Positions 1 through 54,802 of a stretch of 54,802 nt of DNA are shown here, one piece after another; within the stretch, counting starts at the first letter, position 1; each line of letters starts with the position of its first letter. The notes below the pieces were generated by a model that saw only the letters and a program-made list of their open reading frames with translations, had not been told where the DNA came from and did not search any database. Both the position numbers and the translations under genes were made by a program. This DNA comes from Candidatus Mediterraneibacter vanvlietii (GTDB lineage: Bacteria > Bacillota > Clostridia > Lachnospirales > Lachnospiraceae): the NCBI GenBank assembly GCA_019113645.1, contig DXGZ01000065.1, positions 1 to 54,802 on the forward strand, given 5' to 3'.

Positions 1-79
1 TCAGTTTTAACCCATATTGTCAAGTGTGAAATTTCATAACCCTTAGTCAATACCTTTCCGACCGCGTCCGTGCTTTTTT

Positions 80-432
80 GAAATCTGCATTTGCTCTGAC
101 TCTTCCGATTTGAAGAACGCAGAGAACTGCGGAATATAAGTCAGGATCGCTTTTCAAAGGGGAGGGGCGTTGGATTTAGCGACTTCGGAATGGAGTTAAA
201 AAACTTGGGATCTGGCGTAATGACGTTAACAGGGCAGATGGGATTGTCTGAGTGAAACGAGTTGCCCATCTGCCCTGTTGTTTTTAGTCATTTGTCAGAT
301 TCCTTAGTTTTTCTTACTCCATGGAGCGGAGCAAAAGACAATGCCCCTCCCCTTTGAATACGGCTTTACAAACTTTATTCCGCGGTTCTCGAACGATTCT
401 CCTGCTCAGAAGAATCAGACAAACTCAGATTC
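80..432. repeat. ~350-nt imperfect inverted repeat (giant hairpin)
   Basis: The left arm (about 80-242) is the imperfect reverse complement of the right arm (about 265-432). The best paired blocks are 228-242 with 265-279 (15/15), 153-168 with 343-358 (16/16), 122-135 with 377-390 (13/14) and 80-106 with about 408-432. Weaker pairing joins them, for example 210-224 with 287-300 and around 190-200 with 315-324. The loop is 243-264. Several differences between arms would be G-U pairs in a plus-strand transcript. The right arm stops at the apbE stop codon. It has no T-run and is far too long for an intrinsic terminator. It could be a structured RNA or a MITE-like palindrome. No other gene is seen in 1-431. 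Confidence 0.8.
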
Positions 433-1442
433 TACTTCTCCAGTTCAATGTCATCGCTGCTGACATGCATCTCTCCATCTGACGTCACGAATACTGCCTC
501 TATTCCCTCCAGGCTGTTGATCAGTTTCATGCCTTTTTCCAGCCCGAGCACAAAGCAGCTGGTGCTTAAGGCGTCTCCGTCAACGGAGAGATCAGAGATG
601 ATTGTCACCTGGTCAAGGCCGTTTTCTACCGGATATCCGGTATCCGGATCGAGTATGTGGTGATAGATTGTTCCGTCTTTTTCAAAATATCTTTCATAAT
701 TTCCGGATGTAACAACTGACTGATCACTGACTGACAGACTGGCAATTACTGTCCCGCTCTCTGCGAACGGCTCCTGAAGCCCGATCCTGAAATCAGTTCC
801 GTCATAACGTCCTCCCAGGGCTACCATGTTTCCGCCCAGATTAATCAGTGCATGTTCAATTCCTTGGCTTTTCAGATATTCCTTGATTCTGTCCGCAATA
901 TAGCCCTTTGCAATTCCCCCGAGATCGATCCTGGCTTCCGGATCTGTCAGAATTACCACATTGCCTTCCACCTGAACGTTATGATAATCAATATGGGAAA
1001 CAGCTTCTGCAAGGACATCCGGATCCGGAAGCGTCTTCTCCTGATTGTCTGTGAAGTCCCACAGGCTGCTTGCGGCAGCGATCGTAATATCGAACTTTCC
1101 GTCAGAGAGGTCTCCGTAACGGATGCCTTCCCGGATGAGATCTGCAGTCTCTTCCGAGACTTCAACCGGGCTTCCGGCAGCCTGATTGATCTTTGATATT
1201 TCGCTTGTTTCTATGGTAGGGCTCAGTAGCTGTTCATAAGATGCGCACATCTCTTCGCAGTGATCTATGATTTCGCTGGTTCCGCCCCAGACCTCTATCT
1301 GGACAACCGTGTCGAAATACATGCCGGTCATCTGCAGGGATTCTGTTTCCCTGGGAGAGGTACAGCCGCCGAGTACGCTCCCCATGGCAAGGGTGCCGGT
1401 GAGCAGCAGCGCCATTGAAGCTTTTTTCATTTTATTATGCAA
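432..1442 (-). CDS. apbE: ApbE family FAD:protein FMN transferase, lipoprotein
   Basis: This is a flavin transferase that attaches FMN covalently to threonines of extracytoplasmic flavoproteins. An N-terminal signal peptide ends in a lipobox (LGGC), so it should be anchored on the outer face of the membrane. Family motifs seen are GGIAKGYIADR, LGGNMVALGG and the C-terminal HHILDPDTGYPV, where H, D and T are typical ligand and active-site residues. Start choice: an AAGGAAG site lies 7 nt before a TTG at 1442, whereas the ATG at 1430 (MKKASMALLL) is about 19 nt away; either gives an intact signal peptide. A longer frame reaches 1610 but crosses the insertion junction and adds a non-signal extension. 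It is divergent to the NusG-II/Gx genes at 7621-8580, families often found with ApbE. Confidence 0.93.
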   Translation of the reverse strand: MHNKMKKASMALLLTGTLAMGSVLGGCTSPRETESLQMTGMYFDTVVQIEVWGGTSEIIDHCEEMCASYEQLLSPTIETSEISKINQAAGSPVEVSEETADLIREGIRYGDLSDGKFDITIAAASSLWDFTDNQEKTLPDPDVLAEAVSHIDYHNVQVEGNVVILTDPEARIDLGGIAKGYIADRIKEYLKSQGIEHALINLGGNMVALGGRYDGTDFRIGLQEPFAESGTVIASLSVSDQSVVTSGNYERYFEKDGTIYHHILDPDTGYPVENGLDQVTIISDLSVDGDALSTSCFVLGLEKGMKLINSLEGIEAVFVTSDGEMHVSSDDIELEK

Positions 1443-1529
1443 TCTTTTTCTTCCTTTCCTGTAAGCAGTTTGTTGTTCATTTTTCTCCACGCGATATTTT
1501 AAGTTATGATGAAAAAAGAAACTATACAA

Positions 1530-1558
1530 ATTATAAAGAGTTTGCGGCTGAGATACAA
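1530..1558 (-). promoter_or_regulatory. apbE promoter
   Basis: On the minus strand, -35 TTGTAT (1553-1558) and -10 TATAAT (1530-1535) are separated by 17 bp. The promoter lies between the apbE start and the 10-bp direct repeat at 1587, so it would have survived the insertion to its right. Confidence 0.6.
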
Positions 1559-1586
1559 CTGGAAATAACCAAATACTGAACTGCCG

Positions 1587-1596
1587 GACAGAATCG
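1587..1596. repeat. Left copy of 10-bp flanking direct repeat (target site duplication)
   Basis: GACAGAATCG directly abuts the left terminal inverted repeat and is repeated exactly at 7549-7558, directly abutting the right terminal inverted repeat in the same orientation. Flanking direct repeats outside inverted ends are the usual mark of transposition. Confidence 0.85.
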
Positions 1597-1615
1597 CAGG
1601 GCTGTTTCATGAATA
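1597..1615 (+). repeat. Left terminal inverted repeat of the 6-kb element
   Basis: CAGGGCTGTTTCATGAATA matches the reverse complement of 7530-7548 at 18 of 19 positions (C/T at position 6). Similarity stops at once on the inner side, so this is a short terminal repeat rather than part of a longer duplicated sequence. Confidence 0.87.
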
Positions 1616-1772
1616 AAAATTAACTATGGAGAATTTCTGGAAAAAGCTGGAAAATATAGAGCTATAAATTTGCTGTATATTTCTGGCTTTTTTTGTCTGA
1701 TAGGAGAAAACTCATGGAAAACAGAAGAATCAGGATGTCGAGTTTCTTGTCGAGCACAGGCGCAGCAAGAGA

Positions 1773-1817
1773 AGAACCAGCACTGCGCTGTTCATATAAC
1801 AGCACAGTGCCGGTTCT
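1773..1817 (-). terminator. Terminator of the sigma/anti-sigma operon
   Basis: Arms 1773-1792 and 1798-1817 are complementary at 18 of 20 positions around a 5-nt loop. On the minus strand the stem is followed by a T-rich stretch. It lies just downstream of the anti-sigma gene, inside the element. The rest of 1616-1844 shows nothing further. Confidence 0.7.
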
Positions 1818-1844
1818 GTTATTGTCCTGTAAGACTGCGGCTGC

Positions 1845-2675
1845 TCAGTCATCGTCATCCTCGCCGCTGTCATCTCCGTCGTCCCAGTCATCATCCCCGT
1901 AACTGCTGTCTCCGTCGTCTGTATCATCGCCGGCATCCTCATACAGATCATCGGTAGCGTCGTCATCATAGCCGGAATCACCCGCTGCGGGCTGCACTGG
2001 TTCTGGTTCTGCGGCCGGTTCGGGCGCGGGTTCAGGATCCGGGATAGGGATCGTGATGCTCTGCGGCTCCTCCAGGACATCCGCGTCTATCGTCCCAACA
2101 CTGACATTGATCGTGAGGTCGTACTGCTTCAGGTGCTCATTCAGCTCGTCGACCAGATCTTTTTCAAGGGTATCTGCCCACTCTGTGTTTTTAGAATTGA
2201 CGAGAAGGGCGACCTGACCGCCGTCATCGAGGAAGCCAAGATCGATCGCCCGGTCGGTGAGCTCGTCGGTGACAGTGTACTTGTCTTTCCCTTCATATTC
2301 ATAGCCGTCGATCAGAGTTTTCCCGTCCTCATTTATGCCGTCAAGATCAAGGACCCTGCCGGAACGGCTCAGAGTCATCTCGACGTCAGGATTGATCTGC
2401 ATCTGTATTGTGCCGTAGGGAAGGAAGAAATATTGATATTCATACACCCCGAATACGGCGACGCAGATGCAGGCCGCCAGGCTGGCTGCAAGACGGATGA
2501 CACGGTTCACCCGTTTCTTTTTGTCTTCCGGATATTTTAAGGGGAAAGCTCTTTCAACAATGTCTCCAATCTGATACCCCACATTGGCAGCCTTGATGAA
2601 ACGGCCTTCATTGTCCAGAAGGACGGCGTAGGCGGTATGCACTTCCATTACTAAATACGTCGTGTTTTCTTTCAT
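1845..2675 (-). CDS. RsgI-type membrane anti-sigma factor with acidic tail
   Basis: The predicted role is to hold the neighbouring SigI-type sigma factor at the membrane until an outside signal is sensed. The layout matches RsgI: a cytoplasmic N-terminal domain (about 1-50, with a YLVMEVHTAYAVLL start), one membrane helix (about 57-79), then an extracellular domain (about 88-195) containing INPDVEMTLSRSGRVLDLDG and NEDGKTL. A Pro/Glu linker (about 207-232) follows, then a very acidic tail (233-276) rich in Asp, Gly, Ser and Tyr. In cellulolytic clostridia the RsgI C-terminus carries carbohydrate-binding modules; here a low-complexity acidic tail takes that place. GGAG lies 7 nt before the ATG. 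The gene follows the sigma gene after 32 bp. The ligand is unknown. Confidence 0.85.
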   Translation of the reverse strand: MKENTTYLVMEVHTAYAVLLDNEGRFIKAANVGYQIGDIVERAFPLKYPEDKKKRVNRVIRLAASLAACICVAVFGVYEYQYFFLPYGTIQMQINPDVEMTLSRSGRVLDLDGINEDGKTLIDGYEYEGKDKYTVTDELTDRAIDLGFLDDGGQVALLVNSKNTEWADTLEKDLVDELNEHLKQYDLTINVSVGTIDADVLEEPQSITIPIPDPEPAPEPAAEPEPVQPAAGDSGYDDDATDDLYEDAGDDTDDGDSSYGDDDWDDGDDSGEDDDD

Positions 2676-2707
2676 ATTCGGCTCCGTTTCTATGTAATCA
2701 GCAGTGT

Positions 2708-3430
2708 TTATAAGGTCTCGGACAGATGATAAAGGTGACCGCGTATGATCTCGTACCCGTTGGTAAACGCAAGAAGGACTGCGATCAGATACTTCCGATG
2801 GCGTTCCAGTGTTTTCTTGTCAACACCGGAAAGGTTTGAAAGCGCCGTGATGGGCAGTTTTTTTGTCTGGACAAGTTCATCCAGGTATTCGGGATGTCTC
2901 CGGGCTGAGGTCAGCACCTTCTGGCACGCTCTGAGTGTGCGTTCCTGCCGGGGGCAGTTATCCGCCACGTCGGAAAAAGAGATACCGAATCCTTCCAGAC
3001 ACTGTTCAAATTCTGTGATCTCTTCTTTTGCTGCGCTCCTGTGGTGCGAGGTCTCTATTTCATTTGTCGGATCCTCCAGGTGATCGATCTTGAGCGCGTC
3101 TTCTTCTCCGTCCTGTATCGGCTCGTGAAGAGAGACTACCTTTGCATGTTTTTTTTCCCTGCGGTAATGATCGATCAGCCGGCTCCGGATCCCGCGCGAA
3201 GCATAGGCGAGAAATGCGCCCCGGTGCTTTTCGTATCCGAGAATAGCCTCGTAGAATGCAAGAAGCACTATGCTGAACTCTTCATCCTGGCCTTCTACAG
3301 GCGCCCTGTGAAGAAATTTTGCTGCTTCAGCACGAATAAAACCCATATATTGACGGATCAGAGCATCTGCAGCTTCGGAATCCGTCTTGGCCGCATATAC
3401 CTGTTCTGTCAATTCATGCCCACCGCTCAT
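2708..3430 (-). CDS. sigI: SigI-type RNA polymerase sigma factor
   Basis: This alternative sigma-70-family factor is of the SigI group. The region-2-like part holds DEEFSIVLLAFYEAI, then AYASRGIRSRLIDHYRREKK. The C-terminal part ends with LSNLSGVDKKTLERHRKYL followed by a hydrophobic stretch, the characteristic SigI C-domain. Length (about 240 residues) is normal for SigI. Two ATGs are possible: AGGAGG is only 3 nt before the one at 3436 but 9 nt before the one at 3430, so 3430 is chosen. It is paired with the RsgI-type gene downstream and is driven by a promoter (3456-3483) that looks like its own recognition site, implying autoregulation. Confidence 0.9.
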   Translation of the reverse strand: MSGGHELTEQVYAAKTDSEAADALIRQYMGFIRAEAAKFLHRAPVEGQDEEFSIVLLAFYEAILGYEKHRGAFLAYASRGIRSRLIDHYRREKKHAKVVSLHEPIQDGEEDALKIDHLEDPTNEIETSHHRSAAKEEITEFEQCLEGFGISFSDVADNCPRQERTLRACQKVLTSARRHPEYLDELVQTKKLPITALSNLSGVDKKTLERHRKYLIAVLLAFTNGYEIIRGHLYHLSETL

Positions 3431-3455
3431 AAACATTATCCTCCTGATAGTAGAA

Positions 3456-3483
3456 TACGTAAGAAATATCGTATTATCGGGGT
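3456..3483 (-). promoter_or_regulatory. Putative SigI-type promoter of sigI-rsgI
   Basis: On the minus strand ACCCCG (3478-3483) is followed after 18 bp by CGTA (3456-3459), with an A/T tract just upstream. The same boxes with the same spacing occur at 3656-3683 facing the other way. About 26 of 36 positions agree between the two sites, concentrated in the two boxes and in a TTCTT-CGTAT-CTAC stretch. SigI promoters are known for a C-rich or A-tract -35 and a CGWA -10, so autoregulation is inferred. No sigma-A promoter is apparent here. Confidence 0.6.
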
Positions 3484-3655
3484 CGTGAGTAAAAATTTTT
3501 ATCAGTATATTGGGGGAATGTTAAAACAAGATTTGATATATGTAAAATTGGCGTAAAATTAATCGGATGCGGGAAGAATGAGCAGAATCCTTTCCTTATA
3601 TATTGAAATAAGGGGCAAGGCCTCAGGAAAAATAAAAATAAAAAAATCTGCGGCG

Positions 3656-3683
3656 ACCCCGTTTTCAGGAAACTTCTTCCGTA
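3656..3683 (+). promoter_or_regulatory. Putative SigI-type promoter of the lipoprotein-CotH operon
   Basis: ACCCCG (3656-3661), an 18-bp spacer and CGTA (3680-3683), preceded by an A-rich tract at about 3628-3646. It mirrors the site at 3456-3483 and would start transcription about 45 nt before the lipoprotein ATG at 3737. Between the two promoters (about 3484-3655) nothing else is recognised. Confidence 0.6.
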
Positions 3684-3736
3684 TCCTACAACATAAACAA
3701 AACAAACACAGATAAAAACAAAGGAGTGAATGAATT

Positions 3737-4687
3737 ATGACGAAAAAAACTTTGATCACCACATTAGCAGCAACATTAACACTTTCTCTTTTCACAGGAG
3801 TGATGACGGGATGCGGAAGCCGGAGCGCACAGGGAAATGTGAACCTGCCCCAGGAAGCAGTACAGGAGCAGGCGGAAGGCGGAGTGATCTCTGTCAAGGT
3901 AAATCCAGAGATCGCGGTATCCTACGATGAGCAGGGGCTGGTAACAAAAATCGAGGGCCGCAACGACGACGGCAAAACGATCGCGGTTGATTATACAGAC
4001 TATGAAGGAAAAGACTGCCGCCAGGTAATCTGCGATCTGGTCGCAAATATCGATGGCGCGGGATATCTCGTGGAGGAAACTGAGGGAGAGGGCAGGCAGA
4101 TCACACTTGAGATCGAGGCCGGATCCATCCTTCCGAGTGAAAACTTCCTCAGCAATATCGTGGCAGGGATCCAGGAATACACAGGAAGCAAAAATCTGAA
4201 TGCATCGGTAGCGGTAGACGGCGAGAGCAACTATGGATGGACGAATTACGGAGATACAGATTACGGCCCGGACAACGACGGCGTGACGGACTACAATGAC
4301 ACAGACTACGGCCCGAACAATGACGGCGTGACAGACTACAATGACACAGATTATGGTCCGAACAACGATGGCGTGACGGATTATGACGACACAGACTACG
4401 GTCCGAACAACGATGGTGTGACGGATTATGACGACACAGACTACGGTCCGAACAACGATGGCGTGACAGATTACGACGATACAGACTACGGCCCGAATAA
4501 TGACGGTGTGACGGATTACAACGATACAGACTACGGCCCGAACAATGACGGTGTGACAGATTACAGTGCGCCGGCATCGCCTGCGGCTCCGTCTTACAGC
4601 GGCGACTCCGGTTATGATGACGGCGACTCAGGATACGATAATGGAGATTCAGGATATGACAACGGCGATTCCGGTTATGATGATTGA
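3737..4687 (+). CDS. Lipoprotein with RsgI-like domain and acidic tandem repeats
   Basis: The function is unknown. A signal peptide ends at Cys26 (GVMTGC), suggesting a lipoprotein. Residues about 50-160 resemble the extracellular domain of the anti-sigma factor at 1845-2675: VNPEIAVSYDEQGLVTKIEG and NDDGKTI align with its INPDVEMTLSRSGRVLDLDG and NEDGKTL. Residues 173-277 are seven copies of a 15-residue unit (DTDYGPNNDGVTDYN), whose Asp/Asn/Gly spacing recalls calcium-binding repeats. A Pro/Ala/Ser stretch follows, then four GDSGYD units. AAGGAG lies about 10 nt before the ATG. It is first in the plus-strand run and overlaps the next gene by 11 bp. It may compete with or assist RsgI in sensing, or be a surface substrate of the CotH-like kinase; both are inference. 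Confidence 0.8.
   Translation: MTKKTLITTLAATLTLSLFTGVMTGCGSRSAQGNVNLPQEAVQEQAEGGVISVKVNPEIAVSYDEQGLVTKIEGRNDDGKTIAVDYTDYEGKDCRQVICDLVANIDGAGYLVEETEGEGRQITLEIEAGSILPSENFLSNIVAGIQEYTGSKNLNASVAVDGESNYGWTNYGDTDYGPDNDGVTDYNDTDYGPNNDGVTDYNDTDYGPNNDGVTDYDDTDYGPNNDGVTDYDDTDYGPNNDGVTDYDDTDYGPNNDGVTDYNDTDYGPNNDGVTDYSAPASPAAPSYSGDSGYDDGDSGYDNGDSGYDNGDSGYDD
4253..4567 (+). repeat. Seven in-frame 45-bp tandem repeats
   Basis: Seven 45-bp units encode a 15-residue motif of the type DTDYGPNNDGVTDY plus N, D or S. Protein identity is nearly complete while codons vary at third positions (for example gac/gat and ggc/ggt), so the repeat is kept by selection on protein as well as by duplication. Confidence 0.92.
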
Positions 4688-5369
4688 GAAAACTCCGATA
4701 TCTTTCCGACATGAGCTGAAACATCTGATCACCCGCGGGGAAGACCGGATCCTTTCAGAACGGCTCGGCAGGCTGTTTGCACATGACAGCCATGCGGGCC
4801 CGGAAGGAGTGTACCAGGTGAACAGCCTCTATTTTGACACCCCGGACGACAAAGCGCTGACACAGAAGACTGCCGGGGTGAGCGGGAGGGAGAAGTTCAG
4901 GCTGAGGTATTATGGCAGCGATACTGCATTCCTCCGGCTGGAGAAAAAGATCAAGCAGGGCGGGCTGTGTGCAAAGCGCAGTGCCCGCCTTACTGCAGAG
5001 CAGGCAGAGCTTCTCCTGGAGGGCAGAATTGATTTCCTGCTCGGGAGCGGAGATCCTCTGCTGATCGAGCTGTACAGCAAGATGAAGGGGGAGCTGCTAC
5101 GGCCGCGGACAATCGTAACGTACGAGAGAGAAGCGTTCATCTACTCTCCCGGGAATGTGCGGGTGACACTGGACAGGAATCTCCGCACCGGACTCCGCAG
5201 TACGGAGTTCCTTGATCTGGAGAACCGGACTGTGACTGCCGCGCAGGATACGATCCTCGAAGTGAAGTATGACGCTTTTCTTCCGGACATCGTAAGGATG
5301 GCGGTGCAGACTCCGGATCGCAGGACGGGAGCCTATTCCAAATATGCATCGTGCAGGAGATATGAATAG
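4677..5369 (+). CDS. VTC domain (polyphosphate polymerase-like) protein
   Basis: VTC-domain proteins belong to the CYTH/triphosphate-tunnel fold; the yeast relative makes polyphosphate from ATP. Tunnel-type basic and acidic residues are visible in FRHELKHLI, NSLYFDT, KFRLRYYG, LRLEKKIK, CAKRSARL, TIVTYEREAF, RVTLDRNLRT and ILEVKYD. Length (about 230 residues) fits a lone VTC domain. The start is the paired ATG at 4677/4680; the longer frame upstream only reads the repeat region of the previous gene in another frame. The gene overlaps the lipoprotein end by 11 bp, suggesting translational coupling. VTC, DUF4956 and CotH genes commonly sit together in bacteria; their joint role is not settled, and polyphosphate activity here is unproven. 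Confidence 0.88.
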   Translation: MMIEKTPISFRHELKHLITRGEDRILSERLGRLFAHDSHAGPEGVYQVNSLYFDTPDDKALTQKTAGVSGREKFRLRYYGSDTAFLRLEKKIKQGGLCAKRSARLTAEQAELLLEGRIDFLLGSGDPLLIELYSKMKGELLRPRTIVTYEREAFIYSPGNVRVTLDRNLRTGLRSTEFLDLENRTVTAAQDTILEVKYDAFLPDIVRMAVQTPDRRTGAYSKYASCRRYE

Positions 5370-5443
5370 CGCAGGCCGTGAAAGCGCCCGTCAGGACGCA
5401 TCGGCTGCGGAAAATACATGATAACAGAAAAGGTGGAAATTTT

Positions 5444-6115
5444 ATGACGTTTCAGGATATATTTAAATCCAGTTTCCTTGAAAATGTAAATGCGATCTCA
5501 GTCCTGGATATGGCGCTGGCGCTCATTCTGGCTTTTGCGCTGGGATTGTTCATTTTTTTCATATATAAAAAGAGCTACTGCGGGCTTATGTACTCGGCGG
5601 CGTTCGGCGCGACGCTGGTGGCGCTCACATTGATCACGACGCTTTTGATCCTGGCGGTGACCAGCAATATCGTTCTTTCCCTCGGTATGGTCGGCGCCCT
5701 GTCTATCGTGAGATTCAGGACTGCCATCAAGGAGCCGATGGACATTGCATTTCTGTTCTGGAGCATTGCTGCAGGAATCGTGCTTGCAGCTGGTTTTATC
5801 CCGCTGGCCGTGTTCGGAAGCTTCTTCATCGGACTGGTGCTCCTGATCTTCTCGGGGAGTAAGAATGTGGAGCGCCCGTACATCCTGGTGGTCCACTGTG
5901 GGACAGAGGAGCAGGAAAAAGAGGTGCGCGAATATGTAAAAGCGCAGGTGAAAGCGCTCTCGCTGAAGAGCAAGAGTGTATCGCCGGGCTGCATTGAGCT
6001 GAATTATGAAGTGCGTTTCCCGGAGGGAGAGTCAGGATTCGTAAATGCGATTTCCGAGATGGACGGCGTGACGCACACAGTACTTGTTTCATATAACGGA
6101 GATTACATGGGGTAG
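5444..6115 (+). CDS. DUF4956 membrane protein
   Basis: This is a membrane protein of unknown function. Three to four hydrophobic helices fill the first ~140 residues (ALALILAFALGLFIFFIY, then ATLVALTLITTLLILAV, then the AAGIVLAAGFIPL/FGSFFIGLVLLIF region). The conserved core LGMVGALSIVRFRTAIKEP lies between them, with a soluble C-terminal domain after. AGGTGG lies 7 nt before the ATG at 5444; the frame extends upstream to 5378 but without a good site. It sits between the VTC and CotH genes, the usual company of DUF4956, and ends 6 bp before the CotH gene. Confidence 0.88.
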   Translation: MTFQDIFKSSFLENVNAISVLDMALALILAFALGLFIFFIYKKSYCGLMYSAAFGATLVALTLITTLLILAVTSNIVLSLGMVGALSIVRFRTAIKEPMDIAFLFWSIAAGIVLAAGFIPLAVFGSFFIGLVLLIFSGSKNVERPYILVVHCGTEEQEKEVREYVKAQVKALSLKSKSVSPGCIELNYEVRFPEGESGFVNAISEMDGVTHTVLVSYNGDYMG

Positions 6116-6121
6116 CAGAAG

Positions 6122-7519
6122 ATGCTGAAGCACAGACACATTGATAAAATCTGTATCGCGGTGATCCTGCTTGCATGCGTTCTGACAGCCGGGTTCATGA
6201 ACGGCGAGAAGCTCGGGATCCGGTCGGCCTCCGCGGATCCTGAGTATGCCTTGCGGATTTTTGACGACAGCCGGGTACACATGGTGGATATCAGGATCGA
6301 GGACTGGGAAGGATTTCTTGAGAATGCTTCGGAAGAAGAATATGCTGAATGTGACGTGGAGATCGATGGGGAGGTGTTTTCCTCTGTCGGGCTGCGGGCA
6401 AAAGGAAACAATTCTCTGAGGCTCGTGGAAGAGTTTGGGCTGAACAGGTACAGCCTGAAACTGGAATTTGACCACTTTCAGGACGGCAGTATATATTATG
6501 GGCTGGATAAGCTGTCTCTCGACTCCTCCTATCAGGACAACAGCTATCTCAAGAATTATCTCGCCTATGACATGATGGAATATATGGGAGTCCCGGCACC
6601 GCTTACCAGTTATGTGTGGGTCACTGTGAACGGAGAGGACTGGGGGCTCTTCCTGGCGGTGGAGGAACCTGAGGAGGCGTTCGCACGCAGGAATTACGGC
6701 TCGGATCACGGTCCGCTGTACAAGCCGGACTACCGCTCGCTGGAGGCGGAGAACAGCGATGTAGCTTTGAAATATACTTCGAACGATCCGTCAGACTATG
6801 ATAATATTTTCAGAAATGCGAAGTTTGATATCGACAGCGAGGACCAGGAACGGCTGATCCGGGCGCTGAAGATCCTCTCCGAGGGAGAAAACCTGGAGGA
6901 GGCGGTGAATGTGGATGAGGTGCTCAGGTATTTTACAGTACAGGTATTTACAGTCAATCTGGACAGTTATCTGGGAAGGACCGGACACAATTACTTCCTC
7001 TATGAAAAAGATGGGATCCTCAGCATCCTTCCGTGGGACTATAATCTGGCCTTTGCGACATATTCTCTCGGAATGCCGGATCCAGTAAACGATGCAGAGC
7101 TGTATGTAAACTATCCGATCAATACTCCGGCGCCGGGGGAGATCATGAGGAACCGTCCGCTCTATCACAATCTCATGAAGAACGATGAATATTTTGCAAA
7201 GTACCATGAATATTTCGATCAGTTTATCGCGGGATATTTTGAGAGTGGATTGTTTGAGAAGAAGGCTGCGGAGACGACGAAGATGATCGCGCCGTATGTG
7301 AAGAAGGATCCCACTGCATTCTGCTCCTACGAGGATTATCTCACCGCTGTACGGACGATCACGGACTTCTGCCTCCTGCGCGCTGAGAGTGTCAGGGGAC
7401 AACTCTCGGGAGAGATCCCCTCTACGATCCGCGGGCAGCAGGAAGACACAGAGAGCCGGGTGGACGCGTCTGAGGTCTGGCTGCCGGATATGGGCGAGGT
7501 CTCGGACCTTCGGGATTAA
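6122..7519 (+). CDS. CotH-like secreted protein kinase
   Basis: This is a CotH-family atypical kinase; Bacillus CotH phosphorylates serine-rich spore-coat proteins. An N-terminal membrane segment (about residues 10-25) suggests export or anchoring. Family motifs include VGLRAKGNNSL, the DKLSLDSSYQDNSYLKNYLA region, GVPAPLTSYVWVTVNGEDWG, LFLAVEE and ILPWDYNLAF, in which the Asp of PWDYN is likely a metal ligand. Length (465 residues) is normal. It ends the cargo of the element, 10 bp before the right terminal repeat. Since it is exported with a lipoprotein and an anti-sigma factor that both carry Asp/Ser/Tyr-rich tails, those are plausible substrates, but this is inference. A role in spore coats cannot be assumed. 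Confidence 0.9.
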   Translation: MLKHRHIDKICIAVILLACVLTAGFMNGEKLGIRSASADPEYALRIFDDSRVHMVDIRIEDWEGFLENASEEEYAECDVEIDGEVFSSVGLRAKGNNSLRLVEEFGLNRYSLKLEFDHFQDGSIYYGLDKLSLDSSYQDNSYLKNYLAYDMMEYMGVPAPLTSYVWVTVNGEDWGLFLAVEEPEEAFARRNYGSDHGPLYKPDYRSLEAENSDVALKYTSNDPSDYDNIFRNAKFDIDSEDQERLIRALKILSEGENLEEAVNVDEVLRYFTVQVFTVNLDSYLGRTGHNYFLYEKDGILSILPWDYNLAFATYSLGMPDPVNDAELYVNYPINTPAPGEIMRNRPLYHNLMKNDEYFAKYHEYFDQFIAGYFESGLFEKKAAETTKMIAPYVKKDPTAFCSYEDYLTAVRTITDFCLLRAESVRGQLSGEIPSTIRGQQEDTESRVDASEVWLPDMGEVSDLRD

Positions 7520-7529
7520 GTCGTAGGTG

Positions 7530-7548
7530 TATTCATGAAACAACCCTG
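7530..7548 (-). repeat. Right terminal inverted repeat of the 6-kb element
   Basis: TATTCATGAAACAACCCTG is the reverse complement of 1597-1615 with one mismatch. It begins 10 bp after the CotH stop codon and is followed at once by the second copy of the 10-bp direct repeat. Confidence 0.87.
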
Positions 7549-7558
7549 GACAGAATCG
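7549..7558. repeat. Right copy of 10-bp flanking direct repeat
   Basis: GACAGAATCG is identical to 1587-1596 and directly outside the right inverted repeat. Identity over all 10 bases suggests the insertion is not very old. Confidence 0.85.
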
Positions 7559-7567
7559 AACATGTGG

Positions 7568-7596
7568 TTGCATTCTAAATGTCAGTGTGCTATGAT
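7568..7596 (+). promoter_or_regulatory. Promoter of nusG-II/Gx operon
   Basis: -35 TTGCAT (7568-7573) and -10 TATGAT (7591-7596) are separated by 17 bp. It lies only 9 bp to the right of the direct repeat and points away from the element, mirroring the apbE promoter on the other side. Confidence 0.6.
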
Positions 7597-7620
7597 ATTT
7601 GTCGTGATGAGGTTAATTAT

Positions 7621-7977
7621 ATGAAGAAAAATGACTGGTTTTTGGCGGCTGGCATTCTGATCGCAGCCGCTGTTATACTTTTGATTCAGCTGATGGGAGC
7701 GGCCAGAGGCGAGCTTACTGTCTCTGTCACGGTTGACGGTGTGCTTTACGGAACATATTCCCTGGCTGAAGATATTCAGGTGGATATTAATGAAACCAAC
7801 CGTCTGATCATCGAGGACGAGAGTGTCCGCATGGAGTGGGCGGACTGTCCGGACCAGGTCTGCGTAAATCATGTAAGTATCTCCCGGGATGGCGAGAGCA
7901 TTATCTGTCTGCCGAACCGTGTCGTTGTCTCAATCAACGGAACTGAATCTGCCGGACTGGATGGCATTGCGCAGTGA
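7621..7977 (+). CDS. NusG domain II (DUF1312-like) membrane-anchored protein
   Basis: This is a small protein with one N-terminal membrane helix (about 6-23) followed by an extracytoplasmic NusG domain II fold. The conserved cysteine pattern is seen in ADCPDQVCVNHVSI and in IICLPNRVVVSI. It is not a transcription factor despite the domain name. Such proteins often sit beside ApbE, Gx/heptaprenyl-diphosphate-synthase-component-I and FMN-binding redox proteins, so a role in a membrane redox system is inferred. The start is the ATG at 7621, with GATGAGG about 9 nt upstream, rather than the longer frame from 7579. Confidence 0.85.
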   Translation: MKKNDWFLAAGILIAAAVILLIQLMGAARGELTVSVTVDGVLYGTYSLAEDIQVDINETNRLIIEDESVRMEWADCPDQVCVNHVSISRDGESIICLPNRVVVSINGTESAGLDGIAQ

Positions 7978-8076
7978 TCTTTCGGCAATGTTTTCGTGTC
8001 AGCGGAAGGAACGAAGGTTTCTTCCGGAAATTGAAAGAACCATTTTAAGAACTAACAAGAAACGAAAGGGAACAGG

Positions 8077-8580
8077 ATGAAGCAGAAAGCGGCTTACTTC
8101 GGCGTATTTACAGCGCTTGCACTGATCTTCAGTTATGTTGAAACATTAATACCGGTCAATTTCGGAATTCCCGGCGCAAAGCTCGGGCTCGCCAACCTGA
8201 TTATTGTTATTTTCCTGTATAAAACAAACTGGAGAGAGGCTCTGCTTCTTTCTGTTGTGAGAATCGTTCTGTCCGGGTTTATTTTCGGGAATCTTTTTGC
8301 GATTTTATACAGTCTTGCGGGAGGAATCCTGAGTCTGGCGGTTATGGCGCTCCTTCAGAAGAGCGGCAAATTCAGCGTGATTGGCGTCAGTATCGCAGGA
8401 GGGGCAAGCCACAATGTCGGACAGCTGATTGTAGCAATGATCGTGGTGGAAACATACCAGGTCGGATACTATCTTCCGGTTTTGCTTGTGGCAGGTGTAA
8501 TTACCGGTGCGCTGATCGGGATTATTTCCAGCCAGGTGCTGGTACGGATCCGCGATATCCATCTCGGACAGTCAAAATAG
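8077..8580 (+). CDS. Gx transporter family / heptaprenyl diphosphate synthase component I
   Basis: This is a hydrophobic protein of 167 residues with about five membrane segments. The family hallmark is in the first half: ETLIPVNFGIPGAKLGLANL. It is annotated variously as Gx transporter or component I of heptaprenyl diphosphate synthase; a substrate-binding ECF-like membrane role is also possible. It is probably co-transcribed with the NusG-II gene 99 bp upstream, and together with apbE would form a redox or quinone-linked locus. The catalytic component of a prenyl synthase is not next to it, so the synthase name should not be taken literally. Confidence 0.82.
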   Translation: MKQKAAYFGVFTALALIFSYVETLIPVNFGIPGAKLGLANLIIVIFLYKTNWREALLLSVVRIVLSGFIFGNLFAILYSLAGGILSLAVMALLQKSGKFSVIGVSIAGGASHNVGQLIVAMIVVETYQVGYYLPVLLVAGVITGALIGIISSQVLVRIRDIHLGQSK

Positions 8581-8631
8581 TTAAAAATCAGTCGAAATAG
8601 CTGAAAATACAAGAGAGGGGCTTATCGAAAA

Positions 8632-9246
8632 ATGATTTCATATGTAAGAGGCGAGCTGGCAGCCATCGAGGAACAGAAAGCGATAATCGATGTGGGAGGC
8701 GTGGGATACGGAGTGTTTATGTCACAGCAGTCCCTTTCGCTTCTTCCCCCTGCCGGCAATGAAGTGAAGATATATACGTATCTGAATGTGAAGGAGGACG
8801 CCCTCCAGCTGTTCGGGTTTCTCACCAGAGATGATCTGGATATATTCAGACTTGTAATAGGTGTAAGCGGCATAGGTCCAAAAGGCGGTCTCAACATTCT
8901 GTCCTGCATGTCCCCTGATGAGCTCAGGTTTGCGATCATGTCCGGAGATGCGAAAGCGATATCCGCAGCGCCCGGCATCGGCAAGAAAACCGCTGAAAAA
9001 CTGATTGTGGAACTGCGCGACAAGGTGCAGATAGAAGATGTACTGGAACATGCTGCGCATGGGGATGAAAACAGCGGCGCTGGAACTGTTTCTGATGCGG
9101 GCGGCGGAATGCAGGCGGAAGCTGTACAGGCTCTTGTCGCTCTCGGATACGGAAGCGCGGAAAGTCTGAGGGCTGTCAAGAAGACATCTCCTGATTGCGA
9201 AACAGTAGAAGATATATTGAAGGAGGCTCTGAAATATCTTTTCTGA
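8632..9246 (+). CDS. ruvA: Holliday junction branch migration protein RuvA
   Basis: RuvA binds four-way DNA junctions as a tetramer and loads the RuvB motor. The N-terminal OB fold starts MISYVRGELAAI, typical of the family. Helix-hairpin-helix motifs are visible in VIGVSGIGPKGGLNIL and AAPGIGKKTAEKLIVEL. The small C-terminal domain III (about 155-204), which contacts RuvB, is present after a Gly/Ala-rich linker. Length (204 residues) is standard. ruvB follows after 33 bp, the usual order. Confidence 0.97.
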   Translation: MISYVRGELAAIEEQKAIIDVGGVGYGVFMSQQSLSLLPPAGNEVKIYTYLNVKEDALQLFGFLTRDDLDIFRLVIGVSGIGPKGGLNILSCMSPDELRFAIMSGDAKAISAAPGIGKKTAEKLIVELRDKVQIEDVLEHAAHGDENSGAGTVSDAGGGMQAEAVQALVALGYGSAESLRAVKKTSPDCETVEDILKEALKYLF

Positions 9247-9279
9247 TTATCTGCCAGAAAGGAGTTTACAGATTAAGTC

Positions 9280-10284
9280 ATGGGGAAACGAATCATTACT
9301 ACGGAAAATCTGGAAGAGGATATTAAGATAGAAGGGGAGCTTCGGCCCCAGCATCTGGACGAGTACATCGGTCAGGAAAAGGCGAAGCAGACGCTTGGGA
9401 TTTATATTGAAGCAGCCAAAGCAAGAGGCGAGGCTCTGGACCATGTGCTGTTTTATGGTCCGCCGGGACTTGGCAAGACAACTCTGGCAGGCATCATTGC
9501 CAACGAAATGGGGGTCCATATGAAGGTGACGTCCGGTCCTGCAATTGAAAAACCGGGGGAAATGGCAGCGATTCTGAACAGCCTTCAGGAGAGAGACGTC
9601 CTCTTTGTGGACGAAATTCACCGCCTGAACCGGCAGGTGGAAGAAGTACTGTATCCTGCCATGGAAGATTATGCGATCGATATTATGATCGGAAAAGGAG
9701 CAGGTGCCAGGTCCATTCGTCTGAATCTCCCGCAGTTCACCCTTGTGGGAGCCACCACCCGGGCCGGAATGCTTACCGCGCCTCTTCGTGACCGTTTCGG
9801 AGTTGTCAATCGTCTGGAATTTTACACAGATGAGGAACTGAAAACGATTATCCTGCGTTCCGCGAAAGTGCTGGACGTGGAGATCGAAGATGAGGGCGCG
9901 CTGGAACTCGCCAGACGTTCACGCGGCACCCCGCGTCTTGCCAACCGGCTTTTAAAACGTGTCCGTGATTTCGCGCAGGTAAAATACGACGGCAAAATCA
10001 CAAAAAATGTGGCGAATTACGCGCTGGATCTTCTCGACGTGGACAAATACGGTCTTGATCACATTGACCGGAGCATTCTGCTCACCATGATTGAAAAATT
10101 CCAGGGCGGACCGGTAGGGCTCGATACCCTTGCCGCCGCCATCTCAGAAGACGCAGGGACTCTGGAGGATGTGTATGAGCCTTATCTTCTGAAAAACGGT
10201 TTTATCCAGCGGACGCCGAGGGGAAGGGTCGTGACAGATTTCGCCTACCAGCACCTTGGAATCCCCATAATTCGCGAATCCTGA
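9280..10284 (+). CDS. ruvB: Holliday junction branch migration helicase RuvB
   Basis: RuvB is the AAA+ ring ATPase that drives branch migration with RuvA. Walker A is GPPGLGKT (residues 60-67), Walker B is FVDEIHRL (DEIH 111-114), and sensor 1 lies in LVGATTRAG. The family start [11 protein letters not shown] and the C-terminal winged-helix end ([17 protein letters not shown]) are complete. Length (334 residues) is normal. An AAAGGAG site lies upstream of the ATG. It probably forms an operon with ruvA. Confidence 0.98.
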
Positions 10285-10292
10285 AAAAACAG

Positions 10293-10321
10293 TTGGTTTT
10301 TGCTGGTAAATAGTTTATAAT
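10293..10321 (+). promoter_or_regulatory. zapA promoter
   Basis: -35 TTGGTT (10293-10298) and -10 TATAAT (10316-10321) with a 17-bp spacer lie in the short gap between ruvB and zapA, giving a 5' leader of about 20 nt. Confidence 0.55.
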
Positions 10322-10349
10322 ATCACTTAAGAAATGCGAGGAGGATGCT

Positions 10350-10760
10350 ATGAGTTCAGCAAAACATTTTACAGAAGTATTGATCGGGGGGAAGGTATAT
10401 ACTCTAAGCGGATTCGAGGGCGAGGAATACCTGCAGAAAGTATCTTCCTATCTGAACCACAAAATTACGGAGTGCGCAAACAGCGAGGGATACCGCAAGC
10501 AGAGCGCTGATACGCGAAACGTACTTCTTGCCCTGAATATAGCGGACGATTATTTTAAAGCAAAGAAACAGGGAGATTCCCTTGAAAGTGATATCGAACT
10601 GAAAGACAAGGAGATGTATGATCTGAAGCATGAGCTCATTTCCGCACAGATCAAGCTTGAGAACGCGGAGAAGGAGCTTGCCAAGATGAAGGAAGAGAAC
10701 AATGATCTCCAGATGCAGATCGTCAAACTGGAAACAGAGATGAAGAACCGCAGAAGATAA
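10350..10760 (+). CDS. zapA: Cell division protein ZapA
   Basis: ZapA cross-links and stabilises FtsZ filaments at midcell. The N-terminal ZapA domain has VLIGGKVYTLSGFEGEEYLQKV followed by the conserved helix with LALNIADDYF. The rest (about 75-136) is a long charged coiled coil, longer than in Proteobacteria but usual in clostridia. GAGGAGG precedes the ATG. A hairpin terminator follows, so it seems to be a single-gene unit. Confidence 0.88.
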   Translation: MSSAKHFTEVLIGGKVYTLSGFEGEEYLQKVSSYLNHKITECANSEGYRKQSADTRNVLLALNIADDYFKAKKQGDSLESDIELKDKEMYDLKHELISAQIKLENAEKELAKMKEENNDLQMQIVKLETEMKNRRR

Positions 10761-10793
10761 GCGGGAGATTGGGATAAACGGGAAATACATAAA

Positions 10794-10820
10794 ACGGGCT
10801 GTCTTAACCGACAGCCTGTT
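10794..10820 (+). terminator. Terminator after zapA
   Basis: Stem GGCTGTC (10797-10803) with GACAGCC (10810-10816), extended by a few more pairs, is followed by a short T-rich end. It lies just upstream of the U32 peptidase gene. Confidence 0.55.
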
Positions 10821-10857
10821 TCGTTAATCGGAAATTTACGAAAGGCTGCAGTATTTT

Positions 10858-13275
10858 ATGACAGAGAAGAAAATCGAGATTCTGGCGCCCGCCGGTTCCT
10901 ATGAATCCTTTCACGCAGCTCTCTGCGCGGGAGCTGACGCGGTATACGCAGGAGGAAACAGATTCGGCGCCAGGGCATACGCGGACAATTTTACGCAAGA
11001 GGAACTGATCCGCGCCATTGACGAAGCGCACCTGCACGGGAGAAAACTTTATCTGACCGTCAACACGCTCCTGAAAGACCGTGAGATGGACGAATTATAC
11101 GATTATCTTGCTCCACTCTACAGCGCGGGGCTGGATGCGGTTATTGTGCAGGATGCGGGCGTTTTGTCTTTTGTACGGGAGAATTTCCCGGAAATGGATA
11201 TTCACGCCAGCACACAGATGGCGATCACCGGAGCCCTGGGTGCGAAGTTTATCGAAGAGCAGGGGGCAAAACGCGTTGTTCCCGCCCGTGAACTGTCGCT
11301 TGGCGAGATCCGGGCGATTCGGGAACAGACAGGACTTGAGATCGAATGTTTCGTGCATGGAGCGCTCTGTTACTGTTATTCGGGACAGTGCCTTTTGAGC
11401 AGCCTGATCGGCGGAAGAAGCGGGAACAGAGGTCAGTGCGCGCAGCCCTGCCGTCTTCCATATACTGTAAACGGCCGGAAACGGCATTACCTGAGCCCGA
11501 AGGACATCTGTACGGTTGAGATTATCCCGGAACTGATCGAAGCAGGCATTGACTCTTTCAAGATTGAAGGGCGCATGAAGAAGCCGGAGTACACCGCTGC
11601 AATAACGTCCATATACCGGAAATATACAGATCTCTATCTGAAGAATGGAAAAGAAAAATTTCGCGTACTTCCGGAAGATAAGGAAATGCTTCTTGACCTG
11701 TACAACAGGGGCGGATCTTCTTCCGGTTATTACATGATGCACAACGGGAAAGAGATGATGGCTCTGGACCGCCCAAACCACGCAGGCATACCGGCGGTAA
11801 AAGTCATCCGTCAGAAAGGAAGGGAAGTGCAGGGCACAACGCTCACCGCGCTTCATTCCGGGGATGTCATTGAGATAACCGGCGGCAAAAACAATTACAC
11901 AACCGGACAGGACAGGCTAAAAGGCGATGCAATCTCTTTCCTTGTGGCGAAAAACATCCGTCTGAAACCAGGCACTGTACTGAACAGAGTAAGAAACGAC
12001 TCGCTGATACGCCGGATGCACGACGATTACGTCAGCCACAGGCTCCAGAGAGCTGTAAAAGGTAATATACGGATCCGTCCAATGGAACCGGCAGTCCTCA
12101 CGGTAAGCTGCGGCGCTGCTTCCTACACCGCAGTCACCGCTGAACCGGTCCAGCCGGCTCAAAACCGGCCCATGGATCAGGATCGGATCCTGTCGCAGAT
12201 CAAAAAGACCGGGAATCTGGAATTCTTCTTTGAAAACCTGGAAATAGATATGAAAGGAGAGATCTTTCTTCCGATCCAGGTGCTCAACCAGCTGCGAAGA
12301 GATGCACTGGAGGGCCTGGCGTATGTTTTGAAGCAGTCTTTCAGACGGGAATCCCGGATGAACTTTTCTCTGCCTTATGACATTGCGCCTTCTGCTGAAG
12401 ATCAAATGTCGCCTTTTTCCGTATCAGCCAGAACAGGCGAACAGATAGAACAGATCCGGATTTTTGCAGAAGAGAATCCCGGAATGATCGCGCGCATTAC
12501 TGTTGACGCGGACCTGTTTGACACGTCTCTCCCAGGTGCCGCTCTGCCGGGTGCGGACTTTGATATTCACAAAAATATCGATAACATTGACAGAATCGTT
12601 TCACAAGGCGCCTGCTTTACGGCTGCGCTTCCGCCTGTTTTCAGAGAATGCGCCGGACGTTATGAAAATCTGCTCTCACAGATAGAGAAAATGGTTCCCC
12701 CAGGCGCTGTTATGATCCGGAATTATGAGGAATATCTGTTCTTAAGAGAGACCGGATTTGACAAAAATGTAATTCTGGACCATAATCTATATGTGTTTAA
12801 CCGCTATGCAAGAGATTTCTGGAAGCGGCTCGGCGTCCATGATTTCACCGCACCGCTTGAACTGAACGCGGATGAACTGGCCCGAACCGGGATCACCGAC
12901 TGCGAACTTATGGTCTACGGGACACTGCCGGTTATGATTTCCGCCCAGTGTATCAAAAAAACATGCGGACAGTGCACCGGAACTCCGGATGTCGTAACGC
13001 TGACAGACCGCACGGGCTGCGAATATATGGCAGAGATGAGGTGCGGTTCCTGCTGTAATGTAATTTATAACAAAACTCCTCTTTATCTCGGAAAGTATGA
13101 GAAAGAGATTTCATCTCTTTCTCCGAAAGCGCTGAACCTGCGCTTTCTGCATGAATCCGGAAGCCGCACAGAGGAAATATTAAATCTAGTGAAGAATACA
13201 TTTTCTTCGGAAGAAAGGACGGAAGCGCTGAACTTTGACTGTATACAGGGGCATTTTATGCGCGGAGTCCTCTAA
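10858..13275 (+). CDS. U32 family peptidase with DUF3656 domain
   Basis: Members of the U32 family include collagenase-like proteins and, in E. coli, TrhP/RlhA, which act in RNA hydroxylation; the true role here is probably RNA modification rather than proteolysis. The N-terminal TIM-barrel part shows EILAPAGSYESFHAALCAGADAVYAGG and the signature FVHGALCYCYSGQCLLSS, with a second cysteine pair in NRGQCAQPC. Length (805 residues) corresponds to the long two-part form containing DUF3656. A C-terminal cysteine cluster (CGQC, then MRCGSCC) could hold an Fe-S centre. FtsW follows 13 bp downstream. Confidence 0.9.
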   Translation: MTEKKIEILAPAGSYESFHAALCAGADAVYAGGNRFGARAYADNFTQEELIRAIDEAHLHGRKLYLTVNTLLKDREMDELYDYLAPLYSAGLDAVIVQDAGVLSFVRENFPEMDIHASTQMAITGALGAKFIEEQGAKRVVPARELSLGEIRAIREQTGLEIECFVHGALCYCYSGQCLLSSLIGGRSGNRGQCAQPCRLPYTVNGRKRHYLSPKDICTVEIIPELIEAGIDSFKIEGRMKKPEYTAAITSIYRKYTDLYLKNGKEKFRVLPEDKEMLLDLYNRGGSSSGYYMMHNGKEMMALDRPNHAGIPAVKVIRQKGREVQGTTLTALHSGDVIEITGGKNNYTTGQDRLKGDAISFLVAKNIRLKPGTVLNRVRNDSLIRRMHDDYVSHRLQRAVKGNIRIRPMEPAVLTVSCGAASYTAVTAEPVQPAQNRPMDQDRILSQIKKTGNLEFFFENLEIDMKGEIFLPIQVLNQLRRDALEGLAYVLKQSFRRESRMNFSLPYDIAPSAEDQMSPFSVSARTGEQIEQIRIFAEENPGMIARITVDADLFDTSLPGAALPGADFDIHKNIDNIDRIVSQGACFTAALPPVFRECAGRYENLLSQIEKMVPPGAVMIRNYEEYLFLRETGFDKNVILDHNLYVFNRYARDFWKRLGVHDFTAPLELNADELARTGITDCELMVYGTLPVMISAQCIKKTCGQCTGTPDVVTLTDRTGCEYMAEMRCGSCCNVIYNKTPLYLGKYEKEISSLSPKALNLRFLHESGSRTEEILNLVKNTFSSEERTEALNFDCIQGHFMRGVL

Positions 13276-13287
13276 TCAGGTGATAAT

Positions 13288-14757
13288 ATGACAAACATTT
13301 TTATTCAGCTATCCAAATACATTATTATTGCCCTTATGGCAGCTTATACGTTTTCCTGTTTTTCCATCTTCACAAGAAATTACGAGGATGAGGAAAAAAG
13401 GGTTCTTATCCGGCAGAACGTGCTTCTTTTTCTGATGCAGCTCCTCGCGTTTCTGACAATGTATCTGTCGGAAAATGACATGAGGATTCTGTTCATTTAC
13501 GCGGCGCTGGCTGTTGTTCTTCTGGCTGTGATCATTCTGTATAATCTGATCTACCCGAATGTATCGCGGCTGGTTGTCAATAATATGTGTATGCTGATCA
13601 CTTCGGGAATGATTATGATTACGAGACTTTCGGCAGATAATGACTCGCCTTACGGTTCCGCTGTCCGACAGCTGATCTTTGTTGTCCTGGGAGCTGTCAT
13701 CGCGCTGATCGTACCCGTTCTGATCAGAAAACTTACGTTTCTTGACAGGTGGACATACGTATACGCGGCAGTCGGCGGTGCAGCGCTGCTTGCGGTCGCC
13801 CTGTTTGCACAGATATCCGGGGGCGCAAGGCTTGGATTTGAGATTATGGGAATCAATATCCAGCCATCAGAGTTTGTCAAGATTCTGTTTGTGTTTTATG
13901 TTGCGTCAAGCCTGAACAAATCAAAAGAATTTAAAAATATCGTGATCACCACGGCGGTGGCTGCGGCACATGTGCTTATTCTTGTGCTCTCTACCGACCT
14001 GGGAGCCGCGCTTATTTTCTTTGTCGTCTATCTTGTTATGCTTTATGTTGCGACGAGACAGCCCCTGTACGCGATCGCCGGACTGCTTGCGGGCGCTGGC
14101 GCGGCAGTGATTGGCTACCATCTGTTTGCCCATATACAGGTGCGTGTGGAAGCGTGGCAGGATCCCATCGGCACATACGGAAGCAGCGGTTACCAGGTGG
14201 CACAGTCACTGTTCGCCATAGGAAGCGGCAGCTGGTTCGGAACCGGACTGTTCCAGGGTCAGCCGGACATGATTCCTGTCGCGGAGACAGACTTTATCTT
14301 CTCGGCGATTGTGGAGGAGATGGGCGTCATCTATGGTCTGTGTCTGATCCTGATCTGCGTAAGCTGTTATGTCATGTTCCTGAACATTGCGATGGAACTG
14401 CGAAATCGGTTTTACAAACTCGTGGCGCTCGGTCTTGGAACCTGTTACATATTCCAGGTATTCCTGCAGATCGGCGGCGTCACAAAATTCATCCCTTCAA
14501 CAGGAATGACACTTCCGTTCGTGAGTTATGGCGGAAGCTCCATGCTCAGTACGATGATCATGTTTGCTATCATACAGGGATTATATATCCTCCGTGAAGA
14601 CGAAGAAGAAGAGCTTGAAAGAGAAAAGGAGGCGGAAAATGGCCTGGGAAGAACAGCAGCCCGAAAGAAGAAGAAGGGCACCCCAAAATTCGAAGACGTC
14701 CCGAAACAGCGGCAGAAACAGAGGCCGCGCCAAAAACAGAGAGCGCGCACAAAATAG
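13288..14757 (+). CDS. FtsW/RodA/SpoVE family peptidoglycan glycosyltransferase
   Basis: This SEDS-family protein polymerises lipid II into glycan strands with a partner class B PBP. About ten membrane helices are visible. The family signatures include INIQPSEFVKI, LSTDLGAALIFF, GSGSWFGTGLFQGQ and, near the end, TGMTLPFVSYGGSSMLS. The following PBP gene starts inside its 3' end, giving a cytoplasmic tail (about the last 45 residues) rich in Lys, Arg and Gln. The pair sits away from the mur cluster, and the pairing resembles rodA-pbpA. Whether it serves division, elongation or sporulation cannot be told from sequence. Confidence 0.92.
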   Translation: MTNIFIQLSKYIIIALMAAYTFSCFSIFTRNYEDEEKRVLIRQNVLLFLMQLLAFLTMYLSENDMRILFIYAALAVVLLAVIILYNLIYPNVSRLVVNNMCMLITSGMIMITRLSADNDSPYGSAVRQLIFVVLGAVIALIVPVLIRKLTFLDRWTYVYAAVGGAALLAVALFAQISGGARLGFEIMGINIQPSEFVKILFVFYVASSLNKSKEFKNIVITTAVAAAHVLILVLSTDLGAALIFFVVYLVMLYVATRQPLYAIAGLLAGAGAAVIGYHLFAHIQVRVEAWQDPIGTYGSSGYQVAQSLFAIGSGSWFGTGLFQGQPDMIPVAETDFIFSAIVEEMGVIYGLCLILICVSCYVMFLNIAMELRNRFYKLVALGLGTCYIFQVFLQIGGVTKFIPSTGMTLPFVSYGGSSMLSTMIMFAIIQGLYILREDEEEELEREKEAENGLGRTAARKKKKGTPKFEDVPKQRQKQRPRQKQRARTK

Positions 14758-16156
14758 GGAATTCGCCTGGATTACCTACCTTTTTGTTATTCTGTTTATT
14801 GCTTTGATGGGATACGTTGTTTATTTTACGATTGTGCGGGCATCCTCTTTTGTAAACAGTCCGTACAACCAGAGGCAGGATGCGTTTGCCGAAAATGTAA
14901 TCCGGGGCGATATCACGGATCGTAACGGCAATGTTCTCGCCCAGACAAATGTAGCTGAGGACGGAACTGAGACAAGATATTATCCCTATGGCTCCCTCTT
15001 TTCTCATGTAATCGGATATAGTGATCCCGAACTTGGGAAGACAGGGCTTGAATCCGTAGAGAATTTCGAACTTCTGACTTCAAACGCATTTTTTGTCGAA
15101 AAGATCCAGAATGAATTTAACGGAGCAAAAGATCAGGGCGACACAGTTGTCACTACACTGGACGCAGATCTCCAGCAGGCGGCTTATGATGCTCTGGGAG
15201 ATAACAAAGGCGCGGTTGTTATCATGGAAGCGGACACCGGAAAGATTCTGTCTATGGTGTCAAAACCTGATTTTGACCCGAACAGCCTTTCATCCAACTG
15301 GGATTACCTGAATTCCGATGAAGAGAACAGCCCGCTGCTTAACCGTGCGACAAGCGGTTCCTATGCGCCGGGATCAGTATTTAAAATAGTAACCACGCTT
15401 GCTTATATGCGGCAGAACAGTGATTATTCATCCTATTCCTATGACTGCTACGGGTCCATCACGGAAGGGGATGTGACCATCCGCTGTTTCAACAGTACTG
15501 TCCACGGCCTTCAGGACCTCCGGCAAGCCTTTGCAAACTCCTGTAATTCGGCGTTTTCAAATATCGGTCTGGGGCTTGATATCTCCGGCTACCGGGATAC
15601 GGCGGAGGACCTGCTTTTCAACTCAGAGCTTCCCAGTGTGCTTGACTATACAAAGAGCTCCTTTGCGCTGGATGAGGATTCTGATACAGCAGAGATCATG
15701 ATGACAGCAATGGGACAGGGCGAAACAACTGTAAGTCCTTACCATATGGCGCTGATCACACAGGCGATCGCCAACGGCGGCACACTGATGGAGCCCTATC
15801 TGGTGGAGAGTGTGACCAACTATACGGGAACTGAAGTACGGCGGAACGTGCCGAAGAGCTATGCAAGGCTGATGTCTTCAGAGGAAGCGGCTCAGTTAAA
15901 GGAATATATGACAGCCGTGGTTAACGAGGGAACCGGATCCGTACTGAGCGGACGTTCCTACACCGTTGCCGGAAAGACCGGCACAGCGGAATACAGCCTG
16001 ACGGACGGCGAGAGAACCCATTCCTGGTTCGTCGGATTCACCAATGTGGACAACCCGGAACTTGTCATCAGCGTCATTACCGAAGGCTCTGACGGAAGCG
16101 CCGGCGGAAAAGCAGTATCCATAGCCGGAACGATTCTGGATTCGTATTATAATTAG
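14639..16156 (+). CDS. Class B penicillin-binding protein (PbpA/FtsI-like transpeptidase)
   Basis: This D,D-transpeptidase cross-links peptidoglycan. A basic cytoplasmic tail (about 1-43) is followed by one membrane helix (ITYLFVILFIALMGYVVYF), a short dimer-like region, and a transpeptidase domain. Active-site motifs are SVFK (in SYAPGSVFKIVT), SCN (in NSCNSAF) and KTG (in AGKTGTAEY). AAAGGAGG stands 6-7 nt before the ATG at 14639, and no later start lies before the membrane helix. The gene therefore truly overlaps the FtsW/RodA gene by 119 bp in another frame. Length (505 residues) fits the short PbpA type. Confidence 0.93.
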   Translation: MAWEEQQPERRRRAPQNSKTSRNSGRNRGRAKNRERAQNREFAWITYLFVILFIALMGYVVYFTIVRASSFVNSPYNQRQDAFAENVIRGDITDRNGNVLAQTNVAEDGTETRYYPYGSLFSHVIGYSDPELGKTGLESVENFELLTSNAFFVEKIQNEFNGAKDQGDTVVTTLDADLQQAAYDALGDNKGAVVIMEADTGKILSMVSKPDFDPNSLSSNWDYLNSDEENSPLLNRATSGSYAPGSVFKIVTTLAYMRQNSDYSSYSYDCYGSITEGDVTIRCFNSTVHGLQDLRQAFANSCNSAFSNIGLGLDISGYRDTAEDLLFNSELPSVLDYTKSSFALDEDSDTAEIMMTAMGQGETTVSPYHMALITQAIANGGTLMEPYLVESVTNYTGTEVRRNVPKSYARLMSSEEAAQLKEYMTAVVNEGTGSVLSGRSYTVAGKTGTAEYSLTDGERTHSWFVGFTNVDNPELVISVITEGSDGSAGGKAVSIAGTILDSYYN

Positions 16157-16191
16157 CGTGAAGTAATTCATCGTTGGCAGGCGGTAATCAT

Positions 16192-16536
16192 ATGCATATT
16201 CAATTTTACTGTGATTTAAATGTCAGTGAATGCTGGCGGGGAAAAGAGGAAAAAATAAAGAGAAAGATCCGCAGGAACAGGATGATGCCCAACATATATA
16301 TCGTTGCACTTTCTCAGGGAGACCAGAACCACCTGGAGTTTTTCTCAGGTATTCTCCTGAAGCAGCATGTGTTTGACAGCGCAGAGATATTCGCTGTCGG
16401 GATCGCTGACGGTTATGACGAGGCTTTATATATGGTTGAAGCGATCGCCGGAAAAGTGTACGAAGAAACCGGAGAAACTGATATCCGCCGGTATATTCTG
16501 GCGCGGCAGAAAGAATTTGAAGAGACAGGACGGTAA
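16192..16536 (+). CDS. Conserved hypothetical protein
   Basis: A 114-residue soluble protein not recognised by function. It starts with a beta-like stretch (MHIQFYCDLNVSEC), then a very basic segment (KEEKIKRKIRRNR), then an alternating hydrophobic pattern (IYIVALS, DSAEIFAVGIADGYDEALYMVEAI) suggesting a small alpha/beta fold. AGGCGG lies 6 nt before the ATG; a TTG 18 nt upstream is less well placed. It sits 35 bp after the PBP gene and 5 bp before the DUF2953 gene, so it is probably co-transcribed with cell-wall or sporulation genes. Confidence 0.75.
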   Translation: MHIQFYCDLNVSECWRGKEEKIKRKIRRNRMMPNIYIVALSQGDQNHLEFFSGILLKQHVFDSAEIFAVGIADGYDEALYMVEAIAGKVYEETGETDIRRYILARQKEFEETGR

Positions 16537-16541
16537 AAGGG

Positions 16542-17561
16542 ATGTTACATATCATTCTGCTTATTTTAAAAATATTAGGCTTCCTGCTTCTCGGAATCCT
16601 CGGGCTTGTAATCCTGCTCGCAGCAGTATTCCTTATATCACCAGTCGTTTACCGGGCTGACGTCTCGGTTGACAACAGCCTGGAAAGCCTGAAGGGGAAG
16701 TTTAGATTCCACTGGCTTTTCCGCCTCATTTCCGGATCCTTTTCCTATGAGGACGGTACCTTTGAGTGGAGTCTGCGTGCGGCATGGAAGCGCTTCGGCA
16801 GCGGTGGTACCGCAGATGGCAGTATGTCAGGTCCTGTCGGGACCGGTGCCGCGGAGCGCAAAACCAAAGCAAAGGAGCGCCGTCCTGCAGGTAAAGACAA
16901 AACTGCCGGGGAGAAACAGATCCCTGCCGAAAAGGAAGACGGAGCTGCTGCGCAGAAACAGATCCCAGATGAAAAGGAAGACAGAGCTGCTGCGCAGAAA
17001 CAGATTTCTGCCGCCGGTTCAGATAAAACGGTCTCGAAAAAGTGGGAACCCGCTGCTACGGAAAAGAAATCCGGCAGTACAGATTCTGAAACAAAAAAAT
17101 CATTTGCCGGAAGAATCGGTGACAAGTTTTCAAAAATTCAGGAAAAGATAAAATATACAATTCAAAAGATATGTGCTAAGATAAAAGCGTTAGTGAATAC
17201 AAAAGAAAAGATGGAAGCTTTTCTTAAAAACGAAACGCATCAGAACGCGTTCCGCAGAGTGATAAAAGAAACCCGCCGTTTGCTGCGTTTTCTTCGCCCG
17301 AAGAAAGCTGACATCAAAGTGGAGTTCGGATTCAATGATCCTGCCCATACAGGTTACCTGCTTGCCGGGATCAGCCTGATCTATCCGATGATCGGTGAAT
17401 TTACCGAGCTGCAGCCTGACTTTGAACACCGGGTACTCAGAGGGCAGGGATCTGTAAGCGGAAAAATCCGATTCCTGTACGCGCTTGTTTTTGCTCTCTG
17501 CATTATTGCAGATAAGAATGTGAGAACGACTTTCCGGCATATACGTAAATTCAAATTATAA
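16542..17561 (+). CDS. DUF2953 domain protein (YtfI-like)
   Basis: Two N-terminal hydrophobic segments (about 3-35) precede a beta-like part (VSVDNSLESLKGKFRFHWLF). A long charged, repeat-containing linker (about 85-200) follows, then the DUF2953 core: KADIKVEFGFNDPAHTGYLLAGISLIYP, with FEHRVLRGQGSVSGKIRF near the end. In Bacillus the corresponding gene ytfI precedes ytfJ, and the same order is seen here. The function is unknown; a sporulation link is inferred from the neighbour. The length (339 residues) exceeds the Bacillus protein mainly through the linker. Confidence 0.82.
   Translation: MLHIILLILKILGFLLLGILGLVILLAAVFLISPVVYRADVSVDNSLESLKGKFRFHWLFRLISGSFSYEDGTFEWSLRAAWKRFGSGGTADGSMSGPVGTGAAERKTKAKERRPAGKDKTAGEKQIPAEKEDGAAAQKQIPDEKEDRAAAQKQISAAGSDKTVSKKWEPAATEKKSGSTDSETKKSFAGRIGDKFSKIQEKIKYTIQKICAKIKALVNTKEKMEAFLKNETHQNAFRRVIKETRRLLRFLRPKKADIKVEFGFNDPAHTGYLLAGISLIYPMIGEFTELQPDFEHRVLRGQGSVSGKIRFLYALVFALCIIADKNVRTTFRHIRKFKL
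16914..16997 (+). repeat. Two 42-bp in-frame repeats in the DUF2953 linker
   Basis: Two 14-residue units (KQIPAEKEDGAAAQ and KQIPDEKEDRAAAQ) are followed by a partial third (KQIS). Both DNA and protein are similar, pointing to slippage or recent duplication in a disordered linker. Confidence 0.75.
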
Positions 17562-17594
17562 AAATAATAAGTCCATCATGAGGAGGAATACAAA

Positions 17595-17996
17595 ATGGCT
17601 GAATCAAACAACAATTTCAAATCCACACTGGAGTCTCTGTTCAGAGGAATGGACGGCGTCGTCTCTTCCAAAACAGTGGTTGGCGACGCGATCCACATCA
17701 ACGGAACGATCATTCTTCCTCTTGTGGATGTATCTTTCGGTATCGGTGCCGGCGCATTTTCCGGTGAGAAGAAGGAAAAAGGAATGGGGGGGATCGGCGG
17801 CAAGATGACCCCGAGCGCTGTGATTGTAATTCAGGATGGAAAAACCAGGCTGGTCAACATTAAAAACCAGGATACGATTACCAAGATACTGGACATGGTT
17901 CCTGATGTCGTTGACCGCTTCACCACAAAGAAAGAGGATCGAATGACGGAAAAAGACGTGATGGACATTCTTGACTCTGACGAAGATCAGGATTAA
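17595..17996 (+). CDS. ytfJ: Sporulation protein YtfJ / GerW family
   Basis: GerW/YtfJ is a small soluble sporulation protein, needed in Bacillus for proper germination receptor function. Typical features are an N-terminal helix (NFKSTLESLFRGMDGVVSSKTVVGDAI), a glycine-rich central part (VSFGIGAGAFSG, then GIGGKMTPSAVIVIQDGK) and a C-terminal helix with VPDVVDRF. Length (133 residues) is standard. AGGAGG precedes the ATG. It follows the DUF2953 gene by 33 bp and ends just before a clear terminator. Confidence 0.93.
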   Translation: MAESNNNFKSTLESLFRGMDGVVSSKTVVGDAIHINGTIILPLVDVSFGIGAGAFSGEKKEKGMGGIGGKMTPSAVIVIQDGKTRLVNIKNQDTITKILDMVPDVVDRFTTKKEDRMTEKDVMDILDSDEDQD

Positions 17997-18001
17997 TTTT
18001 A

Positions 18002-18045
18002 ACAGGACCGCATCGGCATGATTAACATAACCGCTGCGGTCCTGT
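18002..18045 (+). terminator. Terminator after ytfJ
   Basis: Perfect 11-bp stem ACAGGACCGCA (18002-18012) with TGCGGTCCTGT (18035-18045), followed by a T-rich tract. Confidence 0.75.
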
Positions 18046-18119
18046 CTGTCTCTGGTTTTGTTCTATTTTCAGAATAATTACATAGAATAGAATAACAGAC
18101 CTGCCGGAAGTGAAGAGTA

Positions 18120-18257
18120 ATGAAAAAAGTATGTGGATTCGCGCTGTTCTGGATGGCACTTGGTATGTTTATAATGATGCTTCTTCCGAATCTGGTCTGG
18201 GGTGTGATTCTGATTGCCCTGTTCCTTATTGTAGGCTATCGTCTTTTCTGCTGCTGA
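18120..18257 (+). CDS. Small membrane protein, 45 residues
   Basis: The frame starts MKKVCGFALFWMALGMFIMM and ends GYRLFCC. It is almost wholly hydrophobic, with two short membrane segments joined by a Pro-Asn turn (LLPNLVW). A GGAAGTGAAGAG purine run lies just before the ATG. It lies between the ytfJ terminator and a terminator shared with rpmB. No function is known; I believe similar short proteins occur in related bacteria, but this was not checked. Confidence 0.65.
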   Translation: MKKVCGFALFWMALGMFIMMLLPNLVWGVILIALFLIVGYRLFCC

Positions 18258-18279
18258 ACCGGGAGACTGAGAATGGCAA

Positions 18280-18318
18280 AAAAATACGGATCCGCTTTAT
18301 CAGCAGATCCGCATTTTT
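18280..18318. terminator. Bidirectional terminator between small membrane gene and rpmB
   Basis: Arms 18280-18292 and 18306-18318 pair at 12 of 13 positions and carry A-runs on one side and T-runs on the other, so the hairpin can stop transcription from both converging genes. Confidence 0.7.
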
Positions 18319-18349
18319 CCGTGTCGTCTAAATATCAGAAGCCGTCAGA

Positions 18350-18535
18350 TTAAGCACGCTCAACGCGTCCGGACTTCAGGCAGGATGTACATACATACAT
18401 CTTTTTGGAACCGCCTTCTGTTTTCACTCTGACAGATTTAACATTTGATTTCCACATTTTCGGTGTCTTTCTATGAGAGTGGCTCACGCTGTTTCCGAAA
18501 TGAGCACCCTTTTCACAAATAGCACATTTAGCCAT
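18350..18535 (-). CDS. rpmB: 50S ribosomal protein L28
   Basis: L28 is a small protein of the large ribosomal subunit. The sequence MAKCAICEKGAHFGNSVSHS is typical, with two Cys pairs (CAIC and CTSC), giving the zinc-binding C+ form. Length is 61 residues. GGAGGTG lies 6 nt before the ATG at 18535; a longer frame to 18577 has no ribosome site. It is transcribed alone on the minus strand. Confidence 0.97.
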   Translation of the reverse strand: MAKCAICEKGAHFGNSVSHSHRKTPKMWKSNVKSVRVKTEGGSKKMYVCTSCLKSGRVERA

Positions 18536-18642
18536 GACTGCACCTCCTAACAATATGAACTCGTCGTATAGACTCATAACAATGATATTCTAGCAGAAAG
18601 ATTTTCTTAATGCAAGTATTTTTTAAAAAAAACGAATCCATA

Positions 18643-18671
18643 TTGTAAAATTCTTTAAGTGATAGTATAAT
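18643..18671 (+). promoter_or_regulatory. Promoter of the Asp23-DAK2 operon
   Basis: -35 TTGTAA (18643-18648) and -10 TATAAT (18666-18671) with 17-bp spacing, about 50 nt before the Asp23 gene. Confidence 0.6.
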
Positions 18672-18720
18672 AATCATGTTATTTATGGCAAAAATCCATT
18701 ATATAGAACTGGAGGTAAAC

Positions 18721-19083
18721 ATGATGAAGGGAAGTATGAGCACAGATCTTGGAATCATCACGGTCAATCCTGAAGTGATTGCCAAATATGCCGGTTCCGT
18801 TGCTGTCGAGTGTTTCGGGATCGTCGGCATGGCGGCTGTCAGCGTAAAAGACGGTCTTGTTCGCCTTTTAAAGAAAGAAAGCCTCACACATGGAATTCAG
18901 GTAGAGATTTCCGATGAAAACGCCCTCACCCTGAACTTTCATGTCATTGTCGCTTATGGCGTGAATATCCTTTCTGTTTCTGACAATCTTATGAGCAATG
19001 TAAAATATAAGGTTGAAGAATTTACCGGAATGACGGTAGAAAAGATCAACATCTTTGTTGAAGGTGTGAGAGTGATAGATTAA
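18721..19083 (+). CDS. Asp23/Gls24 family envelope stress protein
   Basis: This is a small soluble protein of the Asp23/Gls24 (YloU) family. The pattern LGIITVNPEVIAKYAGSVAV, then GIVGMA, then the beta-rich stretch LTLNFHVIVAYGVNILSV and the final FVEGVRV matches the family. GGAGG stands 6 nt before the ATG at 18721. YloU and the DAK2 protein YloV form a conserved pair in Firmicutes, as here (13 bp apart). The exact role is unclear; envelope stress and fatty-acid metabolism are suggested by family and partner. Confidence 0.92.
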   Translation: MMKGSMSTDLGIITVNPEVIAKYAGSVAVECFGIVGMAAVSVKDGLVRLLKKESLTHGIQVEISDENALTLNFHVIVAYGVNILSVSDNLMSNVKYKVEEFTGMTVEKINIFVEGVRVID

Positions 19084-19096
19084 GGAGGATATTGTC

Positions 19097-20770
19097 GTGG
19101 CTGTTAAAACGATAAATACGGAGATGCTCCGGAAAATGTTCCTTGCCGGAGCCGCAAATCTTGATGCAAAAAAAGAATTCATCAATGAATTGAATGTATT
19201 CCCGGTGCCGGACGGCGATACGGGTACAAATATGACGCTGACGATCATGTCGGCAGCAAAAGAGGTACAGGCTCTTGAGAAGCCGGATATGGTTTCCATG
19301 GCAAAAGCGATCTCCTCCGGGTCACTGAGGGGCGCCAGAGGGAATTCCGGTGTCATCCTGTCACAGCTTCTCCGTGGATTTACAAAGGAGATACGCGAAT
19401 ATACCGAGATTGATGTGAATGTACTGGCGAAAGCATGCGACCGTGCAACTGCAACTGCCTACAAGGCGGTTATGAAGCCGAAAGAGGGAACGATCCTTAC
19501 TGTTGCAAAGGGAATCTCCCAGAAAGCAGCGGAACTTGCGGAGACAACCGATGACCTTGAGGTATTCCTTCCGGAAGTAATCAGTTATGCTGAGGAAGTG
19601 CTCGCTCAGACACCGGAGCTTCTCCCGGTGCTCAAAGAGGCGGGAGTTGTTGATTCCGGCGGACAGGGACTTATGGAAGTGCTTCACGGCGCATATGACG
19701 CTTTCCTCGGAAAAGAGATTGATTATACATCTATCGAAGCCGGTCAGGGAACAAAAATGGTGAAACCCGGACAGCAGGCACAGACGGACATTAAGTTCGG
19801 TTACTGTACAGAGTTCATTATCATGACGGAAAAGGAATTCACAGAGGCGGATGAGACTCATCTGAAAGGATATCTTGAGTCCATCGGAGATTCCATTGTC
19901 TGCGTTGCGGATGATGACGTTGTAAAGATCCATGTCCATACAAACGATCCGGGACTTGCCATCCAGAAAGCACTCACTTACGGGCAGCTTTCCAGAATCA
20001 AGATTGACAATATGCGCGAAGAGCATCAGGAAAAACTGATCCGGGACGCAGAGAAAGTTGCAGCCCAGCAGGCACAGGAGGCAGCTGCTTCGAAGAAATC
20101 CGCTCCCCGCAAGCCGGTCGGATTTATCGCGGTTTCCATCGGAGACGGAATGAACGATATCTTCCGCGAACTCGGTGTGGACTATATTATCGAGGGCGGA
20201 CAGACTATGAATCCGAGTACTGACGATATGCTCACAGCGATCGATGAGGTCAATGCTGACCATATCTTCATCCTGCCGAACAATAAGAACATTATTCTGG
20301 CGGCAAATCAGGCACAGTCCCTGACAAAGGATAAAGATATCATCGTTATCCCGACCAAAACCGTACCGCAGGGAATCACCGCTGTAATCAGCTTCATGCC
20401 TGAGGCGGATGTGGATACAAACATGGAAGCAATGCAGGAAGCAATCAAAAACGTGAAAACCGGTCAGGTCACTTATGCGGTGCGCGACACTCATATCGAT
20501 GACAAAGAGATTCACGAGGGTGATATCATGGGAATCGGAGACGCAGGCATTCTCTCTGTTGGACAGTCTGTCGAAGATACGGCAAAGGATATGCTCGCGC
20601 AGCTTGTTGACGAGGATTCCGAACTGATCAGTCTCTATTACGGTCAGGATGTGCTTCCGGAAGATGCGGAGAAATTCGCTCAGACTCTGGAAGATACCTA
20701 CCCGGATATTGATATCGATGTCCACATGGGCGGTCAGCCGATCTACTATTATGTGCTTTCCGTAGAGTAA
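19097..20770 (+). CDS. DAK2 domain fatty acid kinase-like protein (FakA/YloV)
   Basis: This is the ATP-binding half of a fatty acid kinase: in Staphylococcus, FakA works with FakB to phosphorylate free fatty acids. The N-terminal DAK2/DhaL domain (about 1-200) shows NELNVFPVPDGDTGTNM, where the Asp residues bind Mg-ATP, and SSGSLRGARGNSGVILSQLLRGF. The C-terminal half (about 330-557) is the DegV-like/FakA C domain with PNNKNIILAANQA. GTG start at 19097 with TAAGGAGG upstream. Length (557 residues) is standard. A terminator follows. Confidence 0.93.
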   Translation: MAVKTINTEMLRKMFLAGAANLDAKKEFINELNVFPVPDGDTGTNMTLTIMSAAKEVQALEKPDMVSMAKAISSGSLRGARGNSGVILSQLLRGFTKEIREYTEIDVNVLAKACDRATATAYKAVMKPKEGTILTVAKGISQKAAELAETTDDLEVFLPEVISYAEEVLAQTPELLPVLKEAGVVDSGGQGLMEVLHGAYDAFLGKEIDYTSIEAGQGTKMVKPGQQAQTDIKFGYCTEFIIMTEKEFTEADETHLKGYLESIGDSIVCVADDDVVKIHVHTNDPGLAIQKALTYGQLSRIKIDNMREEHQEKLIRDAEKVAAQQAQEAAASKKSAPRKPVGFIAVSIGDGMNDIFRELGVDYIIEGGQTMNPSTDDMLTAIDEVNADHIFILPNNKNIILAANQAQSLTKDKDIIVIPTKTVPQGITAVISFMPEADVDTNMEAMQEAIKNVKTGQVTYAVRDTHIDDKEIHEGDIMGIGDAGILSVGQSVEDTAKDMLAQLVDEDSELISLYYGQDVLPEDAEKFAQTLEDTYPDIDIDVHMGGQPIYYYVLSVE

Positions 20771-20784
20771 GAATGATACAGGAG

Positions 20785-20817
20785 GCGCCCTTCCGGAGGG
20801 AAGGGCGCTTCGTTTTT
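20785..20817 (+). terminator. Terminator after the DAK2 gene
   Basis: Perfect 10-bp stem GCGCCCTTCC/GGAAGGGCGC (20785-20794 with 20799-20808), 4-nt loop GGAG, then a run of six T. Confidence 0.9.
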
Positions 20818-20852
20818 TATTTCATTACAATGATTCTTAGAAGAGGACAACC

Positions 20853-22913
20853 ATGAATGAAAAAAGCAGCATCTCTGCTCTGAAGGGAGTCGGAGAGAAG
20901 ACGGAACAGATGTTTCAAAAACTCAACATCCGCAGGATCGACGATCTGATTCGCTATTATCCTGCCAGATATGAAATCTTCGAGGAACCCGTCCCGATCA
21001 GTGAGGCAAAAGAAGGCAAAACATGCACTGTGGCAGGCACTGTGTTCGGCCGTATCCAGGTGTCCGCCGGAAAACGGTTACAGGTAACCACCCTTCACCT
21101 CAAAGATATCACCGGCACATTGAAAGTAATCTGGTTCCGGATGCCGTTTCTCAGAAATACACTGAGCAGAGGGGGACTTCTCATTCTGCGCGGCAGAGTC
21201 GTTAGACGGCGGGAAGGACTCGTGATGGAGCACCCGGAGATCTACTATCCTGCGGAAAAATATACAGAGAAACTCCACACCATGCAGCCTGTCTACCATC
21301 TGACAAACGGGCTGACAAATAACGCGATCATAAAAGCAGTTCACCAGGCACTTGAATACGCGAATGACAATCAGGACATACTGCCGGCAAACCTGTCATC
21401 AGCCAGAGGACTACTTCCCTACAGGGAGGCCGTCGCAAAAATGCATTTCCCGAAAAGCAAAGAGGAATATATAGAGGCAAGAGAGCGTTTTGTGTACGAA
21501 GAGTTTCTTGTATTTATTCTGGCTCTGAGACGGAACCGGCAGGATGAAAACCGGGCGGGAAACCGGTTCTATTTTTATGACCAGCCTGAAATTGACCGGT
21601 TTCTCAGAGAAATTCCCTTTGAACTCACCGGCGCGCAGAACCGTGTGTGGGACGAGATCCGGCACGATATGCAGGGTGATTATGTCATGTCCCGGCTTGT
21701 ACAGGGAGATGTGGGATCCGGCAAGACAATCCTTGCATTTCTCTCCCTTTTCCTTGCCGGGCTGAACGGTTATCAGGGAGCTATGATGGCACCTACCGAA
21801 GTGCTCGCGCGCCAGCATTACGCCAACCTGATCTCCATGCTGGACGAGTACCATCTGCCCCTCAAGGCAGAGCTTCTGACCGGCTCAATGACCGCTGCTC
21901 AGAAAAGAAGAGCATACGCGCGGATCGAATCAGGGGAAGTCTCCATCATTATCGGCACCCACGCCCTGATTCAGGAGAAAGTCACCTATCACGACCTCGC
22001 CCTTGTGGTCACGGATGAGCAGCACCGATTTGGGGTAAAACAGAGAGAAGCACTTGCCGGCAAGGGCTCCATGCCCCATATTCTCGTAATGAGCGCAACC
22101 CCGATCCCCCGTTCCCTGGCAATCATCCTTTACGGCGACCTTGACATCTCCGTGGTGGACGAGCTCCCGAAAAATCGTCTGCCCATCAAAAACTGTGTTG
22201 TAGATACAGGCTACCGCGAGAAAGCCTATGCATTTATGCGGCGGCAGGTCGCAGAGGGACGACAGTGCTATGTGATCTGCCCCATGGTCGAGGAGAGCGA
22301 AAGCCTGGAGGCGGAGAACGTAACGGACTATGCCCGGATGCTTTCGGAAGAACTGGGCGGTTCGATCCACGTGGAATGCCTTCACGGCAAGATGAAGCAG
22401 CAGGAAAAAGACGAGATCATGGAGGCTTTCGGGCGGAATGAGATCCAGATTCTCGTCTCCACTACTGTAATCGAAGTCGGCATCGATGTGCCGAACGCTA
22501 CAGTTATGATGATTGAGAATTCGGAACGGTTCGGCCTTGCCCAGCTCCATCAGCTCCGCGGACGGGTCGGCAGAGGGAAATATCAGTCCTACTGCATTTT
22601 CATGACTTCTTCTGATTCAGATGAAACGAAAGAACGTCTCGACATCCTGAACCATTCCAATGACGGCTTCTTCATTGCCAGCGAGGATCTGCGTCTGCGC
22701 GGTCCCGGGGATCTGTTCGGAATCCGGCAGAGCGGAATCCTCGATTTCCGCATTGCAGATATCTTTCAGGATGCATCAATTCTGAAAAAAGCGGGCGAGG
22801 ACGCATCCGGACTGCTCGAGGAAGATCCTCTCCTCGAAGAGCCGGATCACAGGAAACTCAGAGAGTACATTGACGCAAAGCTGCAGCAGATCATGCTGGA
22901 GACAACTTTGTAG
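20853..22913 (+). CDS. recG: ATP-dependent DNA helicase RecG
   Basis: RecG remodels stalled forks and branched DNA. The N-terminal wedge/OB domain includes PARYEIFEEPVPI and the region KLHTMQPVYHLTNGLTN. The helicase core has Walker A GDVGSGKT (about residue 285), the DEQH box (about 387), SATPIPRSLA, and motif VI in LAQLHQLRGRVGRG. Length (686 residues) is normal. Start is the ATG at 20853. The AraC regulator follows after 17 bp but is functionally unrelated. Confidence 0.98.
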   Translation: MNEKSSISALKGVGEKTEQMFQKLNIRRIDDLIRYYPARYEIFEEPVPISEAKEGKTCTVAGTVFGRIQVSAGKRLQVTTLHLKDITGTLKVIWFRMPFLRNTLSRGGLLILRGRVVRRREGLVMEHPEIYYPAEKYTEKLHTMQPVYHLTNGLTNNAIIKAVHQALEYANDNQDILPANLSSARGLLPYREAVAKMHFPKSKEEYIEARERFVYEEFLVFILALRRNRQDENRAGNRFYFYDQPEIDRFLREIPFELTGAQNRVWDEIRHDMQGDYVMSRLVQGDVGSGKTILAFLSLFLAGLNGYQGAMMAPTEVLARQHYANLISMLDEYHLPLKAELLTGSMTAAQKRRAYARIESGEVSIIIGTHALIQEKVTYHDLALVVTDEQHRFGVKQREALAGKGSMPHILVMSATPIPRSLAIILYGDLDISVVDELPKNRLPIKNCVVDTGYREKAYAFMRRQVAEGRQCYVICPMVEESESLEAENVTDYARMLSEELGGSIHVECLHGKMKQQEKDEIMEAFGRNEIQILVSTTVIEVGIDVPNATVMMIENSERFGLAQLHQLRGRVGRGKYQSYCIFMTSSDSDETKERLDILNHSNDGFFIASEDLRLRGPGDLFGIRQSGILDFRIADIFQDASILKKAGEDASGLLEEDPLLEEPDHRKLREYIDAKLQQIMLETTL

Positions 22914-22930
22914 GAAAGGGGGATTTCCGT

Positions 22931-23806
22931 TTGGAAGATTCATTTGTATTACAGCTGAAAAACAGAAAATTCCCTGATTTCTACCTGTGTTTCTGCGGCT
23001 ATGCCAAGTGCGCGCCCCTGCACAGCTTCGGTCCCGCAGTGCGGCCGAACTATATCATCCACCTCATACTGGACGGAAAGGGGATTTACCGCGTCGGCAA
23101 ACAGCAGTACGAGCTTTCCGCAGGTGAGGGGTTCCTGATCCGGCCGGAGATCAGCACCTTTTACCAGGCAGACCCGAATGACCCGTGGACTTACATGTGG
23201 GTGGGGTTTGACGGCAGCAGGGCGGAAGAGTACCTGTCCGACATTGGACTTGGCGGCGATACCAGAACCTTCCACTGCAGCTGCACCAGTGAATTGAAAC
23301 GCATGCTGGTTGACGCCCTGAAGCGGAATACAAGCACGATCGAGAATGATTTTTACCGGGAGAGTTTCCTCTATTCCTTCTTCGGAATGCTGGCGGGAAG
23401 CCTCAATCCAAAGATCGCGTCCGGCGATGAGACGGACAATCTCTACGTGCGCAGGGCAGTGGAATTTATACAGAATAATTACCACTATGGAATCCGGGTT
23501 TCCGATGTAGCGGATTACGCAGGCGTCACAAGAGGATATCTTCATACACTGTTCACCCGATTCCTGGACCAGTCACCCCAGGACTATCTTGTCAGCTACC
23601 GGGTCACGCGCGCGGAACAGCTTCTCGCGCTCACAGACCTTACGGTAGAAGGTGTGGCCCAGTCCTGCGGATATTCCGATCCTCTTGTTTTTTCCAAACT
23701 GTTCAAAAAGAGAACCGGGCAAACACCTTCCGCCTACCGCAGGGAAAACTGGGAGCGCACAAAATCCGAGCTCTCCGGCAAGCAGGACCGCCTGGATCAG
23801 ATATAA
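22931..23806 (+). CDS. AraC family regulator of the adjacent alpha-galactosidase
   Basis: This is a sugar-responsive transcription factor. The N-terminal cupin (about 1-150) has IIHLILDGKGIYRVG, a LSAGEGFLIRP turn and PWTYMWVGFDG, typical of MsmR/RafR-like regulators. Two helix-turn-helix motifs fill the C-terminus (about 190-285): VSDVADYAGVTRGYLHTLF and VEGVAQSCGYSDPLVFSKLF. The start is a TTG at 22931 with GAAAGGGGG upstream; it lies 17 bp after recG. The alpha-galactosidase gene follows 105 bp later on the same strand, so control of raffinose/melibiose use is inferred. Confidence 0.9.
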   Translation: MEDSFVLQLKNRKFPDFYLCFCGYAKCAPLHSFGPAVRPNYIIHLILDGKGIYRVGKQQYELSAGEGFLIRPEISTFYQADPNDPWTYMWVGFDGSRAEEYLSDIGLGGDTRTFHCSCTSELKRMLVDALKRNTSTIENDFYRESFLYSFFGMLAGSLNPKIASGDETDNLYVRRAVEFIQNNYHYGIRVSDVADYAGVTRGYLHTLFTRFLDQSPQDYLVSYRVTRAEQLLALTDLTVEGVAQSCGYSDPLVFSKLFKKRTGQTPSAYRRENWERTKSELSGKQDRLDQI

Positions 23807-23911
23807 CCGTACATTTTGACTGTTTTTTAATACATTTTCTCCTGTTCATCCAAATCGGGATATTATATTATAGTCCTGCGAAATGATGATGAAGAATCAG
23901 GAGGTATGGAC

Positions 23912-26137
23912 GTGAACATTTCAGTAAACAATAAAAAAAATACATTCCATCTGTACAATGACGAAATCAGCTATATAATCTCTGTCCTTCCAACCCGTCA
24001 TCTCGGACAGCTCTACTATGGCAGAAGGATCCGCGAACGTGAGGACTATTCATGGCTTCTGGAGCTGCGCGACAGACCGATGTCATCCTGGACCGTGAAG
24101 GAAGGGCAGAAGTATTCCCTTGAACATATCCGCCAGGAATACGGTGTTTTCGGCAGCACGGACTATCGTTCCCCGGCAGCGGAAGTTGTATCCTCAAACG
24201 GAAGCAGGATCTCTGATTTCTGTTTTGCGGATTACAGAATTCTTGCAGGCAAGCCGGAACTGCCCGGGCTTCCTGCCACTTACACAGAAGACGACAGCGA
24301 GGCGATGACTCTGATTGTCACACTGAGAGATGATCTGAACGGTCTTGAGCTGGAACTGTACTACACAATCTTTGACCAGTGCGGCGCCATTGCAAGAAGC
24401 GCCAGATTTGTCAATAACGGCACGGAAGATCTCCATCTGACCACTGCCATGAGCTTATCTCTTGACCTGCCTGACAGCGATTATGACTGGATCCAGTTCT
24501 CAGGCGCATGGGCAAGAGAACGGTATCCGAAAGTGCGCAGACTGGAACAGGGCATTCAGTCCGTGGGCAGCATGAGAGGAAACTCCTCCCATAACCACAA
24601 CCCGTTTTTTATCCTGAAGCGCCCGACTGCCGATGAATTCCAGGGAGAGGCGATCGGATTCAGCCTGGTTTACAGCGGAAACTTCCTCGCACAGGCAGAA
24701 GTGGATACCTATGACACAACCAGAGTCCTTATGGGAATCCATCCGTCCTGCTTTGACTGGAAATTAGCGCCCGGAGAGTCTTTCCAGACACCGGAAGCGG
24801 TTATTTCCTATACAGACCAGGGACTGAACGGACTGAGCCGGAATTTCCACCGTCTGTATCAGAAACGTCTGGCAAGAGGGTACTGGCGTGACCGGGAGCG
24901 TCCGATTCTGATCAACAACTGGGAAGCAACTTATTTTGATTTTAATGAAGAAGAGATTCTGAACATTGCGCAGAAAGCAAAAGAGTGCGGTGTTGAGCTT
25001 TTTGTCCTTGACGACGGATGGTTTGGCGCGCGTAATACGGAGCGTGCCGGTCTGGGTGACTGGTATGTAAATCAGGACAAACTTCCGGCAGGAATCTCCG
25101 GTCTGGCGGAAAAAATCGAGAATATGGGCATGAAGTTCGGTCTCTGGTTCGAGCCTGAGATGGTCAACGAGGATTCAGACCTCTTCCGCGCCCATCCGGA
25201 CTGGATCATCCGCACACCGGGCAGAGAGACGTCATATGGCCGCCATCAGCTCGTCCTTGACTTCTCCAGAAAAGAAGTAGTGGATCATATTTATGAAATG
25301 ATGGCAAAGATCCTGTCAGAGGCGAAAATCTCCTATGTGAAATGGGATATGAACCGCAGCATTACGGAATGCTTTTCAGCCGGTCTTCCGGCAGACCGTC
25401 AGGGAGAGGCGTATCACCGGTATATCCTCGGTGTCTACGACCTGTACGAGAGACTGACATCACAGTTCCCTGAAGTGCTTTTTGAGTCATGCGCAAGCGG
25501 CGGCGGACGTTTTGATCCGGGGCTTCTCTACTATGCTCCGCAGGGATGGACAAGCGATGACACGGATGCGGTGGAACGTCTTAAAATCCAGTACGGGACA
25601 TCCTACTGTTATCCCATCAGCAGCATGGGAAGCCATGTGTCCGTGAGCCCGAACCATCAGCTCAACCGGAACACACCGCTGCACACAAGGGCAAATGTGG
25701 CATATTTCGGAACATTCGGCTACGAGCTCGACCTGAATAAACTGACGGATGAAGAACAGGAAGCAGTAAAAGAGCAGATCCGTTTTATGAAAGAACACCG
25801 CAGGCTGATCCAGTTCGGCACATTTTACCGTCTCCAGAGTCCTTTTGAGGGCAACATCGCTTCCTGGATGGTGGTAAGCGAGGACAAAAAGGAAGCCATT
25901 GTCGGCTGGTACCGTGTCCTGAACGGAGTAAACATGCCGTACACAAGGACAAAACTCATGGGTCTTTCTCCGGATACAGAGTACAGAGTTGAAGGAATGG
26001 ATACAACCCACTTTGGTGATGAGCTTATGAATTACGGGCTGATCACATCCGACCACGCGTCAGGCTCCGCTTCCCCGGATGAGGAAATCGGACAGGACTT
26101 TGACTCCCGCCTCTATCTATTAAAGGCAGTGAACTGA
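23912..26137 (+). CDS. Alpha-galactosidase, GH36
   Basis: The enzyme releases terminal alpha-galactose from melibiose, raffinose and related sugars. An N-terminal beta-sandwich is followed by the catalytic barrel: LFVLDDGWFGAR, the nucleophile Asp in KWDMNR (about D479) and the proposed acid/base Asp in SDDTDA (about D549). FESCASGGGRFDPG also marks GH36. No signal peptide is seen, so it acts in the cytoplasm on imported sugars. AGGAGG lies 7 nt before the GTG at 23912, while the ATG at 23906 is too close, so GTG is chosen. No sugar transporter is next to it. Confidence 0.96.
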   Translation: MNISVNNKKNTFHLYNDEISYIISVLPTRHLGQLYYGRRIREREDYSWLLELRDRPMSSWTVKEGQKYSLEHIRQEYGVFGSTDYRSPAAEVVSSNGSRISDFCFADYRILAGKPELPGLPATYTEDDSEAMTLIVTLRDDLNGLELELYYTIFDQCGAIARSARFVNNGTEDLHLTTAMSLSLDLPDSDYDWIQFSGAWARERYPKVRRLEQGIQSVGSMRGNSSHNHNPFFILKRPTADEFQGEAIGFSLVYSGNFLAQAEVDTYDTTRVLMGIHPSCFDWKLAPGESFQTPEAVISYTDQGLNGLSRNFHRLYQKRLARGYWRDRERPILINNWEATYFDFNEEEILNIAQKAKECGVELFVLDDGWFGARNTERAGLGDWYVNQDKLPAGISGLAEKIENMGMKFGLWFEPEMVNEDSDLFRAHPDWIIRTPGRETSYGRHQLVLDFSRKEVVDHIYEMMAKILSEAKISYVKWDMNRSITECFSAGLPADRQGEAYHRYILGVYDLYERLTSQFPEVLFESCASGGGRFDPGLLYYAPQGWTSDDTDAVERLKIQYGTSYCYPISSMGSHVSVSPNHQLNRNTPLHTRANVAYFGTFGYELDLNKLTDEEQEAVKEQIRFMKEHRRLIQFGTFYRLQSPFEGNIASWMVVSEDKKEAIVGWYRVLNGVNMPYTRTKLMGLSPDTEYRVEGMDTTHFGDELMNYGLITSDHASGSASPDEEIGQDFDSRLYLLKAVN

Positions 26138-26353
26138 GCAGATCCTTTTGAAATCTGCTATGATTTACCAGTTTAAAAGATCGGATCCTCCATATACTAA
26201 CATCGTAACAAAAACGCAGGCAAGCAGATGTATGATAACCGGCTGCAGGAGAAGACGCGGCAGATTACATACAGATGCAGCCGGCAGACCTGTTACAAAA
26301 ACAAAGGAAAGTAACCAGAGAGGTTACGAAAATGCAGAAGGAGGAAATTGATC

Positions 26354-26560
26354 ATGGCAAGTCGTTCATCTAACAGAGCAGCAGTGCCTGAGGCAAAGGG
26401 CGCTCTGGACAAATTCAAGTACGAAGTGGCCAACGAGCTGGGAGTACCGTTATCTGACGGTTACAACGGCGACCTTACTTCCAAACAGAATGGTTCGGTA
26501 GGCGGATATATGGTCAAAAAAATGATCGAACAGCAGGAGAAACAGATGGCAGGCAAATAA
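26354..26560 (+). CDS. Alpha/beta-type small acid-soluble spore protein
   Basis: SASPs coat and protect DNA in dormant spores and are degraded at germination. The protein (68 residues) has FKYEVANELGV, containing the germination protease site region, and the second signature NGSVGGYMVKKMIE. GAAGGAGG precedes the ATG. Transcription by a forespore sigma factor is expected, but I could not fix a promoter in the 216 bp upstream. A terminator follows. Confidence 0.95.
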   Translation: MASRSSNRAAVPEAKGALDKFKYEVANELGVPLSDGYNGDLTSKQNGSVGGYMVKKMIEQQEKQMAGK

Positions 26561-26582
26561 GCTCTGTTATCCAAAGTATCGG

Positions 26583-26616
26583 AAAAAGCACCCGGGATTG
26601 ACCTGGGTGCTTTTTT
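26583..26616 (+). terminator. Terminator after the SASP gene
   Basis: Stem GCACCC (26588-26593) with GGGTGC (26605-26610), extended by A/T pairs, ends in six T. Confidence 0.8.
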
Positions 26617-26729
26617 CTGATAAAATTTGGCATAATGACAGTTGCAGTTCACGCGCTATCAGAGCTCTGCTCACAGCAGGCGCAGCAGAGCGGGCTGTAA
26701 CTTCAAGCATGTAAAAGGGGTGGCAGAAT

Positions 26730-27299
26730 ATGAGAGTAATTGCCGGAAGCGCGCGCAGCCTGCGTCTTAAAACTCTGGACGGCATGGACACACGGCCGAC
26801 AACAGACCGGATCAAGGAGACGCTTTTTAACATCATCGGACCGTCAATGTATGGCTGTATTTTCCTCGATCTCTTCAGCGGGAGCGGAGGGATCGGCATC
26901 GAAGCACTCAGCAGGGGCGCAAGGGAAGCTGTATTCGTGGAAAATAATCCGAAGGCAATGGCGTGTATAAAAGAAAACCTGAAGTTTACAAAACTGGAGC
27001 ACAAAGCGGCAACAATGACAATGGATGTCATGAACGCTCTTTATAACCTGGAAGGCGACAAGGTATTTGATTTTATCTTCATGGATCCTCCTTATGACCG
27101 CGGTCTGGAACGCAAGGTTCTGGAATATCTGTCCGGTTCCGGTCTGATCTACGAGGATACGGTTATCATTGCAGAGGCTTCAAAAGACACTGATTTTTCT
27201 TACCTGGATGAACTGGATCTTACTCTTGTCCGGGAGAAAACATACAAAACCAACAAGCATGTGTTTATTGCAAAAGCCGGAAAGGAAGAAATATGTTAA
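26730..27299 (+). CDS. rsmD: 16S rRNA (guanine966-N2)-methyltransferase RsmD
   Basis: RsmD methylates G966 of 16S rRNA using SAM. It begins [15 protein letters not shown], with the [14 protein letters not shown] motif; the SAM-binding loop is [20 protein letters not shown] and the catalytic motif is FMDPPYD (DPPY type). Length (189 residues) is normal. coaD overlaps its end by 7 bp, the usual rsmD-coaD order in Firmicutes. Confidence 0.97.
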
Positions 27300-27802
27300 G
27301 AGCAATTTATCCGGGCAGCTTTGACCCGGTTACATACGGACACCTCGATATCATCCGGAGATCCTGTAAAATCGTGGATGAACTGATCGTCGGAGTATTG
27401 AATAATAAAGCGAAAATGCCGTTGTTTTCTGTGGAAGAACGTGTTAAAATGTTAGAGGAAGTGACAAAAGATCTCAAAAATGTCCGTATTGTGCCATTTG
27501 GCGGTCTTCTTGTCGATTTTGCATCCAGCATGGATGCCGGTCTCGTCATAAGAGGACTCCGGGCAATCACGGATTTTGAATATGAACTCCAGATGTCACA
27601 GACAAATCATAAACTGGAGCCGAATGTCGAGACCATGTTCTTGACGACAAGCATTGAATATTCGTATCTGAGTTCCACCACAGTGCGGGAGATCGCTGCT
27701 TTTGGGGGAGATCTTACACAGTTTGTGCCGGAAGCAGTCGCTGTGGAGCTCAGGAAGAAGATGAATACAAAAGGAGAGTGTAACAATGAGCAGCCGTATT
27801 GA
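27293..27802 (+). CDS. coaD: Phosphopantetheine adenylyltransferase
   Basis: CoaD makes dephospho-CoA from phosphopantetheine and ATP, the fourth step of CoA synthesis. The nucleotidyltransferase motif appears as [16 protein letters not shown] (T/HxGH), and the second signature as [28 protein letters not shown] is also characteristic. Length (169 residues) is slightly longer than usual at the C-terminus, where it overlaps the next gene by 17 bp. Confidence 0.97.
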
Positions 27803-28367
27803 GCAGATTATCGAAGAAATCGAAGAGTACATCGACCGGGATTGTAAATACCAGCCGCTGTCCACTACTAAGATCATTGTAAACAAGGAGCACCTGGATG
27901 AGCTCTTAAGAGAGCTTCGCATGAAGACGCCTGACGAGATCAAGCGCTATCAGAAAATCATTGCGAACAGAGATGCCATCCTTGCCGACGCGCAGGCAAA
28001 AGCGAACGCAATGATTGAGGAAGCTCAGGTCCAGACCACCGAGCTTGTGAGCGAGCACGAGATCATGCAGCAGGCGTATGCTCAGGCAAATGAGATCGTA
28101 ACCCAGGCGACAGCACAGGCGCAGGAGATCATTGACAACGCTACCGCGGACGCCAATGCGATACGGATCGGAGCGATCCAGTACACGGACGACCTGCTCG
28201 CCAACGCAGAGAGCATTATCGGTCACACACTGGACAGCTACACAACCAAGTATGACGGATTGATCAACTCTCTTCAGGAGTGTTACGATACCGTTCGTTC
28301 CAACCGGGCGGAGCTCGATATCCCGGAGGAGGGTACGGACGGATATAATTCAGACGGAACCGTATAA
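27786..28367 (+). CDS. Coiled-coil protein (ATPase-like), conserved next to coaD
   Basis: This protein of 193 residues is dominated by a long Ala/Gln/Glu-rich helix (about 60-135) of the kind seen in V-ATPase subunit E/H or DivIVA-like proteins. The N-terminal part ([14 protein letters not shown], then [17 protein letters not shown]) resembles the start of clostridial proteins annotated simply as ATPase. No Walker motif is present, so the ATPase label is not supported. AAAGGAG lies upstream of the ATG. Translational coupling with coaD is likely. A structural or scaffolding role is inferred only from shape. Confidence 0.8.
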
Positions 28368-28400
28368 TCTTATATATCCCATATATTTTTATATTCCGTA

Positions 28401-29342
28401 TCATTTTATCTGCATATAGAGATAAGCAATCAGACTGGCTGCCACTGCGGCAGTCAGTTTTTGTATGGTATAAGGAAGTATGGACAGACCGCTCCCCTGT
28501 ACCATGCAGTCAGTCTGAGCAACAGAACACAGACCGCCGAACGCAGTGAGCCCGCCTGTGAATGCATAAGCTGTGATCGGATCCGCCACCTTCTCATGGA
28601 TCAGAAGAATCCCGTTCGTAACTTCAAGGAGAGGCGCTGCAGCCAGAAATACCGGAAGTCCTCCGGCTGCTTTCCGGAAGAGCGCGATAATAATCGAGAA
28701 GAAGATGATATATCCGCCCACTTTTACCACCCCTTCAAAACCGTCCATCATACACTTGTCAAAAATCCGGAATCCTGCCGTTTTTCCCGCCGGGCTGTTA
28801 GGAATATCCGGCTCATCAGGCGCTTCAAAAACACTTCCTGCTGTCAGATAAAACCTGCGGAAGGCAAAACTGAGAAGAACCGGCACTCCCATCAGGATCA
28901 GAAGCGTCGGGACGAGGAGCTCCTGCTGCCCAAATGTCTTCCACACAATGAAGTTCATGATAAATACCGGGCTTGTATTATTGCAGAAGGAAAGCAGGTA
29001 TTGTCCTTCTTCCGGCGAGATTTTCTCTCTTTTCACCAGATCGGCCGCTGATTTCGCCCCCATCGGATAGCCGCACAGAAAGCCTGTAAGGACAGCGTAT
29101 GAACCATAGGGCGATGTGCCGAATATGCGCGTAAAAAATCTGCCTGTGACCCGTGCGATCAGCCGGATTCCTCCGCTTTCTATGAGCAGATTTGAAATCA
29201 GCATGAATGGAAAGAGAGTCGGAATAATGATCTGAAACCACAGAAGCAGGCCATCTGCTGCCCCGTCAAAAACTTCCTGCGGGGAGAGCAGCATGAAGAT
29301 GAAAATAAGAACAACCGCAGCGCCGGTCATGATCTGGTTCAT
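28401..29342 (-). CDS. ylbJ: Sporulation integral membrane protein YlbJ
   Basis: YlbJ is a polytopic membrane protein of the nucleoside-recognition (Gate) family, needed for normal sporulation in Bacillus. Features include VFDGAADGLLLWFQIIIPTLFPFM, GFLCGYPMGAKSAADLV and GGLTAFGGLCSVAQTDCM. Length is 313 residues. GGGAGG lies 7 nt before the ATG. It is transcribed towards the coiled-coil gene and divergently from the M23 peptidase gene; in Bacillus ylbJ also lies close to coaD. Confidence 0.93.
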   Translation of the reverse strand: MNQIMTGAAVVLIFIFMLLSPQEVFDGAADGLLLWFQIIIPTLFPFMLISNLLIESGGIRLIARVTGRFFTRIFGTSPYGSYAVLTGFLCGYPMGAKSAADLVKREKISPEEGQYLLSFCNNTSPVFIMNFIVWKTFGQQELLVPTLLILMGVPVLLSFAFRRFYLTAGSVFEAPDEPDIPNSPAGKTAGFRIFDKCMMDGFEGVVKVGGYIIFFSIIIALFRKAAGGLPVFLAAAPLLEVTNGILLIHEKVADPITAYAFTGGLTAFGGLCSVAQTDCMVQGSGLSILPYTIQKLTAAVAASLIAYLYMQIK

Positions 29343-29404
29343 AAATACCTCCCACAGCTGTACAGTTACGTTTATTCTACTTATATGACACGGGAATCTT
29401 CTTT

Positions 29405-30283
29405 ATGAGGATGTCATATAGTGAAAGAAAAAAGGCATTTTTCTTGAAAAAATTTCCCGCATATTCTGTTGTTTTATTTCTGCTTGTACTGTTTTCCGCC
29501 ATATGGGCACCCAGACTTATATATCTGAGCGAGCTGGACCGTCTGTCGGAAGACACGGTATCTTCCCCTGCATTCCGCCGTCAGGAAGTCGGTGCCTCTG
29601 CGCTTGAACATATTCGCAGTCTGGAACGTCCGGGCGAATATCTGGCCGTCTACTGGCTGGAAAACGGATTCGGCTCAGAACCGGACATCGACAGCCCCGA
29701 AGAAATCGAATCAAAAAGGAAACGCTGGGAGCGCCTGGATGACTGGAGTCCTTACCTGCGGGCATGCCAGGCGGTCTGGGATGATCTCGCGTATTTCCCG
29801 GTGGCTGATTGCAAAGATAAGGATCTGTCTGTTACATTTGAAAATTCCTGGATGTTCGAGCGCTCTTACAACGGCGACCGGGTCCACGAAGGGACAGATC
29901 TCATGCCGTCTGTAAATGAGAGAGAAAGATTCCCCATCGTCAGCATGACGGACGGTGTTGTGGAGCAGATGGGATGGCTGGAACTGGGAGGATGGCGGAT
30001 CGGGATACGTGCTCCTCACGGCGGTTATTTCTATTATGCGCACCTGTCCTCCTACGCGGATCTGGAAGTGGGCGATACGGTGCGGGCAGGGGATTTTCTC
30101 GGATACATGGGAGATACCGGCTACAGCACCAAGGAGGGAACAACTGGAAAATTTCCCGTCCACCTCCATCTGGGGATCTATCTGAATACGGACACAGGAG
30201 AAGAAATCAGCGTGAATCCCTATCCTGCGCTCAAATATACGGAGGAAAACAAGATCAGCTTCAAAGGGTTTCATACATTATAA
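29405..30283 (+). CDS. M23 family metallopeptidase (LytM-like)
   Basis: A zinc peptidase or a LytM-like factor acting on peptidoglycan. One N-terminal membrane helix (about 18-38) exports or anchors it. The LytM domain shows the first zinc ligands in HEGTDL (H and D) and the last pair in HLHLG, with FYYAHLSSY between, so catalytic residues are complete. The start is uncertain: ATGs at 29405 and 29411 are in frame and no strong ribosome site is seen. It is divergent from ylbJ, and a sporulation or germination role is possible but unproven. Confidence 0.87.
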   Translation: MRMSYSERKKAFFLKKFPAYSVVLFLLVLFSAIWAPRLIYLSELDRLSEDTVSSPAFRRQEVGASALEHIRSLERPGEYLAVYWLENGFGSEPDIDSPEEIESKRKRWERLDDWSPYLRACQAVWDDLAYFPVADCKDKDLSVTFENSWMFERSYNGDRVHEGTDLMPSVNERERFPIVSMTDGVVEQMGWLELGGWRIGIRAPHGGYFYYAHLSSYADLEVGDTVRAGDFLGYMGDTGYSTKEGTTGKFPVHLHLGIYLNTDTGEEISVNPYPALKYTEENKISFKGFHTL

Positions 30284-30354
30284 AATCATGATATAATTGC
30301 ACTTGTCAGAGAAATCCCCGCACTGCGGGAATGTAACCAAACGGAGGAAAACGA

Positions 30355-31752
30355 ATGAATCTGCCTGAAGCATTTGAAGACAGTATGAAGCGCCTTCTCG
30401 GCGATGAAGAGTATAGAGATTATCTGGAGTGTTTCGACGAACCGCGGCACTACGGGCTGCGGGTGAATACAGCGAAAATCTCAGTGGAAGATTTTATGAA
30501 GATCTCTCCATGGCCCCTCGAGAGAGTGCCCTGGATCAGCAATGGATTTTACTATGACGGAGAGAAGTATCAGCCTGCGAAACACCCTTATTATTTTGCA
30601 GGACTGTACTATCTCCAGGAACCAAGCGCTATGACTCCTGCCGACCGGCTTCCCGTCCGTCCCGGTGACCGGGTGCTGGATGTGTGCGCGGCTCCGGGAG
30701 GAAAAGCAACCGAGCTCGGAGCAAAACTGGAGGGCAGGGGCGTGCTTGCCGCCAACGATCTGAGCAGTTCAAGGGCAAAAGGCCTGCTGAAGAATCTGGA
30801 GCTGTTCGGGATCGGGAATGTGATGATCTTAAGTGAAGAACCTGGAAAACTGATTCCCTATTTCAGGGAATATTTTGACAAGATCCTGATTGACGCTCCC
30901 TGCTCAGGAGAAGGAATGTTCCGCAAAGACAGGAAGATGATCCGCGCCTGGGAAGAACACGGACCGGAATATTTCTCAAAAATACAGAGAAGCATCATCA
31001 CCCAGGCTGCGCAGATGTTAAAACCAGGCGGAATGCTGCTCTATTCCACCTGTACGTTCTCAGCAAAAGAGAATGAACAGACCATCGAGTATCTTCTCAG
31101 AGAATATCCGGAATTTGACGTATGTGAAATCGACGGATATGAGGGATTCCGTCCCGGTATGCCTGAAGTGACGGAAAGCAAGGATCCGCGTCTTAAGAAA
31201 ACCGTGAGGATCTTCCCCCACCACATGAAGGGAGAGGGACATTTTCTCGCCCTGCTGAAAAAAGGCGCCGGAAGCGGAGACCTTCCTGTACCGGAAGAGC
31301 CGAAATCCCGCGGATCTCAGAAAAAGATTCCGGATGAACTCCGGGAATTCCTCTCCGGCATCCGTCGTCCGTTTGACCCTTCATGTCTGGATTTCAGAGG
31401 GGAGAAAGTCTATTATATGCCGGAAGGGCTTCCGCCTCTGAACGGAATCCGTTTCCTGCGGACCGGACTGCTCCTCGGAGAACTGAAGAAGAAACGGTTT
31501 GAGCCCAGCCAGGCGCTTGCCATGAACCTGAAAAAGGATGAATACTTGTATACGATTGATTTCCCGGTTTCCGATGAACGGGTGGTCAAATACCTGAAAG
31601 GCGATACGCTTGATGTGGAGGATCTCACCTCCCCGAAAGAAAAAGGCTGGTATCTTGTCTGTGTGGACGGCTATCCGCTTGGATTCGGAAAGCTCACCAA
31701 CCAGATGTTGAAGAATAAATATCTTCCGGGATGGCGGTGGCAGTCATCATGA
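30355..31752 (+). CDS. RsmF/NOL1-NOP2-Sun family rRNA m5C methyltransferase
   Basis: SAM-dependent 5-methylcytosine methyltransferase acting on rRNA. The SAM site is VLDVCAAPGGKATELG; both catalytic cysteines are present, in DAPCSGEGMF and YSTCTFS. A C-terminal RsmF-type/PUA-like RNA-binding part (about 310-465) completes the two-part layout found in Firmicute RsmF homologues. Length is 465 residues. ACGGAGG precedes the ATG. It opens a compact run; its stop overlaps the next start (ATGA). The exact target base is not deducible. Confidence 0.94.
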   Translation: MNLPEAFEDSMKRLLGDEEYRDYLECFDEPRHYGLRVNTAKISVEDFMKISPWPLERVPWISNGFYYDGEKYQPAKHPYYFAGLYYLQEPSAMTPADRLPVRPGDRVLDVCAAPGGKATELGAKLEGRGVLAANDLSSSRAKGLLKNLELFGIGNVMILSEEPGKLIPYFREYFDKILIDAPCSGEGMFRKDRKMIRAWEEHGPEYFSKIQRSIITQAAQMLKPGGMLLYSTCTFSAKENEQTIEYLLREYPEFDVCEIDGYEGFRPGMPEVTESKDPRLKKTVRIFPHHMKGEGHFLALLKKGAGSGDLPVPEEPKSRGSQKKIPDELREFLSGIRRPFDPSCLDFRGEKVYYMPEGLPPLNGIRFLRTGLLLGELKKKRFEPSQALAMNLKKDEYLYTIDFPVSDERVVKYLKGDTLDVEDLTSPKEKGWYLVCVDGYPLGFGKLTNQMLKNKYLPGWRWQSS

Positions 31753-32450
31753 AAATCCGGTTAGACAAATACCTGGCAGACATGGGATGCGGCACAAGGA
31801 GCCAGGTGAAACAGGAGATCTCAAAAGGCCGCGTCACCGTGAACGGGACAACGGTAAAACGTCCCGAATATAAAGTCGACAGCGCATCGGATCAGGTCTG
31901 TCTGGCAGGAGAGCCAGTCTCCTATGCAAAGTTTGAATACTATATGCTGAACAAGCCTGCCGGCGTTGTGTCAGCCACAAAGGATCCGGTTGAGAAGACA
32001 GTCCTCGACCTGATCGACAGCCGGCGCGCAGACCTGTTTCCTGCCGGACGGCTTGATAAGGACACGGAAGGGCTTCTCCTGATCACAAATGACGGAGAGC
32101 TGGCTCATCGCCTGCTCTCGCCGAAAAAACATGTGGACAAGGTTTATTATGCCTGCATAGAGGGGCGGGTCACAGACGAAGACATCGCACTTTTTGACGC
32201 AGGTCTTGATATCGGTGATGATAAGCCGACACTTCCCGCAGTACTTGAGATCATCCGCTCCGATGAAAAATCTGAGATCCTTCTCACCATTAAGGAAGGG
32301 CGCTTCCATCAGGTAAAACGGATGTTTCACGCTGTTGGAAAAGAAGTTCTGTACCTGAAACGTCTGCAGATGGGATCTCTGAGACTTGATGAACGTCTTT
32401 CTCCGGGTGAATACCGGGAACTGACTGAGGAAGAGGTTAACGCACTATGA
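31749..32450 (+). CDS. RsuA-family pseudouridine synthase
   Basis: Isomerises uridine to pseudouridine in rRNA (RsuA modifies U516 of 16S; RluB/E/F modify 23S). An S4 RNA-binding domain occupies the N-terminus (IRLDKYLADMGCGTRSQVKQ), and the catalytic Asp lies in AGRLDKDTEGLLLITNDG. EGRFHQVKRM is a further family motif. The start is the ATG at 31749, overlapping the upstream stop as ATGA. Its own stop overlaps the next start in the same way. Confidence 0.93.
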   Translation: MKIRLDKYLADMGCGTRSQVKQEISKGRVTVNGTTVKRPEYKVDSASDQVCLAGEPVSYAKFEYYMLNKPAGVVSATKDPVEKTVLDLIDSRRADLFPAGRLDKDTEGLLLITNDGELAHRLLSPKKHVDKVYYACIEGRVTDEDIALFDAGLDIGDDKPTLPAVLEIIRSDEKSEILLTIKEGRFHQVKRMFHAVGKEVLYLKRLQMGSLRLDERLSPGEYRELTEEEVNAL

Positions 32451-33130
32451 TGATTGGTAAGAAAGCAGCTATTTTTGACATGGATGGCTCCCTTGTGGAC
32501 TCCATGTGGATCTGGCCGGAAGTGGACCGGATCTACATGGAAAAATACGGTCTGACGCAGCCGGATACATTTCACAAGGACATAGAGGGCAGGAGCTATA
32601 CGGAAACGGCGCAGTATTTTGTCGACACCTTCCCGACGCTCGGCCGGACACGGGAGCAGGTCATGCAGGAGTGGCGGGACATGACGATCCGTTTCTATGC
32701 CACAAAAGTATTCCCGAAGCCGGGAGCAATGGAGTTTCTGAACCTTGCGAAAGAAAACGGCATTCTTCTCGGCATTGCCACAAGCAACAACCGGGAGATT
32801 GCGGAAGCAGCGCTCACTGCCCGGGGACTGGATCAGTATTTTGATTCTGTCCGTACTTCCTGTGAAGTTTCTGCCGGGAAACCAGCTCCGGATGTCTACC
32901 TGAAAGTGGCAGAGGATCTCGGTGTGGAACCGTCCGCCTGTCTTGTCTTTGAGGATGTGCCCAACGGCATCCTGGCAGGGAAGAACGCGGGAATGGAAGT
33001 GTGTGCCGTGGACGATGAATTTTCCAGGCCCGATGAGGCAGAAAAGAAGCGTCTGGCAGATTATTTTATCCATGATTTCTATGACATCATGAACCATACT
33101 TATGAAAGATGCAGGAGCAGCAGAGAATGA
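32447..33130 (+). CDS. HAD family hydrolase (phosphatase/phosphomutase-like)
   Basis: HAD subfamily IA phosphohydrolase of unknown substrate. Motif I is IFDMDGSLVDS (nucleophile and acid Asp), motif II in IATSNNREI, motif III Lys in SAGKPAPDVYL, motif IV in VFEDVPNGI. The helical cap lies between about 17 and 85. It resembles beta-phosphoglucomutase and general sugar phosphatases. It is coupled by ATGA overlaps to both neighbours. Confidence 0.92.
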   Translation: MMIGKKAAIFDMDGSLVDSMWIWPEVDRIYMEKYGLTQPDTFHKDIEGRSYTETAQYFVDTFPTLGRTREQVMQEWRDMTIRFYATKVFPKPGAMEFLNLAKENGILLGIATSNNREIAEAALTARGLDQYFDSVRTSCEVSAGKPAPDVYLKVAEDLGVEPSACLVFEDVPNGILAGKNAGMEVCAVDDEFSRPDEAEKKRLADYFIHDFYDIMNHTYERCRSSRE

Positions 33131-35124
33131 ATCAGGAGTTTTTACCTGTCTGCCGGGCGGATATGGAAGCGCGCGGCTGGGACAGAGTTGATTTTGTATA
33201 TATTATCGGCGATGCGTACGTGGATCATCCTTCTTTCGGCCATGCGATCATCAGCCGGGTGCTGGAGAGCCGCGGGTACCGGGTGGGAATCATCTCTCAA
33301 CCGGACTGGCGGGATCCGAAGAGCATCAGCATCTACGGAGAGCCGAGACTTGGCTTCCTCGTGACAGCGGGAAATATGGATTCCATGGTGAACCATTACA
33401 GTGTCTCCAAAAAGCACCGGAAGACGGACGCCTACACTCCGGGAGGGGAGATGGGCCGGCGTCCGGACTATGCCTGTGTTGTGTACGGCAATCTGATCCG
33501 GCAGACATATAAGAAAACGCCCGTCATACTGGGCGGGATTGAGGCGAGTCTTCGAAGGCTCGCCCACTATGATTACTGGTCAGACCGTCTGAAGCGCTCC
33601 ATCCTGCTGGATTCCGGAGCGGATATCATCTCATACGGGATGGGAGAGCGGTCTGTGGTTGAGATCGCGGAAGCACTTGAGGCTGGTATTCCTGTGGAGG
33701 AGATCACTTATATTCCGGGGACTGTCGTAAAAGTAAGAGACCGGGAACGAATTCTGGACGCACAGTTTCTCCCTTCTTATGAAGAGCTTACAAGAGACAG
33801 AAGGAATTATGCAGAGAGCTTCTACATCCAGTATCAGAATACAGATCCTTTTACAGGGAAACAGCTGGCGGAAGCCTACTCGGAACATTTGTTTATCGTA
33901 CAGAATCCTCCGGCGAAACCGCTCTCTGTCACGGAGATGGATGACGTCTATGCGCTTCCATACACGAGGACTTATCATCCTTCCTACGAAGAGAAGGGCG
34001 GAGTTCCCGCCATATCCGAGATCCGTTTCAGCCTGATCAGCAACCGGGGATGTTTCGGCGGCTGCAGCTTCTGCGCACTTACTTTTCATCAGGGGAGGAT
34101 CGTGCAGGTCAGAAGCCACGAATCCCTTCTCGCAGAAGCGGAAGCAATCACAAAGGAGAAGGATTTCAAAGGGTATATCCACGATGTCGGAGGACCTACC
34201 GCGAATTTCCGCCATCCATCCTGTGAGAAACAGCTGGAGCACGGCGTCTGCAAAAACCGGCAGTGTCTGTTCCCGAAGCCATGCAGAAACCTGGATGCGG
34301 ACCACAGCGATTATGTCAGTCTACTGAAAAAACTGAGATCTGTCCCGAAGGTAAAAAAAGTCTTCATCCGCTCCGGTATCCGTTTCGACTATCTGCTTGC
34401 AGATCAGAAGAAGGATTTTCTGAAAGAACTCTGTGAATACCATGTAAGCGGGCAGCTGAAAGTAGCTCCGGAGCACGTGTCCGCGCCGGTGCTTTCCCTG
34501 ATGGGGAAACCGGAGCACAGAGTGTACGAAGAGTTTACGCGGCAGTTTTACCGGATGAATGAACGGATCGGGAAAAAGCAGTACCTGGTGCCTTACCTGA
34601 TGTCCTCCCATCCGGGATCTACCCTGAAGGAAGCGGTTGAGCTGGCGGAATACTGCCGGGATCTGGGATACATGCCGGAACAGGTGCAGGATTTCTATCC
34701 CACGCCTTCCACGCTATCCACATGTATGTACTATACGGGGCTTGACCCGCGCACCATGAAGCCGGTCTATGTTCCGAAGGATCCCCACGAAAAAGCCATG
34801 CAGAGGGCGCTGATCCAGTACCGGAACCCGAAGCTCTATGACCTGGTCTGCGAGGCGCTTGAAAAAGCGGGCAGAACAGATCTCATTGGCTATGGACCAA
34901 AGTGCCTTGTCCGCCCGAAAAACGGACGTTCCTCCGCCCGGCAGGCAGCTGCTGCCGCCAGACCCGGCCGCGGGAAAATGACATCCAGGCCCGGTTCCGA
35001 CAAAACATCCGGTCCCGGCTCTGCGAAAACGTCCGGATCCGGTTCTGCCGGAACTTCCGGAAAAGGCAGCGGAACTGTCCGGAAGAAAAAGAAAACGATC
35101 CGCAACGTTCACAAAAAGAAATGA
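33127..35124 (+). CDS. YgiQ family radical SAM protein
   Basis: A radical SAM enzyme of the YgiQ/UPF0313 family, with unknown reaction. An N-terminal YgiQ domain (FLPVCRADMEARGWDRVDFVY region, then PVILGGIEASLRR) precedes the radical SAM core with CFGGCSFCALTFHQGR, the CxxxCxxC cluster site. The PYLMSSHPGS and FYPTPSTLSTCMYYTG motifs are typical. The last ~65 residues are a low-complexity Gly/Ser/Lys tail. The start is the ATG at 33127 (ATGA overlap). Confidence 0.95.
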   Translation: MNQEFLPVCRADMEARGWDRVDFVYIIGDAYVDHPSFGHAIISRVLESRGYRVGIISQPDWRDPKSISIYGEPRLGFLVTAGNMDSMVNHYSVSKKHRKTDAYTPGGEMGRRPDYACVVYGNLIRQTYKKTPVILGGIEASLRRLAHYDYWSDRLKRSILLDSGADIISYGMGERSVVEIAEALEAGIPVEEITYIPGTVVKVRDRERILDAQFLPSYEELTRDRRNYAESFYIQYQNTDPFTGKQLAEAYSEHLFIVQNPPAKPLSVTEMDDVYALPYTRTYHPSYEEKGGVPAISEIRFSLISNRGCFGGCSFCALTFHQGRIVQVRSHESLLAEAEAITKEKDFKGYIHDVGGPTANFRHPSCEKQLEHGVCKNRQCLFPKPCRNLDADHSDYVSLLKKLRSVPKVKKVFIRSGIRFDYLLADQKKDFLKELCEYHVSGQLKVAPEHVSAPVLSLMGKPEHRVYEEFTRQFYRMNERIGKKQYLVPYLMSSHPGSTLKEAVELAEYCRDLGYMPEQVQDFYPTPSTLSTCMYYTGLDPRTMKPVYVPKDPHEKAMQRALIQYRNPKLYDLVCEALEKAGRTDLIGYGPKCLVRPKNGRSSARQAAAAARPGRGKMTSRPGSDKTSGPGSAKTSGSGSAGTSGKGSGTVRKKKKTIRNVHKKK

Positions 35125-35143
35125 TATGAAAATGGAGTGTACT

Positions 35144-35911
35144 ATGAGAACAGCAGTGATCACCGGAGCATCCTCCGGCATGGGAAGAGAATTTGCGCGG
35201 CAGGTTGTGCATTTTTATAAAAATCTGGACGAGATCTGGGTGATTGCCAGAAGAACAGAGCGTCTGGAAGAACTGAAAAAAGAGCTCTCTGTCCCTGTGC
35301 GCATCTTTTCCTGTGATCTCACGAAGAAGAAATCCTTAAAAGAATACCGGAACGCACTGGAAGAATATCGTCCCGATGTACGGATGCTGGTCAATGCGGC
35401 AGGCTTCGGGAAAACCGGGGCTTTCAGCGATATTCTTTCCAGAGAGGAAAAAGCGCAGGCAGAAATGGTGGAGCTGAACTGTACGGCTCTGACACGGATG
35501 CTCCAGGTTACCCTGCCGTATCTCGGCAGGGGCAGCAGGATACTGAATCTCGCGTCCGCAGCTGCATTCTGTCCGCAGCCCGGATTCGCTGTGTATGCCG
35601 CAACCAAGTCCTATGTGTTGAGCCTGTCGCGGGCGCTTGGTTCCGAGCTTTCTTCAAAAGGGATCTATGTCACTGCAGTCTGTCCCGGTCCGGTTGACAC
35701 GGAATTCTTCCTTGTAAGCGGAACCGGGAATAATCCGTTAAAAAAACTTGTTATGACAGACGCCCCGCGTGTCGTCCGCAGGGCGCTTCTGGACAGCCGG
35801 AAGAAAAAGCCGCTGTCCGTCTGCGGGCTGCCCATGAAAGCGGTCCGCATCGGAACAAAACTGTTCCCCCACAGTCTCATACTTAAGGCAGAGGAGTTAT
35901 TGACAAAATGA
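35144..35911 (+). CDS. Short-chain dehydrogenase/reductase
   Basis: NAD(P)-dependent oxidoreductase of the SDR family, substrate unknown. The nucleotide site is VITGASSGMGREF (TGxxxGxG), with NAAGFG as the second motif and catalytic YAATK (YxxxK) following a Ser in LASAAAF. Length (255 residues) is typical. GGAG stands 6 nt before the ATG at 35144, preferred to a frame start at 35126. Its stop overlaps the start of the next gene (ATGA). Confidence 0.92.
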   Translation: MRTAVITGASSGMGREFARQVVHFYKNLDEIWVIARRTERLEELKKELSVPVRIFSCDLTKKKSLKEYRNALEEYRPDVRMLVNAAGFGKTGAFSDILSREEKAQAEMVELNCTALTRMLQVTLPYLGRGSRILNLASAAAFCPQPGFAVYAATKSYVLSLSRALGSELSSKGIYVTAVCPGPVDTEFFLVSGTGNNPLKKLVMTDAPRVVRRALLDSRKKKPLSVCGLPMKAVRIGTKLFPHSLILKAEELLTK

Positions 35912-36486
35912 AAAAAGTACAGAAGGGTACCCCCGGGTATCTGAATTATAAGAGAAAAATTGAAATCATCAGAACCGTCATTTATTTCGGCATTGTGGCA
36001 GCCATTTTCTTTCTGGGATACTTCCAGACAGGAACACGGCTGAACCTGCTGACCGTGGTGGCGGTTGTCGGCGTGCTGCCCTCGGCAAAGGCTCTGGTCG
36101 GCGTGATCGCCAGATTCCCGTACAAATCCATTGATCCGGACATGGCTTCCGATATCGCTTCCAGGACCGAACATCTCACCGTATGTTATGACATGGTGAT
36201 CACAAGCGAGGAGAAAATCATGCCTGTGGACTGTATCGTCATATCCGGCCATAATATCTTCGGATACACCCACTATAAAAAAGTGGATTTAAACATGCTT
36301 GCAAAGCATATTAAACAGATTCTCGAGCTCAATCATTTCAAAGGCCTGGGAGTCAAAATACTGAATGAATACAAACCCTTTATCACAAGAGCGGAAGGAC
36401 TCGACAATATCGCGGCAGTAGAGAAGGAAGACACGAAGGCGACAGAGGAAGCTGTCCGCAATCTGATCCTGAACATCTCGATGTGA
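35908..36486 (+). CDS. Conserved hypothetical membrane protein
   Basis: 192 residues, not recognised. Two adjacent membrane helices near the N-terminus (IIRTVIYFGIVAAIFFLGYF and LLTVVAVVGVLPSAKALVGVI) are followed by a soluble alpha/beta domain of about 125 residues with VCYDMVITSEEKIMPVDCIV and GYTHYKKVDLNMLAKHIKQI. The soluble part may be a degenerate enzyme or a binding domain facing the cytoplasm. It is translationally coupled to the SDR gene and 28 bp from the RluA gene. Confidence 0.8.
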   Translation: MKKVQKGTPGYLNYKRKIEIIRTVIYFGIVAAIFFLGYFQTGTRLNLLTVVAVVGVLPSAKALVGVIARFPYKSIDPDMASDIASRTEHLTVCYDMVITSEEKIMPVDCIVISGHNIFGYTHYKKVDLNMLAKHIKQILELNHFKGLGVKILNEYKPFITRAEGLDNIAAVEKEDTKATEEAVRNLILNISM

Positions 36487-36514
36487 TGAGGGCCGATCCG
36501 GGAGAGGAGTATCT

Positions 36515-37609
36515 ATGAGGCAAATCAGCATCCGCCCCAATGAAGCCGGGCAGAGGTTCGACAAATACCTCGGCAAATATCTGAAGAAAGCGCCCAAAAG
36601 CTTTCTTTACAAAATGCTGCGGAAGAAAAACATTACACTGAACGGGAAAAAAGCAACCGGCCAGGAGAAGCTCTGCGCCGGCGATACGGTGAAGCTCTTT
36701 CTCTCCGATGAGACGATAGAGAAGTTCTCCGAAAACCTGCTGCCGGCTGATCTGAAGACTTCTGAGAACTGCCGGCTTGACATATTATACGAGGACACGC
36801 ATACAATCTTTATAAACAAACCTGCCGGAATGCTCTCTCAGAAAGCCGCGCCAACAGATGTCTCTCTTGTGGAGCATCTGATCAGCTATCTGCTTGAGAG
36901 CGGACAGATCACCAGGGAGGAGCTTGCCACCTTCCGGCCGTCTGTCTGCAACCGGCTGGACCGAAATACAAGCGGAATCGTTGCTGCAGGGAAAACACTT
37001 CCGGCACTTCAGGATTTAAGCCTGATGTTCCGGGATCGGACACTGGGGAAATATTATCTGTGTCTTGTGAAAGGCAATGTGGCCGGATCACAGAGAATCG
37101 ACGGATATCTCAGCAAGGACACTTCGTCAAACAAAGTGACACTGACAAAGACGGAACGGCCGGAGGCAGTGCGCATTGAAACCGAGTATCGCACCCTTGC
37201 GGCAGGAGACGACTGCAGCCTTCTGGAGGTTCACCTGATCACAGGAAAGACTCACCAGATCCGCGCCCATCTGGCGTCGATCGGCCACCCGATTCTCGGG
37301 GATTACAAATACGGTGACCGGAAGAAAAATGATCCATTAAGAAGCAGATATGGATTAAAACATCAGCTTCTTCATTCCACCCGTCTGATCTTTCCGGAAT
37401 GCGAAGGCGCGCTTGCCGCTCTGTCCGGGAAAGTGATAGAAGCGCCCCTGCCGGATCTTTTTGCAGAAATCTGCCGGGGTGCCGGAATTACACTTAAGGA
37501 TATCGGAATTACCTCCGGTAATACTGAAATTCCCCGCGCCGCTGCCGGCATATGCTCTGGCAGGATACCGGATGGACCCCCGGCAAAAAGGAGAAAGGAA
37601 CAGAGATAA
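36515..37609 (+). CDS. RluA family pseudouridine synthase
   Basis: RNA pseudouridine synthase of the RluA group (23S rRNA or tRNA targets). An N-terminal S4-like domain (RFDKYLGKYLKKAPKSFLYK) precedes the catalytic domain; the key Asp is in CNRLDRNTSGIV, where His of the common HRLD is replaced by Asn, as in some RluA relatives. ITGKTHQIRAHLASIGHPILGDYKYG is the usual late signature. About 45 extra residues at the C-terminus (after ITLKDIGIT) look disordered. Confidence 0.93.
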   Translation: MRQISIRPNEAGQRFDKYLGKYLKKAPKSFLYKMLRKKNITLNGKKATGQEKLCAGDTVKLFLSDETIEKFSENLLPADLKTSENCRLDILYEDTHTIFINKPAGMLSQKAAPTDVSLVEHLISYLLESGQITREELATFRPSVCNRLDRNTSGIVAAGKTLPALQDLSLMFRDRTLGKYYLCLVKGNVAGSQRIDGYLSKDTSSNKVTLTKTERPEAVRIETEYRTLAAGDDCSLLEVHLITGKTHQIRAHLASIGHPILGDYKYGDRKKNDPLRSRYGLKHQLLHSTRLIFPECEGALAALSGKVIEAPLPDLFAEICRGAGITLKDIGITSGNTEIPRAAAGICSGRIPDGPPAKRRKEQR

Positions 37610-37615
37610 CAGAAG

Positions 37616-38149
37616 ATGGCAACCTGGAATTCAAGAGGGCTTCGCGGCTCCACACTGGAAGAATTTATCAACCACACAAATGAACGCTATACGGATATGG
37701 GACTCGCACTGATTCAGAAGATCCCCACCCCGATCACTCCGGTGCAGATCGATCAGACGAGCCGGCATATCACCCTCGCTTACTTCGATAAGATCAGTAC
37801 GGTAGACTATATTGGAGCGGTCCAGGGAATTCCGGTGTGCTTTGACGCAAAAGAGTGCAGAGCCGATACCTTTCCGCTTCAAAACATCCATGACCATCAG
37901 ATGGATTTTATGGACAAATTTGAGAAACAGGGCGGGATCTCATTCCTGCTGATCTACTATACTTCAAGAGACGAGCTCTATTATATGCGATATGAGCAGA
38001 TCCGGAAATTCTGGGACCGCGCCGCGGCAGGGGGCAGAAAGAGCTTCCGGCTGGACGAGCTGGATTCCGGCTGGTTTATGGAACTTCAGAATGGCTATTT
38101 CATCCCTTATCTTGATTTTATTCAAAAAGATCTGGACTGCAGGGATTGA
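37616..38149 (+). CDS. recU: Holliday junction resolvase RecU
   Basis: RecU cuts four-way DNA junctions in Firmicutes, acting after RuvAB and RecG. The family start WNSRGLRGSTLEEFINHTN is present. Further motifs are ALIQKIPTPITPV, the nuclease region AYFDKISTVDYIGAVQGIPVCFDAKEC (Asp and Glu-Lys catalytic residues) and FPLQNIHDHQMDFM. Length (177 residues) is slightly short but complete. It lies 6 bp after the RluA gene. The -35 box of the his promoter overlaps its stop codon. Confidence 0.95.
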   Translation: MATWNSRGLRGSTLEEFINHTNERYTDMGLALIQKIPTPITPVQIDQTSRHITLAYFDKISTVDYIGAVQGIPVCFDAKECRADTFPLQNIHDHQMDFMDKFEKQGGISFLLIYYTSRDELYYMRYEQIRKFWDRAAAGGRKSFRLDELDSGWFMELQNGYFIPYLDFIQKDLDCRD

Positions 38150-38174
38150 CAGAGCCGTGGAAAATCCGTATAAT
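38146..38174 (+). promoter_or_regulatory. his operon promoter
   Basis: Perfect consensus: TTGACA (38146-38151), 17 bp, TATAAT (38169-38174). The TGA stop of recU lies inside the -35 box. No T-box or attenuator is visible in the ~45-nt leader. Confidence 0.85.
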
Positions 38175-38225
38175 GACAAGAGTATTTTAGCGTGTTAGCA
38201 CAGTAAAGTGAGAGAGGTTGCCAAT

Positions 38226-39476
38226 ATGGAACAGAAACTTCATACTCCGGAAGGAGTCAGGGATATTTACAATAAAGAATGCGAGACAAAACTTACATTG
38301 CAGAAAAAACTGAACACAGTGCTCCATCTCTATGGATACCGTGATATCCAGACGCCGACTTTTGAATACTACGATGTGTTCCGTGAAGAGATCGGCTCCA
38401 CATCGACTCAGGAATTGTATAAATTTTTCGACAGGGAGGGGAATATTCTTGCCCTGCGCCCCGATATCACGCCGTCTGTGGCAAGAGCGGCGGCAACACT
38501 GTTTGAGTCAGAAGATTTACCGATCCGTCTCTGCTATGCCGGAAATACATTTATCAATCACAGCAGCTATCAGGGCAGACTCAAGGAGAACACCCAGCTT
38601 GGCGCCGAGCTGATCGGACTGGACACAATTGAAGCGGATGCCGAGCTGATCGCAATGGTTGTAGACGGCCTGAAAAAGGTCGGATTAACAGAATTCCAGG
38701 TCAACATCGGACATGTGGACTTTATTCAGAGCCTGATGAACGCCGCTGATCTAAACGAAGAGGAGACGAAAGAGATTCGGGAGCTGATCACAAACCGCAA
38801 TTACTTCGGAGTTGATGAGCTTCTTGACAGCCGCAAAGTCAAGGAAACTGTAAAGGAAGCCTTCCACATACTTCCGGAACTGGCAGGCGGAGAAGAAGTG
38901 CTGGAGAAGGCACTTCTGGCAGCTCCTGACCTGACAGCGCGGCTTGCGGTGACAAGACTGCAGCATATCTACCATCTTCTGAAACTATACGGAGCTGAAG
39001 AGCATGTAACATTTGATTTAAGTATGATCGGAAGCTACGGATACTATACAGGAATTATTTTCCGGGCATATACTTATGGCACAGGCGACGCGGTTGTCCG
39101 AGGCGGGCGGTATGACCACCTTCTCGAGAAATTCGGGAAGAGCACACCTTCCATCGGTTTCGCAATTATTCTGGATGAACTGATGAGCGCGCTGTCCAGA
39201 CAGAGAATCTCTGTGGATACGATTCACCAGAATCTGATCGTTTACACAGAAGCCACCGAAGAAGAGGCGATTTCTCTTGCCTGCAGTTTCCGGAACAAAG
39301 GACGCTGCATTGAACTGCTCAAGCGTGAGATTGAAGAGGAGCGTGAACCATATGAGGAATATGCAAAACGCGCGGGCATATCTGCCATGCTGTTCCTCCG
39401 TGACGATCAGAAAATCGAGATGGTAAATATACAGACCGGAGAAGTGAAAACCGCGGATCTGAAAAACCTGAACTAA
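38226..39476 (+). CDS. hisZ: ATP phosphoribosyltransferase regulatory subunit HisZ
   Basis: HisZ is a catalytically dead class II tRNA-synthetase-like protein that activates and confers histidine feedback on short HisG. The synthetase fold is clear: LHTPEGVRDIY, IQTPTFEYYDVF, LALRPDITPSVAR, CYAGNTFIN and GGRYDHLLEKFG. The start is the ATG at 38226, with a GAGAGAGG site 8 nt upstream, rather than the frame start at 38208. Length (416 residues) is normal. It is the first gene of the his operon. Confidence 0.95.
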   Translation: MEQKLHTPEGVRDIYNKECETKLTLQKKLNTVLHLYGYRDIQTPTFEYYDVFREEIGSTSTQELYKFFDREGNILALRPDITPSVARAAATLFESEDLPIRLCYAGNTFINHSSYQGRLKENTQLGAELIGLDTIEADAELIAMVVDGLKKVGLTEFQVNIGHVDFIQSLMNAADLNEEETKEIRELITNRNYFGVDELLDSRKVKETVKEAFHILPELAGGEEVLEKALLAAPDLTARLAVTRLQHIYHLLKLYGAEEHVTFDLSMIGSYGYYTGIIFRAYTYGTGDAVVRGGRYDHLLEKFGKSTPSIGFAIILDELMSALSRQRISVDTIHQNLIVYTEATEEEAISLACSFRNKGRCIELLKREIEEEREPYEEYAKRAGISAMLFLRDDQKIEMVNIQTGEVKTADLKNLN

Positions 39477-39489
39477 AGGAGCATGACTT

Positions 39490-40134
39490 ATGAGATATCT
39501 GACTTTTGCCCTGACAAAAGGCCGTCTTGCGAGCAAGACGCTGGAAATGCTGGAGAAACTTGGAATTACCTGCGAAGAGATGAAAGATAAAGACTCCAGG
39601 AAGCTGATCTTTACCAATGAAGAACTGAAGCTGAAATTCTTTCTGGCCAAAGGACCTGATGTGCCGACTTATGTAGAATACGGCGCAGCGGATATCGGCG
39701 TAGTCGGTAAGGACACAATCATTGAAGAAGGACGCAAAGTCCACGAAGTGCTGGATCTCGGATTCGGCCGCTGCCGGATGTGCGTCTGCGGATACGAAGA
39801 TGCAGCGGAACTGCTCCGGCACCACGAGCTGATCCGCGTAGCGACAAAATACCCAAAGATTGCCAAAGATTATTTCTATAATAAGAAGCATCAGACCGTG
39901 GAGATCATTAAGATGAATGGTTCTATCGAGCTGGCACCTATCGTCGGACTGTCTGAAGTGATCGTGGATATTGTGGAGACAGGTTCTACGCTGAAAGAAA
40001 ACGGACTTGTTGTACTTGAAGAGGTCTGCCCTCTGTCCGCCCGCATGATCGTCAATCCGGTGAGTATGCGCATGGAAAACGAGAGGATCAAGAAACTGAT
40101 CACTGACCTGAGAATCCTTTTAAGAGAGAACTGA
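39490..40134 (+). CDS. hisG: ATP phosphoribosyltransferase, short form
   Basis: First enzyme of histidine synthesis, joining ATP and PRPP. The short form (214 residues) lacks the C-terminal regulatory domain and needs HisZ, which is encoded 13 bp upstream. Motifs: LTFALTKGRLASKTLEML, GAADIGVVGKDT and the PRPP loop region IVDIVETGSTLKENGL. AAGGAG precedes the ATG. Confidence 0.97.
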   Translation: MRYLTFALTKGRLASKTLEMLEKLGITCEEMKDKDSRKLIFTNEELKLKFFLAKGPDVPTYVEYGAADIGVVGKDTIIEEGRKVHEVLDLGFGRCRMCVCGYEDAAELLRHHELIRVATKYPKIAKDYFYNKKHQTVEIIKMNGSIELAPIVGLSEVIVDIVETGSTLKENGLVVLEEVCPLSARMIVNPVSMRMENERIKKLITDLRILLREN

Positions 40135-40184
40135 TCACAGCCGATAAATACTGACAAAAAAGCACAAACATTCGGGAGGGAAAT

Positions 40185-41483
40185 ATGCGAATCGAGAAAC
40201 TGGATCAAAATGCAAAGAACAGTCTGCTGGAGTCTCTGCTGAAACGAAGCCCCAACAGCTACGGAAAATACGAAGACAGTGTGCGGGAGATCCTTGCGGA
40301 CGTCAAAGAGCGCAGAGACGCCGCACTGTTTGAATACACGAAGAAATTCGATGGCGCTGAGATCAGTGCTGAGAATATACAGGTTACAGACGAAGAGATT
40401 ACGGAAGCATACGCACAGGTGGATAACTCTCTTGTGGAGATTATCCGGAAAGCGATGAAGAACATCGAAACCTACCACGCCAAACAGATGCAGTACAGCT
40501 GGTTTGACAGCAAACCGGACGGGACGATTCTCGGGCAGAAAGTAACTCCGCTTCAAAGAGTGGGAGTATATGTTCCCGGCGGAAAAGCAGCTTACCCTTC
40601 CTCTGTGCTTATGAATATCATCCCGGCAAAGGTAGCCGGCGTGGACGAGATCATTATGGTCACACCGCCCGGAAAGGACGGCCGCGTCACGCCGACCACT
40701 CTTGTTGCAGCGAAGGAAGCCGGCGCAGATAAAGTCTACAAGGCTGGCGGAGCACAGGCAATCGCAGCGCTTGCATATGGGACAGAAAGCATCCCGAAGG
40801 TGGACAAGATCGTAGGACCCGGAAATATCTATGTAGCCCTGGCAAAAAAAGCTGTGTACGGGCATGTGAGCATCGATTCCGTGGCAGGGCCGAGCGAGAT
40901 TCTCGTTCTGGCGGATGAGACTGCGAATCCCCGCTATGTAGCTGCTGATCTGCTCTCTCAGGCAGAGCATGACGAACTGGCCAGCGCCATTCTCGTCACT
41001 ACCAGCATGGATCTGGCCGAGAAGGTCTCCGAGTGGACGGATCGTTTCACAGAGGAACTCTCAAGAGGTGAGATTATCCGGAAGTCTCTCGACAACTATG
41101 GACATATTCTTGTGGCAGACACTCTGGATGACGCGATCGATGCGGCAAATGAGATTGCCTCAGAGCATATGGAAATCGTGACTGCCAACCCGTTTGAAGT
41201 GATGACGAAGATACGGAATGCGGGAGCCATCTTTATCGGCGAGTACTCCAGCGAACCGCTGGGAGACTATTTTGCAGGACCAAACCACGTACTCCCCACC
41301 AATGGAACCGCCAAATTCTTCTCCCCGCTTTCGGTGGATGACTTTATCAAGAAATCCAGCATCATCTCATATTCACGAGATGCGCTCGAGAAGATTCACA
41401 CGGATATTGAACGGTTTGCCGAGGCGGAGCACCTGACCGCCCACGCAAATTCGATCAAAGTACGTTTTGACGGAAAAGACTGA
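40185..41483 (+). CDS. hisD: Histidinol dehydrogenase
   Basis: Zinc enzyme that oxidises L-histidinol to histidine in two NAD steps. Typical motifs: VGVYVPGGKAAYPSSVLMN, DKIVGPGNIYVALAKKAVYG, AGPSEILVLAD, LSQAEHD (His and Asp near the metal) and PTNGTAKF. Length (432 residues) is normal. GGGAGG lies upstream of the ATG. Fifty bp separate it from hisG. Confidence 0.97.
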   Translation: MRIEKLDQNAKNSLLESLLKRSPNSYGKYEDSVREILADVKERRDAALFEYTKKFDGAEISAENIQVTDEEITEAYAQVDNSLVEIIRKAMKNIETYHAKQMQYSWFDSKPDGTILGQKVTPLQRVGVYVPGGKAAYPSSVLMNIIPAKVAGVDEIIMVTPPGKDGRVTPTTLVAAKEAGADKVYKAGGAQAIAALAYGTESIPKVDKIVGPGNIYVALAKKAVYGHVSIDSVAGPSEILVLADETANPRYVAADLLSQAEHDELASAILVTTSMDLAEKVSEWTDRFTEELSRGEIIRKSLDNYGHILVADTLDDAIDAANEIASEHMEIVTANPFEVMTKIRNAGAIFIGEYSSEPLGDYFAGPNHVLPTNGTAKFFSPLSVDDFIKKSSIISYSRDALEKIHTDIERFAEAEHLTAHANSIKVRFDGKD

Positions 41484-41498
41484 CAGGAGGTATCTGCT

Positions 41499-42089
41499 AT
41501 GGAAAACAGAACCGCAGAATGCAGACGGAAGACAAAGGAAACTGACATCACACTTTCACTTAACCTGGACGGACAGGGAAAAAGCGAGATCGACACGGGA
41601 ATTCCGTTTTTTGACCATATGCTGGACGGCTTCGCCCGCCATGGACTTTTTGATCTGAATGTCAGAGTGAAAGGGGACATTGAAGTTGACAGCCATCACA
41701 CCATCGAAGACACCGGCATCGTGCTCGGACAGGCGATCGCGAAAGCGCTTGGCGATAAGGCAGGAATCAGGCGGTATGGTTATTTTATTCTTCCGATGGA
41801 TGAGACACTCGCCCTGGCAGCAATTGATCTTTCCGGACGTCCTTACCTGAAATATCAGGCCGATTTTACAGCTGACCGCCTGGGCAGTATGGATACGGAG
41901 ATGGTGCGCGAATTCTTCTACGCAGTATCCTACAGCGCGGGCATGAACCTGCATCTTAAGATCATGGAGCCGGGAAATAACCATCACATGGCGGAAGCAT
42001 TGTTCAAGGCATTCGGGAAAGCTCTCGACATGGCGGTTTCCAATGAGCCGAGAATGAAAGAAGTATGGTCCACAAAAGGTTCACTATAG
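41499..42089 (+). CDS. hisB: Imidazoleglycerol-phosphate dehydratase
   Basis: Removes water from imidazoleglycerol phosphate; manganese enzyme with paired His motifs. These are visible: FDHMLDGFARHG, VDSHHTIEDTGIVLG and NNHHMAEALFKAFGKAL. Length (196 residues) is that of the single-function dehydratase. It lies 15 bp after hisD and 64 bp before the hisIE fusion gene. Confidence 0.97.
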   Translation: MENRTAECRRKTKETDITLSLNLDGQGKSEIDTGIPFFDHMLDGFARHGLFDLNVRVKGDIEVDSHHTIEDTGIVLGQAIAKALGDKAGIRRYGYFILPMDETLALAAIDLSGRPYLKYQADFTADRLGSMDTEMVREFFYAVSYSAGMNLHLKIMEPGNNHHMAEALFKAFGKALDMAVSNEPRMKEVWSTKGSL

Positions 42090-42153
42090 AGAATGCGTGT
42101 GAATATACTGATATATAAAAGTACAATACGGACTACAGAAGGAGATAAGATAC

Positions 42154-43437
42154 ATGAGCTATAAGAGACTGACCCCCTGCATTTTTATCGACGGGGGCAA
42201 AGCCGTCAGATGGTTTGACGATCCGGCTGTTATATCGGATGATGTCATCTCTCTGGCAAAACAATACTGTGAAAAAGGCGCGGATGAGCTGATCGTGTTT
42301 GACCTTTCCCATACGGATGATGAACATGATGAAGCCATTGACCTGATTAAGAAGATGAACCGTGCGATCAGCATCCCGATGATTGCCGGAGGCAATATCC
42401 GCCGCTCCGAAGATGTGAAGAAAATCCTGTATGCAGGTGCAAAACGCGCAGTACTTAACTTTTCAAAAGAGCTTTCCATCGACCTGATCGCCGAAGTTTC
42501 AAAACGATTCGGTAAGGAAAGGATCGCTGTTTCTTTAAACGATTTTGACACGCTGTTCAAGCAGCAGCATCTGATTGAAGAATACAGCACGGAAATTATA
42601 TTCATGCACAGACTGGATATGAATTCTGTTATGAATATTACCGGAATTCCGTGGGTTGTACTGACAGATACCATGGAGGAGAGCGAGATTCTCCGCATCC
42701 TGAAAAACAAAGGGGTAAAAGGAGTCTCCGGAATGTTTGTCAGCAACCCGGAGATGGATTTCAATCAGTTCAAAGCAGTCTGCGCAGAAGCCGGCATCAA
42801 GATGACTTCTTTTGAGAGCGTTATGGACTTCTCAGAGTTCAAACTGAATTCTGACGGTCTGATCCCTGTTATTGTACAGGATTATAAGACGAATGAAGTA
42901 CTTATGATGGCATATATGAACGAGGAGGCCTTCGACCATACGGTGAAGACCGGCCGGATGACCTATTACAGCAGGAGCAGGAAGTGCCAGTGGGTGAAGG
43001 GCGAGACTTCCGGACATTTCCAGTATGTGAAGTCTCTTGCCATTGACTGCGACAATGACACTCTGCTTGCAAAAGTGGAACAGGTTGGCGCTGCCTGCCA
43101 TACAGGCAACCGCTCCTGTTTCTATACAACTATTGTGGGCGCTGATTATGATGCCAAGAATCCTCTGCAGGTATTTGAATCCGTATACAATACGATCCTG
43201 GACCGCAGGCAGCATCCGAAAGAAGGATCTTATACAAATTATCTCTTTGAAAAAGGCATTGATAAGATCCTGAAGAAAGTGGGGGAGGAGGCGACAGAAA
43301 TCGTTATCGCCGCAAAGAATCCGAATCCGGAAGAAATCAAATACGAGATCTCTGATTTTCTCTACCACGCCATGGTTCTCATGGTGGAGCGCGGCGTCAC
43401 ATGGGAAGATATTACGAACGAGCTGGCGGATAGGTAA
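42154..43437 (+). CDS. hisIE: HisIE fused to an N-terminal HisA/HisF-like barrel
   Basis: Three parts. Residues about 1-225 resemble a HisF/HisA barrel ([63 protein letters not shown]). Residues 231-330 are HisI, phosphoribosyl-AMP cyclohydrolase, with DCDNDTLL and CHTGNRSCF metal motifs. Residues 338-427 are HisE, phosphoribosyl-ATP pyrophosphatase, with [14 protein letters not shown]. The barrel seems degenerate: the first-strand catalytic Asp of HisF (in CLD) is replaced in CIFIDGG, and AIDA is replaced by SLND. A pure HisF activity is therefore doubtful, while HisI and HisE look intact. AGAAGGAG lies before the ATG. Confidence 0.92.
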
Positions 43438-43455
43438 TCGTTCTAAAGAAATTAC

Positions 43456-43506
43456 AACGGGCATAAGTTAGTGTAACAGACATTAACGCTTATGCCCGTT
43501 TTTTAT
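43456..43506 (+). terminator. his operon terminator
   Basis: Perfect 12-bp stem AACGGGCATAAG (43456-43467) with its complement (43489-43500), an inner GTTA/TAAC extension, then a T-run. Confidence 0.9.
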
Positions 43507-43591
43507 TGCCATTTTGTACTCCATCTGCAGGGGGAACGTCCCACGGGTGATTATTTTTTTACATATGTACGGGCATGGAAAGAAGGCTCCC

Positions 43592-43912
43592 ATGAATGAA
43601 TCCGAAGCACGCCGCCGCGAACTTCTCCGGCAGACAAGAAAGCTCTACCAGGACAGCAGTGACATCCCTGCCGTGCATCCCCGATACGGAAGAATCTATC
43701 ACAATCTGTACGGCAATGAGGATACCGAACCTGAAAAAGAAAGCAGCAGTTTCTATCTGCGCCTGGTCATCAGTATTCTCTGCTTCATCTGTTTTGTTTT
43801 CATGGAACAGAATAAGACAGAAGTAGCAGAAGTGAACAGTGATGTGATTGTGAATGAGATAGAAAAAGACATTGATATCAATACAGTTGCAGAGTCATGG
43901 AAGTCACTGTGA
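43592..43912 (+). CDS. Hypothetical membrane-anchored protein
   Basis: 106 residues, function unknown. A charged cytoplasmic start (NESEARRRELLRQTRKLYQ) contains an HPRYGRIYHNLYG motif. It is followed by one membrane helix (about 57-73: FYLRLVISILCFICFVF) and a C-terminal acidic, likely extracellular tail (SDVIVNEIEKDIDINTVAE). The start is taken as the ATG at 43592, preceded by AGAAGG; the frame is open further upstream. It stands alone between the his and licT operons. Confidence 0.7.
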   Translation: MNESEARRRELLRQTRKLYQDSSDIPAVHPRYGRIYHNLYGNEDTEPEKESSSFYLRLVISILCFICFVFMEQNKTEVAEVNSDVIVNEIEKDIDINTVAESWKSL

Positions 43913-43956
43913 TTTCCTGTTGCCGCGCCCTTTATTTTTATGAAAATTTAACAAAA

Positions 43957-43976
43957 TTAACAAAAATTTTTGTTAA
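43957..43976. promoter_or_regulatory. 20-bp perfect palindrome upstream of licT promoter
   Basis: TTAACAAAAATTTTTGTTAA lies 10 bp before the -35 box of the licT promoter. It may be an operator, or a weak A/T terminator for the upstream gene. It does not match the catabolite-response (cre) consensus. Confidence 0.4.
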
Positions 43977-43985
43977 CTATTGTTC

Positions 43986-44014
43986 TGGACAAATCTAATG
44001 GTATTTGTTATGAT
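43986..44014 (+). promoter_or_regulatory. licT operon promoter
   Basis: -35 TGGACA (43986-43991) and -10 TATGAT (44009-44014), 17-bp spacing, upstream of the RAT leader. Confidence 0.65.
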
Positions 44015-44043
44015 GACTAATGTTGAAAATGAATAAGCGGGAA

Positions 44044-44081
44044 GGCTTGTTACTGAAATATGATTATCGTCAGGCAAGACC
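44044..44081 (+). promoter_or_regulatory. RAT antiterminator (LicT/BglG RNA target) before licT
   Basis: GGCTTGTTACTG at the 5' side and CAGGCAAGACC at the 3' side match the ribonucleic antiterminator (RAT) element bound by LicT/BglG proteins. Its 3' end (44079-44081) overlaps the 5' arm of the following terminator, so the two structures exclude each other: autoregulation by antitermination. Confidence 0.88.
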
Positions 44082-44121
44082 TATAGTCTGAATGTAACAC
44101 GTTCAGATTATAGGTCTTTTT
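44079..44121 (+). terminator. LicT-controlled terminator
   Basis: Arms 44079-44093 and 44102-44116 pair at 14 of 15 positions, followed by five T. The overlap with RAT at 44079-44081 gives the switch. Confidence 0.88.
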
Positions 44122-44144
44122 ATATTTGTCAGGAGGCTGCCAGA

Positions 44145-45014
44145 ATGAGAGTAAGCAAAATACTGAATAATAATCTCGTTTTATCCAAAAATGAAAAAAA
44201 TGAGGAGATCATTGTAAAAGGTCTTGGGATTGGTTTCCGCGCAAAACGCGGGGATAAAATAGACGAGTCCCTGATTGAAAAGATATTTTATCCTGAAAAT
44301 CATCAAAACAGCATCCAGATCCAGCAGTATCTGTTGTCTATTCCGGAGGAATATCTGGATTTTGTACAGAAATTTGTAGACAAAGTCAGAGAAAGAGAGC
44401 CGGATCTTCACCTGAACAACAGCATATACCTTTCTCTGAGCGATCATATCATGGGAACTGTGGAGCGCTTTGGAAACGGCATATGTCTCAAAAACGTCCT
44501 TCTTCTGGATATTCAGCAGCTCTATAAAAAAGAGTACGAATACGGCCTCAATATGGTAGAAGAAGTCAACCGGACATTTCATGTACAGCTTCCGGCGGAC
44601 GAGGCCGGATTTATTGCCCTGCATTTTGTAAATGCAGAAGAGGGGCAGCAGAACAATGACAGCTATCAGATCGCCATGATCGTAAATCAGGTACAGGAAA
44701 TCGTTAAAACATTTTTTTCAGATATTACTTTCAATGAATCGAGCCTTTATTATCAGAGGTTCCTGACGCATTTAAAATATTTTGCACAGCGGTATCTTCA
44801 TAAAGAACTCCAGTATGACGAAGATGAAAACCTCTTCCAGATCATACAGGAACAATGCCGTGAGGCATACGGATGTGTAAAGCTGATCTATCTTATGATG
44901 GAAGAAAAATATCACTATGCACTGAGCAAGGAAGAGATGGTGTACCTCTCTATTCATATTCAGACAAATGTTGATAAATCCCGCGCTCTTGCAGCGAAAA
45001 AACTGCAGGATTAG
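44145..45014 (+). CDS. licT: LicT/BglG family transcription antiterminator
   Basis: RNA-binding regulator of beta-glucoside genes. The N-terminal CAT domain (about 1-55: ILNNNLVLSKN, then GLGIGFRAKRGD) binds RAT RNA. Two PTS regulation domains follow (about 65-170 and 172-289); conserved His are seen in LSDHIMGTVERF, FHVQLPADEAGFIALHF, LTHLKYFAQRY and LSIHIQTNV. These are phosphorylated by HPr and the EII protein, so activity follows sugar supply. GGAGG precedes the ATG. It regulates its own leader and probably the downstream PTS leader. Confidence 0.95.
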   Translation: MRVSKILNNNLVLSKNEKNEEIIVKGLGIGFRAKRGDKIDESLIEKIFYPENHQNSIQIQQYLLSIPEEYLDFVQKFVDKVREREPDLHLNNSIYLSLSDHIMGTVERFGNGICLKNVLLLDIQQLYKKEYEYGLNMVEEVNRTFHVQLPADEAGFIALHFVNAEEGQQNNDSYQIAMIVNQVQEIVKTFFSDITFNESSLYYQRFLTHLKYFAQRYLHKELQYDEDENLFQIIQEQCREAYGCVKLIYLMMEEKYHYALSKEEMVYLSIHIQTNVDKSRALAAKKLQD

Positions 45015-45046
45015 CGGACAGATACCAAAACACTACTGTTTGTACT

Positions 45047-45088
45047 GGCTTGTAACTGATGTGTTCGGCCGGCATATCAGGCAAGACC
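45047..45088 (+). promoter_or_regulatory. Second RAT element before the PTS gene
   Basis: GGCTTGTAACTGAT at the 5' side and ATCAGGCAAGACC at the 3' side reproduce the RAT pattern with a longer apical part than the first copy. Instead of a terminator, the RAT 3' end overlaps a hairpin that contains the ribosome site of the PTS gene. Confidence 0.8.
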
Positions 45089-45112
45089 TTTCAATAAAAA
45101 ATTATTTAAAGG
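45087..45112 (+). promoter_or_regulatory. Hairpin sequestering the PTS gene ribosome binding site
   Basis: CCTTTCAATAA (45087-45097) pairs with TTATTTAAAGG (45102-45112), 10 of 11 positions, loop AAAA. The 3' arm holds the AAAGG of the AAAGGAG site, 7 nt from the ATG at 45122. There is no T-run, so it is not a terminator. The first two bases belong to RAT. Confidence 0.6.
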
Positions 45113-45121
45113 AGAACAGAC

Positions 45122-46999
45122 ATGAAAAAGGATTATTCAAAATCAGCGGATACGCTGGTTCAGGCAATGGGCGGCAAAGACAATATCACCCGTGTCTTCC
45201 ACTGCATGACAAGACTCAGATTCTATGTAAAAGACAAGAATAAGATCGACGAGGCACGCATCAAAAAACTCCCTGAAATTTCCGGAGTAAACTGGCATCA
45301 GGATCAGTTTCAGGTAATTGCCGGCAATGAGGTAAATGAAATGTATGCGGAGCTTGTAAAAATGGGCGTGCCGAATGACGATACAGACTCTTCTGTGCAG
45401 TCAGCACAAAAGAAGGGTATCGGCTCTGCGATCATTGACTCCATCACCGGATGTATGACACCGATGATCCCGGCTCTTACTGCTGCCGGTATGATCAAGG
45501 TGGTGCTTACGCTTCTTACGACATTCAATCTTGTAAGCGATACGTCCAGCACCTATCAGGTGATTTCCTTTATCGGTGATGCGGCATTCTATTTCATGCC
45601 GTTTCTGATCGCTGCAAACGCTGCAAAAGTATTTAACGTAAACCAGTCCCTTGCGCTGATCATTGCCGGTGTGTTCCTGCACCCGAATTTTACGGCAATG
45701 ATCGAATCAGGTGATCCGATCACGTTTTTTTCCATCCCGGTAACGCCGACGACTTACAGCTATTCTGTAATCCCTGTTATCCTGATGGTATGGATCATGT
45801 CCTATATTGTAAAACTTGTAGACAGAATCACTCCCCGTATTGTGAAGCTGATTCTTCATCCGACACTTGTCATCCTGATCAGTGCGCCCATCGCCATCAT
45901 CGTTGTTGGACCGCTCGGCGGCATCATCGGTGACGGACTCGCTGTTGCAATCGACTTCCTGTCCGCGAAGCTCGGATTCATTATTGTCGGAATCTTAAGC
46001 GCGGCATTCCCGTTCATCGTAATGACAGGTATGCACCATGCGCTCACTCCGATCGGTCTCAACGCAGTGGCTACCGGAGGAGATACACTCATCTTTGTTT
46101 CACAGGTATGCTCTAATGTGGCACAGGGAGGCGCATCACTTGCAGTTGCAGTAAAATCAAAAGACAAGAACATGAAACAGCTCGCCAGCGCATCCGGTAT
46201 TTCCGCGCTTATGGGAATTACAGAGCCGGCTCTTTACGGTGTAACCCTGAAGCTGAAACGTCCGGTAGTTGCTGCTGCCATCGCAGCAGGTATCGGCGGT
46301 ATCGTAGGCGGACTTCTTCAGGTAACAATTTATATCGCTCAGAACTGTCTTCTCGCAATTCCTGCATTTATCGGAGATAAAGGCATGACTAACTTCTTCT
46401 ACGGTCTTCTGATGATCGCGGTATCTTTTGCGGGATCATTTATCCTCACGATTGTCTTCGGATTCAAGGATGAACCTGAAGAGGGGGAAGGTACAGAAGA
46501 GACAGCCGAAGCTACAGAATCAGAAGCTAAGCCTCTGGTGGAAAAGATCCAGATTCTTGCGCCGGCAACAGGCACTGTAAAGGATATCACAGAAGTACCT
46601 GATAAAACATTTGCCGATAAAGTTCTCGGAGACGGAGCAGCGATCATTCCGGAAGAAGGAAAGATCTATGCACCGGCTGACGGTACAGTCGTAAATATCA
46701 TGGATACTAAACACGGAATCATGTTTCTTACATCACAGGGAGTGGAACTTCTGATCCACATTGGTCTTGAGACAGTAAACCTGAAAGGAAAATATTTTAC
46801 TTCCCATACAGAAAACGGCGCGCAGGTAAAAGCAGGCGACCTGCTTGTGGAATTCGATCTGGACGCTATTAAAAAAGAAGGTTATAACCCGGTTACACCG
46901 ATCGTTGTAACAAACGGTGACAATTATATCCGTTCTGTAAATATGATAAAATCAGGCGAGAAAGCATCCCACGGAGACTGCCTGATTACAATCGTCTGA
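45122..46999 (+). CDS. Beta-glucoside PTS transporter subunit IIBCA
   Basis: Phosphotransferase permease that imports and phosphorylates aryl- or beta-glucosides. IIB is N-terminal with phospho-Cys28 in VFHCMTRLRFYV. IIC (about 105-455) has about ten membrane helices and the GMHHALTPIGLNAVATGG signature. IIA is C-terminal with phospho-His546 in VELLIHIGLETV and starts near ILAPATGTV. The order B-C-A matches BglP/BglF. It is under a RAT-associated leader and is followed by the phospho-beta-glucosidase gene. The sugar is probably a beta-glucoside, since the partner is GH1. Confidence 0.96.
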   Translation: MKKDYSKSADTLVQAMGGKDNITRVFHCMTRLRFYVKDKNKIDEARIKKLPEISGVNWHQDQFQVIAGNEVNEMYAELVKMGVPNDDTDSSVQSAQKKGIGSAIIDSITGCMTPMIPALTAAGMIKVVLTLLTTFNLVSDTSSTYQVISFIGDAAFYFMPFLIAANAAKVFNVNQSLALIIAGVFLHPNFTAMIESGDPITFFSIPVTPTTYSYSVIPVILMVWIMSYIVKLVDRITPRIVKLILHPTLVILISAPIAIIVVGPLGGIIGDGLAVAIDFLSAKLGFIIVGILSAAFPFIVMTGMHHALTPIGLNAVATGGDTLIFVSQVCSNVAQGGASLAVAVKSKDKNMKQLASASGISALMGITEPALYGVTLKLKRPVVAAAIAAGIGGIVGGLLQVTIYIAQNCLLAIPAFIGDKGMTNFFYGLLMIAVSFAGSFILTIVFGFKDEPEEGEGTEETAEATESEAKPLVEKIQILAPATGTVKDITEVPDKTFADKVLGDGAAIIPEEGKIYAPADGTVVNIMDTKHGIMFLTSQGVELLIHIGLETVNLKGKYFTSHTENGAQVKAGDLLVEFDLDAIKKEGYNPVTPIVVTNGDNYIRSVNMIKSGEKASHGDCLITIV

Positions 47000-47021
47000 A
47001 CAGCCTTGCAAATATTTCTGA

Positions 47022-48491
<1,470 letters not shown>

Positions 48492-48519
48492 ACAAGTGCC
48501 CGCCGGGCGCACCTAAAAA

Positions 48520-48549
48520 GGCAGAGCCAAAATTTGGCTCTGCCATATA
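48520..48549 (+). terminator. Terminator of the licT-PTS-bgl operon
   Basis: GGCAGAGCCAAA (48520-48531) and its perfect complement (48533-48544), preceded by A-run and followed by ATATATTTTT. Confidence 0.8.
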
Positions 48550-48556
48550 TTTTTAA

Positions 48557-48709
48557 TCATTTCTTTTTATGCGTTACATAGGCTGTAAATATTGTAATAA
48601 ACGGGGCTGAAATAAAAAATATTTTTGCATAAACAACTGTAAAACTGCACTTTCCCAAAAACATAATAGAAAATATAAGTCCTATACCTATAACAAACCA
48701 ACATAACAA
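48557..48709 (-). CDS. Possible small two-helix membrane protein, TTG start or disrupted
   Basis: Reading the minus strand from TTG at 48709 gives about 50 residues: LLCWFVIGIGLIFSIMFLGK, then a second hydrophobic helix (AKIFFISAPFITIFTAYV) and a basic end (THKKK), the profile of a real small membrane protein. No ATG starts this frame. Five codons before the TTG is an in-frame TGA; before that a GTG-AAA-AAA-AGA start could have given MKKR, so the gene may be a pseudogene with a nonsense codon. A different frame here (48567-48773) is less protein-like. The rest of 48492-48887 holds a terminator, a 12-bp tandem repeat and a promoter. Confidence 0.35.
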   Translation of the reverse strand: MLCWFVIGIGLIFSIMFLGKCSFTVVYAKIFFISAPFITIFTAYVTHKKK

Positions 48710-48774
48710 TCCGATATATTCTTTTCATCTTTTTTTCACCGTTAGTTTTCCATATATATTTAAACTGAATCATA

Positions 48775-48798
48775 GAATTGCAAAGCGAATTGCAAAGC
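48775..48798. repeat. 12-bp tandem repeat
   Basis: GAATTGCAAAGC occurs twice in a row, 15 bp upstream of the -35 box of the next promoter; a third partial match (GGATTGCAAA) lies after the -10 box. It could be an operator. Confidence 0.5.
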
Positions 48799-48812
48799 CA
48801 GCCGTAAAAAGC

Positions 48813-48841
48813 TTGAAGTTCCCCTTCATAAGGTTTATAAT
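48813..48841 (+). promoter_or_regulatory. Promoter of the radical SAM/rng operon
   Basis: -35 TTGAAG (48813-48818) and -10 TATAAT (48836-48841), 17-bp spacing, about 45 nt before the start at 48888. Confidence 0.65.
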
Positions 48842-48887
48842 ATTGCGGATTGCAAATACCATTTTCACTTTAAAATTGAGGTAAAAT

Positions 48888-50753
48888 ATGAGAAAACTGG
48901 CTTTAGATGACGATATATTATTGAGTATCGAAAAACCCGCCCGCTACATCGGCGGTGAGGTCAACGCAGTAATGAAAGACAAAAATGATGTGGATTTACG
49001 CTTTGCCATGTGCTTCCCGGACGTCTACGAAATCGGTTCCTCCCACCTCGGGATCCAGATCCTATATGACATGTTCAACCGGCGGGAAGACGTCTGGTGC
49101 GAGAGAGTCTACTCTCCCTGGACAGATCTTGACAAAGTGATGCGCGAGAAGGACATCCCGCTCTTTGCCCTGGAATCTCAGGAGCCGGTCCGGGACTTTG
49201 ACTTCCTGGGAATCACGATCCAGTTCGAGATGTGCTACACCAATATTCTGCAGGTGCTGGAGCTCTCCCATATTCCGCTTCACGCATCGGACCGTACACT
49301 GGAAGATCCGTTTGTGATCGGCGGAGGTCCATGCACCTACAACCCGGAACCGCTTGCGGAATTTTTTGACATTTTCTATATCGGCGAGGGGGAAACCGTG
49401 TATGACGAACTCTTTGACGCGTATAAGGAGTGGAAGAAGAATGGAGGCAGCAGGCAGCAGTTCCTGGAACGGGCAGCGCAGATTGAAGGACTCTATGTCC
49501 CCATGTTCTACGATGCAGAGTATAATGAAGACGGCACATTGCATTCCTTTACCCCGAACAATCCAAACGCGCCCGCCAGAGTGAAGAAGCAGGTGGTTAT
49601 GGATGTTACAGACGCGCCCTATCCGATGAACCCCGTTGTTCCATTCATCAAAGCAACACAGGACCGCGTGGTACTGGAGATTCAGAGAGGCTGCATCCGC
49701 GGATGCCGTTTCTGCCAGGCCGGAATGATCTACCGTCCCACAAGAGAGAGGAACGTGGAGCGCCTTAAGGAATATGCGCGCCAGATGCTTCAGAGTACGG
49801 GACACGAGGAAATTTCCCTGAGTTCCTTAAGTTCCAGCGACTACTCAGAACTCAAGGAACTGGTCACTTTCCTGATCGATGAGTTCAAGGAAAAAGGAAT
49901 CAATATTTCCCTGCCTTCCCTGCGCATCGACGCCTTCTCTCTTGATGTGATGAGCAAAGTGCAGGATATCCGGAAGAGCAGCCTGACGTTCGCACCGGAA
50001 GCCGGATCTCAGCGCATGCGCAATGTAATTAATAAGGGACTCACAGAAGAGGATATTCTGGACGGAGCCGGACAGGCTTTTGAGGGCGGCTGGACAAAAG
50101 TGAAGCTCTATTTCATGCTTGGACTTCCTACAGAAACTGAAGAGGATATGAAGGAGATTGCCCGTCTCTCAGACCGCGTTGCCCGGCGTTATTACGAGAT
50201 ACCGAAAGAAAACCGCCATGGAAAATGCCAGATCACTGCGAGTTCCTCCTTCTTTGTGCCGAAGCCCTTTACTCCATTTCAGTGGGCTTCCATGTGCACG
50301 GCGGAAGAGTATTCCCGCCGCGCGTTCCTGGTAAGAGACGAATTCCAGGCACAGTTGAACCGGAAGAGTCTGAAGTACAACTGGCACGATGCAGACGGCA
50401 CCGTGCTGGAGGGCGTGATGGCAAGAGGCGACCGCAGGGTAGGAAAGGTGATCGAAGAGGCTTACCGTCTCGGATGTCTGTTCGACTCCTGGACTGAAAG
50501 TTTTCGCAACGATCTGTGGATGCAGGCGTTTGAAAATACAGGCGTGGACATTGCCTTCTACAACCTCAGGAAACGGGAGAAGGACGAGCTGTTCCCCTGG
50601 GATTTCATCGATATCGGCGTGAGCCGTTCCTTCCTCTACAGAGAGTGGGAGAGGGCAATGGCCGGAGAGGTCACGCCAAACTGCCGGATGCAGTGTTCCG
50701 GCTGCGGAGCGGCAAAATTCGGAGGAGGTGTCTGCTATGAAGGCAAGAATTAA
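48888..50753 (+). CDS. TIGR03960 family B12-binding/radical SAM protein
   Basis: Radical SAM protein of unknown reaction, conserved ahead of rng and rplU in clostridia. An N-terminal B12-binding-like domain (about 30-200: FAMCFPDVYEIGSSHLGIQI) precedes the SAM core with RGCIRGCRFCQAGMIYRPTR (CxxxCxxC). A C-terminal part ends with CSGCGA cysteines. Length is 621 residues. The next gene starts inside its 3' end. The pair probably modifies RNA or a ribosomal component, but this is only inferred from neighbours. Confidence 0.94.
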   Translation: MRKLALDDDILLSIEKPARYIGGEVNAVMKDKNDVDLRFAMCFPDVYEIGSSHLGIQILYDMFNRREDVWCERVYSPWTDLDKVMREKDIPLFALESQEPVRDFDFLGITIQFEMCYTNILQVLELSHIPLHASDRTLEDPFVIGGGPCTYNPEPLAEFFDIFYIGEGETVYDELFDAYKEWKKNGGSRQQFLERAAQIEGLYVPMFYDAEYNEDGTLHSFTPNNPNAPARVKKQVVMDVTDAPYPMNPVVPFIKATQDRVVLEIQRGCIRGCRFCQAGMIYRPTRERNVERLKEYARQMLQSTGHEEISLSSLSSSDYSELKELVTFLIDEFKEKGINISLPSLRIDAFSLDVMSKVQDIRKSSLTFAPEAGSQRMRNVINKGLTEEDILDGAGQAFEGGWTKVKLYFMLGLPTETEEDMKEIARLSDRVARRYYEIPKENRHGKCQITASSSFFVPKPFTPFQWASMCTAEEYSRRAFLVRDEFQAQLNRKSLKYNWHDADGTVLEGVMARGDRRVGKVIEEAYRLGCLFDSWTESFRNDLWMQAFENTGVDIAFYNLRKREKDELFPWDFIDIGVSRSFLYREWERAMAGEVTPNCRMQCSGCGAAKFGGGVCYEGKN

Positions 50754-51453
50754 GTTCCGCAAATACGGTGTCCTTCGCTTCATCGGACACCTGGATGTGA
50801 TGCGGTATTTTCAGAAAGTAATGAGACGGGCGGATATTCCCATCGCATTTACAGGCGGCTACAGCCCGCATATGATCATGTCATTTGCCAGCCCGCTGGG
50901 AATCGGACTGACCAGCGACGGAGAGTATCTTGACATTGAACTTACCGCTCCCGTTGACAGCCGCGAAGCGGTAAAGCGCATGAATGAGACCGGGGTTGAA
51001 GGAATCGAAGTCCTGAGCATCCGGCAGATTGCGGAAGAGAAGAAGATGACAGGAATGACGATCCTGGCCGGCGCGGATTATCTTATATCCATTCGGAAGG
51101 GGAGTCTGCCTGAAAACTGGAAGCAGAGTTTTGAGAACTTCATGAATCAGAAAGAGATCCGTGTTCTGAAGCAGACGAAGAGAAGCGAGAAGGAAGTGGA
51201 TATCCGTCCGCTGATCTATTCCTGGGAGTTCCGTGGGGATTCCATCTACGTGCAGTGTGCGGCTGGCAGCGCGCAGAACCTAAAACCGGATCTTATTATG
51301 GAAACCTTTTTGAAACAGGAAAGCATTCCGGAGGATTCCGTACGTTTCCACTTTCACCGGCTGGAAATGTACGCTGACGGGGCGGCAGTGGGAGTCGGAG
51401 AAGGGCTTGTCACCCTGGAGTCACTGGGAAGCGATATGACCGAGATTCAGTAA
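50737..51453 (+). CDS. TIGR03936/DUF2344 radical-SAM-associated protein
   Basis: Partner protein of the preceding radical SAM enzyme; in some bacteria the two are fused. The start is the ATG at 50737, with GGAGGTG 7-8 nt upstream, overlapping the previous gene by 17 bp. The family start ARIKFRKYGVLRFIGHLDVMRYFQKVMRRA is followed by GGYSPHMIMSFASPLGIGLTSDGEY. Length is 238 residues. Function unknown. Confidence 0.92.
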   Translation: MKARIKFRKYGVLRFIGHLDVMRYFQKVMRRADIPIAFTGGYSPHMIMSFASPLGIGLTSDGEYLDIELTAPVDSREAVKRMNETGVEGIEVLSIRQIAEEKKMTGMTILAGADYLISIRKGSLPENWKQSFENFMNQKEIRVLKQTKRSEKEVDIRPLIYSWEFRGDSIYVQCAAGSAQNLKPDLIMETFLKQESIPEDSVRFHFHRLEMYADGAAVGVGEGLVTLESLGSDMTEIQ

Positions 51454-51480
51454 TTATTATCACAAAGGGGCCTGTATTAT

Positions 51481-52710
51481 ATGAAACGGAAAATCCTGAT
51501 TGAAAAAACAGACGGACAGTACCGGACTTATTTCCTTGAAAATGACGAGATTGTTGAGATCCACTGCTCCCCGGCAGATGAGACTTCCGGACAGCATCAC
51601 CGGCTGGGCAGCATCTATGTTGGGAAGGTTAAAAACATTGTCCCGAATATTGGAGCCGCATTTATTGAAATCGAAAACGGAATCAGCTGTTATTATGATA
51701 TGAAGGAAGCTCCGAACGCGGTATTTACATCCAGGATCGGAAAGAAGCCGCTCTGCATCGGTGATGAGCTTGTTGTACAGATCAGCAAGGAGGCTGTGAA
51801 GACAAAAGCCCCCACTGTGACGAGCAACCTGAGTTTTACCGGCCGCTACGCTGTCCTGACCCACGGGAACACGAGAATCGGCGTGTCGTCAAAGCTTCCC
51901 CGAAGCGTGAGAGATGAATTCAAGGCGCAGTTAAAAGACTGGCACAACGATCAGTTCGGAATCATTGTACGCACCAATGCAAAGGATGCGGATTTTGGTG
52001 ATGTGATCCGGGAGATCGAGTCTCTCCGGGAGGATTACCTGGCTCTGCTGGCGGCAGCGCCTTCCAGAGTCTGTTTCTCCTGTCTCAAATCATCACCTCC
52101 GGAGTACATAACAGACCTGAAAAACGTATATATGGAAGGGATGGAAGCGATCGTTGTGGAAGGTCGGGAGTTGTATGAGAAAGTACATTCCTACTTTGAA
52201 TCAGAGCTCCCTGCGCGCACAGATCTTGTCAGGCTCTATGACAATCCTTCCTTCCCCCTGTGCAAGCTTTACGGAACTGAGACCGCACTTCAGCGTGCAC
52301 TGATGGAAAAGGTGTGGCTCAAGCACGGCGGATACCTGATCATTCAGCCGACAGAAGCCCTTACTGTAATTGATGTGAATTCAGGGAAAAATATCAGCAG
52401 GATGAAAAATGAAAACGGAATCATGAAAATCAATCTGGAAGCAGCAGAAGAAGCAGCGAAACAGATTCGTCTGAGGAATCTCTCCGGTATTATTCTGATC
52501 GATTTTATTAACCTGGAGCAGCAGGAGAATATCAACACTCTTCTGAAGGAATTCCGCTCCATGCTGGCACAGGATCCGGTCCAGACTTCGCTGATTGACA
52601 TCACGCCGCTTAATCTCGTGGAAATTACACGGAAGAAAGTGCACAAACCGCTTGCAGAACAGATAGATATCAAAACTTTTCATTTACAAGAGACCGACGA
52701 AGCGATATAA
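51481..52710 (+). CDS. rng: Ribonuclease G (Rne/Rng family)
   Basis: Endoribonuclease for rRNA maturation and mRNA decay. An N-terminal S1-type domain (LGSIYVGKVKNIVPNIGAAFIEI) is followed by the catalytic DNase-I-like domain with metal-binding Asp residues in LTVIDVNSGK and IILIDFINLEQQEN. Length (409 residues) is that of RNase G without the long RNase E scaffold; the usual zinc-link Cys pair (CPxC) is not evident. The order radical SAM-DUF2344-rng is typical before rplU. Confidence 0.94.
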   Translation: MKRKILIEKTDGQYRTYFLENDEIVEIHCSPADETSGQHHRLGSIYVGKVKNIVPNIGAAFIEIENGISCYYDMKEAPNAVFTSRIGKKPLCIGDELVVQISKEAVKTKAPTVTSNLSFTGRYAVLTHGNTRIGVSSKLPRSVRDEFKAQLKDWHNDQFGIIVRTNAKDADFGDVIREIESLREDYLALLAAAPSRVCFSCLKSSPPEYITDLKNVYMEGMEAIVVEGRELYEKVHSYFESELPARTDLVRLYDNPSFPLCKLYGTETALQRALMEKVWLKHGGYLIIQPTEALTVIDVNSGKNISRMKNENGIMKINLEAAEEAAKQIRLRNLSGIILIDFINLEQQENINTLLKEFRSMLAQDPVQTSLIDITPLNLVEITRKKVHKPLAEQIDIKTFHLQETDEAI

Positions 52711-52760
52711 TATTGAACCGAGAGTGCGGTGCGGATTCTCCGTGCACGCATACTGCGGAT

Positions 52761-52793
52761 AACAGTTCAGCCACCGGTTTCCCGTGAACTGTT
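52761..52793 (+). promoter_or_regulatory. Leader hairpin before aspartokinase
   Basis: Stem AACAGTTCA (52761-52769) with TGAACTGTT (52785-52793), loop of 15 nt. No T-run follows, and the 120-nt gap is too short for a lysine riboswitch. It could be a processing site or weak terminator for rng. Confidence 0.45.
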
Positions 52794-52830
52794 GCCAATT
52801 TGAACGGATTACATTTGGAGGAATATTAAA

Positions 52831-54150
52831 ATGAAAAAAGTTGTTAAGTTCGGCGGAAGTTCCCTTGCGAATGCGGAACAGTTCAAAAAAGTCGGCGCGA
52901 TCATCAGTGAGGATGAAGCCCGCCGCTATGTTGTGCCGTCTGCACCGGGCAAACGATTCGCAGACGACACCAAAGTAACGGATATGCTCTACGCCTGTTA
53001 TGACGCAGCTGTAAAGGGCGAGGATTTTTCCGGACTGCTCGGGAACATCCAGGAGCGGTATCAGGAGATCATCAACGGATTAGGACTTGAGTTTTCACTT
53101 GCTGATGATTTTGCCCTGATTGCAGAGAATTTCCACAGCAAAGCCGGTCAGGATTACGCGGCTTCCCGTGGCGAATACTTAAACGGAAAGATCATGGCAG
53201 CATATCTTGATACTGCGTTTGTGGATGCCGCTGATGTCATTCGCTTCAATGAGGACGGCACATTCAACGATGAAGTAACAAACGAACTGCTCGGCGCCCG
53301 TTTAAGCGAACTTCATTCCGCTGTCATTCCGGGATTCTACGGAGCAAAAGAGGACGGAACCATCGTTACCTTTTCCAGAGGCGGATCTGATATCACAGGC
53401 TCCCTTGTAGCTCTTGCAGTAAAAGCAGATCTCTACGAAAACTGGACCGATGTTTCCGGATTTCTGATCGCCGACCCGAGAATTGTAAAGAATCCGAAAT
53501 CCATTGAAACCATCACTTACAAGGAGCTCCGGGAGCTCTCATATATGGGGGCCAGTGTACTCCACGAAGACGCGATATTTCCGGTAAGAAAAGCTGGAAT
53601 TCCAATCAACATCCGCAACACCAATGCTCCGGAAGACAAGGGAACCCTTATCGTTGAGAGCACATGCCGTCAGCCGCGGTACACCATTACCGGAATTGCG
53701 GGAACCGATGGCTTCGCGGCAATTACAGTAGAGAAGGCAATGATGAATTCCGAAGTTGGTTTCTGCCGGAAGGTTCTTCAGATCTTTGAGGACAACGGAG
53801 TTTCCATTGAACATATGCCTTCGGGAATCGATACCATGTCCATCTTCGTAAACAAGGAAAGTTTCGAAGAGAAAGAGCAGAAGATTCTGGCTGACATCAA
53901 CAAATCCGTACACCCGGATCATATTGAACTGGAATCTGATCTGGCTCTGATCGCAGTAGTAGGCAGAGGTATGAAGTCCACGCGCGGTACTGCCGGACGT
54001 ATTTTCTCAGCCCTCGCTCATGCGCATATTAATGTAAAAATGATTGACCAGGGATCAAGTGAGCTGAACATCATTGTCGGAGTCAAACACGAGGATTTCA
54101 AAACCGCAATCCGCGCACTGTATGAGATTTTTGTATTGACTCAGATTTAA
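52831..54150 (+). CDS. Aspartate kinase
   Basis: Phosphorylates aspartate, the first step to lysine, threonine and methionine. The kinase domain begins MKKVVKFGGSSLANAEQF and contains FSRGGSDITGSLVALAV. Two C-terminal ACT domains (about 300-439) with AAITVEKAMMNSEVGF and LIAVVGRGMKSTRGTAG point to feedback by an amino acid. Length (439 residues) fits the single-chain class found in clostridia. GGAGG lies before the ATG. Confidence 0.95.
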   Translation: MKKVVKFGGSSLANAEQFKKVGAIISEDEARRYVVPSAPGKRFADDTKVTDMLYACYDAAVKGEDFSGLLGNIQERYQEIINGLGLEFSLADDFALIAENFHSKAGQDYAASRGEYLNGKIMAAYLDTAFVDAADVIRFNEDGTFNDEVTNELLGARLSELHSAVIPGFYGAKEDGTIVTFSRGGSDITGSLVALAVKADLYENWTDVSGFLIADPRIVKNPKSIETITYKELRELSYMGASVLHEDAIFPVRKAGIPINIRNTNAPEDKGTLIVESTCRQPRYTITGIAGTDGFAAITVEKAMMNSEVGFCRKVLQIFEDNGVSIEHMPSGIDTMSIFVNKESFEEKEQKILADINKSVHPDHIELESDLALIAVVGRGMKSTRGTAGRIFSALAHAHINVKMIDQGSSELNIIVGVKHEDFKTAIRALYEIFVLTQI

Positions 54151-54184
54151 GTACCATACAAAAGAAAGGCAGAGTTGACACAGG

Positions 54185-54604
54185 ATGAATATATTGTTTT
54201 TTCTGAAGCCCAAAAGCGAAGTCGCATACGTGTATGATTACGGTACACTCCGTCAGGTGCTGGAAACCATGGAGTATCACAAGTATGCATCTATCCCGAT
54301 GCTCAACAAAAAAGGCGAATATGTGGGCACAATCACTGAGGGGGATCTTCTGTGGGGTATTAAGCGATATACAAACCTGAACCTGAAAGAAGCTGAAAAT
54401 ATATTTATAGAAGACTTTCCGCGAAAAGCTGATTATGAGGCGGTATCCGTCGACTCAGATATGGAAGATCTTATCCAGAAATCAATGAATCAGAACTATG
54501 TTCCGGTTGTTGATGACCAGAAGAAATTCATCGGCATTGTAACACGTAAAAGTATTATTGAATACTGCTACGAAAAACTGAAAAAAATGCCGGATAACTA
54601 TTGA
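54185..54604 (+). CDS. CBS domain protein
   Basis: 139-residue protein of two CBS domains (about 10-65 and 80-135), modules that bind adenine nucleotides. Features: SIPMLNKKGEYVGTITEGDLLW and YVPVVDDQKKFIGIVTRKSII. No catalytic domain is attached. It is 34 bp after aspartokinase and probably co-transcribed; a regulatory role there is only a guess. Confidence 0.9.
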   Translation: MNILFFLKPKSEVAYVYDYGTLRQVLETMEYHKYASIPMLNKKGEYVGTITEGDLLWGIKRYTNLNLKEAENIFIEDFPRKADYEAVSVDSDMEDLIQKSMNQNYVPVVDDQKKFIGIVTRKSIIEYCYEKLKKMPDNY

Positions 54605-54630
54605 CTTTGGAAAATATGCTATGCTATACT
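54601..54630 (+). promoter_or_regulatory. rplU promoter
   Basis: -35 TTGACT (54601-54606) and -10 TATACT (54625-54630), 18-bp spacing. As at the his promoter, the -35 box contains the stop codon of the gene before. Confidence 0.65.
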
Positions 54631-54636
54631 ACAACA

Positions 54637-54702
54637 GTATGCCGCACAATGAGGTTTCAAGTTCTGTCTATCAGACACCGTAATTGGCGAGTAATGATAA
54701 TA
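54637..54702 (+). ncRNA. Probable ribosomal protein L21 leader
   Basis: The leader between the promoter and rplU contains the hairpin TGTCT-ATC-AGACA (54665-54677) and a conserved-looking ACCGTAATTGGCGAGTAATGA stretch, as in Firmicute L21 leader RNAs, which let L21 regulate its own operon. The identification rests on position and partial pattern. Confidence 0.5.
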
Positions 54703-54713
54703 GGAGGTGCCAT

Positions 54714-54802
54714 ATGTACGCGATTATAGCAACAGGTGGTAAACAGTACAAAGTAGCTGAAGGCGATATCATTAAAGTAGAAAAACTTGGTGTTGAAGCT
54801 GG
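54714..54802 (+). CDS. rplU: 50S ribosomal protein L21, 5' part only
   Basis: The first 29 codons of L21 ([20 protein letters not shown]) are present; the window ends within the gene. AGGAGG stands 6-7 nt before the ATG. L21 binds 23S rRNA in the large subunit. In clostridia rplU is usually followed by prp and rpmA, out of view here. Confidence 0.97.

Follow-up and report, generated by a model that had tools for sequence, protein, structure and literature searches.

A six-gene SigI regulon between ISAs1-family insertion sequence ends in Candidatus Mediterraneibacter vanvlietii: a likely mobile insertion cassette

Between apbE and nusG of Candidatus Mediterraneibacter vanvlietii lies a block of six genes that includes a sigma factor and its anti-sigma factor, and the question raised by this locus is whether the genes arrived together as a mobile unit and, if so, of what kind. 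The window that we analyzed is the whole 54,802-nucleotide stretch of contig DXGZ01000065.1 (assembly GCA_019113645.1). Our best reading, to which we assign a probability of roughly 0.8 based on sequence comparisons, is that positions 1597–7548 represent a mobile insertion cassette with ISAs1-family ends, in which a six-gene SigI regulon has replaced the transposase genes. Six genes with their own switch, set between transposon ends without a transposase, look to have been carried in as one piece.

The original prediction placed a terminal inverted repeat and a flanking 10-bp repeat at the edges of the block, and both were located as claimed. CAGGGCTGTTTCATGAATA occurs at 1597–1615 on the forward strand and its reverse complement, with 1 mismatch, at 7530–7548, forming 19-bp terminal inverted repeats. 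The exact 10-bp repeat GACAGAATCG, the target-site duplication, lies outside both (forward strand, 1587–1596 on the left and 7549–7558 on the right). A chance origin of the end repeats was dropped: at ≤3 mismatches CAGGGCTGTTTCATGAATA had 2 matches in the whole window, both of them element ends, and 0 in 100 shuffles. The proposed genome-wide search with this end (3.2 Mb) returned the two element ends and one 3-mismatch match, and the reversed control also gave 1 match. The worry that the 10-bp repeat might be widespread was borne out in part, as the word is not rare: GACAGAATCG has a third exact copy at 12589, within an ORF, and 8 copies at 1 mismatch versus 4.5 expected. Its placement abutting both ends is nevertheless exact and, since the word occurs at chance frequency, its position alone carries weight. 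The sequence of the word was accordingly dropped as evidence, also because the full 10-mer is absent from the spacers of relatives.

In 24 of the 29 other loci read, apbE adjoins nusG without the block. The expectation of an empty site holding one GACAGAATCG was thus half right: the site is empty, but the full 10-mer was found in 0/24 spacers. A 2-mismatch version stood at the same place in 5/24, and the adjoining AATCGAACATGTGGTTGCA was present once at ≤3 mismatches in 22/24 (exact in 6/24). In keeping with the proposal that the apbE and nusG promoters are intact, both sigma-A-like promoters, read by eye, lie outside the repeats (apbE, ATTATA 1530–1535 and ATACAA 1553–1558; nusG, TTGCAT 7568–7573 and TATGAT 7591–7596).

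The reverse strand carries an rsgI-like anti-sigma factor gene (1845–2675), whose product has an RsgI_M domain (PF23750, 85.8 bits, cut-off 25.3), an acidic tail and a PF12791 match of 20.8 bits, under the cut-off of 25. A Pfam search (E 0.001) found no sugar-binding domain in this RsgI. Adjoining it is the gene for a SigI-type sigma factor (2708–3436, reverse strand; PF04542, 27.2 bits, cut-off 24), whose best NCBIfam matches are SigI models, all below cut-off (TIGR02895, 160 against 185; NF006178, 166 against 306). On the forward strand are genes for a lipoprotein-like protein with an RsgI_M domain (3737–4687; PF23750, 48.9 bits), in which a signal-like start and D-T-D-Y-G-P-N-N-D-G-V repeats were recognized by inspection, a VTC-domain, polyphosphate polymerase-like protein (4677–5369; PF09359, 118 bits), a DUF4956 protein (5444–6115; PF16316, 37.1 bits) and a CotH-type kinase (6122–7519; PF08757, 215 bits). 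None of the six proteins matched a transposase, integrase or relaxase in Pfam or NCBIfam, in agreement with the claim that the element has no transposase.

The element was also said to hold promoters matching its sigma factor, and two conserved GACCCCG-N18-CGTA elements, one per arm, fit that description. One precedes sigI-rsgI (3456–3484, reverse strand) and the other the lipoprotein-VTC-DUF4956-CotH arm (3655–3683, forward strand), and both were kept with small changes across 18 aligned spacers. The promoter of a SigI/RsgI system was taken to be autoregulated, with CGWA in its -10 box and an A-tract following the -35 specificity region; here the GACCCCG box is followed by TTTT or A-rich bases, and SigI would be the sigma factor using these promoter-like elements. 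Of 47 matches to the pattern genus-wide, 24 fall in the block. By number alone the pattern does not exceed its reversed control, which gave 80 (58 genomes; in the own genome, 2 versus 2). There was no excess outside the block that would point to a wider SigI regulon with this strict pattern, which would miss looser promoters.

The source of the ends is apparent from congeners, in which an ISAs1-family insertion sequence (IS) occurs as an autonomous element, with ends as in the window element and 10-bp duplications. The copy in genome G038 is 2186 bp long with the duplication CAATCTCAGG, and that in G055 is 2208 bp long with the duplication ACAGCTGTGG and an open transposase gene. The latter's product matches NF033564 at 225.6 bits (cut-off 70), which assigns it to the ISAs1 family, and also PF13808 and PF01609. 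The duplication is 10 bp in 2/2 complete cognate copies, equal to that of the window element; end and duplication lengths for the family were taken from the IS copies in this analysis. The left end (1597–1706, forward strand), which was also aligned with four IS copies, is 92.7% identical to the G038 IS over the first 110 bp. The right end (7524–7548, reverse strand; the 19-bp terminal repeat plus 6 bp) matches G009 and G023 without a difference over 25 bp, G038 over 21 bp and G055 over 17 bp. Beyond 110 bp on the left and 25 bp on the right, homology to the IS stops. In G002, a sister IS sharing this end core has 9-bp duplications in 3/3 copies with both flanks present, and a sister IS copy in G053 has none. 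Ends at ≤1 mismatch occur in 9 of 397 family genomes, the own genome included, with sequence read at the ends only, and a second cassette may lie among these loci.

A transposase with matching ends, which the original prediction had proposed to seek, is therefore present in congeners (the G038 and G055 ISs), but neither a protein search (E 1e-10) nor a family model detected one in the own assembly. Nor did that assembly have IS ends beyond the element's own, contig borders included. A resident transposase copy may have been lost in assembly gaps, although in G009 and G023 several-copy ISs have left ends at contig borders and nothing of the kind is visible here. At blastn sensitivity, none of 72,556 records searched for a plasmid carrier matched the element; related transposases occur in 710 of these records, every one <60% identical.

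Two short stretches at the left end bear on the history of the element. At 1702–1723 (forward strand), 20/22 bases match the start of the first ORF of the IS (AGGAG..CTCATGGAAAACA; E 0.45). This match is weak on its own but is supported by its adjacency to the IS end, and it is a possible relic of an internal deletion of the IS. At 1736–1770 (forward strand), DVEFLVEHRRSKR probably remains from the 3' part of a gene, presumably htpG, that stands beside the block in some relatives. In the 35-bp alignment it is identical at 30/35 positions to G003 and G045, 28/35 to G009, 26/35 to the own htpG, 25/35 to G041 and 24/35 to G051. The G003 and G045 scores were each reached by 0/500 shuffles, and there was no signal in this test with the G051 or G041 stretches. 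The own intact htpG is a less likely source (26/35 versus 30/35, a 4-base edge over 35 bp).

We hypothesize that a donor akin to G045 or G003 had an IS copy in htpG and another behind cotH, on either side of the block, and that deletions took out both transposase genes, leaving the 110-bp left and 25-bp right ends. The element would then probably have begun as a composite transposon and later been stripped of both transposase genes. After interspecies transfer, an ISAs1-family transposase acting in trans would have put the unit into the apbE-nusG spacer, with duplication of 10 bp.

A different order of events, which we consider clearly unlikely, is that the IS landed first between apbE and nusG and that illegitimate or homologous recombination later replaced its interior with the SigI block, so that the unit itself never transposed. 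This would fit with the single known copy of an element with these ends, with the lack of a detected transposase in the own assembly and with the persistence of 110 bp of the IS left end. However, it requires two breakpoints in one IS that removed both ORFs while sparing 25 bp at the right, and the htpG-like relic suggests that donor flank had joined the IS left end before the block arrived.

The block itself (rsgI, sigI, RsgI_M-domain lipoprotein, VTC, DUF4956 and CotH) is present in 15/58 genus genomes, in the congeners at other sites and without the ends of the window element. At ≤4 mismatches these ends were absent from the borders of the other 14 congeneric copies and of 3 in other named records; two 3–4-mismatch matches in L124 and L125 are distant from the block. 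Neither apbE nor nusG was found in the stretches around the other 14 copies. Other inverted repeats within 1.5 kb, at 16 loci besides the window, were 10–16 bp long with no matching outside repeat (by eye). That the other copies are without such ends indicates that the block also relocates by other means. It is conceivable that ISAs1-type ends repeatedly capture gene sets and that the other block sites are older rounds with decayed ends, and the neighbors on the rsgI side (the sole side read), which differ among congeners, would agree with this, as would IS left ends standing before non-IS sequence in G015 (a toxin-antitoxin-like pair) and G047. We regard this as highly improbable given the missing ends and the short repeats just described; moreover, G047 resembles a later IS insertion, and the G015 contig stops before any right end.

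Sequence divergence supports the prediction that the six genes were imported jointly. Third-codon identity to G045 is 69–84% for the six block genes versus 37–62% for nine flanking genes, and the block looks imported because it is less diverged from G045 than its flanks are. Relative to G003 the values are 56–74% versus 38–63% for eleven flanking genes, overlapping through one short gene, and there was no such gap relative to G051 or G002. No close donor was found, the block DNA being 88% identical to G045. An ordinary, vertically inherited resident of the apbE-nusG spacer with repeats by chance could be as common in the genus as this block is, but we give that explanation almost no credence in light of the shuffle results, the IS homology extending past the repeats, the many loci in which apbE stands next to nusG without the block, the different surroundings of the other 14 copies and the greater nearness of the block than of its flanks to G045.

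What was read from sequence comprises the transposon ends with their flanking duplication, an empty site in relatives, the cognate IS, the less-diverged block and the conserved promoter-like elements, and these place the element most readily among mobile insertion cassettes. This is because it combines IS-matching terminal inverted repeats, a duplication of cognate length and passenger genes without a transposase. A composite transposon would have two flanking IS copies, of which the end fragments remain here, a transporter IS (tIS) would have its own transposase, and an integrative conjugative or mobilisable element would have an integrase or relaxase. The original prediction knew of no described class of this kind, but in the excerpts of the literature available to us, cassettes that have IS ends and passenger genes but no transposase are already described as mobile insertion cassettes (PMC3913671, PMC3129680). 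Examples are MIC231 of Bacillus cereus, with IS231 ends, and mic-qnrD (PMC3913671; citing Chen 1999, De Palmenaer 2004), and the enzyme of the cognate IS drives their movement in trans (PMC3913671). The element is like them in its IS-type inverted repeats, target duplication and passenger in place of a transposase, and would likewise move in trans; it differs in its ISAs1-family ends and in a 6-kb cargo of six genes that includes a sigma factor and its anti-sigma factor, together with promoter-like elements for them. With the ISs of congeners it shares the 19-bp left end bar one base, the 10-bp duplication and the subterminal left end, but neither of their two ORFs. Like a tIS it has passenger genes unrelated to transposition, although a tIS, as an IS copy with extra genes, would retain the transposase (PMC3129680).

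The cargo also has relatives in described systems, compared here through excerpts of their descriptions. SigI/RsgI systems of Clostridium thermocellum and Bacillus subtilis likewise have the sigma gene beside the anti-sigma gene and CGWA in the -10 box (PMC10575876, PMC6056542). The element differs from them in that a single pair, tied to two promoter-like elements facing opposite ways, lies within a unit bounded by IS ends, and in an RsgI without a sugar-binding domain, its RsgI_M domain being repeated in the lipoprotein. The chromosomal locus NELoc-2 (11.2 kb), described in Clostridium perfringens from avian necrotic enteritis and also present in an ovine strain, similarly has a sigma factor (printed "SgiI", which we took as SigI), a cell-wall protein, VTC and CotH, with a 226-aa membrane protein in the place of DUF4956, a likeness by description rather than sequence (PMC2879425). 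Unlike the element, NELoc-2 has two VTC genes, two such membrane protein genes and a resolvase gene, and IS ends are unmentioned in the available excerpts (PMC2879425). In Gram-positive pel clusters, the cotH, polyphosphate polymerase and DUF4956 families occur together as accessory genes; that trio, unlike the element's, adjoins pel genes, and SigI/RsgI go unmentioned in the excerpts of that description (PMC7112168).

In its host, SigI would use its two own promoters to transcribe both arms, with RsgI restraining SigI until an outside signal arrives. The signal would switch on the arm of RsgI_M lipoprotein, VTC, DUF4956 and CotH, whose product probably builds or phosphorylates a surface polymer. 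A sigma factor with matching promoters is an unusual cassette cargo. The cargoes named in the excerpts of PMC3913671 are single enzyme or resistance genes, and the literature that joins mobile insertion cassettes with sigma factors, judged by title and abstract, yielded work on a qnr plasmid and SOS. That transposon ends can package a complete sigma regulon (sigma factor, anti-sigma sensor, promoters and operons), with the different sites in gut Lachnospiraceae reflecting repeated moves, is a possible but rather doubtful generalization, under which the SigI cassette would be the first such case within the scope of the literature surveyed.

Since a sigma factor, its sensor and matching promoter-like elements all arrive with the unit, function could travel together with its regulation. 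That it would work in any host, as the original prediction put it, is an inference; a packaged regulon of this kind, if real, would bring its own regulation into any host whose RNA polymerase accepts its sigma factor. If the element moves, it would be a natural test of the entry of a whole regulon into a new host and one possible route by which surface-modification gene sets spread among gut Clostridia, to which NELoc-2 of Clostridium perfringens may be a parallel (PMC2879425).

That the element at 1597-7548 of the window, between apbE and nusG, is a transposed unit is well supported. Its 19-bp terminal inverted repeats, its flanking 10-bp repeat and its coordinates were re-read in the sequence and are all as in the original prediction. 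The 10-mer by its mere sequence is no evidence; the evidence is the exact copy abutting each end of the element. A search of the organism's own 3.2-Mb genome with the element end returned the two sites of the element and one match with three mismatches. A near-perfect inverted repeat (CAGGGCAGATGGG ... CCCATCTGCCCTG) was also noted by eye near the contig start, at 229-286 of the window.

The ends were traced to an insertion sequence (IS) of congeners. In a set of 58 Mediterraneibacter genomes, the own one included, the end occurred at ≤2 mismatches in nine, and 17 of the 18 stretches around such matches outside the own genome were homologous to one IS; the match in G051 (G numbers denote comparison genomes) showed no homology to it. 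Complete copies were observed in two stretches, a 2186-bp copy in G038 with CAATCTCAGG on either side and a 2208-bp copy in G055 with ACAGCTGTGG on either side, while in most of the remaining stretches the contig stops within the IS. ORF2 of the G055 copy is an ISAs1-family transposase by family search, so that a transposase with matching ends, which the original prediction had proposed seeking, is present in congeners; ORF1 had no family match at E 1 in Pfam and NCBIfam, and the transposase of the G038 copy is frame-shifted. Over 110 bp the left side of the element is 92.7% identical to the start of the IS, and its right side corresponds to 25 bp of the IS right end as found in G009 and G023, with agreement over 21 and 17 bp to the right ends in G038 and G055, respectively. 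The element is probably stranded at present, because protein and family-model searches of its own assembly found no transposase.

A sister ISAs1-family IS (transposase 54% identical, same end core, CAGGGTTGTTTCATGAA) was found in G002 as four copies of 2190 bp (stretches L174, L175, L176 and L177). All three copies with both flanks have 9-bp duplications, and the fourth begins at a contig end; no duplication was seen at a copy in G053. Elements bearing ends of this kind have a candidate helper in the G002 sister IS. Elsewhere, the left end of the congeners' IS stands alone in G015 (73 bp) and G047 (83 bp). The G015 end (contig G015:C84, L031 151-871) is followed by a small ORF pair resembling a RelB/ParE-type toxin-antitoxin system; the contig stops short of any right end, and the locus is possibly a second cassette. 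Behind the G047 end (G047:C7, L032 4463-5014) lies an ORF resembling the small accessory gene of IS66-type elements, and the locus looks like an IS inserted into another IS. Two inward-facing ends of this type, 2.0 kb apart, were observed in another genus of the family (G406:C66:3852-5863; L158, L160).

The alternative that the block (rsgI, sigI, an RsgI_M-domain lipoprotein gene, VTC, DUF4956 and cotH) always lies between apbE and nusG in relatives does not hold. A nusG match was present in 57 of the 58 genomes, and among the matches listed, apbE was near nusG in 24 of 29 loci besides the own one, all 24 without the block (gap 97-295 bp, measured between matched parts), and was absent from the stretch in the other five. 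The empty site anticipated in the original prediction was thus seen; however, the full 10-mer expected within it was found in none of the 24 spacers, five having it with two mismatches at the insertion place. In 22 of the 24, AATCGAACATGTGGTTGCA occurs once with ≤3 mismatches (exactly in six), and the insertion point of the element is the AATCG of this sequence.

Strong matches to sigI (E below 1e-100) were found in 15 of the 58 genomes, the own one included; a tally of 49 of 58 also counts weak hits on other sigma factors. Among the matches listed, the 24 genomes with apbE beside nusG include nine of the 14 further genomes that bear the block. The block genes are syntenic in all 14 other congeneric stretches, save that the G055 contig stops before cotH, and neither apbE nor nusG lies within these stretches. 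Among named genomes, a scan yielded 20 loci, comprising the 14 congeners, three further six-gene loci (in Sellimonas caecigallum, Claveliimonas monacensis and Lachnoclostridium sp. An118) and three distant loci missing the six-gene set. Among the block copies compared, element-type ends were observed at the window copy alone. On the rsgI side, the one side read, neighbours vary among congeners: presumably an htpG-like gene in G003, G051 and G041, the same with one further gene in G045, what we take to be a TetR-like and DegV-like pair in G027, G006, G025 and G008, and others in the remainder. Stretches L071-L084 show the block with several different neighbours and no visible transposon ends.

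At the DNA level the block is 88% identical to that of G045 and 82% to that of G003. Third-codon identity to G045 was 69-84% for the six block genes versus 37-62% for nine flanking genes, with no overlap; to G003 it was 56-74% versus 38-63% for eleven flanking genes, the sole overlap being a short gene at 63%, presumably zapA. No such gap was seen for G051 and G002. Within the left end of the element, 35 bp resemble the 3' end of htpG, in frame (DVEFLVEHRRSKR), with 30/35 matches to G003 and G045, 28/35 to G009, 26/35 to the own htpG (an intact gene on a different contig), 25/35 to G041 and 24/35 to G051. The score with the G003 and G045 stretches was reached by 0 of 500 shuffles each; those of G051 and G041 gave no signal (231 and 317 of 500). 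This small piece of sequence fits capture of the block from a locus such as those of G003 and G045, where htpG adjoins it.

The original prediction knew of no described class of cargo elements with their own sigma factor and target promoters. Mobile insertion cassettes, in the available excerpts of PMC3913671, have inverted-repeat brackets, no transposase gene nearby and usually a target duplication, and as excerpted in PMC3129680 such structures can be activated when a related, intact IS supplies its transposase. The element has these structural features and so belongs to a known class, its mobilisation in trans being putative; its cargo is unusual, and it differs in end family and cargo from the cassettes in those excerpts.

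The lipoprotein-like protein (3737-4687, 48.9 bits) shares an RsgI_M domain with the divergent anti-sigma factor (1845-2675, 85.8 bits). In the lipoprotein-like protein the domain is followed by D-T-D-Y-G-P-N-N-D-G-V repeats reminiscent of calcium-binding repeats, and this protein might serve the sensor as a partner or decoy. The sigI-lipoprotein spacer has two divergent GACCCCG-N18-CGTA elements, both conserved with minor variation across 18 aligned spacers, that of the window included (for instance, L133 has GACCCCA on the lipoprotein side and L124 has GACCCTA on the sigI side). When the pattern allowed spacers of 18-24 bases, the own genome had three matches, two being the block elements, versus eight in the reversed control. 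With exactly 18, the 58 genomes had 47 matches versus 80 in the reversed control, so the bare number does not exceed chance. Twenty-four of the 47, however, lie inside the block, spread over 14 of the 15 block-bearing genomes; of the rest, four are at other places in block-bearing genomes and 19 in the 43 genomes that lack the block. Judged by this pattern, the visible regulon is the block itself. The CGTA agrees with the CGWA box of SigI promoters as excerpted in PMC10575876 and PMC6056542, and the A-tract of these promoters has its place where CCCCG is followed here by TTTT or A-rich bases.

Regarding the cargo, the excerpted text of PMC7112168 has CotH, a polyphosphate polymerase and DUF4956 together next to Gram-positive pel genes, and that of PMC2879425 has a sigma factor, a cell-wall protein, VTC and CotH co-occurring in NELoc-2 of C. 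perfringens. The likeliest role of the cargo is a putative SigI-switched surface polymer or phosphorylation system.
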